Of a DNA stretch of 52,651 bases, positions 1-52,651 are shown one piece after another (the stretch's first letter is position 1; every line of letters begins with the position of its first letter). The stretch is from contig JAPMTS010000020.1 of assembly GCA_026552955.1 (NCBI GenBank), forward strand, positions 1 to 52,651. The letters run 5' to 3'. The notes beneath the pieces were generated by a model. That model ran no database searches. It was not told the DNA's origin and was given only the letters and a program-made list of their open reading frames with translations. This stretch comes from Candidatus Methanoperedens sp. GTDB lineage: Archaea > Halobacteriota > Methanosarcinia > Methanosarcinales > Methanoperedenaceae. A program made the translations under genes and the position numbers.

Positions 1-333
1 CAGAATGTGCTCCCCTATCCAGTTTGTATTTCATACTTTCTTATATTTCCAAGAAACTATATCTGCTTATCCCATGCAGGGCGAAAGTATTATTGCAAAG
101 GGTTCGCTGTATCCCCTCCCTTGCGGAAGGGGACTTAGCTCACCTTTTGAACCCAACGAAGTTAAAAAATTCCCTCTTGTTTATAGAAATGGGTTCAAAG
201 GGGAAGAAAGCTCCCGATTTCAGTCGTAGAGAGGGTCTCAATGTGCTCCTTATAAATAAAAACAAATCGAAAGAATAATATACAATGCACAACACGAATC
301 ATCTAAAAACAGGTTATCGGTGGATGATTTGAT
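1..333. other. Upstream region of the 11-heme cytochrome gene
   Basis: No convincing gene is seen in this stretch; the short open frames have no ribosome binding site and no recognisable protein. A TATA-like element (AATATACA, about 274-281) and a GGTGGATGAT Shine-Dalgarno site (319-328) belong to the cytochrome gene that starts at 334, which would have a leader of roughly 25-30 nt. Confidence 0.5.
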
Positions 334-1281
334 ATGAGGATTGGAAGAATAATTATTTTATTGATTTTCATTTCTGTTGTATTTTCAACAGCAGCATACG
401 CAGCGGAAGCAAACTTTTCAGCATCATTACTGACAGCAAATGATGTCAATTGTAAGAAATGCCATGCAGATACACCACATATTATCCATGCCAATAAATC
501 GGTGGAATGTGTTGACTGCCACGGGGCAAAACTCAATGTATCAACACCCCAATGCACAAAATGCCATAATGGGCCGATCCACAAGGTGCATGCTGGAAAA
601 GTGGCCACACAGACATGCGCGTATTGTCATAAGGATATAGCAGGGGTACATAATAATCTGATCAGCGATGCCGTATGTTCTCATTGCCACAAGGACCTGA
701 TAGATGTTCACGGAAAGGATGCCGCCTGTGTAAAATGTCACAAGTCCCCGCCGGAGATCGTAAAACCCCTTAAATCAGAAGGAATGTTACTTATATGCCA
801 GAACTGCCATGGAGCTTCCAGTATTGCGACCATCCATGCACCTGTGGATGAAAAGAAAGGATGCTATGAATGCCACAAAGGTACATCAAAAGCAAATGGC
901 AGCGAGATACCACATCAGATTCATGCTTCAAAGGTGGATTGTAAGAACTGCCATCAGGAGAACAATCAGGTTGTGGTACCCAAATGCACAAGATGCCATG
1001 AAATAGAACAGCTGCACGCATTCAATAAGATCGGAAAATTAACCTCACAGACCGGATTGAAGTGCTCTGCCTGCCATACGGACGAGACGAAACTGTCAGG
1101 GGCGCAAGCAACCCCCGCAACAACGGACACTAAAGTGGTTTCACCGGCGGGAACGGGTAACATTGAAGCTACAACACAGGACACGGAAGCTCCTGCGGCA
1201 AAAATACCCGGATTTGAAGCTATATCCGGGACAGGACTTTTGATCGCTGTTTATATGATAAGAAAGCGGGGCCTGAATTAA
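334..1281 (+). CDS. Secreted 11-heme c-type cytochrome with PGF-CTERM-like tail
   Basis: The protein has 315 residues. It begins with a signal peptide (about residues 1-24, ending AYAA) and carries eleven CxxCH heme-binding motifs between residues 40 and 250. Many extra histidines could serve as distal ligands. A low-complexity Thr/Ala/Pro linker follows. The C-terminus reads PGFEA, then a hydrophobic segment, then RKR, which is the layout of PGF-CTERM signals processed by archaeosortase A. The likely role is electron transfer outside the membrane, anchored at the cell surface. The start is supported by a GGTGGATGAT ribosome binding site and by the signal peptide. A strong terminator follows. 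The electron partner is unknown; the family is defined here only by heme motifs. Confidence 0.93.
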   Translation: MRIGRIIILLIFISVVFSTAAYAAEANFSASLLTANDVNCKKCHADTPHIIHANKSVECVDCHGAKLNVSTPQCTKCHNGPIHKVHAGKVATQTCAYCHKDIAGVHNNLISDAVCSHCHKDLIDVHGKDAACVKCHKSPPEIVKPLKSEGMLLICQNCHGASSIATIHAPVDEKKGCYECHKGTSKANGSEIPHQIHASKVDCKNCHQENNQVVVPKCTRCHEIEQLHAFNKIGKLTSQTGLKCSACHTDETKLSGAQATPATTDTKVVSPAGTGNIEATTQDTEAPAAKIPGFEAISGTGLLIAVYMIRKRGLN

Positions 1282-1306
1282 CAATCAATTGAAAATAAGA
1301 AGATTA

Positions 1307-1346
1307 AAGGCAGCTTTTAGCTGCCTTCAAATGTTCCTTTTTTTTT
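1307..1346 (+). terminator. Hairpin and T-tract terminator after the cytochrome gene
   Basis: A perfect 9-bp stem (AAGGCAGCT, loop TTT, AGCTGCCTT) at 1307-1327 is followed by a T-rich tract at 1337-1346. It lies 26 bases after the cytochrome stop codon and separates it from the convergent antiporter gene. Confidence 0.75.
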
Positions 1347-1477
1347 AGTATAATATTTATTACTTTCATACTAAAATATATTTTTGTATATATTATAGAT
1401 AAGAAAATAATGGCCCTTGTAAGAAAAACCAAACCCGAACTTCACGACCTGCTGTTAAATTCAATAAAAGGGGGAAA

Positions 1478-3454
1478 TTAAACAACACAGGACACACTTG
1501 AAATATTATCCCTGGTTCCGATAAAAATAACAATATCCAGTGCCATCAATCCGGTCTCGCCGGAAGGATTGGTAATTGTCTCTTTGTCCCGCTGGATTGC
1601 TAATACTGTGACCCCATACTTATTCCTGAAGCCAACCTGGGCCAGTGTCATTCCCACCAGGGGCGAAGTTTTCTCGATTCTTATCGTTTCGATCTCAATA
1701 TCGGGTAAATGCTGCTTCAATTCCGGAAATAAAGAATACTTTTGCTGCACATTGCGAAGTATCTCATAACCCCCCTTTCTGACTTCACGGATATGTTTTT
1801 CTATCTCATCAGCAGGAATAAAATACCGATGCAATACCCTTGAAATGATCTCAATTGAAGTTTCAAACTCTTCAGGTATGACATCATTAGCGCCAAGTGA
1901 ATAAAGCGGATTGACTTCATTCGTATACCGGGTACGGGCGATAATATATACCGAAGGAGCAAGCCTTCTGGTCAGTTCTACGATCCTTCGGGTGGCAGCA
2001 GCATCAGATATGGCAATGACCACCGAAAGCGCCGCAATAACATTTGCATGTTCAAGCACTGATTCTTTTGAAGCATCGCCAAATAATATGGGAACGCCTT
2101 TTTTTTTCTCAATACGTACGGTTTCAGGATTCAATTCAAGAACCACAAAAGGAATACCCGATGCTGACAGCACTCTTGAAACATTCCTGCCGTTCAGGCC
2201 AAAACCAACAATAATCACATGTTTCTTTAGCACGGTTCTTTTGACAATTTCTTCTCGAAAGCGTCCAAACTTAAGAGCATCAGAAACAGGCAATCTTTCG
2301 AAATACTCTGAAAACCTCCCGCTTCCCTGGATCATGAATGGGGTGAACACCATCGTAACGATAGCGGAAGCAAGAAAAACCTGATAATCATCACCTGTCA
2401 TTAAACCAAGATCTATTCCTTCCTTTGACAGCACAAATGAGAATTCGCCTATCTGGGCAAGCGTTACCCCCACAAGTACGCCGATCCGGATAGGATAACC
2501 CAGTACGATGGGGATCAACATCCCGGCAGCAAACTTGATCACCAGAATTGTCAGCACTGCCAGGAGTACAAAAAATGGATTGCGAATTACAGAATTTATG
2601 TCCAGCAGCATGCCAATTGACACGAAGAAAAGAATTACGAAAATATCCTTAAGCGGAAGTATCTCACTGAAGGCCTGGTGTCCATACGCGGATTCAGAGA
2701 TCACAAGACCTGCGAGAAAAGCGCCAAGTGCTAGCGATAAACCCACAAGCGACGTCAACCATGCTGTTCCAATGCAGATCATTACAATGCTAATTAAGAA
2801 CAACTCACGGCTATGTGTCTGAACGATATTGTTGAGCATTAATGGAACAACAAACCGGGATACAACAATCACAAGTCCCATAATAGCAAGCGCCCAGAAA
2901 ACATTCAGCAAAACATTGACCGCAGAAAAACCGGAAGGACCGCCCAGCATTGGCAGAAGTAAAACTATGGCCACGATGCTAAGATCCTGGAAAATCAATA
3001 TTCCGGCAGATATTCGTCCCTGTGGTGAGTCCATTTCACCTCGGTCCGAAAGCAATTTAAATACGATAGCAGTACTGCTCATTGCCACCAGAAGACCCAT
3101 AAAAATACCTTTTTCAACTGAAACACCAAAATAAAGAGAAATAAACAGCACAACAATAGTAGTTAAAAAAACCTGAAGAAATCCACCCAGAAATACGGTG
3201 CGATTTATCCTGACAAGTTCTTCAATGGAAAATTCGATCCCGATCAAGAACAATAACAGGATAACACCTACCTGGGCCAGTATCTCGATCAGGCCGCCGT
3301 CCTTAACGATACCCAGCATGGAAGGACCAAGCAGCACCCCTGATATCAAATAACCAACAACCGGAGCTATGCGAAGACGATGGAACAGGAAATTAATACC
3401 TATAGCAACTCCAAAAATAATTACAAAATCTCTTAAAAAACCAAGATCGTTCAT
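1478..3454 (-). CDS. Kef-type (CPA2) cation:proton antiporter with RCK domains
   Basis: The protein has 658 residues. Residues 1-395 form about 12 membrane segments of the CPA2 antiporter fold, including the conserved FQDLS stretch with Asp157 in the ion site. Residues 411-530 are a Rossmann RCK_N (TrkA-N) domain beginning HVIIVGFGLNG, and about 565-650 are a TrkA-C domain. The family exchanges K+ or Na+ for H+ across the cytoplasmic membrane and is gated by nucleotide or ligand binding to the RCK part. Length and domain order match KefB/YbaL-like proteins. It is convergent with the cytochrome gene and appears to be a single-gene unit. The transported ion cannot be read from the sequence. Confidence 0.92.
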   Translation of the reverse strand: MNDLGFLRDFVIIFGVAIGINFLFHRLRIAPVVGYLISGVLLGPSMLGIVKDGGLIEILAQVGVILLLFLIGIEFSIEELVRINRTVFLGGFLQVFLTTIVVLFISLYFGVSVEKGIFMGLLVAMSSTAIVFKLLSDRGEMDSPQGRISAGILIFQDLSIVAIVLLLPMLGGPSGFSAVNVLLNVFWALAIMGLVIVVSRFVVPLMLNNIVQTHSRELFLISIVMICIGTAWLTSLVGLSLALGAFLAGLVISESAYGHQAFSEILPLKDIFVILFFVSIGMLLDINSVIRNPFFVLLAVLTILVIKFAAGMLIPIVLGYPIRIGVLVGVTLAQIGEFSFVLSKEGIDLGLMTGDDYQVFLASAIVTMVFTPFMIQGSGRFSEYFERLPVSDALKFGRFREEIVKRTVLKKHVIIVGFGLNGRNVSRVLSASGIPFVVLELNPETVRIEKKKGVPILFGDASKESVLEHANVIAALSVVIAISDAAATRRIVELTRRLAPSVYIIARTRYTNEVNPLYSLGANDVIPEEFETSIEIISRVLHRYFIPADEIEKHIREVRKGGYEILRNVQQKYSLFPELKQHLPDIEIETIRIEKTSPLVGMTLAQVGFRNKYGVTVLAIQRDKETITNPSGETGLMALDIVIFIGTRDNISSVSCVV

Positions 3455-3527
3455 AATAATAACAGCTATGATTAAGTGATAATACTATAAATAATCCTTC
3501 TCAATGTCAATTGTCCAAATCCATGAA

Positions 3528-4556
3528 CTATACATCTTCAAGCCCGGACTTCTTTAAAATATTAACCGCTTTCATGCATTCCTCCTGGGTCAATGCCCTG
3601 TTTATTTCAGGAAATTCATATGCCCTGTAGTGAGGTGAATACTGGAACATCAGGTTAAATCTCACCTTCGGGATATTTTCTTTTGTCCATTCAATGATCG
3701 GCACTGTACAGCACGCTTCATGGTCGGGGAGAACAAGCAGTCTTAGCAGGATTTCACCGCTATTGTAAGCGCTCTTGAAATTTCGTGTGACTATAGGCCA
3801 GTAATTTTTCACGTCTGAATATTTCCATGCACAGTCATCATTGCCGTATCGTAGATCCCCGAGATAAACATCCACCACACCATCAAGAAGCCTTGCGACT
3901 TCGGAGGAATAATACATATTGGAGTTCCACACAACCGGCACATTGATCTTTAGCATGTCCAGGATTTTCAGGATAGTGTGGGTGTGCGGTGTTGGTGTCA
4001 CAAAATTTACATTTCTTGAACCATATGCTCGCTGCAATGTGATCTTTCCTGCAAGATCTTCTGGCAAAATAGGGGTGCCGCTTTTTGGCGCAGTTGAGAT
4101 CTGCCAGTTCTGGCAATAGACGCAGGAAAAATTGCAGCCCGTGAAAAATATCGTATGTGATGGCACAAGTTCCGGCTCTTCGCCATAGTGGCAAAACTGG
4201 GCGGAATATCTTGAGATGTCATCCATCTGGCAATAACCCTTCTCCTTCATTTTGCGATTTATTCCGCATCTGCGTTCACAGAAATGGCAGCTCTGCAGGA
4301 TCTTATCAGCAATAGCGACTTTCAGGTCAAGAAGAGATGGCCAAGACCGCGGATGAAGATCATCCATAGAGGTTATGCGATGGAATTCTTCCCTGAAGGA
4401 TTTCATGGCCTCATTATGTAATTTCCAGAGATCACACATATCCGAACCTATCCTGAAATCAACATGTATCGATCGGGAAATCAGGAATTGGGAAGGGAGT
4501 TCATCCTTCATTACTTTCAGGTATCTTTGAAGATAAATAGGGTCTTTCATTCTCAT
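3528..4556 (-). CDS. PflX-like radical SAM protein (COG1313 type)
   Basis: The open frame encodes 345 residues from a TTG at 4565. The ATG at 4556 (342 residues) is preferred because no clear ribosome binding site favours the TTG. A radical SAM motif CNFSCVYC (Cys144, 148 and 151 in the longer frame) binds the catalytic 4Fe-4S cluster. Upstream cysteines (CHFCERRC near residues 93-100, and Cys112) could hold a second metal site. The architecture matches uncharacterised PflX proteins, relatives of pyruvate formate-lyase activases. The substrate is unknown. No glycyl radical enzyme gene is in the window, so an activase role is not supported by context. Confidence 0.85.
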   Translation of the reverse strand: MRMKDPIYLQRYLKVMKDELPSQFLISRSIHVDFRIGSDMCDLWKLHNEAMKSFREEFHRITSMDDLHPRSWPSLLDLKVAIADKILQSCHFCERRCGINRKMKEKGYCQMDDISRYSAQFCHYGEEPELVPSHTIFFTGCNFSCVYCQNWQISTAPKSGTPILPEDLAGKITLQRAYGSRNVNFVTPTPHTHTILKILDMLKINVPVVWNSNMYYSSEVARLLDGVVDVYLGDLRYGNDDCAWKYSDVKNYWPIVTRNFKSAYNSGEILLRLLVLPDHEACCTVPIIEWTKENIPKVRFNLMFQYSPHYRAYEFPEINRALTQEECMKAVNILKKSGLEDV

Positions 4557-4735
4557 ATCTGGCAATTTTACATCTTGATTTTCAATAACAACAGAGAGAT
4601 TTTTTTATTCATGGTATCAGATTGGGATTATAATTATCGGATAACCAAAACCTCCTTTTATATACAAACCTTTTTTGTACTTAAAGTATATCATGCTTAA
4701 AAATAATTGAAAAATAAAAGGATCGGTGATAAAAA

Positions 4736-4966
4736 TTGGTAATCGGAGTAACACTTGTGAATGTTGTGCCGGGACAGGAAAAAGCAGCTTATAATGAGCT
4801 TGTGAATGTAAAAGGCATCAAAGATGTATATCATGTATTCGGGGAATATGATTTTGTTGTCATAAGCAATGTGGAGGGCTTGAGCGCATTGAACAAACTT
4901 GTTGATACGATAAGAGAGAGCGAAAATATCACAGCTACACAAACAATAGTCGGAGCAGAACTCTAA
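4736..4966 (+). CDS. Stand-alone Lrp/AsnC ligand-binding (RAM) domain protein
   Basis: This 76-residue protein consists only of the effector-binding RAM domain of Lrp/AsnC regulators, with no DNA-binding helix-turn-helix. Such small proteins assemble into ring oligomers and bind amino acids or modulate full-length Lrp proteins. The start is a TTG placed 5 nt after a perfect GGTGAT ribosome binding site (4725-4730). The gene ends 11 bp before topoisomerase VI subunit B, so the two are probably co-transcribed. A TATA-like element (TTTATATA) lies around 4655-4665. The ligand and target are unknown. Confidence 0.85.
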
Positions 4967-4977
4967 AGGGATGCTTA

Positions 4978-6828
4978 ATGGTCATTGCAGAAGAACTCGC
5001 TAAAAAGCAAAAGGCCATTAGCATCGCCGAATTTTTTGAAAAGAACAGGCAGATACTGGGTTTTGACTCAGGAACAAGATCCCTGTTAACATCGGTCAAA
5101 GAAGCAGTAGATAATGCCCTTGACGCCTGTGAGGAATCGGGGATACTGCCTGATATTTTTATTAAACTTGAAAATACGTCCAGGACGAATTTAACCCTGA
5201 TTGTTGAGGATAACGGCCCCGGAATCGTAAAAGAACAGATCCCCAGGGTTTTTGCAAAATTACTTTATGGCTCACGCTTTCATGCGGTCAAACAAAGCCG
5301 CGGCCAGCAGGGTATTGGCATATCTGCAACAGTTTTGTATTCCCAATTGACATCAGGCAGGCCCGTAAAGATCATTTCTAAAATAGACCGGGATGTTCCG
5401 GCTCATTATTTTGAACTCCTGATAAACACGCAGACAAATGAGCCTGAGATACTGGTTGATAAGATAGTGGATTGGGACAGGATGCGTGGAACGCGTCTTG
5501 AACTTGAGATGGAAGCCTCTTATGTCAAGGGCAGGAGACAATCTGTTTATGAATACCTGAAGGATACGGCTATCGTTAATCCCCATGCACGCATTACTAT
5601 TATTGAACCTGACAATAACCGGATACTATTTGAAAGGGTGACGGACAAACAGCCTGCACAGGCTGCGGAGATACTTCCACATCCTCATGGTATTGAACTC
5701 GGGACCCTGATGAAGATGCTGCGGTATTGCGAAACCCCCAGCCTTGATTCTTTCTTGCGAAGTTCGTTTTCAAGGATTGGCGCAAAGACCTCTCTTGAGA
5801 TTTGCATGAAAGCAAGCATAAGCCCCGAAACCGATCCCAAAGCTATCGCACTTGATGAGGCAAAAAGGCTTCATGAGGCATTTAAAAAAGTAAAGATACT
5901 CGCGCCATCTACTGATTGCCTTTCACCTATTACCGAGGAGCTTATCCGAAAAGGTATGGGGAAAGAACATACCGTGGATTTCATAGAAACTACAACGCGT
6001 CCGGCGTCAGTGCACAACGGCCATCCTTTCCAGGTGGAAGCAGGCATTGCTTACGGCGGCAATCTCCCAAAGGAAGATAAAGTGGAGATACTCAGGTTTG
6101 CAAATCGGGTGCCTCTCCTTTATCAGCAGGGAGCATGCGCCATAACTCATGCGATAGAGAATCTCAGCTGGAGAACGTATTCGTTAAACCAGCCCGGGGG
6201 TTCAATACCTATCGGTCCTGCAATAATCCTTGTTCATGTGGCATCAACACATATCCCTTTCACATCAGAATCAAAAGAAGCGATAGCCGATGTCCCGGAA
6301 ATCATAAGTGAGGTGGAACTGGCCCTCAAAGATGTTGCACGAAGGCTCAAGAATTATTTGTCCAGGCAGGATAATCTTGAAAAAAGACGTGAAAAAGAGG
6401 AAATAATCTATTCGATACTGCCCCGCATAGCAAAGAAGGTAGGTGAAATACTTGAGCTTCCCACCCCTGATATTACTCCGATCGTTGCAAAAATAATGAG
6501 AAATGTATTTTGCCAGAGAGTGGTCAGGAAGAACGAAAAAGGATGCGAAGTCGAAATACACGTTAAGAACCATAGTGACTCTGTGCATCATTTCACTTTT
6601 CATGAGACATTGCCCTATCCTATCGAATCGCCAAGTCCAGAACCCAAAAAGATCCCTGTGGGGGCACAGACCGATTACGTTTGGAAAGTCTCACTCAAAC
6701 CGGGTGAGCAAAAAGCCATCATCTACAGGCTGGATATAGCTCTTGAAGAAGCAGCAAAACTGCCGCAACTTGTGGTTGAGGGTATCGAAAGCGAACTTGT
6801 TACTGGTGCAAAGGCGGTCAATGTATGA
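4978..6828 (+). CDS. top6B: DNA topoisomerase VI subunit B
   Basis: The protein has 616 residues. It is the ATPase subunit of type IIB topoisomerase VI, which with subunit A relaxes and decatenates DNA by passing one duplex through a double-strand break. GHKL ATPase motifs are visible: [10 protein letters not shown] (N-box), DNGPGI, and GQQGIGIS near residues 100-115. The H2TH and transducer domains follow. The C-terminus (about 530-616) carries the extra Ig-like domain found in many euryarchaeal enzymes, which explains the length above the crenarchaeal form. The stop overlaps the ATG of subunit A by 4 bp, a sign of translational coupling. Confidence 0.97.
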
Positions 6829-7934
6829 ATGAAACTGAGAAAACAAATAAGCAGATACGAGATTCCCTCTCCAAGACGACTTTAAAGAAACTCATCCAGG
6901 ATTTCTACGAGCAATTCGAGAGCGAGACTATCCCCCATATCATGCTGCCCTCGCGCACCAAGAAGAACATTGAACTCAACGTGGACAGCGATGTGTGGGT
7001 GTATGGTGACAGCGAGAGCATGCGCAGTGCAAAAACGGTGAAGGGGGCAACACAGCTTCTTAAGACCTCGCATGTTGTGGAACTGTTGATGAAAGGTCAT
7101 CTTGACCAGAACAGAAGCTCAACACTGAGAGAACTGTATTATATTAGCGAGAACTGGGATATCGCAAAATTCAATGAGCAGTCTGAAAGCGACCGCCTGA
7201 TAGAAGACCTTGAGATTATTACCGGATTGCAGCGCGAGGATTTCCATGTGCGTCCCGAGGAGAACGGCGCGACCCTCTATGGCCCGATCACGATAAAGGA
7301 ATTGACAAAACGGGGAGATCGCACCATGCACTGCCAGGACGAGGTTGGCGAGGCGGGATACCAGATACCCTATAACGTGGAGACAATAAAATTCGTGGAA
7401 CATGATGCAAAGTTCATTATCGCTATAGAGACAGGTGGTATGCAGGACAGGCTTATCGAGAACGGTTTTGACGAGAAATTCAACGCCATTCTTGTGCACC
7501 TGAAAGGCCAGCCCGCGCGAAGCACCCGGCGCATCCTGAAGCGCATGAACGAGGAACTCAAGCTTCCTGTGGTTGTTTTCACGGACGGTGATCCCTGGAG
7601 TTTTCGTATTTACGCAAGCGTTGCCTATGGCGCCATAAAGAGCGCGCACCTTTCCGAGTTCATGGCTACGCCTGCTGCTAAATTCATCGGTGTCCAGGCA
7701 TCGGATATCGTGGAGTATGAGCTTTCCACCGATACGTTGAATGACCAGGATATTAAGGCGCTTGAGAGCGAACTTACAGACCCTCGTTTCGATACACCTT
7801 ACTGGAAGGAGCAGATTAACCTGATGCTAAAGATCGGGAAGAAGGCTGAACAGCAGGCTTTTGCAGGGAAGGGGCTGGATTATGTTACGGATAAGTATCT
7901 GCCGGAGAGGTTGACGGAGATGGGTGTGATATAA
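6825..7934 (+). CDS. top6A: DNA topoisomerase VI subunit A (Spo11-like)
   Basis: The protein has 369 residues. This subunit makes the double-strand break through a tyrosine in the winged-helix domain; the motif LRELYYIS places the candidate catalytic tyrosines at 105/106. The Toprim domain shows an acidic residue in IIAIETGG and the metal-binding DGDP motif near residue 250. Length is typical. It starts at an ATG overlapping the subunit B stop (ATGA). Together the two genes give a complete topoisomerase VI. The sequence looks intact. Confidence 0.97.
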
Positions 7935-8024
7935 TATGTTCAAAAGGCTTATTGTTGTTCAGGGAGTTGTAATATGTTATTAAGACATTAATATTATTAA
8001 CTCCTCAATACAATAATAGTATGA

Positions 8025-9023
8025 ATGTTTAACTTCCGGATAAGCAAATCCGTTGTTGCTTATATTTTAATTTTTTCATCTCTTGTCTTAGTATACAGTG
8101 TTGTTTTCCTGAACCTGATGCGAATATATGAGAACAGGGATTTCGGATTAATTACCGCAATTTACTGGGTAATTGTAAGCATGACGACCGTTGGTTACGG
8201 CGACATATATTTTTCTACCACAGCAGGTCATTTATTCAGTATTGTTGTTTCCTTATCCGGTGTATTTATGATATTCGCCCTTCTTTTCCCCCTGGTCGTT
8301 ACTCCGCAGCTTGAACAGATCATCAGGAAAGAACTTCCCCGGAAAGTTCCGCTGGATCTTAAGAGCCATATAATCATATGCGGGTATAACCAGCTTGTTG
8401 AAACATTAATTATAGAACTTGATGAGTACAAGATACCGTTCGTGGTTATCGATGATAATGAAAAAAATATCAGGGATCTTTTGTCACGAAAAATTATCTG
8501 CGTTCACGGGGAGGCATCTGATGAGAATGTTCTTTTGAATTCAAATATATGTTCCGGCCAGATACTGATAGCGAACCAGAACGATGAGAAAAATGCCAGC
8601 ATAATCCTGACGGCAAAGGAATTGTGCAGCATCAAAGTAATTTCCCTTGTTGAAGATGTCGCTAAAGCCGGATACTTGAAATATGCAGGCTCTGACCAGG
8701 TAATTTCACCTAAAACATTATTCGGGACATATATAGGAAGAAAAGCTGTTGACCCGCTCACAGACCATCTTGCCGGAGCTACACAATTCTTTGAAAACCT
8801 GAATATTGTGGAATTCCCGATCTATCCTGGCAGCTCCCTGATCTCAACAACACTGAAAGATGCTCGAATCAGGAAGAAGACAGGGGCAAATATCGTGGGT
8901 CTGTGGACTGCAGGCAGGTTATCTTTGAATCCCAAACCCGATGATATAATAAAGGAAAGTTCCGTACTTCTTGCAGTTGGTACACAAAACCAGCTTGAAG
9001 AATTGAAAGAATTAACGCGGTGA
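8025..9023 (+). CDS. Two-TM potassium channel with RCK domain (MthK-like)
   Basis: The protein has 332 residues. Two membrane helices (about residues 11-31 and 66-90) flank a pore loop with the K+ selectivity filter TVGYGD at 55-60. An RCK_N domain (HIIICGYNQ, from about residue 113) and an RCK_C domain follow. MthK-type channels let K+ pass when the cytosolic RCK ring binds ligand. The next gene encodes a second RCK protein and overlaps the stop by 4 bp. The ATG at 8025 is preferred; an out-of-frame ATG lies 4 bp upstream. A TATA-like AT-rich stretch precedes the gene. Confidence 0.92.
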   Translation: MFNFRISKSVVAYILIFSSLVLVYSVVFLNLMRIYENRDFGLITAIYWVIVSMTTVGYGDIYFSTTAGHLFSIVVSLSGVFMIFALLFPLVVTPQLEQIIRKELPRKVPLDLKSHIIICGYNQLVETLIIELDEYKIPFVVIDDNEKNIRDLLSRKIICVHGEASDENVLLNSNICSGQILIANQNDEKNASIILTAKELCSIKVISLVEDVAKAGYLKYAGSDQVISPKTLFGTYIGRKAVDPLTDHLAGATQFFENLNIVEFPIYPGSSLISTTLKDARIRKKTGANIVGLWTAGRLSLNPKPDDIIKESSVLLAVGTQNQLEELKELTR

Positions 9024-9679
9024 TCATGAGAAAACATTTTATCCTTATCGGCTATGGCGATGTGGGACGAAGTATAGCGGCAGTGCTTGAAAAAACGCAT
9101 GTCTATTATGTTGTGATAGATATGAATGAATTGAAATTGAAAGATAAAGGATTTGAATATGTTGTGGGAAATGGCACTGACGAAGAGATTTTACGGCAGG
9201 CAGGCCTGACCAATGCTTCCACGATAATTATTGCATTAAACAATGATGATGATATTATTTTTACAACGCTAATTGCAAGGAATGTCAATCCTCACAGTAT
9301 AATACTTGCAAGGGCGAATTCAACAAAATCCATCGACAAGATATACAGGGCGGGTGCGGATTACGTTGCTTCTCTTTCCATAGTTGCAGGCCAGATGCTT
9401 GCGCATATCGCACTCGGGCATGAGGAGGATAGCATTTTGATGCTCCAGGGCCTTGAAATCGGAAAACATCAAATTACCACGGATTCGCTTCTTGACGGGA
9501 AAAGCATTGCCCAGGCGGGTATTCGTTCAAAAATAGGCTGCACCATAATCGGGATAGAAGAAAATGGAAAGACAAACACCGACATTGATCCCACAATTAT
9601 CATGAAGGAAGGTATGACTCTTGCTCTTATCGGGAACAGTGAGCAGATTTCAAAATTCAAGGAAGAGTATGGGAAATGA
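9020..9679 (+). CDS. TrkA-like RCK domain protein, channel partner
   Basis: The protein has 219 residues: RCK_N (about 5-120, nucleotide-binding loop GYGDVGRS) and RCK_C (about 135-217), with no membrane segment. It starts at a GTG overlapping the channel gene by 4 bp; an in-frame ATG two codons later is an alternative. Proteins of this kind form cytosolic gating rings on Trk/Ktr-type transporters. The tight coupling to a channel that already has its own RCK domain suggests a mixed ring of two RCK types, which is inference from gene order. No TrkH/KtrB gene is in the window. Confidence 0.88.
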   Translation: MIMRKHFILIGYGDVGRSIAAVLEKTHVYYVVIDMNELKLKDKGFEYVVGNGTDEEILRQAGLTNASTIIIALNNDDDIIFTTLIARNVNPHSIILARANSTKSIDKIYRAGADYVASLSIVAGQMLAHIALGHEEDSILMLQGLEIGKHQITTDSLLDGKSIAQAGIRSKIGCTIIGIEENGKTNTDIDPTIIMKEGMTLALIGNSEQISKFKEEYGK

Positions 9680-9733
9680 GTTGAATAGGGTCTTGCGCTA
9701 AAACAAATTACATAATGAGATCAATTTTTCTAT

Positions 9734-10426
9734 TTATCTCATCATCTGAGGGCTTCTCGGCAAAGGTTTGACCTTTGATGCCTCTTCCCAGTCCGCTTCA
9801 TAGATATGAAGCGAGTTGCAAAAATCCACGACCTTTACGAGTTTGAGATTATTGGGTTCAAGTACTTCCCTTTTGATCATAGTAACAAGACCCACCATAT
9901 TGCTGTTCCAGGCTGCAAAAAGGTCACGCGAGCGCCACATGCAGTGCATTTCCGCAATTCCATCGCCAATTACCCTTACCCAGAGCCTTTGCAGGCAAGG
10001 CTGGTCTTCCGTCACAAAAAGGTCACGTTCCGGAATCCAGGTTATTGCCTGGCGCCTTCTTGAAACACCTTTGGGAAGAAGGTCTTTTATTGCTTTTAGC
10101 TGGTCAACATCCTTTGATCGTGACGGGTAATTTATGAGGCGATCCATATAATTATACTCAAATCCCTGTTTTTTCCAGTCATAATCCCTCTCCCACTGCC
10201 GCACATACTCCTTCACATGCAATTCCTTTGTAGGGAACTGGGGATGCAGCATAGGTTCTGCAAAAGGCTCACGGATCTCAATGACTGAACATATATCCTT
10301 TGACATGGGACCGTACTCTGTTTTGATCTCCATTCCGTTCTTTATAACAAAATTCACAGCCTGCGCCCATGCATCAGCAAGACCAAACGCCTGAATAAGG
10401 TTTGTTGGAGGATATTTCATGATCAT
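9734..10426 (-). CDS. thyA: Thymidylate synthase, archaeal type
   Basis: The protein has 230 residues, as usual for the archaeal branch, which is shorter than bacterial ThyA. The catalytic cysteine is Cys144 in QPCLQR. The dUMP-binding motif RSRDLF (165-170) and Asn174 match RSCDVF and the conserved Asn of classical enzymes. The enzyme methylates dUMP to dTMP; in methane-metabolising archaea the C1 donor is thought to be methylene-tetrahydromethanopterin rather than folate (known for the group, not visible here). It stands alone between convergent and co-directional neighbours. Confidence 0.92.
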   Translation of the reverse strand: MIMKYPPTNLIQAFGLADAWAQAVNFVIKNGMEIKTEYGPMSKDICSVIEIREPFAEPMLHPQFPTKELHVKEYVRQWERDYDWKKQGFEYNYMDRLINYPSRSKDVDQLKAIKDLLPKGVSRRRQAITWIPERDLFVTEDQPCLQRLWVRVIGDGIAEMHCMWRSRDLFAAWNSNMVGLVTMIKREVLEPNNLKLVKVVDFCNSLHIYEADWEEASKVKPLPRSPQMMR

Positions 10427-10479
10427 CTATTAATCTTGAATGTGATATTAGGTTTGCGATATGGTACTATTGTCAGGTC

Positions 10480-11376
10480 TTAAATTACGGTCACGTTTCC
10501 TTTCGCTTTTGGATATTCAATGAGAGAAGGATTTTCAGCCAGAACGAATGAATAATTCCCCTGCTGGTTGAATTGATATTCAAATCTATTATTTTCTATC
10601 AATATTTTGTTTTCAAATAAACCTTCTTTGCTCACAAGAACCACCCTCACCCTCAGGTTTTCTACATTAGTCCAGATAACAGAATCCGACTTATTTATTG
10701 ATATGATATTTGGATAGAAACCATTAACATCCATTCTTATTGCGTGAGTTTTTGGTTCGATCGGATCAGGACTATCTGTAGGAACAGGAGTGGGAGCTGG
10801 AACAGAAGTGACCACAGGAGTAGGAGAAGATATGGGAACAGAAGAGGCCACAGGAGAGGATGCGGGAATAGAAGTGACCACAGGAGAGGGAGAAGATGCG
10901 GGAATAGAAGTGACCACAGGAGAGGGAGAAGATGCGGGAATAGAAGTGACCACAGGAGTAGGAGAAGATATGGGAACAGAAGAGGCCACAGGAGACTGAC
11001 CTAAAGAGGAGACTGAAGAAGGAGCCGAAGAGGAACCTGAAGAAGGAGCCGAAGGGGAATCTGAAGAAGGAGCCGAAGAGGAACCTGAAGAAGGAGCCGA
11101 AGAGGAACCTGAAGAAGGAGCCGAAGGGGAATCTGAAGAGGGAGCCGAAGAGGAATCTGAAGAGGGAACCGAAGTAAAATTTTGTGTATCCGATAATATC
11201 AAATCAACATCTTTCTGCAAATCAATTCCATTACTGATATCACCCGTTGAAACATACTGATATAAAATTATATAAATGAAAATAAATCCGATAATTACAC
11301 CCAGGTCTTTGAATGTATTTTTCAGGACTTCTGGTTCTTTATCTTCAGGATATTTTTCCTCTATTCCAGGGGCCAT
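10480..11376 (-). CDS. Membrane-anchored Ser/Pro-rich repeat protein with cupredoxin-like end
   Basis: The longest frame starts at a TTG (11430); the ATG at 11376 is preferred because GGAGGAAGG lies upstream of it, giving 298 residues. A short N-terminal part is followed by one membrane helix (LGVIIGFIFIYIILY). Next come about 130 residues of low-complexity repeats (units like SAPSSGSS and PVVTSIPASSPS), then a beta-rich C-terminal domain of about 90 residues that resembles a plastocyanin fold. The copper ligands (His, Cys, Met) of true cupredoxins are absent, so copper binding is unlikely. It probably projects from the cell surface. Function unknown. Confidence 0.75.
   Translation of the reverse strand: MAPGIEEKYPEDKEPEVLKNTFKDLGVIIGFIFIYIILYQYVSTGDISNGIDLQKDVDLILSDTQNFTSVPSSDSSSAPSSDSPSAPSSGSSSAPSSGSSSAPSSDSPSAPSSGSSSAPSSVSSLGQSPVASSVPISSPTPVVTSIPASSPSPVVTSIPASSPSPVVTSIPASSPVASSVPISSPTPVVTSVPAPTPVPTDSPDPIEPKTHAIRMDVNGFYPNIISINKSDSVIWTNVENLRVRVVLVSKEGLFENKILIENNRFEYQFNQQGNYSFVLAENPSLIEYPKAKGNVTVI
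10792..10998 (-). repeat. 36-bp coding tandem repeat region
   Basis: Inside the surface-protein gene, a 36-bp unit encoding PVVTSIPASSPS is repeated head to tail. Copies begin near 10864, 10900 and 10936, and diverged copies lie on either side. There are no spacers, so this is not a CRISPR array. Confidence 0.8.
11007..11170 (-). repeat. 24-bp coding tandem repeat region
   Basis: A 24-bp unit encoding eight residues (SAPSSGSS or SAPSSDSP) is repeated about seven times in the stalk of the surface-protein gene. Variation is mainly at the Gly/Asp and Ser/Pro codons. Confidence 0.8.
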
Positions 11377-11478
11377 TAAATCCAAACCTTCCTCCAAATA
11401 CATCAACTCAAGATAGCTTGTAAACCTCAATAACTTAAATCTATCGTATCAATATTGCTTTTTCCGGATTCAAGGTTG

Positions 11479-12852
11479 TTAATTGGATTTCAGGTATTCA
11501 TCTATGGCCCGTGCCGCTATTTTTCCCGCACCCATCGCACTGATCACGGTTGCAGACCCTGTGACGGCATCGCCTCCTGCATATACTCCTTTTTTCGATG
11601 TCTGGCCATTTTCTTTGGTAATGATCGTCCCGCGCTTTGATATTTCAAGCCCGCTGGTGGTTCTTGGCACAAGTGGATTTGGTGATGTCCCGATAGCGAT
11701 GATAACAACATCTGTTTCTATCTTGTGTTCCGATCCAGCAAGAGGCATGGGTTTGCATCTTCCTGATTCATCAGGTTCGCATAGATACATATTGATACAT
11801 TCAATTTCATTGACCCAGTTTTTGGCATCCCCATTGAGCCTTAAGGGATTTGTAAGAAGTCTGAACTTGATCCCCTCTTCCTTTGCATGCTCGATCTCTT
11901 CAGAGCGCGCCGGCATTTCTTCTTCACCGCGTCTGTAAACGATCGTTACTTCGTCCGCTCCCAGACGCAGGGCGCATCTGGCCGAGTCCATTGCCACATT
12001 TCCTCCTCCTACGACGACTACACGTTTTCCTTTCTTGATGGGTGTATCATAATCCGGGAATTTATAGGACTTCATTAGATTCACACGTGTCAGGAACTCA
12101 TTGGCCGAATACACACCATTCAGGTTCTCTCCATCAATATTAAGGAACATAGGCAATCCTGCCCCCGTTCCAAGGAACACAGCATCGAAATCACTTAGCA
12201 ATTCATCTACCGTATCGATTTTCCCGATCACAGAATCAAGATACAGTGTTGCACCGAGTTTTTTGACATACTCAACCTCCGCACGGACGATATCTTTCGG
12301 CAGGCGAAATTCCGGAATTCCGTATGTAAGAACACCCCCTGCCTCATGCAGCGCTTCAAAGATCGTAACAGAATGACCCCTTCGTGCCAGGTCTGCCGCT
12401 GCTGTTAATCCAGCAGGGCCTGAACCCACGACAGCAACTTTCTTTTCATTTGATCCTGGTTTCAGAGGTATTTGCGACTCTTGTTCATGATCTGAAACGA
12501 AGCGTTCCAGCCTGCCTATGGATACTGGTTCTCCCTTTTTGCCAAGAATGCATGATGCTTCGCACTGGGTCTCCTGGGGGCATACACGCCCGCAAATAGC
12601 AGGAAGCGCATTAACAGTCTTGATCTCTTTTATCGCGCTGTCAAAATCACCTATTGCCACATATTTAATAAAATCAGGGATCCTGACTTCAACAGGACAG
12701 CCTTCAACACATTTAGGTTTCTTACACTGGAGGCATCGTTTTGCTTCTTCTATTGCCTGTTCCTCCGTAAAACCAAGCGCTACTTCATTGAAATTGGCGC
12801 GGCGGATTTTGGGGTCCTGCTCCGGCATCTTCTGGCGGCCTAACATTTGCAT
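11479..12852 (-). CDS. NfnB/GltD-like NADPH-dependent flavoprotein
   Basis: The protein has 457 residues. The N-terminal part has two cysteine sets for 4Fe-4S clusters (Cys40, 43, 48, 52 and Cys87, 91, 97, 101). An FAD site VVGSGPAGLTAA and a nucleotide site VVVVGGGNVAMDSA follow. This is the layout of the glutamate synthase small subunit and of NfnB/SudA. The gene begins 13 bp inside the end of the NfnA-like gene, a pair typical of electron-bifurcating ferredoxin:NADP oxidoreductase or sulfide dehydrogenase. No GltB is in the window, so the Nfn/Sud role is favoured over glutamate synthesis. Confidence 0.88.
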   Translation of the reverse strand: MQMLGRQKMPEQDPKIRRANFNEVALGFTEEQAIEEAKRCLQCKKPKCVEGCPVEVRIPDFIKYVAIGDFDSAIKEIKTVNALPAICGRVCPQETQCEASCILGKKGEPVSIGRLERFVSDHEQESQIPLKPGSNEKKVAVVGSGPAGLTAAADLARRGHSVTIFEALHEAGGVLTYGIPEFRLPKDIVRAEVEYVKKLGATLYLDSVIGKIDTVDELLSDFDAVFLGTGAGLPMFLNIDGENLNGVYSANEFLTRVNLMKSYKFPDYDTPIKKGKRVVVVGGGNVAMDSARCALRLGADEVTIVYRRGEEEMPARSEEIEHAKEEGIKFRLLTNPLRLNGDAKNWVNEIECINMYLCEPDESGRCKPMPLAGSEHKIETDVVIIAIGTSPNPLVPRTTSGLEISKRGTIITKENGQTSKKGVYAGGDAVTGSATVISAMGAGKIAARAIDEYLKSN

Positions 12853-13685
12853 CCCTCCCTCTCACAGTTATATTTTTCAAATGATGTTTTTTCCTCGGCC
12901 TGGTAAATAGCAAGCCTGTTCATCAGCAGGGTAAAATCCACAAGATGTGCGTCAAATTCAGGACCATCCACGCAGGCGAACTTTGTCTCATTGCCAACAA
13001 GCACCCTGCAAGCGCCGCACATGCCGGTTCCGTCAACCATTATTGAATTGAGACTTACTATGGTCTTAACATTAAATGGTTTTGTAACGCCTGCGACCGC
13101 CCGCATCATTACAGGAGGACCAATAGCGATAACCCTATCCACTTTTGTTGGGCTTTCCAGGATTTTTTTTACAATATCTGTCACAAAACCATGGTGACCT
13201 TTCGTACCGTCATCCGTGGTAATATACAGCTCATCACTGACATCCCTCATCCTATCTTCCCATAGCAGGAGGTTTGCACTGCGTGCACCGATTATGGAAA
13301 TGACTTTATTCCCGGCTTCCATAAAAGCGCGGGCCTGGGGGAAAACAGGCGCCACTCCGACGCCCCCTCCAACAAGGATGACAGTGCCTTCATTTTCAAT
13401 ATGGGCAGGATTCCCAAGCGGTCCTATGAAATCCATGAGTTCATCGCCGGTTCTCAGTGTGGATAATTGTGTTGTTGTCTTTCCCATTGCCTGGAAGATC
13501 ATCGTAATAGTTCCTTTTTTACGATCAAAATCAGCAATTGTGAGAGGTATCCTTTCCCCGGTTCCATCTATCCTCAGGATGACGAATTGTCCTGGCTGTG
13601 CTTTTCGTGCAATACGCGGGGCGCTCACATCCATCAAATGGATCATAGGAACAAGTTCCTGTTTATTTAAGATCTTAAATGGCAT
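12840..13685 (-). CDS. NfnA/SudB-like FAD/NAD-binding iron-sulfur protein
   Basis: The protein has 281 residues. It contains an FNR-like FAD domain (about 1-100), an NAD-binding domain (about 100-215, GGGVGVAPVFP), and a C-terminal 2Fe-2S site (CGACR with later cysteines, then ACVDGPEFDAH). This is the PyrK/NfnA fold. It is first in the operon and overlaps the NfnB-like gene by 13 bp. Together they could link NADH, NADPH and ferredoxin. A sulfide dehydrogenase activity has also been described for this family, and the sequence does not separate the two. Confidence 0.88.
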   Translation of the reverse strand: MPFKILNKQELVPMIHLMDVSAPRIARKAQPGQFVILRIDGTGERIPLTIADFDRKKGTITMIFQAMGKTTTQLSTLRTGDELMDFIGPLGNPAHIENEGTVILVGGGVGVAPVFPQARAFMEAGNKVISIIGARSANLLLWEDRMRDVSDELYITTDDGTKGHHGFVTDIVKKILESPTKVDRVIAIGPPVMMRAVAGVTKPFNVKTIVSLNSIMVDGTGMCGACRVLVGNETKFACVDGPEFDAHLVDFTLLMNRLAIYQAEEKTSFEKYNCEREGCKC

Positions 13686-13780
13686 TATTTCATCTCTTCA
13701 GGATAGCTCTAAGTAGCTTTTGGATATAAAAATTATCTGTACACTACTGAACTTTGGAATCTCCCGGCTTTCGCCACAGC

Positions 13781-14740
13781 TCAACTGAAGTGTTCAAACC
13801 CGCGGCATTCAAGTTCTTCTATTCCATCAGGTCTTTCTATCAAAATGCCTTCTTTTATGACTTCACCAATTACGGAAAAATGGCATGCTTTTCCGGCTTC
13901 ATGGATCATATCCTCACGTACGGTGAATAATAACTCAAAATCCCCACCCATAAAAACAACCGCTTCTGTCAATTCATCGCCTTTTAATAGTTTTTTAACA
14001 TCCCCAAGCACAGGAAGCTTATTTTCATAAATCTTAAAGCCAATACCACTTGCTTTTGCTATATCGTGAAGGGATAAGGCCAGCCCATCGCTTATGTCCA
14101 TCATAGATGTTATTGCGCGTGTTTTTACCAGTGCCATACCTTCATTTATTCTTGGAACGGGTTCGAACAGGGCTTTTAATATCTTTTCATTTACAGCGTT
14201 TTTCTTCTGCAATGAAATAAGCGCCGCCCCCGCAGTTCCAAGATTTCCTGTTACGCAAACCATATCTCCGGGATTTGCCCCGTTCCTCCTTATAAGCAGG
14301 TCCTTGTTTACAAGTCCCAGTGCTGTTCCTGTAATCGTCAGTTCCTGGTGAGAATCCATATCGCCACCAATGACCTTTGTCCCTGAGCTTTTTGCGCAGT
14401 CATCCATACCTTTCATGATGTCATCAAAAAAACCAAGTTCCGTATCGGGTGGAATGCCAATCGCCATCAGAATTCCCAGAGGTCTTGCACCTTTTGAAGC
14501 AAGGTCGCTAAGGTTCACAGCAGCTGACATCCACCCTATCTGCCAGCCTGACATCTGTGGCGGAAAATCTGTCTCTCGATGAAGCATGTCCATAGTTGAA
14601 AGAAGATAATCATCTCCCCCCATATCAAGAACCGCACAATCATCTTCCCCGGGACCAACGATTGTTTCTTTTCCTGGCCTGGAAAGTAGCCCTTGAATAT
14701 GTTCAATTAAGGACCGCTCGTTAAGTTCACTGATTTTCAT
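13781..14740 (-). CDS. thiL: Thiamine-monophosphate kinase
   Basis: The protein has 319 residues. ThiL phosphorylates thiamine monophosphate to the active cofactor thiamine diphosphate. The AIRS-like ATP-grasp fold is recognisable: GPGEDDCAVL near residues 29-38, the metal and substrate stretch TMDMLHRETDF, NLSDLASKGARPLG, and GGDMDSH. Length is typical. An AT-rich stretch with TATA-like elements lies just upstream of the ATG. Thiamine diphosphate is also needed by the 2-oxoacid oxidoreductase encoded at 37-40 kb. Confidence 0.94.
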   Translation of the reverse strand: MKISELNERSLIEHIQGLLSRPGKETIVGPGEDDCAVLDMGGDDYLLSTMDMLHRETDFPPQMSGWQIGWMSAAVNLSDLASKGARPLGILMAIGIPPDTELGFFDDIMKGMDDCAKSSGTKVIGGDMDSHQELTITGTALGLVNKDLLIRRNGANPGDMVCVTGNLGTAGAALISLQKKNAVNEKILKALFEPVPRINEGMALVKTRAITSMMDISDGLALSLHDIAKASGIGFKIYENKLPVLGDVKKLLKGDELTEAVVFMGGDFELLFTVREDMIHEAGKACHFSVIGEVIKEGILIERPDGIEELECRGFEHFS

Positions 14741-14934
14741 TGATACTAATTCAATTTATATACATTATAATTTTTCTATGAAATGATTTTTAAGAAAAAT
14801 AGTTCATAACCCAAAAAAATTAATAAGTCTCTGATTTATATAGTTACCGAAGACTTATATATAATAATGCTCATCATATAACATAGGATAATACTGTCAT
14901 TCTAAAAAACGAGAATGTGTGTTGAGGAATAGTA

Positions 14935-15207
14935 ATGCTTGAAACGTCCCATGAAAGAGTAGAATTATTGAAAAAAGGTTTTACGTCAAAAAAAATAGAG
15001 GAACTGTATATTAGAAAGAACAATTTCAAAATAGTAAATTTACCTTTAAGTATTAACCTGGTTGAAATCAGGGAAAGGAAGAATAAAAAGATGTGCATGA
15101 ATTGTATAAAAGCATTCGGATATGCCCAAACATTTTGTGAGGAAATGATAAATATTAGCTATAACCAACATTTGTCAGAGAAGTCATCTAAATCACGAAC
15201 AATGTGA
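14935..15207 (+). CDS. Small basic protein with a CxxC motif, unknown
   Basis: The frame encodes 90 lysine-rich residues with one CMNC motif and a third cysteine. A GAGGAA ribosome binding site lies just upstream of the ATG and a TATA-like stretch (TTATATATAATA) lies about 75 bp upstream. The last 20 bp overlap the end of the convergent TadC-like gene. No family is recognised. It could be a real small protein or a chance frame in AT-rich DNA. Confidence 0.45.
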   Translation: MLETSHERVELLKKGFTSKKIEELYIRKNNFKIVNLPLSINLVEIRERKNKKMCMNCIKAFGYAQTFCEEMINISYNQHLSEKSSKSRTM

Positions 15208-17146
15208 AGAGCAGATAACCAATAGTCATCATAACGATTGAATGTTTCAATCCTGAAAGTGCATTTCCTTCACCCATGACACCGGCTATCAAACCCGATG
15301 AAAGACCCTGGATAAGAGCCCCATGGAAGAATATGAGATTATACATATTGAGCTTATCTCGGCTGAGACTGAGTGGAACAGACCCGCTGCCTCCTGCTAC
15401 CATTTTTTCCCCGGCTTTTACCATCTCGGCAAGAAAAGTGGTCGAAATTATATATATTATTCCAACGAAAACCATGAATGATATGTAAATAATTACGACA
15501 TAAATGAACATGTTTACTTTACGTTCATTCTTCAATTCCTGTTCGGCTGCGACATCTCTTGCAGCAACATTCAATACTTCCCCTATGTCTCCGCTTGATT
15601 CATTCGCTTTTGTCAATAAATTTACGGACCTGGAGATAAAATGTGTCCTGAAACGGTTGGCGAACCGGATCAGGGATTCATTGACCGGAAGCCCCCATTC
15701 GATATCATTATTTATCTTCCTGATTTCATTGCTCATTCCGATATCAGAGCGTGTCATGAGTTTTATTGAATCTCGAAGAGTCATGCCGGTCTCATTCGTA
15801 CTTGCCAGTTTCTTTAGGAAATCAGGTATCTGCTCCTGTATCTTATCTTCTTTTCTCTTCTTGTACTCGTGAAAGAGCATCAAAGGAATTATGAGAATAT
15901 AGATCGCAAAAACAACTTTATCATCAATATAATCTACAAAATTTGTGGATTTCATCCCATAATAAATAGAAATGACCAGGTATAATAACGTAATGGGAAA
16001 ACTCAGTAATAATGTATATATCGGTTTTTCTCTCAGGGGTTTTAAGGGATCACGGAGCATTTCATTGAACTTCAGGGAGTTCCTTCCTTTGATGAATCCA
16101 AGATACCTGGGCTTTTCCTCAGTCTCAGGGACAATTATTTCGCCAACATAACTCTGGGTGGGAAGAAGAGGCGCCTCGCCGCTTGAGCCCGGGGTGATTA
16201 TATTGACCATTACCACGAAGATCATCGAACCGATGGGAATTACCGCATAAATTATCGCATAGATCATCATCTCGCTGCCTGAACCCATAACTGACATCAT
16301 GACACCCAGAATGATCATGAATAAAGGCCCTGCGACAAAAGCCGTCACATAGGATTCCGCGATCAATCCCAGGGTTTCAAGAAATCCCTTCTGGTCCACT
16401 TTGGCCTTATTCAGGTATTGTTCCGATTTATCCCTGAAATATGTGGGAATATCGCCGCCGCTGTCAATAACGGTCAGGAGATTATGCATAAGGTCCCTGA
16501 AATTTGCAGATGGCGTGGCATCACAAATGCTTTGCAGAGCTGTTCGTAAGTCATTTCCGAAATAATCCATATCCCTGATTATGACATCTATTTCCTTTGA
16601 CACCTCGCCATATGTGCTGGAACACTTGCTCAAGGAGCGAAATATTTCAATTACGTTCATCCCTCCCCTGCTCAATGCATACATGTAGGTGACTGCATAA
16701 GGCAGGTTTTTGTCAATTTCTCCCTTTCGTTCTCCCGCCCTGAAACCCGGATACACAACAAAGAGCATATAGGTAATAATCCCGAACAATCCCCCTATGA
16801 AAAGAACGATCAATATGGATATAGATATTGTCTTATAGCGCAGCATCCATGCAGTTGACTCGGTGAATGTAATATGAGTTATCCTGTCCGGGAGACCCAC
16901 TATGGATACAAGCACATATGCAATTAATAAACCCAGGATGGCTCCAAAAATACCCGCGATTACCGAATAAAAAACCGCGTTTGATACATACATTTCATAC
17001 GAGATAGGAATTCGCGCCTGCCTTAATGACATTCGCATATCACGGAACTGTTCCTTTCGCTCTTTTATCCTTTCACCAAGTAAGACAAATGGCAGTTTCT
17101 TTATTCTTAAGAAGAACAATTCCGTAGATCTGTTAAAATTTTCCAT
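15188..17146 (-). CDS. TadC/FlaJ-like secretion membrane protein, duplicated T2SSF domain
   Basis: The protein has 652 residues with two GspF/T2SSF units (about residues 130-300 and 440-600), each followed by membrane helices, and further helices between them. This is the platform protein of archaeal type IV pilus-like machines, and the double form is typical of archaea. It starts 5 bp after the stop of the secretion ATPase. The pair would build or retract a pilus or secrete proteins. No pilin or prepilin peptidase gene is seen in the window. Confidence 0.9.
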   Translation of the reverse strand: MENFNRSTELFFLRIKKLPFVLLGERIKERKEQFRDMRMSLRQARIPISYEMYVSNAVFYSVIAGIFGAILGLLIAYVLVSIVGLPDRITHITFTESTAWMLRYKTISISILIVLFIGGLFGIITYMLFVVYPGFRAGERKGEIDKNLPYAVTYMYALSRGGMNVIEIFRSLSKCSSTYGEVSKEIDVIIRDMDYFGNDLRTALQSICDATPSANFRDLMHNLLTVIDSGGDIPTYFRDKSEQYLNKAKVDQKGFLETLGLIAESYVTAFVAGPLFMIILGVMMSVMGSGSEMMIYAIIYAVIPIGSMIFVVMVNIITPGSSGEAPLLPTQSYVGEIIVPETEEKPRYLGFIKGRNSLKFNEMLRDPLKPLREKPIYTLLLSFPITLLYLVISIYYGMKSTNFVDYIDDKVVFAIYILIIPLMLFHEYKKRKEDKIQEQIPDFLKKLASTNETGMTLRDSIKLMTRSDIGMSNEIRKINNDIEWGLPVNESLIRFANRFRTHFISRSVNLLTKANESSGDIGEVLNVAARDVAAEQELKNERKVNMFIYVVIIYISFMVFVGIIYIISTTFLAEMVKAGEKMVAGGSGSVPLSLSRDKLNMYNLIFFHGALIQGLSSGLIAGVMGEGNALSGLKHSIVMMTIGYLLFTLFVI

Positions 17147-17151
17147 TTTTT

Positions 17152-19467
17152 TTATCCGGATATCAATAATTTCTTGAGGACTTTTTCTGGAGTGACCTGG
17201 TAATCATGAATGATCGTGGCTATCGCATTAAAATCAGTCATTTTATTATTCACCATGAATTCGAGAATTTTTTGACGGTTCATTAATTCTTTCTTCATGT
17301 CTCCAACATTCCATCCCCTTCTGATCATAATTTCCATGAGTGCTTTTGATTCTCCGACCCTGTTGAATTTATCAGTCAACGCATCCCACATAAAAATATC
17401 ATTTGTCCTGATGTTCCTGGTTGTTGGATCAATATCGGTTATCTCCACAAGTTTCATATTACGTCTTGCCCTTTTTCCTTTTACGAACGTCTGTGACTGG
17501 ATACTAATGATATTAAGAGCTTGTATCATGGTCCGGGGAACGCTGATAGGCGGATTCTCAAGTCGGTGGATTGCGCTTGAAACCGAATCGGCATGCATTG
17601 TCGAAAAAGTCGTATGGCCTGTACTCATTGCCTGGAAAAGGGTAAGTGCTTCCTTGCCCCTGACTTCACCTACAAGCAGGAATTCCGGCCTCTGCCTGAG
17701 TGCCGCTTTTAACAGGTCGTACATATCAATAGTGCCTTTTCCATCCGCCGTAAAAGAATCCCTGGTTACACCCGGGATCCAGTTGGGATGCGGCAATTTT
17801 AATTCCCTCGTATCTTCAAGGGTGATTATTTTAGCTTGCCATGGAATAAACAATGAAACCGCATTAAGAGATGATGTCTTTCCCGACGCTGTGCCGCCCG
17901 CATAAATTAAACTCTTATTATTTTCAATACAAAGCCACAGATATGCCATTTCTTCGGCTGAGAACGTATTCCAATTTATCAGGTCAACAGGCGTTATCGG
18001 GACTTCGCTGAATTTTCGGATAGTAAAGGTAGCGCCATGCGTTGTTATTGTGGTCCCGAGTGTCATCTGGATACGTGAGCCGTCAGGCATCGTAGCATCG
18101 ATCATAGGTTCTGCGACTGAAATATGCTTTCCGCATCGCTGTGCAAGCCGTATAACATAAGAATCCAGTTCCTCTTCCCTATAAATTACATTTGTTGCCA
18201 GATTTGTGTATTTCTTATGATATAAGTAGATGGGAACACCAAAACCATTCGCTGAAACATCTTCTATCCTTTCATCATGCATGAGAGGATCGATCTTCCC
18301 GAATTTTATAAAATCCCTGCGTGTAAAATATAATATTTTTTCGGTGGTTAAAGGGCTTACATCTATTGAATATTCCCTGACTAATTTCTTGACCTTATCG
18401 GTAAGGATTTTGTCTTTATCCTCGTCATTTTTAATATCTTCAAAAAGAAGTACATCTTTTAGCCTGTCTTTGATTTCCCGGAGGAATAATTCCTCAAAAT
18501 CAGACAGTTTTGGTTCAACTACGTAATAAACGTTTGAATTCTTTTCAGGATTGAAGAGAATCACCACCAGGGCGTATGGTTCATTAACCCAGTAGCGTTC
18601 AAGTTCATTATAACCTTTAATACCGTCGAACGTTACAAGCGGTCCGTGAGCAGAAGGGTCGTATGATTCCTTTTCTCCTTCTTCCTTTGTAAGTAAAAGA
18701 TTGATTTTTTCCACAAAGGTTTTGGGTTTTTCACTATTTTCCGGAGATTGCATTTCTTTGAGCTTCTTCAAGCGGATTTCAATATCTGAAACTAGTTTAT
18801 TTTCCAGGATATCGTAGACAGCCTGCTTTTCCGGGGTCATCTGCTCTTTTATGAGGTCTCTTGTCTTATCAACCTCAAGACGCTTCATAATGCTGTCCAT
18901 TCCTTCAAGGGGGGGTTTTTCTTCACCGGTTGATCTCCCCGCCTTTTGTTCAGGTATGATGTTTAATTCTTTATCTGATGCTGGTTTTTCTGGTATTATT
19001 TCTTCTGAAGCAATTGTTGTATCATTTTCGTCTTTATCTTCTTGTTTTTCAATCGGATTATCAATATTGGAACTGATTTCTGCAGGAGGAATTGTTTCTT
19101 TTTCGGATGTGGTCTCTTCTGATATTTCTTCTTCTAAAACAATTGTTTTATTATTATCTTCCGGTTTTTCAATTGGATTATCAACATTAGAACTAATTTC
19201 TGCAGGAGGAATTTTTTCTTTTTCGGATGTGGTCTCATGTGATTCTTGTTTTTCCGGTAAGATAATTCTTTTATTATTATCCTGCTCTGAGGACTTCTCG
19301 ATCGGGTTCTCAGGTTTCACTAGAGTTTCAAATACCTTATTTTTTTCTTCGGAAAAAATCTTTCCTTTTCTATGTCCCTTTTTCTTTTTTCCCTTTCTTG
19401 ATTCAAATAGCTCTGCGCTTGACCGCCCGGTTACTTTGGCCTCCAACTTATTTTCCATCTGAACCAT
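17152..19467 (-). CDS. Type II/IV secretion system ATPase (TadA/VirB11 family)
   Basis: The protein has 771 residues. Residues 1-170 are a charged, lysine- and glutamate-rich tail with three imperfect 40-residue repeats. An N-terminal domain and a RecA-like ATPase domain follow. Walker A GGTASGKT is near residue 523 and the Walker B region is ILLVGEVRG-like (EFLLVGEVRG). The enzyme powers assembly of pilus-like filaments. The ATG at 19467 has an upstream GGAGG. It lies between the small membrane protein and the TadC-like platform gene. The repeat tail is longer than in most family members. Confidence 0.92.
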   Translation of the reverse strand: MVQMENKLEAKVTGRSSAELFESRKGKKKKGHRKGKIFSEEKNKVFETLVKPENPIEKSSEQDNNKRIILPEKQESHETTSEKEKIPPAEISSNVDNPIEKPEDNNKTIVLEEEISEETTSEKETIPPAEISSNIDNPIEKQEDKDENDTTIASEEIIPEKPASDKELNIIPEQKAGRSTGEEKPPLEGMDSIMKRLEVDKTRDLIKEQMTPEKQAVYDILENKLVSDIEIRLKKLKEMQSPENSEKPKTFVEKINLLLTKEEGEKESYDPSAHGPLVTFDGIKGYNELERYWVNEPYALVVILFNPEKNSNVYYVVEPKLSDFEELFLREIKDRLKDVLLFEDIKNDEDKDKILTDKVKKLVREYSIDVSPLTTEKILYFTRRDFIKFGKIDPLMHDERIEDVSANGFGVPIYLYHKKYTNLATNVIYREEELDSYVIRLAQRCGKHISVAEPMIDATMPDGSRIQMTLGTTITTHGATFTIRKFSEVPITPVDLINWNTFSAEEMAYLWLCIENNKSLIYAGGTASGKTSSLNAVSLFIPWQAKIITLEDTRELKLPHPNWIPGVTRDSFTADGKGTIDMYDLLKAALRQRPEFLLVGEVRGKEALTLFQAMSTGHTTFSTMHADSVSSAIHRLENPPISVPRTMIQALNIISIQSQTFVKGKRARRNMKLVEITDIDPTTRNIRTNDIFMWDALTDKFNRVGESKALMEIMIRRGWNVGDMKKELMNRQKILEFMVNNKMTDFNAIATIIHDYQVTPEKVLKKLLISG

Positions 19468-19524
19468 TTTCTTAACGTCCCTCCAAATTGTTTCAGTTTA
19501 TAACTTTTTTAATAATGGTAAATA

Positions 19525-19722
19525 TTATATATTTATTTTTTTGAAGTCCTCGATATCTTTCGATAAACGTGTAAGTTCTTCATCAGTAATCGAAATCCTG
19601 CTCTTGAGTTCATGGAGTTCTGATTCCAATTGCTTCATCCGTACATACATCAAATAAATGAAAATGAAAGCAAAGAAAATTATGGCCAATAGAGTCAGGG
19701 TCAAAGTCATGAGATTTTCCAT
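19525..19722 (-). CDS. Small membrane-anchored coiled-coil protein
   Basis: The protein has 65 residues: one N-terminal membrane helix (about residues 5-26) and a heptad-rich charged tail. The longer frame starts at a TTG that is part of the ribosome binding site. The ATG at 19722 is preferred, 7 nt after GGAGGT, which itself lies inside the last codons of the MinD-like gene. Translation is thus probably coupled. It sits between MinD and the secretion ATPase and may be a structural or positioning part of that machine. No family recognised. Confidence 0.7.
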   Translation of the reverse strand: MENLMTLTLTLLAIIFFAFIFIYLMYVRMKQLESELHELKSRISITDEELTRLSKDIEDFKKINI

Positions 19723-19723
19723 T

Positions 19724-20512
19724 CTATTTACCTCCAAAAATGGACTTAACTAAACGATCTACAAAACCGTCTTTATTTTTTTCCACGCTTGTTTCTACGA
19801 ATTTCTCGCCTGCAAGTTGTGCAGCAAGCCGTTTGTATGCGATAGATGCCGGTGAATTTGGCCACTTCACAACTATTGGGGTTTTGAATGCCGCAGAAAG
19901 TCTTACATTTGGATCTTCCGGAATCATTTCAAGTATCCTTGCACCCAGAAGTTCGGATACTTTATTTCGATTAATTTCCGTTTTCTCAAGCGTTGCCCGG
20001 TTTAAAATAGCGCCTTCAACGGTCCTGCCCAGCATTTCTGTAAGGGCTTTGGTTTTCAATGCATCGGCCATAGAGGCAAGTTCGGGATTCACAACTAAAA
20101 TGACTTGATCGGCAACAGCAAGTGGAATGACCCCATCCCTGCTAATGCCGGCTGGAGCATCTATTAACAAAAAATCCATCCCATCAACAAGTGTTGACAT
20201 TACATCTTTTAAAATATCAGGATTTGATTTCTGGAATCCCTTCAATGATAAGCCGCTGGGCACTACTTTAAGACCGCCCGGACCATCGTAAATTGCCTCT
20301 TTTATGCTAGCGCTGCCGCTCATCACTTCATGCAGCGTTATTTTGCTTCTTTCAAGGCCGATCAAAAGACCCAGGTTCGCCATCCCGATATCTGCATCGA
20401 GAACCACTGTCTTCTTGCCAATGAGTGCCAGTGCTGTTCCGAGATTGAGCGTAGTCGTGGTCTTGCCAGTGCCACCTTTTCCTGACGCGATTGTATATAC
20501 GTGTGCTGTCAT
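19724..20512 (-). CDS. MinD/ParA-like ATPase
   Basis: The protein has 262 residues. The deviant Walker A motif SGKGGTGKTTT is at residues 10-20, followed by the DADIGMANLG switch region and a DAPAG motif. Members position cell-division or surface structures; in archaea MinD-like proteins affect pili and archaella. A GAAGGAA ribosome binding site precedes the ATG. It is first in an operon with the small membrane protein, the secretion ATPase and the platform protein, so a role in placing that machine is likely. Confidence 0.9.
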   Translation of the reverse strand: MTAHVYTIASGKGGTGKTTTTLNLGTALALIGKKTVVLDADIGMANLGLLIGLERSKITLHEVMSGSASIKEAIYDGPGGLKVVPSGLSLKGFQKSNPDILKDVMSTLVDGMDFLLIDAPAGISRDGVIPLAVADQVILVVNPELASMADALKTKALTEMLGRTVEGAILNRATLEKTEINRNKVSELLGARILEMIPEDPNVRLSAAFKTPIVVKWPNSPASIAYKRLAAQLAGEKFVETSVEKNKDGFVDRLVKSIFGGK

Positions 20513-20706
20513 GCTGATTCCTTCGATAATGATAATTCTTTTATATTTATGATATATATCATTATACTCATAAGGGGTTAATAAAACTAACCTAGATTTT
20601 ATGCATAATTTCGTGACTTTGACAAAAATGATGTAAAGGATTTTGTGAGGATATTTAGGGAACCTATTAAAAAAAAATGAGCATAAAAATTAATGGTGTG
20701 TGTAAA

Positions 20707-20995
20707 TTAGAGGGCCACCACCCCCGGAACAATACCAATCAGCCCATAAAGGCTCTGGCGCGCGTCCTGAAAATAGAAACGCTCCTGCAATACATTTTCT
20801 TCTTTCAGCCTGTTCAGGGCATAACGCACTGTCCTGGCCGGAAGATATGTTTGCTTTGCAATATCTTTCTGTGTTAAAAAGCCGCTCGATTCAAGCACTT
20901 TGAAAACAAGTTTTGCTGATGGCGGTAAATGATCTATCTTTTTCGGTTCAATCTGTTGGCTATTGTCGGCAAAGACGATTCCTTCTAAAATTCAT
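20707..20995 (-). CDS. Winged-helix regulator with apparent 5' frameshift
   Basis: The clear part is a MarR-like winged helix (frame open 20707-20991) with the recognition helix region LPARTVRYALNRLKE. Only a GTG at 20898 is available as a start in this frame, and it would cut off the first helix (LPPSAKLVFK), which is encoded upstream. A good start exists at the ATG at 20995 with GGAG at 21005-21008, but in a different frame. Removing one base from the A4 run at 20987-20990 (T4 on the coding strand) joins the ATG to the domain and gives about 95 residues. This could be a sequencing error, a real mutation or a non-standard start. Confidence 0.7.
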
Positions 20996-21209
20996 TGGTA
21001 AATTCTCCAGGTTATACTGGGATCTAACCTTTATAAACTTATTTATAGGAGCAATTATTGTCACAACTGATCTGATTATTTTGGAAGTTCAAAATCCCGG
21101 AACTTACTTTGACCGAACTATGAGGATGGATAGCGAAGGGAATATTAGCCACTGGATTTATATATCAAAGAGTTCAATCCGTATTTTAAAGGATAGGAAT
21201 TAAAGATAC

Positions 21210-21575
21210 ATGAAAGCGAAACTCAGGGGACATCATCTGATTTGTCTTAATTTCTTCAGGGGTGAAGGCTATTCGGATGATTTTATACGGAAAATCTATG
21301 AAGTCCTCAAGAAAGAAAAAGTGGAAATACTGGCCGGACCCGACGAACTATGTTTAAAATGCCCCTATCTTAACGATGGAAAATGTGCGAACAATGAATA
21401 TTCGCAAGATTTGATATTGGCACAGGACCGTGAAGCTCTGAGATTGCTGGACTTCATGCCCGGAGAGATTGTTGACTGGAAGATGATAGCAAAACGATTA
21501 CCTGATATCCTGGATGAGTGGAAAGAGCAATTTTGCACAGGATGTGGATATAAAAAAGTATGTTTTGGGACATAA
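21210..21575 (+). CDS. DUF1284 protein with cysteine cluster
   Basis: The protein has 121 residues. It begins with the LRGHHLICLNFFRGEGYS signature of DUF1284 (COG3543). Cysteines in CLKCP, at KC, and in CTGCGYKKVC may bind an iron-sulfur cluster or zinc. A TATA-like TTTATATA lies near 21156. Family members are short and of unknown function, often annotated as putative iron-sulfur binding. It appears to be a single-gene unit. Confidence 0.85.
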   Translation: MKAKLRGHHLICLNFFRGEGYSDDFIRKIYEVLKKEKVEILAGPDELCLKCPYLNDGKCANNEYSQDLILAQDREALRLLDFMPGEIVDWKMIAKRLPDILDEWKEQFCTGCGYKKVCFGT

Positions 21576-21754
21576 TAATAACAATTATACTAAGCATTAA
21601 ATCTTTACGAATACATATAAGCCAGTAAATACATATTGAGTATTATTAAGTAGAAAGATAGGTTGTGTATCAGCAAAGGTGGCGAAGCTCCTCTCGCCAC
21701 CGTGCTGCATTATTCAGGTTCGTCGGACAAATTATTTTTTTTGCAGTTATTCTA

Positions 21755-22126
21755 TTATTGTGCACTGCTGTCTTCTTCCCAGAGCCCGAAGGTGTTATTC
21801 TCGGTATCAACACATATAGCCAGATATCCCCATCCCATTACTGCTGTTTTGGGCATGATGATCTTGCCGTCGAGCTTTTTTACTTTTTCCATATATTCTT
21901 CAATAGAAGGAACGCCGATATAATTTGAGACCTGCTGTCCGGGCAGTCCTCTTTTTCCCATCCCGCCCCTTATTCCCGGATTTCCTTCCAGGTCTTTTGT
22001 CTCTATAAGATAATATGGTGTGGTCATCGGTACTTCAATAAATTTCCAGTCAAACAGCTTTTCGTAGAAATTTATAGCTCTTTCGGTATCATCCGCAGGG
22101 AGATCAAAATGGACTATTGTTGGCAT
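21755..22126 (-). CDS. VOC (glyoxalase/dioxygenase) family protein
   Basis: The protein has 123 residues with the start at the ATG at 22126, which has GGTGAT 4 nt upstream inside the end of the previous gene; a GTG at 22135 is the longer alternative. The pattern IVHFDLPADD with RAINFYEKLFDWKF, and the later GYLAICVDTENNTFGLWE, is the vicinal oxygen chelate fold, with His and Glu as possible metal ligands. Substrate unknown. It is translationally coupled to the DUF4013 membrane protein. Confidence 0.86.
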   Translation of the reverse strand: MPTIVHFDLPADDTERAINFYEKLFDWKFIEVPMTTPYYLIETKDLEGNPGIRGGMGKRGLPGQQVSNYIGVPSIEEYMEKVKKLDGKIIMPKTAVMGWGYLAICVDTENNTFGLWEEDSSAQ

Positions 22127-22131
22127 TCCCA

Positions 22132-22776
22132 TCACCCTGTGGATTTTGCATATATTTTGCCGAACATATTGGCACCAACCACTTGAATGTAGAATCCTCC
22201 GAAAATCATTATTAAGAAACCCAGAATTGGCACAGCACCGAACAAACCCAGCACAAACAACAGTACCATCAGGACAATATATACGGTCAAATATTCCCCG
22301 AATACGGATCGTATCCTGGATAATAATTCCCCGAACCTGAATGCTGCACCTATGTTGTCCTCTTTTATATACATAGCAAGAGCCATTGGAATCAGAAATC
22401 CGAAAATAATCAAAAGGACAAGACTTATCAAAATCCCTCCGATAGCTCCTCCAATCGCTCCAAGTGCCATACTCTTATCACCTGATATTATCCCAAATGC
22501 CATACTGCCCAGAGAAACAAATAATACAATTATTGGTATTATCATATATACCAGGCCAATTATGAACGCTATTAATCCCCTCACAAAAAAGTTGCCCCAG
22601 TCATCCCATTGCGGCATTTCCGGCTTGTTTTCAAGAGCTTCTTTCATGACCTTCAGGTTATACCCTGAACTGAGAAAGTTTATGATAGGAATCATGTTCA
22701 ATATTCCTCCGATCAACACTTTCTGCCCCCAATCCTTATTTGTGCTCGGGAACTTTATTTCTTCAATAATTTCCAT
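22132..22776 (-). CDS. DUF4013 membrane protein
   Basis: The protein has 214 residues with the ATG at 22776, chosen because AGGTGG lies 8 nt upstream; a TTG at 22803 gives a longer frame. It has about five hydrophobic segments and the DUF4013 signature (LLIGGILNMIPIINFLSSGY-like start, then MPQWDDWGNFFVRGL). The function of the family is not known. It leads a two-gene operon with the VOC protein. Confidence 0.85.
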   Translation of the reverse strand: MEIIEEIKFPSTNKDWGQKVLIGGILNMIPIINFLSSGYNLKVMKEALENKPEMPQWDDWGNFFVRGLIAFIIGLVYMIIPIIVLFVSLGSMAFGIISGDKSMALGAIGGAIGGILISLVLLIIFGFLIPMALAMYIKEDNIGAAFRFGELLSRIRSVFGEYLTVYIVLMVLLFVLGLFGAVPILGFLIMIFGGFYIQVVGANMFGKIYAKSTG

Positions 22777-23039
22777 ATAGTTTACCACCTGGAAGTTTTC
22801 CAAATACTGTTAAAATATCACTATTAATAGTATAAAAACCCTTTGATTGTCGATTATTGTGTTGATTTGAAATTATGTTCATTTATTGGAAATCATGATT
22901 TTCATAAAAAATATATACTTGAGTCGAATCGAGGTAGTGTGCAGCAGATGCGATGGGCATCTCTATCATGGTTTTGATGATTGATCCGGGCAGATATGGC
23001 AACGTTATTGCATTATATTGCATCAATTGGCACTTGATT

Positions 23040-23786
23040 TCAAAGAGGGGCACTTTCAATAGTATCCAGCAACATCCTCACATCTCCCGGCGGATAACCT
23101 GAATAACTCTTGCTGAAATAGCCAAAAACCTCTACAGAATCATCCATAAAACCTTTGATCCTCCCGGCCCAATCCTTGATATCCCCGCTTCTATCCTTTT
23201 CAACCTTTCCAAGTCTTCCCGTCACCTTTTTCCTGTCTCCCACCCACCTGATGTAGGTAAAATCAGCGGTTATAGTATTCATCGGGGGCATCCAGGGGTG
23301 ATCTATCAATGCAAGGGCAACCTTATAATTTCTCAACATATCATAGAATTTCTCATCCAGCCATTTCTTATTCCTGACTTCCACCGCGAACCGGCCTTCT
23401 GGAATACCTGCCAGGAAATCGTTTAATATTCCAGCCATCTCTGGCTTGAATCCCGGAGGTAATTGTATAAGCATTGGTCCAAGTTTGTCTCCCATCAATG
23501 ACATATGCTCAACAAAGACCGCAAGTTCTTCCTGGCAATCCTGCAGCATCTTGATATGTGTTATTTTCCTGGGAAATTTAGCGGTAAAAATAAAATCATC
23601 AGGAGTTTCCTCCGCCCACTTCTTTACAGTGTCCCTGGACGGTATTCGATAAAATGTATTATCGATCTCGACAGTATGAAATGTATTTGCGTATTCTGTC
23701 AGCAGGTTTCCTGAACCCTCAGGATAAAAATTCCCTCTCCAGAAATCATAACTCCATCCCATAGTGCCCACATGCAGTTTTTCCAT
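23040..23786 (-). CDS. DUF72 protein, last gene of the NHEJ operon
   Basis: The protein has 248 residues from the ATG at 23786, which has GGAGTGAT just upstream; a GTG at 23795 is the longer alternative. The family signature is clear: VGTMGWSYDFWRGNFYP, then VEIDNTFYRIPS and FIFTAKFPRKITH. DUF72 proteins have a TIM-barrel fold and no settled activity. The gene begins at the stop codon of the ligase gene, so it is very likely translated with the NHEJ set. A role in end processing would be a guess from context. Confidence 0.9.
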   Translation of the reverse strand: MEKLHVGTMGWSYDFWRGNFYPEGSGNLLTEYANTFHTVEIDNTFYRIPSRDTVKKWAEETPDDFIFTAKFPRKITHIKMLQDCQEELAVFVEHMSLMGDKLGPMLIQLPPGFKPEMAGILNDFLAGIPEGRFAVEVRNKKWLDEKFYDMLRNYKVALALIDHPWMPPMNTITADFTYIRWVGDRKKVTGRLGKVEKDRSGDIKDWAGRIKGFMDDSVEVFGYFSKSYSGYPPGDVRMLLDTIESAPL

Positions 23787-23787
23787 C

Positions 23788-25176
23788 TCAATCACTCCCT
23801 TTGAATAATAGCCAGTTTTTCTCTCCCGCTTTCTTGAATTTTACAAGCACGTATCTTCCCTCCAGCTTTTCTCCCTTTGCTATGAACTCGATCTTGTTCT
23901 CCCCCCATGCAATGGGTTCATATAACCCCCGGTCCCAGATATTCACTGTCCCTGCCCCATACTGTCCTTCTGGGATAATACCTTCGAATTTTCCATATTC
24001 CAGCGGATGATCCTCTACCTGCACAGCAAGCCTTCGCTCACCGCTTATTTCCGGAATACCTTTGGGAACAGCCCAGCTTTTAAGAACCCCATCCTTTTCA
24101 AGTCTCAGATCATAGTGGAGCCTGCGGGCATGATGTTCCTGTACCACAAAAGATCTTCCCTTATCCTTTTCCACCAACGCGGGAGGCTCCGGTGTTCTGG
24201 TAAAATCACGCATGGCCGTATAGTCAGAAAGAGCAGGCCGTATCTGATCGATGGTACATTCAAGCGGGTCTTTATCTTCCCTGATCTTTTGAAAAACAGG
24301 AATACGCAGTTTTCCATCTTCTGTTATGGCCTGATAACCCACCTCACATACAACACCGGCTCTTAACCATGTTATTTCCCTATCTCTTTCCACTCCCTGT
24401 AGTGTTTCTTCATCTCCTTTATATTCATCAAGAAATCGCTTCAGTTTTTCCATAACTTCCCGGGAAAAGCCTGTCCCAACCTTGCCAATATAGACCGGAC
24501 GACCCGTATCATACAATCCAAGTATCAATGATCCGAAGGTCTCACCTCTATTCCCCTCACCTTTTGTATAACCGAAAATAACACAATCGCAGGTCTTTGC
24601 CTGTTTTATTTTCAGCCAGTCATTACTCCTTTTTCCCGGTTCATATAAGCTTTGCTTCTTTTTGGCCATTATGCCCTCAACGCCTTTTTCCAGGGCTGCA
24701 CGGTAATAATCAGTTCCCGTTTCTTCAATAAACATTGATCGGACAACGAATTTTCCTTCTCTTACACTATTTTCCAATATCCTCTTTCTCTCAATAAGAG
24801 GAATATCCAGCAGCTTCGTCCCATCTTTTTCCAGGATATCAAATAATATATAAGTTGCAGGAAACTTCCTGGCCAGGTAATCGATATCAGCAGCTTTCGT
24901 ACTTTGGCTCCTCCTGATAAGAGCTGCAAAATCAGCCTTTCCATCCTTCATTACGATTATTTCCCCGTCAAGAACCGTATCCATGGCCAGGTCTTTCAGT
25001 TCAGAAAGTTCCGGGAAATTATGTATCAGTTCTTTCTGGTTACGGCTCCTGATACTGAGTTCCTCAGATACGTAACTGATAACCCTTATGCCATCCCATT
25101 TTATTTCAAATATCCACTCCTCAGATGTAAACGGTGCCTGGACCGATCGGGCAAGCATCGGCTTATATTGTTTCAT
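23788..25176 (-). CDS. ligD: ATP-dependent DNA ligase fused to 3'-phosphoesterase (LigD parts)
   Basis: The protein has 462 residues. Residues 1-300 are the ligase domain with the adenylation motif EIKWDGIR (Lys26) and an OB fold. Residues from about 335 are the phosphoesterase domain with HHARRLHYDLRLE, SWAVPKGIP and EDHPLEYGKFEG. Bacterial LigD carries polymerase, phosphoesterase and ligase in one chain. Here the ligase comes first, the phosphoesterase is C-terminal, and the polymerase is a separate gene. The ATG overlaps the Ku stop by 4 bp. It seals breaks after end cleaning in non-homologous end joining. Confidence 0.94.
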   Translation of the reverse strand: MKQYKPMLARSVQAPFTSEEWIFEIKWDGIRVISYVSEELSIRSRNQKELIHNFPELSELKDLAMDTVLDGEIIVMKDGKADFAALIRRSQSTKAADIDYLARKFPATYILFDILEKDGTKLLDIPLIERKRILENSVREGKFVVRSMFIEETGTDYYRAALEKGVEGIMAKKKQSLYEPGKRSNDWLKIKQAKTCDCVIFGYTKGEGNRGETFGSLILGLYDTGRPVYIGKVGTGFSREVMEKLKRFLDEYKGDEETLQGVERDREITWLRAGVVCEVGYQAITEDGKLRIPVFQKIREDKDPLECTIDQIRPALSDYTAMRDFTRTPEPPALVEKDKGRSFVVQEHHARRLHYDLRLEKDGVLKSWAVPKGIPEISGERRLAVQVEDHPLEYGKFEGIIPEGQYGAGTVNIWDRGLYEPIAWGENKIEFIAKGEKLEGRYVLVKFKKAGEKNWLLFKGSD

Positions 25177-25970
25177 TTTCGAAGTCGTTCAATAGTTTCC
25201 TGGAGCGCTACCATCAATTCCTTCACTTCCTCTTTCTTTGTTACCTGCGCCACAACAACCTCTCCTTTCATCTTTGTTTCAATTAGTTTTTCCATCTTAT
25301 CCCTGTAACCATCCCTGTACTCTGTAATATCAAATTCCCCCGATAGGTCCTCAATGATCTTCCCGGCAAGTTCCATCTCTTTTTTTCCAGGTTTCTTAAG
25401 TCCGGAAAGCTCTTCCATATCACCGGGATTCACGACTTCATAAGCATATCGCAGTGTTGTCAGAATTAAAGACCCCTTGTATTCATACACTACAACAGGA
25501 TATTCCTTTGTTCTTATGGTGACTTTTCCCATTCCCGCTTTTCCCATTTGCGCAATGACTTTCATCATCAGGCTGTAGGCTTCTTCACTCCTGTCAGGGA
25601 CCAGGATATAGGATTTATCAAAATATACCGGATCTATGGAGAGCAAACTCACGAATTTATCAAGCCTTATCCTCTCATCAGATTCCGGCCTTATGGCTTC
25701 CAGTTCCTCCTTCTTGAAAACTATGAATTCGTTCTTTCGAATTTCGTATCCTTTTACCGTATCCTTCCAATCAACCACTTTATCGTCCTTAATGCAGACC
25801 CTTTCGTACTTTAAAGGCTGGCCGTCATCTTTGTGAAGCAGCCTGAAAGAAAATGCCTGGTCGCGGATCATAGTATATAGCTTGACCGGTATATTGACCA
25901 GGCCGATGGTGATACTCCCGCTCCAGATGGGCCTTGACGACGGTTTAGCCCTGTCATTATCCTTTGCCAT
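25173..25970 (-). CDS. ku: Ku DNA end-binding protein
   Basis: The protein has 265 residues. The start RPIWSGSITIGLVNIPVKLYT is the prokaryotic Ku signature. The core beta-barrel and the region KYERVC are present, and the C-terminal tail is short. Ku forms a homodimeric ring on DNA ends and recruits LigD. It starts 1 bp after the polymerase gene stop and overlaps the ligase start. Ku is uncommon in archaea, so the gene set may have come by transfer from bacteria. Confidence 0.95.
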   Translation of the reverse strand: MAKDNDRAKPSSRPIWSGSITIGLVNIPVKLYTMIRDQAFSFRLLHKDDGQPLKYERVCIKDDKVVDWKDTVKGYEIRKNEFIVFKKEELEAIRPESDERIRLDKFVSLLSIDPVYFDKSYILVPDRSEEAYSLMMKVIAQMGKAGMGKVTIRTKEYPVVVYEYKGSLILTTLRYAYEVVNPGDMEELSGLKKPGKKEMELAGKIIEDLSGEFDITEYRDGYRDKMEKLIETKMKGEVVVAQVTKKEEVKELMVALQETIERLRK

Positions 25971-25971
25971 T

Positions 25972-26832
25972 TTATTTCACTTCCAGTGACTGTTTACTTT
26001 CCAGTAATCTCTCCCAGGGATCTTTTTTCCTTTTCAGGACAGTAAATATGGTGAACTCCTCAGGTCTTAATCCTTTCTTAAGTTCTTTCCATTCCAGTGG
26101 CGTAGATACCGGCGCATCGGGCTGTGCTCGCAGGCTGTAGGGGGCGATCATAGTCTTTCCCTGTGTATTTTGCAGGTAATCAATAAAAACTGTTCCAGGA
26201 TCTTGAGAGTTTCTGAACTCGGATACAACAAGATCAGATCCCCTTGCAAGAAACTTTCCGAATTGATGAACAAATTCTCTTGTCTGCTTGAAATTATAAC
26301 CTTTGGTAATGGGAAGGACAACATGTAGTCCTTTTTTGCCTGAGGTTTTGACAAATGACCTGAAATTGAGTTCATCCAGCTTTTCTTTCAGTAAGAAAGC
26401 GATATCAATGACATTATCAAAGGAACAGGGAGGTTCAGGATCTATATCAAAAAACACAAGATCAGGTGATTCATAATTATCAATTGTTGATAGAGTGATG
26501 TTTATCTCGATCGCGGCCAGGTTGGCCATCCATATAAGGGTGTCAAGGTTGTTGCCAATTATGTATTTTATCTCCCTTTTTGCTATCTGCGAATATGTAT
26601 TGAAAGTATCAACCCACGCCGGAATGCCTGCAGGCACATCTTTTTCATAGAATCCATCTTTATCGATACCATCGGGGTATCTGTTCATCACTATTGCCCG
26701 GTTCTTCATGAATCCCAGCATCATGGGCGCGATCCGGATATAGTATTCGATAACCCGGGATTTCTTCAATTCCAGACCGGGATAGAGGATCTTCTCCAGA
26801 TTGGTAAATGATACTTTGGTGAGATCGTTCAT
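25972..26832 (-). CDS. LigD-type primase-polymerase (PolDom)
   Basis: The protein has 286 residues. It is the NHEJ polymerase domain of the archaeo-eukaryotic primase superfamily. Visible motifs are VFFDIDPEPP (catalytic DxD), SGKKGLHVVLPI, and the third acidic motif FIDYLQN with the downstream APYSLR. It fills gaps and adds nucleotides, often ribonucleotides, at broken ends. It is the first gene of the PolDom-Ku-ligase/PE-DUF72 operon. The upstream 104 bp hold the promoter shared with a divergent small gene. Confidence 0.94.
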   Translation of the reverse strand: MNDLTKVSFTNLEKILYPGLELKKSRVIEYYIRIAPMMLGFMKNRAIVMNRYPDGIDKDGFYEKDVPAGIPAWVDTFNTYSQIAKREIKYIIGNNLDTLIWMANLAAIEINITLSTIDNYESPDLVFFDIDPEPPCSFDNVIDIAFLLKEKLDELNFRSFVKTSGKKGLHVVLPITKGYNFKQTREFVHQFGKFLARGSDLVVSEFRNSQDPGTVFIDYLQNTQGKTMIAPYSLRAQPDAPVSTPLEWKELKKGLRPEEFTIFTVLKRKKDPWERLLESKQSLEVK

Positions 26833-26904
26833 TTATAATTATATTATCGAATGTGTTAATAAATGAATATGCAGCATGAAATCGTGATTGACAAAATAGA
26901 AATA

Positions 26905-26912
26905 TTTATATA
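26905..26912 (+). promoter_or_regulatory. TATA box of the divergent small gene
   Basis: TTTATATA lies about 25 bp before the ATG at 26937 and no ribosome binding site is present. This spacing predicts a leaderless transcript. Confidence 0.5.
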
Positions 26913-26936
26913 TGATTATTATCAGTATCATCAATT

Positions 26937-27194
26937 ATGAAAAAAGATTACCTACGATATATTTTAAGTGTCCTGACAAATGACCTTGAAACTCTCGCAA
27001 CCTCTGAACAGGTAATGAAATTTAAGAAAAAACATTGTGGAGTAAAATGGCAGAATACTCTTGAAAAAGACCTATTGAATTATGCGGACAATGCATTTAA
27101 ATTGGAACGGTGGATAGGAAACGTAGTGACTTTTATGATGGAGCATAATATCCATTCGAATTTACAGATAAATAATAATAATCATCTAAAGTAA
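26937..27194 (+). CDS. Small protein divergent from the NHEJ operon, unknown
   Basis: The protein has 85 residues, mostly helical by composition, basic in the first half, with a single cysteine in HCGVKW. No family is recognised. The TATA box at 26905-26912 places the transcription start at or near the ATG. It shares its promoter region with the NHEJ genes and may respond to the same signals, which is inference. Confidence 0.55.
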   Translation: MKKDYLRYILSVLTNDLETLATSEQVMKFKKKHCGVKWQNTLEKDLLNYADNAFKLERWIGNVVTFMMEHNIHSNLQINNNNHLK

Positions 27195-27547
27195 TATAAA
27201 AACGAAAAAAATATATAATGGATTTTTAATATGACTTTCTGACCCGGTTCAGGATAGGAACTCCAGACAGCATTTAAAGTTATCGACAAAACATATTAAG
27301 TGTTTACGGGAGAGTCTGGCCATGCGGTTTACTCTGCTTCTATTTTTGTTGACATAACCATACCTCAAATCCGGGATGGGCACAGTTGAATTTTGAAATA
27401 AATAGTATCTGATTTTAAGAAAAGCTGAAAATCTACGATGATGAGTATGATTATAATTATTTTATTATAAAAATTTTAAAACAGTAAATTATATATATTT
27501 GCCATTCAATAATGTATTATTACGTCATAACAAAGGTGATATTAACT
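27195..27547. other. Intergenic region without a gene
   Basis: No coding frame, tRNA or clear hairpin is seen. An AT-rich stretch (AAATTATATATATT, about 27484-27497) is the probable TATA element of the next gene, and GGTGAT at 27534-27539 is its ribosome binding site. Confidence 0.5.
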
Positions 27548-28216
27548 ATGAAATCTTGGATAATTGGATTATTATTTGTGTGTATAATTGTCGCTGGTGG
27601 AATAATTTATTCTTCAGGATTTGCCGCCAAAAATGCCGCCCCTGATGGACAGGGGGCTGGAAATGCACAAACCAGCACAGAAGCTCAGAATATGATGTCC
27701 ACGACCATTGATTCACTTGAAGCAGCACATTCTGATGATGAAAAAGTATCTGCAAGCGCACTGACATGTGTCATTAAGAACGTAGGAGACTATGTGGTTG
27801 ACCTTAGATTAAACAATCCAGGTATAGAAACCAGAACAGTCACAATTGACCCATCCGGAACAAAAGTGGATTTATTACCAGGCCAGACAAAAAGATTTGA
27901 TCTTCATCTTGGAAATGAAGTTTCCCTACTCAATCTCATGATGGATGATGGAACAGAACTTCACGTTGAGTCGCCACTCTGTACACCCTCCGGCAGTTCG
28001 GGAAGCAGCAGTCATGGATCCAGCGTTTCCACAACTCCGGAACAAGAGTCTTCCACAATCCCTCCAAATGAGGAAACATCCCCAACACCCCCCAAGACAA
28101 CCCAAACACCTCCTAAGATATCCCCACCTCCCCCGGTCCCGGAACTTTCTCCATTAGTATTGACATTAGCTGGTCTTTCAGGACTATTGCTGGTATCACG
28201 GATAAGGAAGAATTAA
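27548..28216 (+). CDS. Secreted protein with PEF-CTERM-like sorting tail
   Basis: The protein has 222 residues from the ATG at 27548, which has GGTGAT 8 nt upstream; the longer frame from 27512 lacks this. A signal peptide or anchor covers residues 1-25. A beta-rich domain with two cysteines (ALTCVIKN and SPLCTP) follows, then a Ser/Thr/Pro-rich linker, then PVPELSP, a hydrophobic stretch and RIRKN. That tail resembles archaeal PEF-CTERM signals. It is probably a surface protein. No function is recognised. Confidence 0.72.
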   Translation: MKSWIIGLLFVCIIVAGGIIYSSGFAAKNAAPDGQGAGNAQTSTEAQNMMSTTIDSLEAAHSDDEKVSASALTCVIKNVGDYVVDLRLNNPGIETRTVTIDPSGTKVDLLPGQTKRFDLHLGNEVSLLNLMMDDGTELHVESPLCTPSGSSGSSSHGSSVSTTPEQESSTIPPNEETSPTPPKTTQTPPKISPPPPVPELSPLVLTLAGLSGLLLVSRIRKN

Positions 28217-28494
28217 GAAACAAATAAACAGAACTGTAATTAGAAGGGAAAAAAGAACAAAGAGAAATATCCTGCAACGTTTTGCGTGGATATGTCTCCT
28301 TTCCATTTTTTGCAGGAAAAGAAGGTACCTTGAAAACGGGTGAAAAAATATTTTCCCCTTAAACAATCCTCAAATTTTGCAGCCACTAATACCACATAAT
28401 CTTATATACTATCATGAAAAGAATATTGATTGTGAACCAGGCCGTAGGATATGTTCCTCAAACAAATCAAGAGAACATTTTGGGAGAAAAACTC

Positions 28495-28716
28495 ATGAAA
28501 TCAAGTACCGACCGCTATAAGTATATGTCAATACGACAATTACAGGACCTTTCGAACGATTTGAAAGAAGAAGCAAAAAGCGATCCATCACGTGATATAG
28601 AGTATCATATTGTTTATAAAGCCCTGGAAGATAAGATCAGGGAAAGGGACAGGAATAGGCCAAAGTGTATTCCTACTCGTTTTGAGCACGATCTTGATCT
28701 AATGGAAGAATTTTGA
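28495..28716 (+). CDS. Small hydrophilic protein, unknown
   Basis: The protein has 73 residues, highly charged and helical. The frame is open from an ATG at 28414, but the TATA box (TTATATAC, 28402-28409) is too close to that ATG. The ATG at 28495 has GGGAG 8 nt upstream and fits a transcript starting near 28430. No family recognised. Confidence 0.5.
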   Translation: MKSSTDRYKYMSIRQLQDLSNDLKEEAKSDPSRDIEYHIVYKALEDKIRERDRNRPKCIPTRFEHDLDLMEEF

Positions 28717-28741
28717 AAAATTTTTTCTGATCGGGAGAAAT

Positions 28742-29131
28742 CTATCTTCCTTCAAAGAACAGAACCTCGTCGGCATCAACGACAGTGGCTTCGCCAAGAT
28801 CGCAGCATTCAGTACGGCGAACCCGCCCGCGCCCTCTCATTTCCAATTGGAGGCGGGCAAGCTGGAACTCCGATTCCTCATAAAACTCAGGTGTCTTCTG
28901 GATTACCCTGTGCATTGAAACCTGCTTTTCACGAATTCGTACAATCAGGCCTGATGTACCTGGCCTCAAGTCTTCCTGGCTTGTTGAAGTAAGAAATATA
29001 AGATCCCCTACATTCGTTTCCAGCAATGAACGGAAATTATGCGGGCTCCTGATCTCTATGGTCTTGATCTTTTCATGTTCTAGATCACTCAGGACATTAT
29101 GTGATATTCCGCTCAATACTATATGGCGCAT
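28742..29131 (-). CDS. DUF473 family protein
   Basis: The protein has 129 residues from the ATG at 29131, which follows the stop of the PAC2 gene by 4 bp with GGGTGAT overlapping that stop. The longer frame to 29218 runs inside the PAC2 gene and is unlikely. The pattern IEIRSPHNF, VGDLIFLTSTSQEDL.PGTSG and VSMHRV fits DUF473, a conserved family of methanogens and relatives with unknown function. It is coupled to the proteasome-assembly-like gene. Confidence 0.8.
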   Translation of the reverse strand: MRHIVLSGISHNVLSDLEHEKIKTIEIRSPHNFRSLLETNVGDLIFLTSTSQEDLRPGTSGLIVRIREKQVSMHRVIQKTPEFYEESEFQLARLQLEMRGRGRVRRTECCDLGEATVVDADEVLFFEGR

Positions 29132-29135
29132 GAAA

Positions 29136-29879
29136 TCACCCGTACATTGGGAATTCTTTCCTGGGCGGTGCAGCCGATTCAGTAGTTTTGACCTGATCCG
29201 CAAGTTTTGACAGTTCAAGTTCTATCTGGTCAGCCTGGCCCAGCAATTTCTCCGTATCAATTACCATGTGATATATTTTATTAAGAACAGTAATTACCTG
29301 GACAGCAGCTCTTGGGTCGGGATTGGGGCCGGGTGTCTCACCCAGAAGACTTATCGCAGGCAAACCACGAAGATAACATTCTGTCATTATGCTTCCTGAA
29401 ATACCCGAAATAGTCCCTACCTGGAATATTTCTGTCTTATCTTTGATTTTCTCAAGCAATTCAACACTTGTTGCGCCTCCGAAAACCCGTCTTTCCCCGG
29501 TTGTAGTAGCTATTCCTGCTATTGAAACAATGTTCTTGGCATTAATTGACTGCATCCAGTCTATCAATACCTTGCTGATATCATATGATGCAGAGGGATG
29601 TATGGGTATATCGGAGATTATTACTACGATCTCTTTTTCAGGAGCCTCGTAAATGCGAACAGGCATATAGACGATCCCGTTAAAAAGAACGGCCAGTGGA
29701 GGAAAGTATTTGGAATCAATAGAGCCCATATATTTCATTCCAAGTTCTTCAATTATATGCTGGCAGGTTATGTTCCCTACAAGACCTATGCCCGGAAACC
29801 CTTCGATAATTAATGGATTCTTTGATTTCAGAGGTTCATTGATGATTTTCACGAATTGTTCTGATGTTTCTGATGCCAT
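29136..29879 (-). CDS. PAC2 family (proteasome assembly chaperone-like) protein
   Basis: The protein has 247 residues. The signature NPLIIEGFPGIGLVG and the later SIAGIATTTGERRVFG with LLGETPG match the archaeal PAC2 family (COG2047). Some members (PbaA/PbaB) interact with the proteasome, but the role of most is unsettled. The C-terminal region is a helical extension. It is first in a two-gene operon with DUF473 and divergent from the DNA polymerase D small subunit. Confidence 0.9.
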   Translation of the reverse strand: MASETSEQFVKIINEPLKSKNPLIIEGFPGIGLVGNITCQHIIEELGMKYMGSIDSKYFPPLAVLFNGIVYMPVRIYEAPEKEIVVIISDIPIHPSASYDISKVLIDWMQSINAKNIVSIAGIATTTGERRVFGGATSVELLEKIKDKTEIFQVGTISGISGSIMTECYLRGLPAISLLGETPGPNPDPRAAVQVITVLNKIYHMVIDTEKLLGQADQIELELSKLADQVKTTESAAPPRKEFPMYG

Positions 29880-29991
29880 ACTTCCACCTAACTGGTTATT
29901 AGGTCTAAACTAAATAAAAGCATCGATATAAGATCGAGGAAAATCTTATCTCTTTTCGAACCTATATGGTTTAAAATATGGAGACAGGTAC

Positions 29992-31446
29992 ATGGAGACA
30001 GGCGAGATAATCCAGATTTTTGCCGAATCCGGATTCCAGATAGACCCGCAGGCGCTTGACGCCATGAGAACAAGCTCCCATGAACAAATACAACGTGTTG
30101 TTAAGACAATGGATAGTTCTGTTCTCGTTGTGGGGATTGAGCATATACGCCCTCTTGTACAGGATCCGCTGCAAAAGCACATATCATTGCCTTTACCTGA
30201 AATACCAATAAAGAAAGACCCTACGCCGATAATGAAAAAGGTATTGGAAAGTCCGGTCACAATACTTAAAGATATTACAAACCAGTCCACCTGCATCGGG
30301 GAATATACCGAATTTGTGCAGTATTTCAGGGACCGCTACAGTTCCCTGGGTGAAATCCTTCGAAAAAGACTTGGCGCAAGACCCATTGAAAGCCTGAAAA
30401 AGAGAAATCTTGACACAAGGGAGCCTTTGTCTGTGATCGGTATGGTACTGGATATAAAAACGACCTCCAATGGCCATAAACTTATCCAGATAGAGGACAC
30501 AACAGGAACATTACGGATCTTGATCCATAAGGAAAGAGATAAAGAACTGTTTGATTTGGCAAATCATATCCTGCTTGATGAGGTTATTGGGATAACAGGT
30601 ACACTATCTTCCGATAGTAATCTTATGTTTGTGAACAGGATATCGTGGCCTGACATTCCCAATTCCCAGAAAATCACCCTGGACGGGAAAAAAGCAGTAG
30701 GAAAAGCAGTGTTCATTTCCGATATTCATGTTGGCAGCAAGACTTTTCTGGAAGATTCCTGGCTTCGGTTCATCGACTGGCTGGGGGATGAAATAAATTA
30801 TCTTGTTATTGCAGGCGATGTGGTTGATGGGATCGGGATTTTTCCCGGTCAGGATAAGGAACTTGCCATTTCCGATATATATGAACAATATGAAAAAGCA
30901 GCCCAGTATTTGAACGCAGTTCCAAAACATATCAAGATCATTATTTCACCGGGAAACCATGATGCTGTGAGACAAGCTGAACCGCAGCCCCGTTTTCCTG
31001 AGAGAATTACCAAACTGTTTCGCAATGATATTATTTTTGTCGGAAATCCTGCCATGGTGGATATCGGGGTAAAAGTCCTTATCTATCATGGAAGGTCTAT
31101 GGATGATATTATTGCAAGCATCCCCGGGTTTTCATATACGGAACCAAACAAACCAATGAATGAAATGCTAAAACTGAGGCACCTTTCACCGATATACGGA
31201 GGAAGAGTATCAATAGCGCCGGAGAAAAAAGATCATTTCGTGATCGATGAAATTCCCGACATCCTTCATTGCGGCCATGTTCATACCGTTGGGGTTTCGC
31301 GCTATAGGGATGTGCTTATGATCAATAGTGGTACATGGCAGAGCCAGACCGAATTCCAAAAACGGATGAACCTGATGCCTGTACCGGCAAGAGCTACTCT
31401 TGTTGACCTGTCTGGAATGGAATACAAAATAATGGATTTTAATTGA
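29992..31446 (+). CDS. polB: DNA polymerase D (Pol II) small subunit DP1
   Basis: The protein has 484 residues. It contains an OB fold (about 145-205) and a calcineurin-like phosphoesterase domain with DIHVG, AGDVVDG, GNHD and GHVH motifs, which carry the metal ligands of the 3'-5' proofreading nuclease. It pairs with the large subunit DP2, which is not in this window. The chosen ATG at 29992 is the second of two copies of ATGGAGACAGG; the first (29978) is out of frame. The next gene follows by 3 bp. Confidence 0.95.
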   Translation: METGEIIQIFAESGFQIDPQALDAMRTSSHEQIQRVVKTMDSSVLVVGIEHIRPLVQDPLQKHISLPLPEIPIKKDPTPIMKKVLESPVTILKDITNQSTCIGEYTEFVQYFRDRYSSLGEILRKRLGARPIESLKKRNLDTREPLSVIGMVLDIKTTSNGHKLIQIEDTTGTLRILIHKERDKELFDLANHILLDEVIGITGTLSSDSNLMFVNRISWPDIPNSQKITLDGKKAVGKAVFISDIHVGSKTFLEDSWLRFIDWLGDEINYLVIAGDVVDGIGIFPGQDKELAISDIYEQYEKAAQYLNAVPKHIKIIISPGNHDAVRQAEPQPRFPERITKLFRNDIIFVGNPAMVDIGVKVLIYHGRSMDDIIASIPGFSYTEPNKPMNEMLKLRHLSPIYGGRVSIAPEKKDHFVIDEIPDILHCGHVHTVGVSRYRDVLMINSGTWQSQTEFQKRMNLMPVPARATLVDLSGMEYKIMDFN

Positions 31447-31449
31447 GAT

Positions 31450-32250
31450 ATGTTGAACAATACCTATATTCATATACCTTGTATCGGCTCTTCAACAGAG
31501 CGGATGATATGGAAATCCGGGATAAAAAGCTGGGATGATTTTCTTATAAATCATGGGACGCTAAAAGCAACCAAAAAAAAGCAGCGTTTATTATATTCAG
31601 GAGTTGAAGAATCAATTGAACAACTTTCAGGTAAAAATCATGTTTTTTTTGCACGCCGGCTTTTGCCCTGTCATCATTGGAGGGCTTACAGGCAATTTGA
31701 AGAAAAAACCGCTTTTGTGGATATAGAGACCACGGGTTTATCTTCGCAATCCGACAGCATAACGATAATAGGTATATACAACGGGAAGGAAACAAAAACA
31801 TATATCAAGGGCATTAACCTTCATGAAGTAACAGAAGAACTGGCAAAGTACAAACAGCTGGTTACCTTCAATGGCGCACGTTTTGATCTTCCTTTTATCG
31901 AACATGAATTTCCGGGATTTTTCAATCACCTGCACATCGACCTGATGTATCCCTTAAAAAATATCGGATATAGCGGCGGTCTAAAGAAGATCGAATGTTC
32001 ACTCGGGATAAGAAGAAGCGAAGAAACAGTGGGTATATCCGGTTTTGAAGCCGTGCGTTTGTGGAATAAATATAAAAAAGGGGATGATGAAGCCCTGGAA
32101 GTGCTAATCAAATACAATAAAGAAGATGTTGTAAATCTAAAGACCATTATTGAAATGACGTATCAGAAAATGATAGATAATGAGGTTGCACCAAAAGAAA
32201 GAAAAAGTACTCATAGTTTTTCAAATGAGACCGAATGTTGTCTCAAATAA
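31450..32250 (+). CDS. YprB-like RNase H-fold nuclease
   Basis: The protein has 266 residues. Residues from about 88 show a DEDD exonuclease pattern: FVDIETTGL, then LVTFNGARFDLPF, and YNKEDVVNL near the end. This matches COG3359/YprB-like predicted exonucleases. It lies 3 bp after the polymerase D small subunit, so a role in replication or repair is plausible. Its stop overlaps the convergent permease gene by 8 bp. Confidence 0.86.
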   Translation: MLNNTYIHIPCIGSSTERMIWKSGIKSWDDFLINHGTLKATKKKQRLLYSGVEESIEQLSGKNHVFFARRLLPCHHWRAYRQFEEKTAFVDIETTGLSSQSDSITIIGIYNGKETKTYIKGINLHEVTEELAKYKQLVTFNGARFDLPFIEHEFPGFFNHLHIDLMYPLKNIGYSGGLKKIECSLGIRRSEETVGISGFEAVRLWNKYKKGDDEALEVLIKYNKEDVVNLKTIIEMTYQKMIDNEVAPKERKSTHSFSNETECCLK

Positions 32251-32992
32251 GACCATATAGAAGTTTTCCTGCAACAAATAACAAAACGAGAGCAAATAAA
32301 TTGCTGATTCCTTTTGAGGAAACGTGCTTGAAGATTATTTTTGAACCTATCTGGGCACCTGCAAAAGCAGCTAATCCTGCATAAAATAATACTCTTATAT
32401 CCAGCGTCTGGGTTCCAAAAACAAGATGACCCGCAAATCCGGAGAATGAAGTGAATGTGATAATAAATGCAGAGGTTGCGACTGCATTTTTTATTTCCAA
32501 TCCGATAATTAGAAGAAGAGGTACGATAAAAGTGCCTCCACCAATACCAACCAGAGAGGATATTATCCCAAAAATAAATGCAAGACCCGTCCCAATCAAA
32601 TTCCTCTTATTTTTTCCATCTTTGACCATGAAGCCAATATTGGAAAAAAATAATATGCGCAAGGCTGCGATAAAAAGTATGACTGAAAGGAGCAGGATTA
32701 TGATCCTTGTTTCTATCCTGGATGCAAGATATGAACCGATAAGAGCACCTGCTATTGACGCTAAGATTAAGGGGTAAGCTATTCTTTTATCTACCAGCTG
32801 TTGTTTTAAATAAGTAATTGAAGCCGATGCTGTGGTTAGCATATTCAATAAAAGTGCCATAGGGATTGCCGCAAGAAGGGGAATGCCCAGCCAGAAAAAA
32901 AGAGGTGTGTAAATGATCGCTCCGCCAAGCCCCAGGATAGAGAAAAGGACAGCGATCATGAATGCTATTGCAATAATGGGGATTATATCCAT
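32243..32992 (-). CDS. TauE/SafE family permease
   Basis: The protein has 249 residues with about eight membrane helices and the two family repeats, each with a Gly-rich turn (FSILGLGGAIIYTPLFFW near residue 16 and SSLVGIGGGTFIVPLL near residue 144). Members export sulfite, sulfoacetate or other organosulfur anions. The substrate here is unknown. It appears to be a single gene, convergent with the nuclease and divergent from ccmE. Confidence 0.9.
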   Translation of the reverse strand: MDIIPIIAIAFMIAVLFSILGLGGAIIYTPLFFWLGIPLLAAIPMALLLNMLTTASASITYLKQQLVDKRIAYPLILASIAGALIGSYLASRIETRIIILLLSVILFIAALRILFFSNIGFMVKDGKNKRNLIGTGLAFIFGIISSLVGIGGGTFIVPLLLIIGLEIKNAVATSAFIITFTSFSGFAGHLVFGTQTLDIRVLFYAGLAAFAGAQIGSKIIFKHVSSKGISNLFALVLLFVAGKLLYGLI

Positions 32993-33078
32993 ATCTTATC
33001 ATAAACACATCGAAGGATTAATAATGCTTGGAAGAAACATTTAAGTTTAGGAAAACCATTTAGTTCGTAAGGATACAA

Positions 33079-33501
33079 ATGAATAAAAAAAGTCGTTTAA
33101 TATTAGGTATTTCGATCGTTGTTGTCTTATTTATATACATTTTGTTTTATTCTTCAGGAACCTACAAAGTATATGAGGTCAGTGAAGCTGTGGCAGCACG
33201 AGAAACCTTTGCTGGAAATTCTCCAATTACCGTTAATGGTACACTTATACCCGGAACTGATAAATGGGACCCATTAAATAACACCCTTACCTTTAAAATG
33301 ACTGATGGGATTGCAACAATGGATGTAGTATATATTGGTGACAAACCCAATATGGCAGCAGAGGCAGTAAGCATCCAGGCCATAGTTACAGGCCAATTCA
33401 ATAACAAGGTATTTGAAGCTTTCAAGATGCTGACCAAATGTCCTTCAAAATATGAGGGAGAAAATTCATTTAATGATACACAGGGAAAAGTGAAAAATTG
33501 A
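33079..33501 (+). CDS. ccmE: Cytochrome c maturation protein CcmE, CxxxY type
   Basis: The protein has 140 residues: one N-terminal membrane helix (about 7-26) and an OB-fold domain. The heme-binding motif is CPSKY (Cys121, Tyr125) in place of the HxxxY of classical bacterial CcmE. This cysteine form is known from archaea and some sulfate reducers. CcmE holds heme before it is attached to CxxCH motifs, so it serves the two multiheme cytochromes of this window. No other ccm genes are nearby. A candidate half-conserved inverted repeat (TTCGT, 6 nt, ACAAA) lies directly before the ATG. Confidence 0.92.
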   Translation: MNKKSRLILGISIVVVLFIYILFYSSGTYKVYEVSEAVAARETFAGNSPITVNGTLIPGTDKWDPLNNTLTFKMTDGIATMDVVYIGDKPNMAAEAVSIQAIVTGQFNNKVFEAFKMLTKCPSKYEGENSFNDTQGKVKN

Positions 33502-33562
33502 TTTTTTTTGCCCCTTCAAAATAACTTCATCTATGACAAAATTCATGACCGGAAACTATTTA

Positions 33563-33610
33563 ATTAACAATCGTTAATCTACTATTGTTCGTAGTATCAC
33601 GAATAATAGT
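33563..33610 (+). promoter_or_regulatory. Two inverted repeats at the metallopeptidase promoter
   Basis: The first repeat is ATTAAC-AATC-GTTAAT (33563-33578), perfect. The second is a 12-bp dyad ACTATTGTTCGT and ACGAATAATAGT separated by 6 bp (33581-33610), with one mismatch. They lie between a TATA-like TATTTAAT (about 33557-33564) and the gene start at 33630, where a repressor would block transcription. A related dyad occurs at 50921-50938. Confidence 0.55.
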
Positions 33611-33629
33611 TCAGAGGAAAAACAATCAA

Positions 33630-34151
33630 ATGGAAATAGAAAATTTCAAACAAAGAAAAGATTTCAACGGCCGCCTTGAAACTGCAAAGAGCCTGCCGGA
33701 CATCTTTGAAGTAGTGAAGGCTGCTGTCTGGGAATGCCAGAGAAAGAGCCGAGGAGGCCTGATGCTGGGGCTTGCCAATCTTGGAAATCATCCACAGGGA
33801 TTTTTCGGCGCATTCTATCCTGTTGGTTCAAATGTCATTGTGATGAATAAGATCCCACTTGAAAGGATCAAAGAGACAAGACTGGAGCTTTATAAACCTT
33901 ATGCATTCCATGTCCTTCTCCATGAATACCTGCACACATTAGGCTATATGAGTGAAAGCGGCGTCAGGCAGATGGCTCATGAGATCACAAGAGAAGTATT
34001 CGGGGAAGAGCACCTGGCGACCAGGATAGCTGCGAATACGGCACACTTTTTCCACAATCTTGTGTATCCTGATGCAACATGGCAGCCGGATGAGATGAAT
34101 TTGGAGCTTGTTGGTGGTTTCGACAGGGGATGCACAAGCTATATAGGTTAA
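33630..34151 (+). CDS. HExxH zinc metallopeptidase-like protein
   Basis: The protein has 173 residues from the ATG at 33630, preceded by GAGG; the longer frame from 33585 would begin inside the operator dyad. The motif HEYLH (98-102) with TLGYMSE just after is a zincin-type active site. No signal peptide is seen, so it is probably cytoplasmic. It is first in the co-directional oxidative-stress cluster. The family is not identified, and the substrate is unknown. Confidence 0.7.
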   Translation: MEIENFKQRKDFNGRLETAKSLPDIFEVVKAAVWECQRKSRGGLMLGLANLGNHPQGFFGAFYPVGSNVIVMNKIPLERIKETRLELYKPYAFHVLLHEYLHTLGYMSESGVRQMAHEITREVFGEEHLATRIAANTAHFFHNLVYPDATWQPDEMNLELVGGFDRGCTSYIG

Positions 34152-34259
34152 ATATGGCAAATCCGGATTCATCAAATAATTGTTAGTTTGATGTTCCCTA
34201 TGCACAACTATTCCTTTTATTATACTTGAAAGACAATCAATAATAAGGAGGCGGAAGTT

Positions 34260-34652
34260 ATGATAGATTATACCAGAGAGACAAAATTAAATGCAAAATC
34301 CGCAGTTGAAAAACTTACGGAGGACCTCAAAACAAACAAATGGGGGGTATTGAGTGTAATCGATGTTAAAAAGATCCTTTCAGAGAAATTGAACATTGAA
34401 TATGATGATTATTTTATCCTTGATGTCTGCAACCCGGGGCTTGCATATCAGGGTCTTCTGATAAATAAACAGGCGGGATTGATCCTGCCATGCAAGATAG
34501 TGGTTTATTCCGAGAAAGGAAAAACAAAGGTTTCATTATATAAGCCCACTGTTGCTTTGGGTACTGCAAGTTCGCTACCTGGATATGATAAACTGAGTAA
34601 CCTTGCTATTGAGGCGGAAGCGGGTTTAAAGAAAGTCATTGACCTTCAATAG
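34260..34652 (+). CDS. DUF302 protein
   Basis: The protein has 130 residues, the whole being a DUF302 domain (pattern VLSVIDVKKILSEKL then FILDVCNPGLAYQGL and ILPCKIVVY). The fold is known but not the activity; members often lie near redox or heme-related genes. AAGGAGG precedes the ATG, and a TATA-like stretch lies about 40 bp upstream, so a separate promoter may start the long cluster here. The next gene follows by 8 bp. Confidence 0.88.
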   Translation: MIDYTRETKLNAKSAVEKLTEDLKTNKWGVLSVIDVKKILSEKLNIEYDDYFILDVCNPGLAYQGLLINKQAGLILPCKIVVYSEKGKTKVSLYKPTVALGTASSLPGYDKLSNLAIEAEAGLKKVIDLQ

Positions 34653-34660
34653 GTGAAAAA

Positions 34661-35041
34661 GTGCAAACAATTGAAATAATGGAAAAAACCTTTGATTCTG
34701 AATCAAATGATATTGCCCTCTATCTTGCAATGTCTAAGAAAGCAGAAGACGAAGGACAAACCGAGATCGCAACTTACCTCTTTAATGTGGCAATGGATGA
34801 GGCAGCGCATGCCGCCCAATTTGCCACTCTCCTGGGAAAGGTTAAGGACACAAGGACGAATCTTGTAACTATGCTTGATGGAGAGATACGGGCAGAAAAG
34901 GACAAAGCCCATGCAGTAAAAGTGGCATTTGCCGAAGGAAATCAAGAGGTTTCCAGGTTTTTTGAGAAATCGATGCATGATGAAACAAGGCATAAGGAAG
35001 GAATAAAAAAGATTCTTTCAAAATTACAGGAAAAGGATTAA
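34661..35041 (+). CDS. Rubrerythrin-like ferritin-fold protein without rubredoxin domain
   Basis: The protein has 126 residues from a GTG with AGGTGA upstream. It forms a four-helix bundle with di-iron ligand motifs ESND, DEAAH, GEI..E and DETRH. True rubrerythrins have an added rubredoxin domain, missing here. Such proteins reduce hydrogen peroxide or handle iron. It sits between DUF302 and the AhpD-like gene in the same unit. Confidence 0.86.
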   Translation: MQTIEIMEKTFDSESNDIALYLAMSKKAEDEGQTEIATYLFNVAMDEAAHAAQFATLLGKVKDTRTNLVTMLDGEIRAEKDKAHAVKVAFAEGNQEVSRFFEKSMHDETRHKEGIKKILSKLQEKD

Positions 35042-35077
35042 ATAAACTCCAAACCAAGATACTATGGGAGAACAAAT

Positions 35078-35473
35078 ATGGAACCAAAGAAAATAATTGA
35101 TAGCATAGAAGGAAAAATGGGATTTACTCCTGAGATCATGAACATGATGGGGGAAATGAATCCTGAACTTTTTGCGCATTATAAGAAATGCGACGACGGG
35201 ATCCAGGAGGATGGCGCCCTTTCCGCAAAGGTGAAAGTATTGATGTCACTTGCCGTTGTGGCCTCCCAGAGATGTGAACCGTGCTGTGAATCACAGATGA
35301 GGAGCGCTCTCAATCATGGCGCAACAAAAGAAGAAATAATGGAAACAATGAATGTGGTTTTCATTACTTCAGGAGCGCCCGGGGTGGCAGCATGCAGGAG
35401 GGCGCTGAACCTTATGGAAGGCAAAGAAGAAGGCCATGGTCATGGCTGTATGGGCGGAAGAAGAAGACAGTAA
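35078..35473 (+). CDS. AhpD/carboxymuconolactone decarboxylase-like protein
   Basis: The protein has 131 residues with a central CMD domain and a CEPCC motif (Cys66, Cys69, Cys70). In AhpD the pattern is CxxCxxxH; here the histidine position is Gln73, so proton relay may differ. The C-terminus is His/Gly-rich. AhpD-like proteins are thiol-dependent peroxidase partners. GGGAG precedes the ATG. Position within the ferritin/McrC cluster supports an oxidative-stress role. Confidence 0.84.
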
Positions 35474-35531
35474 GCGATTGAAAACATATTCATTGATATA
35501 TCAATGAAATCCAATTAAATGGGAGGATAAA

Positions 35532-35951
35532 ATGAGCCAGAAAATAATCGATGCATTGAACAAAGACCGTGAAGGTGAATTGAGCGCGATAATACAATAT
35601 ATGAAACATCATTATGAGGGAGAGGGAATGGAAAGCCCGGCAATCCTTGAAATATTTAAATCTACTGCAAAGGATGAGATGGGACATGCTGAAAAGCTCG
35701 GTGAGAGGATCGTCTATCTTGGAGGGACCCCCACAAAGAAACCGGAACCTATCGTTGAGGGTGGGGACTTAAAGAAAATGGTCCAGGATGACCTGGCAAA
35801 GGAGAATGCAGCCATCAAACAGTATAAGGAACATATTAAACTTGCCATTGAGGAGAATGACCCCACAACAAGACTCATGCTTGAGGAGATCCTTTCGGAT
35901 GAGGAAGGTCACGCAGATACCTGGGAAACCACCCTTGGAATAAAGAAATAA
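35532..35951 (+). CDS. Bacterioferritin-like di-iron protein
   Basis: The protein has 139 residues forming a four-helix bundle with EGELSAI, DEMGH, KENAAI and DEEGH, the two ExxH pairs of the ferritin di-iron site. It probably oxidises and stores iron or scavenges peroxide. GGGAGG precedes the ATG. The stop is 2 bp before the ATG of mcrC, indicating one transcript. Confidence 0.87.
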   Translation: MSQKIIDALNKDREGELSAIIQYMKHHYEGEGMESPAILEIFKSTAKDEMGHAEKLGERIVYLGGTPTKKPEPIVEGGDLKKMVQDDLAKENAAIKQYKEHIKLAIEENDPTTRLMLEEILSDEEGHADTWETTLGIKK

Positions 35952-35953
35952 TC

Positions 35954-36631
35954 ATGTTCGGAAGAGAAACCCAGTTAGTGGATTGCAGGGAAGCCATGGG
36001 TCTGGGGCGCGGCGGGGGTCTTGCCCAGCGCGGAACCCTTTCTGAGGCTGCAAGACCTGATGTTGTGGCCATTGCCATGACCCCGGGCCGAAGGCATATC
36101 ACAAAACCCGTATGCGAGATAACGCAGGGGCTCAGGCGGGAAAGCATCCAGGTAAGCGTTCTTGTTCTTGAGGCAGGCGCCGGCATTCCTATGGATGATG
36201 TTGGAACTTCCACCATATCAAAAGGATATGGGGCAAATTTCGGTTTAACGGCAAAAGAAATCGAGCAGATTGCCCGGCACAAGGTTGTGCTGATCAACAT
36301 GGGAAATGTAAATTCCCATATACTGTCAAAAACAAAGAAGATCCTGAAATATATAAATATCCCTGCGGTAATAGCCTGTGAATACCCCATCGATTTTGAG
36401 GATTTCGCAAAAGTTGGGATCAAAACAAAATTCGTAAGACCCAAGAAGCCTGAAACAGAAGGCACTGTGGTCGCGATCGTCAGCGGAATAACCAGGGGTG
36501 AAACATGTTCAAGGATCAAATTGAATGAACTGGCAAAGGAAATCCGGCAGATACTGGGGCAGAAGATAGAAGCTACCCACGCTGTAAGAAGCGATTTGTT
36601 GATAAAAGAAGGACTTATGGCAGGAGAGTGA
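35954..36631 (+). CDS. mcrC: Methyl-coenzyme M reductase accessory protein McrC
   Basis: The protein has 225 residues. The start REMQ-like FGRETQLVDCREAMGLG and the following GGGLAQRGTLSEA, then TPGRRHITKPVCEI, are the conserved face of McrC. McrC belongs to the mcr operon in many methanogens and has been found in the complex that activates MCR by reducing its nickel cofactor F430. Here it lies away from mcrBGA, directly after a ferritin gene and before DUF2180 and 2-oxoacid oxidoreductase genes. The context suggests reactivation of MCR after oxidant exposure. The gene is intact. Confidence 0.93.
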   Translation: MFGRETQLVDCREAMGLGRGGGLAQRGTLSEAARPDVVAIAMTPGRRHITKPVCEITQGLRRESIQVSVLVLEAGAGIPMDDVGTSTISKGYGANFGLTAKEIEQIARHKVVLINMGNVNSHILSKTKKILKYINIPAVIACEYPIDFEDFAKVGIKTKFVRPKKPETEGTVVAIVSGITRGETCSRIKLNELAKEIRQILGQKIEATHAVRSDLLIKEGLMAGE

Positions 36632-36637
36632 TTAGTT

Positions 36638-36850
36638 ATGAAATGTTATGTTTGTGCCAAAATGGGTAAAGATACTGATGCAGTTGCGGTCTGTATCGTA
36701 TGCGGTATGGGTGTTTGCATGGAACATGCAATATATGAGACCACTCCTGTATGGAAAGGAGATTATCCGGTAAGGCTTGAAAAGGATATTGAGAACATGA
36801 AGCGTATAATGTGCCCTCCATGTCATGAGGCCATGAAGGAGAATTGGTGA
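36638..36850 (+). CDS. DUF2180 zinc-ribbon protein, copy 1
   Basis: The protein has 70 residues with cysteine pairs CYVC, CIVCGMGVC and CPPCH plus a histidine in MEHA. The pattern matches DUF2180, a short zinc-binding family of methanogens and relatives of unknown function. It begins 6 bp after mcrC. A GGAGAGTGA stretch at the mcrC stop may act as the ribosome binding site. Confidence 0.86.
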   Translation: MKCYVCAKMGKDTDAVAVCIVCGMGVCMEHAIYETTPVWKGDYPVRLEKDIENMKRIMCPPCHEAMKENW

Positions 36851-36855
36851 TCACT

Positions 36856-37077
36856 ATGTTGAGATGCTATCAATGTGCACAAAGTAATACTGTGGAAGAA
36901 TCCGTATCGATCTGTATAATGTGCGGCAAAGGGCTGTGTATGGAACATGCAAATAGGATTGACCTTCCCATCTGGGAAGGAGGATATCCGGCACCCGTCA
37001 GGATGCTTAAAAAAGGTCTTCCAAGATTTGTCTGCAGTGATTGTGGGAATATCCTTCTACCCGGATCCTGTGAATAG
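36856..37077 (+). CDS. DUF2180-like zinc-ribbon protein, copy 2
   Basis: The protein has 73 residues and resembles copy 1 (CYQCAQ, CIMCGKGLCMEHA, CSDCG). The ATG at 36856 is chosen, with GGTGATC overlapping the previous stop just upstream; a TTG at 36844 is in frame. The two copies are a tandem duplication that has diverged. Function unknown; the context is McrC and oxidoreductase genes. Confidence 0.82.
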   Translation: MLRCYQCAQSNTVEESVSICIMCGKGLCMEHANRIDLPIWEGGYPAPVRMLKKGLPRFVCSDCGNILLPGSCE

Positions 37078-37083
37078 AAAAAA

Positions 37084-37983
37084 ATGTTTGAAGTAAGATT
37101 TCACGGCCGGGGGGGGCAGGGAGCGGTCATGGCTGCCCAGACCCTGGCCGAAGCTGCGGTAAGTGAAGGAAATTATGCCGTAGCATTTCCTTATTTTGGT
37201 GCTGAAAGACGTGGTGCCCCGGTTCTTGCATTCACGCGTATAGATTCAAAAAAGATATTCAGCAAAACTCAGGTTTATGCTCCCGACTGCGTGGTGGTGC
37301 TTGATGATTCGCTCCTTGACACCATAGATGTTGTAGCAGGGTTAAAACCGAAGGGCATGGCAATTATTAACTCCAGGGAAAAACCCGAAGATATAGACCT
37401 TGGCAAGATAATCGACACGGCTACTGTCAATGCAACATCCATCGCGCTTGAGATCCTGAAGGCCCCAATTACAAATACTGCGATCCTGGGGGCATTTGCA
37501 AAAGCCACAGGAATTATCAAGATAGAATCCCTGGAAGAATCCATAAAGAGAAAATTCGGGGAAAAGCTGGGGGCAAAGGTGGGTGAGAGAAATGCGCTTG
37601 CAGCATGGACTGCCTATGAAAGGACGATTACAGGAAAAAGCAGGGGAGTAAAAAAGCTTGAAGCGAGGAAACAATGGCTGCCAACGCACCAGGAAATTCC
37701 CGTTGGAGGATGTCTTATTGAAGGTAAAACGGATGCAGGTCTTATCGGGCCCGGAAGTTTTATTGAGAATAAGGTTTCCGGATGGGCTACATACCGCCCT
37801 TTGAGGGATAAGGCAAAATGCACAATGTGCCTTCTATGCTGGTTCTACTGCCCTGAAGGGACCATCGTCAGGATTTCAGACCGGGGAGACCTTATGACAA
37901 ATTATGATTATTGCAAGGGGTGCGGCGTATGCGCCAATGAATGCCCGGTGGACGCCATAAAAATGGTGAGGGCGCGAATATGA
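37084..37983 (+). CDS. porGD: 2-oxoacid:ferredoxin oxidoreductase, gamma-delta fusion
   Basis: The protein has 299 residues. Residues 1-175 are the gamma subunit ([14 protein letters not shown]). The C-terminal part from about 225 is a ferredoxin-like delta subunit with two 4Fe-4S motifs, [11 protein letters not shown] and [11 protein letters not shown]. With A and B it forms the complete pyruvate (or similar 2-oxoacid) oxidoreductase, which makes or uses reduced ferredoxin. Gamma and delta are often separate; the fusion occurs in some lineages. The stop overlaps the alpha ATG by 4 bp. Confidence 0.92.
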
Positions 37984-39152
37984 AGAAAGTAATAACAGGT
38001 GACCATGCTGTTGCGATCGGTGCTAAACTCTGCCGCGTTGAGGTCGTACCTGCTTTCCCGATAACGCCGCAGACGCTAATAATAGAACACATTGCGGATT
38101 TTGTAAGTGATGGTGACCTTGATGCAAAATTTCTTACCATGGAATCGGAACACAGCGTAATGAGCGCCGCAGCTGGGGCATCTGCTGCAGGTGCCAGGGT
38201 TTTCACTGCAACATCTTCCCAGGGACTTGCATTCATGCATGAGATGCTCTATGCTACAGCACCGCTACGCCTTCCGGTTGTCATGGCAAACGCTAGCCGT
38301 ACGCTTGGGGGACCTCCCGGTATATGGTGTGAATACAATGATTCAATGGGTGCACGGGACTCGGGATGGCTTCAGCTTTATGTGGAAGACAACCAGGAGG
38401 CTCTGGATATGGTGATCCAGTCTTTCAGGATCGCAGAAGACAAACGGGTTCTTCTTCCCGTGATGCCCTGTCTTGACGGTTTTGTGCTTACTCATACTGT
38501 TGAACCGGTGGATATACCTGAGCAGGAAGAAGTTGATTCATTTCTTTTGCCTTATGAACCTGATATCATTCTTGATCCGAAAAGACCCGCAATGATCGGG
38601 ACTTTCATGCCTTCGGAATATATCATGGAATTACGAAGACAGACTGCAGGGGCTTTCGAATCCGCAAAAGAAGTGATCAGGCAGATAAATAGTGAATTTG
38701 CACAAAAATTCGGAAGGGATTATGGAGGTCTAATTGATACATACATGATGGAAGATGCACATACCGCATTGATCACAATGGGAACAGTTACAAGTACATC
38801 CCGTGAAGTGGTTGATGAATTGAGACGAAAAGGAGAAAAAGTGGGTCTAATCAAGCTTCGTTTTTTCAGGCCATTTCCATCGAATGAATTGAAAAAAGCA
38901 GTATCACATATAAGCGCCCTGGGTGTTTTTGACCGCTCAATTTCCTATCATGGAGGAGGGCCGGTCTATAATGAGGTTCGCTCGGCTCTGTATGGAATGA
39001 CGATGCCTGTTATCAACCATCTTGCAGGCATCGGAGGACGCGATGTGACAAAGGAGCAGATAATGAAAATGTTCGAGTTGACACAAAAAGCTGGAAAAGG
39101 TGAAAAAGTGAATGATATCTCCTGGCATAATACGCGGGGTGAAACAAATTGA
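37980..39152 (+). CDS. porA: 2-oxoacid:ferredoxin oxidoreductase, alpha subunit
   Basis: The protein has 390 residues from the ATG at 37980 overlapping the porGD stop (ATGA); the longer frame from 37941 runs inside porGD. Typical stretches are [11 protein letters not shown], the [14 protein letters not shown] motif of the TPP half-site, and [13 protein letters not shown]. Length and order fit pyruvate:ferredoxin oxidoreductase alpha. The exact 2-oxoacid cannot be fixed from sequence alone, though pyruvate is most likely. Confidence 0.92.
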
Positions 39153-40111
39153 TCACCATCAAGGAACTTTCCGATGATAATCTTTTCACGGCAGGACATA
39201 CCGCATGCCCAGGATGCGGTGTTGCCATGTCCATACGCAATGCGATACGTGTTCTTGGAAAAGATACCGTAGTATATGTTCCCGCAAGCTGTGCGGTGGT
39301 ATTTGGCACAACATTCCCCTATGGCGCCTGGAAAGTGCCATTTTTCCATACCGCTTTTGAAAATACGGGAGCCTGCCTGTCGGGTATGCAGGCGGCTTTT
39401 GAAAAGAAGGGGAAAAAAGTAACGGTCGTGGGCTTTGCAGGGGATGGAGGTACGTATGATATCGGTTTGCAGAGTATGTCGGGTGCGGCAGAGCGTAATG
39501 ATGATGTCCTCTATATTTGTCTTGATAATGAGGCATATATGAATACAGGGATACAGCGAAGCGGCGGAACACCTTTTGGAGCGTGGACTACGACTACGCC
39601 GGTTGGTAATGTTGTGCAGGGAAACAGGCGCTTTAAGAAAAATCTCGGCGATATTGTTGCAGCACATGAAATTCCGTATTATGCTACGCTTTCCATCGGG
39701 CAGCCTCTTGATTTCATAAGAAAAGTGGAGAAGGCAAAAAATATGCGGGGTTTTCGTTTCCTTCATATGTTCACTCCCTGCATACCGGGCTGGAAGATGG
39801 ACCCGGCAAAGACAGTCGAAGTCACAAAAAGGGCTGTACAAAGCGGTATGTGGACGCTTTACGAGATAGAGAATGGCGATAAAAGGATCACTTACAAGCC
39901 CGGAAAAATGAAATCCGTAAAAGATTACCTGATGATGCAGGGCCGATTCAGGCACATGAGCGAAGAGGACATAAAGAAGCTGCAGATGTGGGTATGCAAG
40001 AAATGGAACCTTCATTATAAGGAGAAAGGAGCGCCGGATGTATGTGAGATCCTGCCACCCGTTGAACATCATGCAGTCACAGAAGAACACAGGGAGATGC
40101 ACGGACCATGA
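39149..40111 (+). CDS. porB: 2-oxoacid:ferredoxin oxidoreductase, beta subunit
   Basis: The protein has 320 residues from a TTG overlapping the alpha stop, with GGGGTGA just upstream. Cluster cysteines are seen in CPGCG and further on. The thiamine diphosphate and Mg motif is GDGGTYDIG with NEAYMNTGIQRSG after it. The beta subunit holds the cofactor and catalyses decarboxylation. Its stop overlaps the glutaredoxin ATG by 4 bp, so thiol-redox genes are part of the same transcript. Confidence 0.94.
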   Translation: MITIKELSDDNLFTAGHTACPGCGVAMSIRNAIRVLGKDTVVYVPASCAVVFGTTFPYGAWKVPFFHTAFENTGACLSGMQAAFEKKGKKVTVVGFAGDGGTYDIGLQSMSGAAERNDDVLYICLDNEAYMNTGIQRSGGTPFGAWTTTTPVGNVVQGNRRFKKNLGDIVAAHEIPYYATLSIGQPLDFIRKVEKAKNMRGFRFLHMFTPCIPGWKMDPAKTVEVTKRAVQSGMWTLYEIENGDKRITYKPGKMKSVKDYLMMQGRFRHMSEEDIKKLQMWVCKKWNLHYKEKGAPDVCEILPPVEHHAVTEEHREMHGP

Positions 40112-40365
40112 GTACAAAAATCAAACCCAGGCTTTACACACTGAGCACATGCGTTCATTGCAGCGCATTGAAACGGTTCCTGGTAGAGAACGGGATAGAA
40201 TATGACTATGTTGATGTAGATAAAATACATGGAAAAGAAAAACAGGATATACTTTCCGAAATGACGAAAATCACCGGAGACATGAGATTCCCGACCATAG
40301 TAATAGGTAAAAAGATCATTGTTGGTTTCTATGAAGATAAAGTAAGAGAGGCGCTTGGTCTATGA
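40108..40365 (+). CDS. Glutaredoxin-like protein
   Basis: The protein has 85 residues with a thioredoxin fold and the redox motif CVHC near residue 16, and a cis-proline in RFPTIVIG. It would reduce protein disulfides or bind a cofactor. It overlaps porB before it and the disulfide reductase after it by 4 bp each, which points to electron flow from ferredoxin through the reductase to this protein. Confidence 0.9.
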   Translation: MSTKIKPRLYTLSTCVHCSALKRFLVENGIEYDYVDVDKIHGKEKQDILSEMTKITGDMRFPTIVIGKKIIVGFYEDKVREALGL

Positions 40366-40859
40366 GAACAATTGAAGAGATGTTCGAGGAGATGAAAAAG
40401 ATAGCACAGGAGGAGGGTTACAGGTTCACTCCAAATAAGGTTGAACTCCAGGATATCCTCCAGGGCATGTGGGACAACGAGCATCGTTATGGTTATCCAT
40501 CCTGTCCCTGCCGTCTTGCAAGCGGCGTGCTTGCCGATGATATGGATATAATCTGCCCGTGCAATTACCGGGATGCCGATATCACAGAGTATGGAAGCTG
40601 CCTGTGTACGCTGTATGTGAATGATGAATGGATATCAGGCAGAAAAGTGCATGGTGTTGTTCCCGAGCGTCGGCCACAGGAATATTATATTAAGGGTTAT
40701 CCGAGCATCAAAGAACAGAAAGGCGCAGGAGGTGGAGAGATGGTAGAAGTTTACAGGTGCCAGGTTTGCGGTTATCTATGCGCAAGGGAAGAGGCGCCGG
40801 ATCTGTGTCCTATTTGCAGGGCAAAGAAGGAACGGTTCGAGAAGTTCAAGGTGCGTTAA
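40362..40859 (+). CDS. Ferredoxin:disulfide reductase catalytic protein fused to rubredoxin
   Basis: The protein has 165 residues. Residues 1-105 are the ferredoxin-thioredoxin reductase catalytic domain with CPC (48-50), CPC (65-67) and CLC (80-82), which hold the 4Fe-4S cluster and active disulfide. Residues 130-160 are a rubredoxin-like domain (Cys133, 136, 149, 152). Similar fusions are known from Methanosarcina. It uses ferredoxin electrons to reduce thiols; the adjacent glutaredoxin is the likely substrate. Confidence 0.92.
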   Translation: MRTIEEMFEEMKKIAQEEGYRFTPNKVELQDILQGMWDNEHRYGYPSCPCRLASGVLADDMDIICPCNYRDADITEYGSCLCTLYVNDEWISGRKVHGVVPERRPQEYYIKGYPSIKEQKGAGGGEMVEVYRCQVCGYLCAREEAPDLCPICRAKKERFEKFKVR

Positions 40860-40909
40860 AATATGAGATTAGAATAAATAGAACCGCAGATAAACGCCGG
40901 ACAAAACTG

Positions 40910-40961
40910 GATGGTTTTAAGGTGAATAGAAATAATTATATAGAATTAACCTAAAACCATC
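40910..40961 (+). promoter_or_regulatory. Inverted repeat around the TATA box of lemA
   Basis: The arms are GATGGTTTTAAGGT (40910-40923) and ACCTAAAACCATC (40949-40961), matching except for one extra A. The 25-bp centre holds the TATA box (AATTATATAG, 40934-40943). The ATG at 40965 is about 26 bp after the TATA centre, so the transcript is probably leaderless and the right arm covers the start region. Confidence 0.6.
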
Positions 40962-40964
40962 GAT

Positions 40965-41531
40965 ATGGAAATTTCAATAATGACAATTTTTTATATTCTG
41001 CTATTGTTGGCAATTATCATTGCCATTTATTCTTTTTCGATATATAATCGGCTAAAGAGCCTGAGGAACGCCGCGGATGCAACGCTATCCCAGGCAAGAG
41101 TTGCGATGAAGAAGCGCATCGATATGATCGAACAGCTTGTGGAGGCTGTTAAAAGCTATGCGAAATTCGAGCAGACAACATTCGAGAAAATAACGAGCAT
41201 GCGGGTAAATGTAGGAAAAGCTGGCGCAGGGGACCTGAAAAAAATTGATGGTGAAAGCCGTGGGATACTCGGAAATATTATCGCAGTTGCTGAAAATTAC
41301 CCTGCATTAAAGACCTCGGAAACTGTAAGTTCACTCATGAACTCCATAAAAGATATTGAAGATGAGATCGCAAGGCACAGATACACATTTAATAATATAA
41401 TCCAGGAATATAATACTATGCTTGATACTATCCCTTCAAAATTCATAGGACGTTCGGTGGGAATGAGCAAGAAGGAATATATGGATTTCTTTGATGAGGA
41501 ATTGAAAAGGCCAGCGGTGAACTGGAATTGA
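40965..41531 (+). CDS. lemA: LemA family protein
   Basis: The protein has 188 residues: one N-terminal membrane helix (about 6-27), then helical repeats with the LemA signatures YNRLKSLRNAADATLSQ and IQEYNTMLDTIPS. LemA proteins have no settled function and usually sit beside a DUF2207 or TPM-like membrane protein, as here. The gene lacks a ribosome binding site and matches a leaderless promoter. The stop overlaps the next start by 4 bp. Confidence 0.92.
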   Translation: MEISIMTIFYILLLLAIIIAIYSFSIYNRLKSLRNAADATLSQARVAMKKRIDMIEQLVEAVKSYAKFEQTTFEKITSMRVNVGKAGAGDLKKIDGESRGILGNIIAVAENYPALKTSETVSSLMNSIKDIEDEIARHRYTFNNIIQEYNTMLDTIPSKFIGRSVGMSKKEYMDFFDEELKRPAVNWN

Positions 41532-43381
41532 CCGAAAAAAAGGATATCGTAATTTTATTGATCGTCGTAGCATTGATGGGTCTGTCAGGGCTTTATTTGA
41601 CCGGAGGCACCGGATGCGGTCTGGGAGGATGCGGGGATGTTTATGTTGATAGCTACAGTGCGAATCTATACCTGAATGGAACGTTTGAGGAAAATTTTGT
41701 TTATGAAATTAAAGAGCCATTTAAATACAGGATGCTTTATAGAAACTGGAAAGTACCGCTTTCGGGTATATCAAATGACCCGGCATTAAATACCACTCCT
41801 CATGTAGACCTTATCAGTGTTTCTGAGCCGCCCGGAACATTTTCTTATAGTAAAGATTTTCAAGGAACAACTAAAATAATATCTGATGCAGATACCCTAT
41901 ACACAAATGAAATATCATCGCTTGCCCAACAAAACGAAGTGGGCAGTTATGATCCTGGAACATTCAATGCAGGACAATACGAAATCAGGTATGTTTTCAG
42001 GTTGCATCCTCCTCTTGAATGCGATAAGGAATACTGCCACCTGAATTTGAAACTGGCAGATGAGCACCTGCCGTACAATAACGTCAGGATAGTTGTTCAT
42101 GACCCTCAGGGCTATGTTTCTCACCTTTTCGAACATTCTTTAATGGATGTGAAGAAAGAGGGTGATTCCTGGATCGTGACAGGAGCAAGCCAGAAGGATT
42201 CACTTTTAGAGCTTGAAATGCTGCTTGATCCCGCAATTTCAAGGGAAATGGATGGATTTCCAAATTCCATATCCGGCGTCAAAGAAAAAACACTACAGGC
42301 AAATTCCAGATATTCTTTCTTTTCACAATTAAGTTCTGCATTGAAAGTTCTGGTGCTCATGTTCCCGGTTCTGCTCGCATTTGTTTATTACAGGTTCGGC
42401 AGGGAGAAAAGTTTCATTGTGCCAAAATTCCTGAGTTTTGTTCCCCGGAACAGGAAACCATGGCTTGTGAATCTTGTTTTCAGGAAAGATCCTTTTGATT
42501 ATGATGAGAATGGATTTTATGCAACGCTTCTTGACCTGAACAAGCGGGACATTGTCAAAATCGAAACCGGGAGAGAAAAGAAATTAACGACCAGAATGCT
42601 GGGTTTGAAGGTAGTGGAGGACGAGGGATTAAAGATAACTCTCATGAAAGGACATGATGCCGGGGAAGATGAATATGAGATAAAAGTGCTCAGATTCCTG
42701 GAGGAATACTCATCAAATAATGTGTTTGATAGCAGTAAATTTGAAGACAAGATCGAAGAATTGAGGAATACGATCACAGGAGGGAGTTCGGGTGCCCAGG
42801 AAGAACTGAGTGCTATTCGTAAATCAATGAATACTGTAATGAGAGTCCCTGAGAAAAAGGCTGCAAAAGAATTTATCATGAGCGGGAAAAAATATACGTG
42901 GATGATCTTCGGACTTGTCCTGTTTCTTCTTCTTGTAACTTCCTTTTTATTTTCGTATGGGGTATATACCTCCCTGGTCATTTTAGCGCAAACGATTCCC
43001 CCGTTATTTGTTTCATCTTCACTTTTCGGAAAGTGGAAAGAGAATTACTATAAAGAAAAACTCGAGTGGGATGCTTTCAAGACATTCCTGGCGGATTTTG
43101 CATCAATAAAGAAATATGCACCTGATGATCTAACGATTTGGCAGGAATGGCTTGTCTATGCAACAACGCTCGGAGTCGGAGATAAAGTTGTTGAGGCCAT
43201 GAAAGAACTTAACATACAGATTCCTGAAGCCCGCGCAGTGACTTACATGCCGATATACTTCAGAGGTACCTATGGTATGACGTATCCGCCTTCTCCTCCC
43301 TCATCCGGCACAGGATTCAGTGGGGGTGGCGGATTCGGTGGCGGAGGTGGATTTGGAGGCGGCGGGGGTGGCGCAAGGTGA
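41528..43381 (+). CDS. DUF2207 membrane protein with Gly-rich end
   Basis: The protein has 617 residues from a TTG overlapping the lemA stop. An N-terminal membrane segment, an extracellular DUF2207 domain of about 220 residues, a second membrane helix near 275, a cytoplasmic part, and two more helices near 455-495 are seen. The C-terminus is a run of glycine with phenylalanine, common in this family. It works with LemA in an unknown envelope process. Confidence 0.9.
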   Translation: MTEKKDIVILLIVVALMGLSGLYLTGGTGCGLGGCGDVYVDSYSANLYLNGTFEENFVYEIKEPFKYRMLYRNWKVPLSGISNDPALNTTPHVDLISVSEPPGTFSYSKDFQGTTKIISDADTLYTNEISSLAQQNEVGSYDPGTFNAGQYEIRYVFRLHPPLECDKEYCHLNLKLADEHLPYNNVRIVVHDPQGYVSHLFEHSLMDVKKEGDSWIVTGASQKDSLLELEMLLDPAISREMDGFPNSISGVKEKTLQANSRYSFFSQLSSALKVLVLMFPVLLAFVYYRFGREKSFIVPKFLSFVPRNRKPWLVNLVFRKDPFDYDENGFYATLLDLNKRDIVKIETGREKKLTTRMLGLKVVEDEGLKITLMKGHDAGEDEYEIKVLRFLEEYSSNNVFDSSKFEDKIEELRNTITGGSSGAQEELSAIRKSMNTVMRVPEKKAAKEFIMSGKKYTWMIFGLVLFLLLVTSFLFSYGVYTSLVILAQTIPPLFVSSSLFGKWKENYYKEKLEWDAFKTFLADFASIKKYAPDDLTIWQEWLVYATTLGVGDKVVEAMKELNIQIPEARAVTYMPIYFRGTYGMTYPPSPPSSGTGFSGGGGFGGGGGFGGGGGGAR

Positions 43382-43506
43382 GGTTTGGCGGGGAAATCGG
43401 GATATAATTGCCAAGCATTCAGGAGGAACTGAAAATCAGATTCGATAGATTTATTAAATATAAGGATATTTCGTTCTCTGTAAATTTGGATAGGTGAAGT
43501 AGCATT

Positions 43507-45411
43507 ATGGTGGAAGTTTTCTCTCGAATAAAGTTCGGTATAGGATTATTGACTATTTTAATTGCATCCGGTTTATTCATACCTGGAGTTTTTGGAACAT
43601 CTCCGAATGATGTCTGTTTCGATAGTGGATGTCATGATTCCACAAGTCAAAAACCAATTGACATTTCGCTTTATAATTCCAATCCCCACAGCATTATCGA
43701 ATGTATTGATTGCCATGAACCTTCTATTGATCCTGTAAATGATGGCGATCATGGTAAATTCATTCGACAATTGAATGGAACTAATATTACAGGGCCATTA
43801 ACGACGAAATATTATTCTCAAAATTTTTCTCTGTGTTATGCCTGTCATAATGAGTCAAACGTAATAGGGGTTTTGAATAATTATAATATGTCAAGTCATC
43901 ACCAGAATAGTAAAACTGTAGTTTCGAGTATAGGCACGAATTTTATAAATAATCTCTCAGCAGGTTATTACAATGGAAGCAGGGACTATCCCACAAATAT
44001 TCATTGGAATCATCTGGATGATTTTGGGAGTCTTTATGGTAGTCCTCGTGGGCAATTCGACTCGGATAAAGATGGAATAATAGATTCATACCAGTCCTGC
44101 CCTGCCTGTCATGATGTCCATGGTACAGACTATCCAAAGATGACAAAAAATAGCATGGCGATTTCTTATGGTTCTAATGAATATGGTATCTTTGGAAATA
44201 TAGGTAGTAGAGAATTTTTAGATCCAGGACCAGGATTTATTTGTGAAGGTTGCCATGAAGCTGGCCAAAAATATTACAGAAATGAAATAAATCTATTTGA
44301 AGATTGCATTTCATGTCATATAGACGGTATGCCCGGGGATGTGAATGCAGCTGCTTTCGGTCAGGGAGTACATATTAATATCAATACATCCGGTGACGGA
44401 CTAAATAATAACGACTGCTGGACATGCCACTATAACAGGGATATGAACAGGACCAATATCAGGACATGCGAAGACTGCCACGTCAGCGGAATATCTCTAC
44501 CTGCCCCGGTAATAAGAACACATTTGTCCGGTGTTACGAATTATTCCTGTACGGATTGTCACAGCAAAGTCATTGCAGATCCGGGCGAAGGCATTTTAAA
44601 TATAACATCCCATTACCTGAAAAGACCCGTTATATCAAGCATAAATTATTGTGATTATTGCCATGGACCAAATGCGAATGAATTATTTCAGGCAAAGAAC
44701 AAGACCATCAATGAATTCAATCATGATGATAGGAACTGGGATGGAACTACAACATGCAGGACATGCCATTCAAATTCCAGCGTGACGGCGGATCCACTGG
44801 CCGGCGATAGTTCTTCGTTCCATGACCTGACTACAGAATTGGGGGATGTGTTCAATGGAACGCCAGCTACAATAGCGAATTGTGTTCTTTGCCATACACA
44901 AAAAGATGAAAGATTTGTGCTCGCTCCAACTCCTCCAATATCACATCCGGATACTATTGGCATGACGCCTTCGGATTGCTCTGTTTGTCATGGTGATAAC
45001 AGGCACAATGTTGCAGGAAGCTGCATCAATTGCCACTCAATCAATACAACAAGATATTATGTGAATACAAGCCTATTCGCAAGACATAAAAATGTAAATA
45101 AGAGCGATGGTCCGGATAATATTACAGATGATGATTGTAAGACATGTCACTTCAATAGTTCAATGCCTATGGATCTTGGCGCTGCAAATTATAATAATAC
45201 CTATTTCTGCCAGGACTGCCATACTGATACAGGCAGAAATCAGGGGCAATATAATAGCATCACAGATGAAATCCTGAAGAAGGCCCCAATGCCGCCTGGA
45301 CATGGACAAAATAGCTGCGCACAATGCCATATCCCCGGATTTGACAAAGAAAGGCCACTAACAGAAAAAGTCCGATATCATACACATGGTCCAGCAGGTT
45401 TTGTAGAATAA
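43507..45411 (+). CDS. Secreted multiheme c-type cytochrome, 16 CxxCH motifs
   Basis: The protein has 634 residues with a signal peptide (about 1-30). It has sixteen CxxCH motifs and one wider CFDSGCH motif (CX4CH) near residue 37, which could bind a seventeenth heme. There are many possible N-glycosylation sites (N-x-S/T). No C-terminal anchor or sorting tail is seen, unlike the cytochrome at 334-1281. It probably carries electrons outside the membrane. AGGTGA precedes the ATG, and a TATA-like TTTATTAAAT lies about 55 bp upstream. Confidence 0.93.
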   Translation: MVEVFSRIKFGIGLLTILIASGLFIPGVFGTSPNDVCFDSGCHDSTSQKPIDISLYNSNPHSIIECIDCHEPSIDPVNDGDHGKFIRQLNGTNITGPLTTKYYSQNFSLCYACHNESNVIGVLNNYNMSSHHQNSKTVVSSIGTNFINNLSAGYYNGSRDYPTNIHWNHLDDFGSLYGSPRGQFDSDKDGIIDSYQSCPACHDVHGTDYPKMTKNSMAISYGSNEYGIFGNIGSREFLDPGPGFICEGCHEAGQKYYRNEINLFEDCISCHIDGMPGDVNAAAFGQGVHININTSGDGLNNNDCWTCHYNRDMNRTNIRTCEDCHVSGISLPAPVIRTHLSGVTNYSCTDCHSKVIADPGEGILNITSHYLKRPVISSINYCDYCHGPNANELFQAKNKTINEFNHDDRNWDGTTTCRTCHSNSSVTADPLAGDSSSFHDLTTELGDVFNGTPATIANCVLCHTQKDERFVLAPTPPISHPDTIGMTPSDCSVCHGDNRHNVAGSCINCHSINTTRYYVNTSLFARHKNVNKSDGPDNITDDDCKTCHFNSSMPMDLGAANYNNTYFCQDCHTDTGRNQGQYNSITDEILKKAPMPPGHGQNSCAQCHIPGFDKERPLTEKVRYHTHGPAGFVE

Positions 45412-45427
45412 CTTTCTTTAGTTATTC
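45406..45427. terminator. Hairpin between convergent genes, possible two-way terminator
   Basis: A perfect 8-bp inverted repeat GAATAACT-TTCTTT-AGTTATTC covers both stop codons of the 16-heme cytochrome and the convergent small membrane gene. T-rich DNA follows on the plus strand. Confidence 0.5.
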
Positions 45428-45660
45428 TTATTATTAGAATATTCCTTGACCACTTTTATAGAGGTTTGATATGAAATTTCAGAAGATAATCTTGAAACCA
45501 GGAATGTAAGGCCAGCCATCAGGATACCCAGTGACGTATTATCTTTTCCGAAATATACACCTACAAGTACCAAGAGAATATTGTGAGTCCCGCCTACTAT
45601 ATGTTGAATATTCTGGAGTCCTCTTGAGTCATCAGGCAGTTTTACATTCTTGGGAGACAT
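45418..45660 (-). CDS. Small membrane protein, unknown
   Basis: The protein has 80 residues from the ATG at 45660; a GTG at 45708 gives 96 residues. Two hydrophobic segments (LLVLVGVYFG and LGILMAGLTFLVS) suggest a membrane hairpin, followed by a charged tail rich in Lys and Asn. No family recognised. It ends inside the hairpin shared with the cytochrome gene. Confidence 0.55.
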   Translation of the reverse strand: MSPKNVKLPDDSRGLQNIQHIVGGTHNILLVLVGVYFGKDNTSLGILMAGLTFLVSRLSSEISYQTSIKVVKEYSNNKNN

Positions 45661-45760
45661 AATTTCACGGATTGAACCAACTTTTTTCCATGAAATATAT
45701 GAAATCACATTATGATAAACAAAAGTGTGAAGATTTGAACATTCTTTTCCTTAAAAAAAT

Positions 45761-46225
45761 TCACTTTTTCCTCATTTTCTTAAGAGGTGTACCGCACACA
45801 GGGCAGTCATCTCCGGCCGGGAATCTTCGTTTGCATCCTATACAGAATTTTTCCCAGAGAAGTACATCTTTAATCTTCTTTCCTCCTGCAGGAATGACCT
45901 TTATTCCCAATTGTATAGCAGTGTTCTGGACAGCATAATCGTCTGTAACCAAAATGGTATTTTCATTTTGAGCATATTCGAGGGCTTTTGCCAGCAGGTC
46001 AAGGTCAGTTCTTGAAAGTTCTTCACTATCTTTTGTCTCTCTTGCCTTGGAGGTTACTTCCGTAAGGAAACTTTGAAGTACAGGCTCGATCCTCACATTC
46101 ATAAGTTCCATTATCGTGCGCGATCTTTCATCCCTGATCTCATCAAGAACTGAGGGTACGGTTATGATAATTCCTTCGATCCTTTTCCCGGTTATAAAAA
46201 GTGAGGAGTCGGCGATATATTTCAT
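45761..46225 (-). CDS. nob1: Nob1-like rRNA maturation endonuclease
   Basis: The protein has 154 residues from the ATG at 46225; a TTG at 46240 is the longer option. The PIN domain starts YIADSSLF (catalytic Asp) with later acidic residues in VLDEI, RTDLDLLA and VTDDYAV. A C-terminal zinc ribbon (CIGC and CPVC) completes the family layout. In archaea Nob1 cleaves the 3' end of 16S rRNA. It follows bioY by 27 bp. Confidence 0.9.
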   Translation of the reverse strand: MKYIADSSLFITGKRIEGIIITVPSVLDEIRDERSRTIMELMNVRIEPVLQSFLTEVTSKARETKDSEELSRTDLDLLAKALEYAQNENTILVTDDYAVQNTAIQLGIKVIPAGGKKIKDVLLWEKFCIGCKRRFPAGDDCPVCGTPLKKMRKK

Positions 46226-46252
46226 TCTTATGGTATTCAAAAAAAGATGATC

Positions 46253-46885
46253 CTATTCCACCTCATCCCCGAATGGTTTCTTTGGGATAATTGCAGCAGC
46301 GATAGCCGAAACGATCAAACCTTTATAAATATCAACAGCAAGGAATGGCAATGCGCCCAATTCAATGGCTTTTTGAAAATTCACTCCAAGCACCAATGAT
46401 AACTGGATAACGCCAAAAAGGTAGATTATCGCTATACCAAGAACCATGAGACTGAAAAGGCCTGCAAAACTCCTGGATCTTAAATACCTGTCAGTGAACC
46501 AGCCTATGATCAGCGATGCAAAGATAAATCCAATGATATAACCTCCAGTGACCCCGGAAAGGACCTCCATTCCTGCTTTTCCTTCACTGAACCAGGGAAT
46601 CCCTGCTGCGCCTAATCCGCCATATAATCCCTGGCTCATGCCGCCATACCATTTTCCAAGGATCACGCCTGAGAGAAGGACCGCAAAAACCTGGCCTGTG
46701 ACAGGAACGGGTGTATAGGGAAGATAGAACCTCAATTGTGCAAGAATGCCTGTAAAGCAGGCAAAAGCAAAAGCAAGAGCAACTTTATTCAAAGCAGGGG
46801 ACTCAAACCGCCATTTGAAAAAATTATATCTGGCAGAGTCGTATTTTACTGATAAATTCTTTATATTGTTTCCCAGTTCGGACAT
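46253..46885 (-). CDS. bioY: BioY-type biotin transporter subunit
   Basis: The protein has 210 residues from the ATG at 46885, with AGGTGT upstream; a TTG at 46927 is less likely. It has about six membrane helices and the family stretch YTPVPVTGQVFAVLLSG with LGKWYGGMSQGLYGGLG. BioY is the substrate-binding part of an ECF biotin transporter. The ATPase and T subunits are not in the window. A TATA-like TTTATTAT on the minus strand lies upstream. Confidence 0.92.
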   Translation of the reverse strand: MSELGNNIKNLSVKYDSARYNFFKWRFESPALNKVALAFAFACFTGILAQLRFYLPYTPVPVTGQVFAVLLSGVILGKWYGGMSQGLYGGLGAAGIPWFSEGKAGMEVLSGVTGGYIIGFIFASLIIGWFTDRYLRSRSFAGLFSLMVLGIAIIYLFGVIQLSLVLGVNFQKAIELGALPFLAVDIYKGLIVSAIAAAIIPKKPFGDEVE

Positions 46886-46978
46886 AATGACACCTATTGT
46901 AAACTTTTTGGCCAGAAAGGTAGACAATCATAATAAAGTTTACTGGGAGGGAGTAAAAATTTGAATAATTCAAGAATT

Positions 46979-47320
46979 TCAGGGATAAAATCTGATATAA
47001 TACGACCAGGCTATAATAATGATCCCGAAAACGGTAAGCGCCCAAAATAATATTCTCTGCGCTTTTTCAGATATTCCAAAATCTATAACAAAAACCCGAA
47101 AACCATTAAGAGCATGAGGGATTACAAGCACCAATAGAACCAGGATAGCAAGACGGCCCGGCAAGAAAAGCGTATTTATCAAGAAATCAAATGGCGTCTT
47201 AACTCCCGGAAAATGCACCCACCAGACATGGATGAACAGGTAAATTACCAGCAATAATCCCGTAATGCGCTGCATCAGCCATGCCAGCATACCTGTGCCG
47301 TAAGCAATTTCTTTGTCCAT
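46979..47320 (-). CDS. sdhC: Succinate dehydrogenase cytochrome b subunit
   Basis: The protein has 113 residues from the ATG at 47320, with GAGGTGA overlapping the sdhB stop; the longer frame from 47353 runs inside sdhB. Three membrane helices are seen, with the SdhC pattern MLAWLMQRITGLLL and a heme-ligand candidate histidine in HALNGFR. It would anchor the complex and pass electrons to or from a membrane quinone or methanophenazine. Confidence 0.88.
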   Translation of the reverse strand: MDKEIAYGTGMLAWLMQRITGLLLVIYLFIHVWWVHFPGVKTPFDFLINTLFLPGRLAILVLLVLVIPHALNGFRVFVIDFGISEKAQRILFWALTVFGIIIIAWSYYIRFYP

Positions 47321-47322
47321 GG

Positions 47323-48087
47323 TCACCTCAATATGTTTTTCATTTTCTGCCATATTATTTTTCGTGTAAGCGCTGTAATGGCATTTGTGGGGGGCACCTG
47401 TTTAGGACAGACCTCAACACATCTATAAACATGGTCACATGCCCAGACACCTGTTGTAAAGTCTACTCTTTTGAGCATTTCTCCAGGGCCCTGATACCTT
47501 GGATCCACATAGAACCGCATTGCTTTTGCTAACGCAGAAGGGCCCAGGTAATCTTTATCTCTTGCAGAAACAGGACATGCCCCATAACACAGGCCGCAAA
47601 GAATACAGGAGGCATATTTATCTGTGTTTGCAGTGTCTTTTTGGGTCATTAAGACCTCTCGCTTGCCACTAAACCAGGGCTTCACATATTCATAATGTTT
47701 GAAAAAAGGCTTCATATCCACGATAAGATCTTTGATCAAAGGAAGGTTGGGTAATGGTTCTACCAGGATTTCATCCCCGGTCTTAAATTCCGGTTTTGCA
47801 AGTGGACCGTATGCCGAAAATGAAAGTACTTTCTCACCAATAATTTCAGATACCTGTGTCCGGCAGGCAAGCCGATGCTTTTTGTTTATTAGCATGGCGC
47901 ATGAGCCGCATACTGCCCCGCGGCATGAATATCGAAATGCAAGGGTGCTGTCCGTAACATCCTGTATCTGGAAAAGTGCTTCAAGCACGGACATGTGGGG
48001 TTTTGGTTCTATTTCAAACCGATCATATCCGGATTTCTCCCCATTGAATCTCTTTATTGTAAACCTGACAAGTTTTCCATTAACCAT
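47323..48087 (-). CDS. sdhB: Succinate dehydrogenase/fumarate reductase iron-sulfur subunit
   Basis: The protein has 254 residues from the ATG at 48087; the frame stays open to a TTG at 48180, but this family usually begins near the chosen start. The 2Fe-2S site is SCRGAVCGSC with a later Cys, the 4Fe-4S site is CILCGLCYGACP, and the 3Fe-4S or 4Fe-4S site is CDHVYRCVEVCP. It links the flavoprotein to the membrane subunit. No sdhA or sdhD gene is in the window; the upstream neighbour is a divergent nitroreductase. Confidence 0.9.
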   Translation of the reverse strand: MVNGKLVRFTIKRFNGEKSGYDRFEIEPKPHMSVLEALFQIQDVTDSTLAFRYSCRGAVCGSCAMLINKKHRLACRTQVSEIIGEKVLSFSAYGPLAKPEFKTGDEILVEPLPNLPLIKDLIVDMKPFFKHYEYVKPWFSGKREVLMTQKDTANTDKYASCILCGLCYGACPVSARDKDYLGPSALAKAMRFYVDPRYQGPGEMLKRVDFTTGVWACDHVYRCVEVCPKQVPPTNAITALTRKIIWQKMKNILR

Positions 48088-48270
48088 AATCCCATCTATA
48101 GCTATTGTTTGGCTTTCTATTAAAACTTTGTTTGGTGTATAGTCTTGAAAGCATCGGGAAATTCTTTGCCAGATTTTCAAAAATCAATACAGTCAATGAA
48201 ACAACTATAAACATGATGGAATATTAATTAAGTATCAAAAAAATTCGAAAAAATAGGGAGGAAAGATTAT

Positions 48271-48786
48271 ATGGATGTATATAAAGCAATACTATCAAGA
48301 CGAAGCATACGGGCGTATGAATCCCGCGATGTTGAAGAGGATAAATTGGACAGGGTCCTTGAGGCAGGCAGGCTTTCTCCTTCCGCAGGAAACCGCCAGG
48401 AGCGCAGGTTTGTTGTAATCAGGGATGCAGGAACACGAAAAGCACTTTCCGAAGCTGCAAAAGACCAGGTATTTGTTGCCCAGGCGCCCGTAGTAATTGC
48501 AGCCTGCTCGGTTGAATCGGAATATGTCATGTCGTGCGGACAACTGGCTTATCCCATTGATACCGCGATCGCTGTGGATCATATGACCCTCCAGGCAGTT
48601 GAAGAAGGGTTGGGGACCTGCTGGATCGGCGCATTCGATGAAAAAAAGGTCAAAAAAATTTTAAGCATTCCTGATACTGTGCGTGTGGTTACGCTTTTGC
48701 CTCTTGGTTATCCTCGCAAGGTCCCGCAGCCACCAGCGAGAAAAAGTCATGGCCAGATCGTTATGCATGAGAAATGGAGCGTTTGA
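48271..48786 (+). CDS. Nitroreductase family protein
   Basis: The protein has 171 residues with the FMN-binding start RRSIRAYESRDVEEDKL-like and the later LGTCWIGAFD. Members reduce nitro compounds, quinones or flavins with NAD(P)H or ferredoxin. GGGAGG precedes the ATG at 48271. Its end overlaps the DUF362 gene by 13 bp, so they are likely co-expressed. The substrate is unknown. Confidence 0.92.
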   Translation: MDVYKAILSRRSIRAYESRDVEEDKLDRVLEAGRLSPSAGNRQERRFVVIRDAGTRKALSEAAKDQVFVAQAPVVIAACSVESEYVMSCGQLAYPIDTAIAVDHMTLQAVEEGLGTCWIGAFDEKKVKKILSIPDTVRVVTLLPLGYPRKVPQPPARKSHGQIVMHEKWSV

Positions 48787-50003
48787 AGCCTCACATGGAA
48801 GATAGGCAAGATCAATCATCGATATCTTCTGGTGTAGTTTCTTCTGCATACCATTGCGAAGATAGTGATATCTCCACAGTCTCCCTTGTAAAGTGCCAGG
48901 ACTATGAATCTTCAAATAGTGAGGCTGCGATCGAAAAAGCACTTGGGCTTATCGGCGGTATTGGGAGTTACGTTAAATCCGGTGACCGTGTCCTTTTGAA
49001 GATCAATCTCCTGACCGGGGATGTTCCTGAAAAGGCAGTCACCACCCATCCGGCCATCGTGCGGGCTGTGATCCACCAGGTAAAAGCAGCAGGAGGCATC
49101 CCAAAGGTTGGTGACTGCAGTGGATATGAAGGTGCATCGAATTCCAAGAGGTATTTTGCAGCCTGTCGCAGTGCTGGTATTATGCAGGTATGCGAAGAAG
49201 AAAAAGTAGAGATCTTACATCTGAGCGCCCAATCCATTGAGGCAAAAAATCCCGGGGGGCGAATATTTAAAAGTTTTGTTTTGTCCAAGCATGTTCTGCA
49301 AGCCGATGTATTGATCTCCCTGCCAAAACTCAAAACCCATGGATTGACATTATTTACGGGAGGGGTGAAAAATATCTTCGGTTGTGTAACGGGTCTGAAT
49401 AAGGCAAAAATGCATCTTCGGGCCCAGGATCCCGAAACTTTTTCCCAGATGCTTGTGGACCTGCTGGGCCTCGTGCGGCCTGAATTGACCGTAATGGATG
49501 CAGTGGTTGGTATGGAGGGGAACGGGCCAAGCAATGGCACGCCAAGACAAATCAAAGCGATCCTGGCAAGTAAAGACCCCGTGGCGCTTGATGCCGTAGC
49601 CTGCACGATAGTGGGTATAGATCCTTTCATGGTCCCTTCTACCCGCCTGGCGCATGAACAGGGACTGGGAGATATTTCCAGGATCAATGTAATGGGTGAG
49701 AATCCCGTGGACATGGAAATCAAGGACTTCCAGCTTCCAGCGGGTACAGCTTCATTTTTCCGTGCCAGGGGTTTGATGAGGATACTTCACAGCATGCTGG
49801 TGGCAAAACCTGTGCTTGTGAAAGAACGATGCAAAAAATGCTGGATATGCATGGAACACTGCCCATCCGCTGCTATTTCAGAAAAAGGAGCGTATCCGTC
49901 ATTTGATCATAAGAAGTGTATAAGATGCTATTGCTGCCAGGAATTATGCCCGGGTAATGCCATTGAATTGAAGACGCCTTTTTTGGGAAGGTTCGTGAAA
50001 TAA
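48774..50003 (+). CDS. DUF362 protein with two 4Fe-4S ferredoxin motifs
   Basis: The protein has 409 residues. Residues about 45-320 are DUF362 (GDRVLLKINLL, then HPAIVRAVIHQVKAAGG and LPKLKTHGLTLFTGGVKN). The C-terminus has two 4Fe-4S motifs, CKKCWICMEHC and CIRCYCCQELC. The activity of the family is unknown, but the ferredoxin part suggests an electron transfer step. The start is uncertain: an ATG at 48795 is also possible. It is paired with the nitroreductase. Confidence 0.9.
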   Translation: MERLKPHMEDRQDQSSISSGVVSSAYHCEDSDISTVSLVKCQDYESSNSEAAIEKALGLIGGIGSYVKSGDRVLLKINLLTGDVPEKAVTTHPAIVRAVIHQVKAAGGIPKVGDCSGYEGASNSKRYFAACRSAGIMQVCEEEKVEILHLSAQSIEAKNPGGRIFKSFVLSKHVLQADVLISLPKLKTHGLTLFTGGVKNIFGCVTGLNKAKMHLRAQDPETFSQMLVDLLGLVRPELTVMDAVVGMEGNGPSNGTPRQIKAILASKDPVALDAVACTIVGIDPFMVPSTRLAHEQGLGDISRINVMGENPVDMEIKDFQLPAGTASFFRARGLMRILHSMLVAKPVLVKERCKKCWICMEHCPSAAISEKGAYPSFDHKKCIRCYCCQELCPGNAIELKTPFLGRFVK

Positions 50004-50346
50004 AGTAGCTGGGTAAGCGTTGTTATGGGTGCAGGTGTTATAGTTGGCGCCGACACACTACATTGTTTCATTTAGTGTAATTTCACTTTTATTTTTATAA
50101 TGGGCCTTAATTTTAATATATAGGGCACGAATTGAAGAAAAACTTATAAAAACATCAACCTGGCTTTTTGGGTGTAAATGGGAACAGGCGAAATAATAAT
50201 GAATGCGGTATAATCGGTATCTTGAAAAAACGCCACTTTCAACAAACCAGCAGTGATGATATCAGAGATTATAAAGGAAACATCACTGGCGTGGTTATGG
50301 TTTTTTGATGCATTAAGAACAAAAGAATACCGAATACAATGTTTTT
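50004..50346. other. Intergenic region with a possible small RNA
   Basis: No protein gene is supported. A TATA-like TTATAAAA near 50144-50151 and an 8-bp inverted repeat (CAGTGATG at 50251-50258, CATCACTG at 50281-50288) followed by a T6 tract at 50301-50306 could mark a short untranslated RNA. This is weak evidence. Confidence 0.25.
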
Positions 50347-50577
50347 TTATTCTTTTTTATCCTTTTTTAAATCATAATAATAACATGAACTACATTTTTC
50401 GCCCTCTAAATTTTCGCCTAATTGATATTCATCAACTGGAAAAATTTTACCGCATAAACTTCTTATTTCGACTCCAGACGAAATATTTTGAGCAGAAAGT
50501 GCTATGTGAATTATATTACTGGATTTTAGCTTTACACAATTAGTAGATTGTTCTAAATAAAATTTCTTTTCTCCCAT
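50347..50577 (-). CDS. Small protein with three cysteines, unknown
   Basis: The protein has 76 residues from the ATG at 50577, with AAGGGAT upstream; a GTG at 50601 gives 84. Late cysteines in EKCSSC and one in SLCGK could bind a metal. It follows the zinc-ribbon gene closely and probably shares its transcript. No family recognised. Confidence 0.55.
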   Translation of the reverse strand: MGEKKFYLEQSTNCVKLKSSNIIHIALSAQNISSGVEIRSLCGKIFPVDEYQLGENLEGEKCSSCYYYDLKKDKKE

Positions 50578-50593
50578 AATTATATCCCTTTTC

Positions 50594-50806
50594 CTATCCA
50601 CCTTTCAGTATATCTTTCACAATATCCTGTGTCCGAAGACTTCCATCTGCAACCCGTTTGACCATAGGATAGATATACTTGCAATCTGGAATTTTTTCCC
50701 AGACATCAGGTCCTACTTCCCTTATGACTTTTTCAATTATCTTTGAACATCGATCACACATTCGTTTATTAATTGCGGCTGTTTCACCGCATACATCACA
50801 TTTCAT
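50594..50806 (-). CDS. Small zinc-ribbon protein
   Basis: The protein has 70 residues. A CDVC...CDRC pair at the N-terminus forms a zinc-ribbon-like site; the rest is helical with DVWEKIPDCKYIYPMV. Similar short proteins are common in Methanosarcinales but without known function. It is first in a two-gene unit and is divergent from the region at 50.9 kb. Confidence 0.72.
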   Translation of the reverse strand: MKCDVCGETAAINKRMCDRCSKIIEKVIREVGPDVWEKIPDCKYIYPMVKRVADGSLRTQDIVKDILKGG

Positions 50807-50920
50807 GGTTTTACCTTAATTCAATACACGTTTCTATGGCTTGCAAATGTGGTTGAATTACCCACAGTGTTTATTAAGAATCTCGTTATAATACTTACAT
50901 TAAATATATTATATATAGTT

Positions 50921-50938
50921 ATTCGTACAATAACGAAT
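50921..50938 (+). promoter_or_regulatory. Inverted repeat ATTCGT-N6-ACGAAT upstream of the DUF362 gene
   Basis: A perfect 6-bp dyad with a 6-bp spacer follows a TATA-like stretch (TATATATA, about 50910-50917). The core TTCGT-N6-ACGAA is the same as in the dyad at 33581-33610. It is a candidate operator for a shared regulator. Confidence 0.5.
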
Positions 50939-51197
50939 GGTCAGAAAGATCCTTGTAACGAACCTAAAATCGTTCCAGGTGTTTCATGAGAAAAGTATAA
51001 TCGCCAAAGTTACTATCCCTGGGGATATTATCGCGCCAAGCTGCGGGATAAACTGGAGAAAAGACCCGCTGCATATCGTTTCCCAGTATTATGAATGGGC
51101 ACAGGGAAAGAACGATGGTTCTGAGGTGATCATATATGGTACAAGTAGGTGTTGTCAGAAAAAAGGATATAATTCAATCTGTGAAAACTTCTATTGA
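50937..51197 (+). CDS. Small ORF upstream of and overlapping the DUF362 gene
   Basis: The frame encodes 86 residues from an ATG that lies inside the operator dyad, and its last 62 bp overlap the next gene in another frame. No ribosome binding site is seen; the TATA spacing would allow a leaderless transcript. Residues such as PGDIIAPSCGINWRKD look protein-like, but no family is recognised. It could also be the leader of the DUF362 transcript. Confidence 0.3.
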   Translation: MVRKILVTNLKSFQVFHEKSIIAKVTIPGDIIAPSCGINWRKDPLHIVSQYYEWAQGKNDGSEVIIYGTSRCCQKKGYNSICENFY

Positions 51198-52014
51198 GCT
51201 TGCCGGAGGTCTGAAAATAAAGGAGAATTCTATTGTTCTCATAAGACCGAATGCAAACACAGCCGATTACCCACCTGGCTCGACAAATCCTGAAGTGCTA
51301 AAAGGTGCAATTCGTGCGGTCAAAGAATACGACCCTGCAAAGATCATCGTAGCCGAGAAATCAATGACAACTCTGGATACCATAAAAGTGATGAAATATC
51401 TGGGTCTTTACCAGGCTGCTGAATCAGAAGGTGTTGATGAAATCGTTTCTTTTGACGACGTAGAATGGAAGAAAGTGCGGCATAAAGACGCAAAATCATG
51501 GCCTCATGGTTTTTCAGTCCCTGCAATCCTTGATACCATCGATTATATGATCGCGCTTCCCATTGTAAAAACACACTGGACTGCATTGTTCACCATGGGA
51601 TTAAAATCCCAGATCAGCATAACCTCGGATCGTGACAGGAGACAGCTTCCTCACGGACAGGACTTTGATGAACTCTTCGGTAATATGATCGCTGAAGCAA
51701 ATCTTGTTCATAAACCCGATTTTTACATATCAGATGCCACCAAATGTTTTGTAACAGATGGACCAAATGTGGGAACTTTACGGGAACCTGGTATTGTCAT
51801 GGCTACAAATGATGTGATCGCAAATGATGTGGTGGGTCTTGCACTCTTAAAGACGCTTGGTACGATCGACAAAATACAGAATAAATCGGTGTGGAAGCAA
51901 CCTCAGATTAAAAGGGCGGTAGAACTGGGTCTTGGAGTTAAAAGCAAAAATGAGATACAGATCAAAAGTGATGGAGTAACAGAAATCGAGAGTATTGCAG
52001 GCAATGTTTTGTGA
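51136..52014 (+). CDS. DUF362 family protein
   Basis: The protein has 292 residues and is a DUF362 domain without a ferredoxin part (SIVLIRPNANTADYPPGSTNP, later LPIVKTHWTALFTMGLKSQ). The start is well supported: GAGGTGATC lies 5 nt before the ATG. It is the second DUF362 gene within 2.5 kb but is clearly divergent from the first, so it is not a recent copy. Function unknown. Confidence 0.9.
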   Translation: MVQVGVVRKKDIIQSVKTSIELAGGLKIKENSIVLIRPNANTADYPPGSTNPEVLKGAIRAVKEYDPAKIIVAEKSMTTLDTIKVMKYLGLYQAAESEGVDEIVSFDDVEWKKVRHKDAKSWPHGFSVPAILDTIDYMIALPIVKTHWTALFTMGLKSQISITSDRDRRQLPHGQDFDELFGNMIAEANLVHKPDFYISDATKCFVTDGPNVGTLREPGIVMATNDVIANDVVGLALLKTLGTIDKIQNKSVWKQPQIKRAVELGLGVKSKNEIQIKSDGVTEIESIAGNVL

Positions 52015-52086
52015 AGTTCGCGCAGGGCAACTAAGAAAATTAAGTGCTCCGATGGGGAGAAATTAAAGAATTTTATTATAAATTGA

Positions 52087-52169
52087 TGCGAGAGATGGGA
52101 TTTGAACCCACGAATGCCTGCGCAATTGGATCTTAAGTCCAACTCCTTTGGCCGCTTGGATACCCTCGC
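52087..52169 (-). tRNA. tRNA-Leu (UAA)
   Basis: Read on the minus strand, the 83-nt gene has the acceptor stem GCGAGGG / CUCUCGC with one G-U pair, discriminator A, the anticodon arm TTGGA-CTTAAGA-TCCAA (anticodon UAA), a long variable arm, and the T-loop GGGTTCAAATCCC. The CCA end is not encoded. No intron is seen. Confidence 0.95.
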
Positions 52170-52627
52170 ACTGGGAGTGACGTTAAATAGTTTTTAGAAG
52201 CACATTTATAATGCTTTTCTAAGGTTTTTTTAACTTATCCCTTTTAAGGGATTAGTACCCTTTATAGTTGCAAGGGATATAAAAAAGTAGGTATGAGTTT
52301 ATAGAAAAGAGAGGTTAATATCTTCATCCCCCCATTTCTGTTTACTCGCTTATTCTCATATCAATATTCTCTGACATCCCGAAAATACCAGGATAGGTAG
52401 ATGAGGAAAAACATGAGATAAAGCCCCAAAAATTAAAATAACGGCTCATTATAAAAAATAAATAGGGCTTTCAATTGTGTATTGCCCTATATGTTCATAC
52501 TATTGGACCGCAATTTATGGTACTTATTATGAATTTTTTATTGCTCACATCTTTATATGACGAATTTGTTGTATAGTGTATTCCTAAACTTTTTATAATA
52601 TTAATGCCTATATGTAAATGAGATTAT
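52170..52627. other. Intergenic region before the last gene
   Basis: It holds the promoter of the tRNA on the minus strand (ATTATAAA near 52205-52212) and, near 52592-52600, a TTTATAATA element that fits the promoter of the gene starting at 52628. Short AAGGG/CCCTT repeats occur near 52239-52275. No gene is seen. Confidence 0.45.
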
Positions 52628-52651
52628 ATGGCAGCAACATCAAAAGTTTCA
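52628..52651 (+). CDS. First eight codons of a gene cut by the window end
   Basis: An ATG at 52628 opens a frame that runs to the end of the window. The TATA-like element about 30 bp upstream supports a real start. Nothing can be said about the product. Confidence 0.3.

Follow-up and report, generated by a model that had tools for sequence, protein, structure and literature searches.

Five genes follow one another on the + strand between positions 34260 and 36631 of the window, the whole stretch of 52,651 nucleotides that was analysed, which is carried by a 2.48 Mb, 95%-complete genome of Candidatus Methanoperedens (G000). Open reading frames and profile matches identify a DUF302 protein (34260..34652; PF03625, 68 bits), a short rubrerythrin-type diiron four-helix protein that starts with GTG and lacks a rubredoxin domain (34661..35041; PF02915, 53 bits), an AhpD/carboxymuconolactone-decarboxylase-type protein with a CxxC (CEPC) motif (35078..35473; PF02627, 60.6 bits), a mini-bacterioferritin (mini-Bfr) of 139 aa (35532..35951; PF00210) and McrC, the FeS-cluster-carrying subunit of the MCR activation complex (35954..36631). 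An earlier note on this DNA had named the same five genes, and the profile matches bear out their coordinates and strand; the 2-bp gap claimed between ferritin and mcrC is exact, the ferritin stop being at 35951 and the mcrC start at 35954. The 3' limit of 36631 was set too early, since the unit extends on the same strand to 40859.

Downstream of mcrC come DUF2180a, a small zinc-finger protein with an invariant Cys/His set (36638..36850; PF09947, 111 bits), and its tandem paralogue DUF2180b (36856..37077; PF09947, 90 bits). These are followed by a four-subunit 2-oxoacid:ferredoxin oxidoreductase (POR), made up of a gamma-delta fusion (37084..37983; TIGR02175 and TIGR02179 above cut-off), an alpha subunit (37980..39152; PF01855, PF17147; NF040682 below cut-off), the ATG of which overlaps the preceding stop by 4 nt, and a beta subunit with a long C-terminus that is nearest to PorB models, below cut-off (39149..40111). 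Gamma also scores above the PRK08534 cut-off; alpha and beta stay below their own equivalog cut-offs. This POR is the second of the genome, a family-specific paralogue; a canonical one is encoded elsewhere in nearly every genome (at G000:C37 in this one). The unit ends with a glutaredoxin/NrdH-type protein (40108..40365; TIGR02196, 56 bits, below cut-off) and a putative disulfide reductase of the ferredoxin:disulfide reductase type (FDR; 40362..40859), in which an FTR catalytic-type domain and a rubredoxin domain are fused (PF02943 and PF21349, both above cut-off). The last four junctions are 4-nt overlaps. Outside the conserved unit, 3' of LemA/DUF2207 genes, the window also encodes a large multihaem c-type cytochrome (43507-45411).

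McrC and its activation partners

The window protein is a true McrC, encoded by the sole mcrC of G000. It scores 291.8 bits against the TIGR03264 equivalog, whose curated cut-off is 213.5, and alignment to chain I of PDB 8s7v finds the ligands C12, H49, C55 and H118 all kept. In the cryo-EM structure of the complex these residues bind two FeS clusters, McrC being the subunit that carries them (PMC12176620). The mcr operon was checked for a second mcrC, as the earlier note had proposed, and holds none; the only other PF04609 match in G000 is Mmp7 and was rejected as a second functional copy. The operon is ordered mcrB-D-G-A, with a 55-bp gap between D and G at the usual place of mcrC, and the same order recurs in another 11 complete mcr loci of Methanoperedens. 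Encoding within mcrBDCGA is usual for mcrC, though not defining for the protein, and the window gene lies outside it. The genes for Mmp7, Mmp17, Mmp15, Mmp5, Mmp6, Mmp3 and A2 are intact and grouped at one other locus of G000, so that mcrC alone of the activation set sits in the defence unit.

Several observations were made beside these mcr genes. A DUF2098 gene lies directly 5' of mcrB, on the same strand, in Methanoperedens (L134:856-1191, L133:815-1123, L140:7912-8220), although mcrC, which encodes its binding partner, is outside the operon. DUF2098 is a small McrC-binding protein in the cryo-EM activation complex. In two GoM-Arc1-type genomes (family f4) McrC is fused C-terminally to a DUF2098 domain (L059:8442-9230, L060:8093-8881), and the mcr operon reads B-G-A, without C or D. 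At L138:1007-3648 (G006), mcrA is followed by mcrG, in reversed order and without mcrB or mcrD, near a transposase-like ORF, possibly as an extra mcr copy. At L035:1-3400 (G001), the end of mcrA is found some 2.5 kb 5' of mcrC, and the AhpD gene is preceded by a regulator-like gene together with a transposase-like ORF.

McrC also carries a clade-specific C-terminal tail (KIEATHAVRSDLLIKEGLMAGE; 36563..36628). The C-terminus reads HAVRSDLLIxEGLMA in the genus Methanoperedens and in genus g2, where all 27 sequences share H, RSDLLI and EG, and it is absent from the McrC of ANME-2a/c, Methanothrix, Methanosarcinaceae and genus g3; no second copy occurs within G000. The tail probably arose after the relocation of mcrC and may dock a partner. 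In a structure model of McrC the N-terminus and loops are of low confidence and the tail is uninformative.

Conservation and origin of the mcrC neighbourhood

The earlier note had also asked whether the linkage of these genes is conserved. A survey of 30 Methanoperedenaceae mcrC loci, in which each count covers only contigs that are long enough, finds the block common to three genera, in the order (DUF302)-(rubrerythrin)-AhpD-(mini-Bfr)-mcrC-DUF2180a-DUF2180b-(POR)-glutaredoxin-FDR, the genes in brackets being optional. On the downstream side, DUF2180a is present in 29/30 loci, DUF2180b in 28/30, POR gamma-delta in 27/29, and glutaredoxin and FDR in all (26/26 and 25/25); upstream, AhpD is found in 25/26, mini-Bfr in 24/26, rubrerythrin in 19/26 and DUF302, the optional first gene, in 11/25. 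Such conservation of the neighbourhood far exceeds chance, and it stops at the edges of the block: the flanks are scrambled, with the next gene upstream kept in 1/25 loci and the next gene downstream in 0/24. In genus g2 (L050, L051) there is no mini-Bfr between AhpD and mcrC. At the loci of M. nitroreducens ANME-2d and a near relative (L186, L187) the unit has no POR genes, which leaves mcrC-DUF2180a-DUF2180b-glutaredoxin-FDR. Genus g3 has mcrC-DUF2180a-b-POR-glutaredoxin-FDR, as far as the contig end. Since mini-Bfr is missing in g2 and POR in the M. nitroreducens type strain, the only constant partners of mcrC are DUF2180, glutaredoxin and FDR. One genome (G003) has a second FDR copy, 77% identical, which is located apart from mcrC and comes after a glutaredoxin-like ORF and a Rieske-type ORF (L147:7377-9282).

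In the McrC tree the Methanoperedenaceae form one clade (support 97/97) with g3 basal, which is most simply explained by a single relocation that preceded the divergence of the genera. Horizontal replacement of McrC finds no support, as this clade stands among ANME-2 and Methanothrix sequences. The receiving module is older. The tandem DUF2180 pair is present in sister families whose mcrC remains in mcrBDCGA: in Methanosarcinaceae-type genomes DUF2180a-b is followed by AhpD, a multihaem cytochrome and a flavoprotein, and in ANME-2a-type genomes it is preceded by FTR-type and rubredoxin-type genes and lies beside a flavodiiron protein and a rubrerythrin, mcrC being in neither cluster. It follows that mcrC joined an existing redox-defence module. 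The family names given to genomes here rest in part on their matches to contigs of named organisms. As for DUF2180 itself, its structure model is of fair confidence and shows weak zinc-finger similarities, with no significant match in the PDB (best E 0.2), and a search of mainly open literature found no published work on DUF2180, or on a Methanoperedens oxygen response with rubrerythrin.

Displacement of mcrC is not confined to this family. In Methanotrichaceae (L210-L256) the gene left the mcr operon independently and lies by apgM and/or dph5 in nearly all genomes, and in GoM-Arc1-type genomes it stands beside unrelated genes; a convergent linkage of mcrC with defence genes was found in neither. 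The genes apgM and dph5 have no obvious role in MCR function. As the Methanotrichaceae linkage to these housekeeping genes is equally stable, stable linkage alone is no proof of a shared function.

The probable mini-Bfr-mcrC promoter

Between the AhpD and mini-Bfr genes lies a palindrome, TTCATTGAT-NN-ATCAATGA, which in the window reads TTCATTGATATATCAATGAA (35489..35508). It is found with at most 3 mismatches in 20/25 loci (0 mismatches in 13, 1 in 4, 2-3 in 3), so that 17/25 have 0-1 mismatch, and it is absent from the other 5; simple shuffles of the same stretches give 3-6 mismatches at best. Genera g2 and g3 lack it. In most cases the palindrome begins 35-50 bp ahead of the mini-Bfr ATG, and often it stands some 16 bp past a TATA-like box, so that it should cover the start of transcription; several loci have an additional half-site. 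A genome-wide regulon search of G000 returned this site alone at up to 2 mismatches. Perfect palindromes occur in seven genomes, once in each and always at the mini-Bfr-mcrC promoter, the site in G009 lying on a contig end that is unjoined. By its pattern of conservation the palindrome is a phylogenetic footprint for a putative dedicated regulator, and we propose it as the operator of mini-Bfr-mcrC. It may instead act as an RNA hairpin, but the stability of the predicted stem does not clearly exceed that of shuffles, and there is no T-run. The mcrC gene is without a clear ribosome-binding site, and at nearly all loci it starts 1-5 bp past the ferritin stop or overlaps it slightly, as expected for translational coupling. 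It is likely that mcrC is co-transcribed and co-regulated with mini-Bfr and the downstream redox genes.

McrC supply and the redox/iron-defence genes

The clusters of McrC are of the nitrogenase type, which oxidants should destroy, and MCR itself drops into inactive Ni(II)/Ni(III) states. A unit that answers both would remove oxidants, handle iron, restore thiols and supply McrC. Under the reading that we prefer, the ancestor of the Methanoperedenaceae would have moved mcrC once from mcrBDCGA into an existing module (AhpD, DUF2180 pair, glutaredoxin-FDR). A single transcript, under a dedicated regulator sensing iron or redox state, would span mini-Bfr, mcrC and what lies downstream. Rubrerythrin and AhpD would remove oxidants, mini-Bfr would hold or supply iron, and thiols would be restored from reduced ferredoxin along POR, FDR and glutaredoxin. 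Fresh McrC would then be supplied to the Mmp7/Mmp17/Mmp3/A2 machinery, encoded elsewhere, which would re-reduce F430.

The placement of the gene suggests, but does not prove, that the switching-on of MCR is tied to iron or oxygen stress, and it is plausible, as the best explanation and with a probability of about 0.5, that the unit helps to restore MCR or to keep it active under oxidant or iron stress. Against this reading count the equally stable linkage in Methanotrichaceae, the small set of constant partners, the loci that lack the palindrome, and the fall of a mini-Bfr ortholog under salt stress that is cited below. The earlier note had proposed that the unit protects and reactivates MCR after exposure to oxygen or nitrogen oxides. 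Co-expression of McrC with an iron- and oxidant-defence set is well supported, by the kept linkage and by the redox neighbours in sister families; protection or reactivation as such we infer, and the unit contains no NO-specific gene. A more specific form is possible and put forward tentatively: oxidant or iron stress would act through a private regulator at the palindrome to switch on mini-Bfr, McrC and the DUF2180/FDR module together, and an activase subunit carrying a new docking tail would thereby be dosed separately from MCR.

It is rather unlikely, though in keeping with the repeated displacement of mcrC in Methanotrichaceae, GoM-Arc1-type genomes and ANME-1 (the last as recorded in PMC9081873), that the gene landed by chance in an operon whose steady transcription gave the right dose, and was kept there since breaking a coupled operon is harmful, with no functional tie to oxidant defence. 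The receiving module is one of redox defence in sister families too, and in the genus Methanoperedens the mini-Bfr placed directly upstream, the 2-bp spacing and the conserved palindrome point to rebuilt regulation and not to mere inheritance. The redox nature of the module, the adjoining mini-Bfr and the conserved operator also make the Methanoperedens case stronger than that of Methanothrix.

Two further readings give the neighbours a direct part in activation. Ferredoxin has been suggested as reductant of the activation complex, and POR, glutaredoxin and FDR lie directly downstream with 4-nt overlaps; POR-reduced ferredoxin, FDR and glutaredoxin might thus form its physiological reductant chain, with McrC encoded here as the electron receiver. 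This appears improbable, as the canonical POR is the only one in M. nitroreducens ANME-2d and its relative, and the glutaredoxin-FDR pair occurs without mcrC in ANME-2a-type genomes. Alternatively, mini-Bfr, which lies immediately 5' of mcrC at most loci, might store the iron from which to build the three [8Fe-9S-C]-type clusters (24 Fe) of the complex, under control by iron and not by oxidants. McrC carries these clusters, and the haem of bacterioferritin has been proposed to aid iron release; but the g2 locus does without mini-Bfr, no cluster-building gene such as nifB lies within the unit, and the remaining neighbours are peroxide and thiol proteins, which makes this reading improbable as well.

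If restoring or sustaining MCR is indeed the role of the unit, the locus addresses the question of how MCR is kept up outside strictly anoxic methanogens. Methanoperedens is exposed to nitrate, to nitrite and to oxygen in traces. The locus links an MCR activase subunit to a ferritin of known crystal structure and to DUF2180, offers the palindrome, DUF2180, FDR and the McrC tail as candidates for MCR activation or protection, and gives a possible regulatory reason for the departure of mcrC from the mcr operon in ANME-2d.

That mcrC lies outside the mcr operon had been reported for ANME-2d (ANME2D_00875) and ANME-1, and the ANME-2d case is the same phenomenon and very probably the same locus as the one described here; in its accessible part, that review gives only the location elsewhere, and does not describe the neighbourhood, its conservation, the operator or the mini-Bfr link (PMC9081873). 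Of the conserved neighbourhood, the operator, the McrC tail and the tie to mini-Bfr, no published account was found in a search of mainly open literature. The mcrC unit has DUF2180a-b and AhpD or FTR-type genes in common with the redox-defence clusters of sister families, but those clusters are without mcrC, mini-Bfr, the family-specific POR and the palindrome.

The ferritin of the unit has a close counterpart in Mper-mBfr, crystallised in 2026 from 'Ca. M. carboxydivorans' as a naturally abundant, redox-active 12-mer with coproheme and with ferritin activity in vitro; its role is speculative according to the authors, and the sole expression change reported, cited in the same paper, is a fall of a highly expressed mini-Bfr ortholog under salt stress (PMC13168243). 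The window protein, a short Bfr-like chain with the ferroxidase residues, the haem Met and Arg13 present, is identical to it at 126/139 positions (PDB 9qq4), and in 'Ca. M. carboxydivorans' BLZ2 the ORF that ends 2 bp before mcrC encodes the crystallised protein itself (139/139). The terms 'mcr', 'methyl-coenzyme' and 'operon' do not occur in the main text of that paper.

Lastly, the canonical McrC of the mcrBDCGA operon (Methanococcus maripaludis, PDB 8s7v; PMC12176620) belongs to the same family above the equivalog cut-off and shares the four FeS ligands. Methanoperedens McrC differs from it in being encoded outside the mcr operon with other operon partners, in its conserved C-terminal tail, and in five extra residues in the loop equivalent to the one that contacts McrA.
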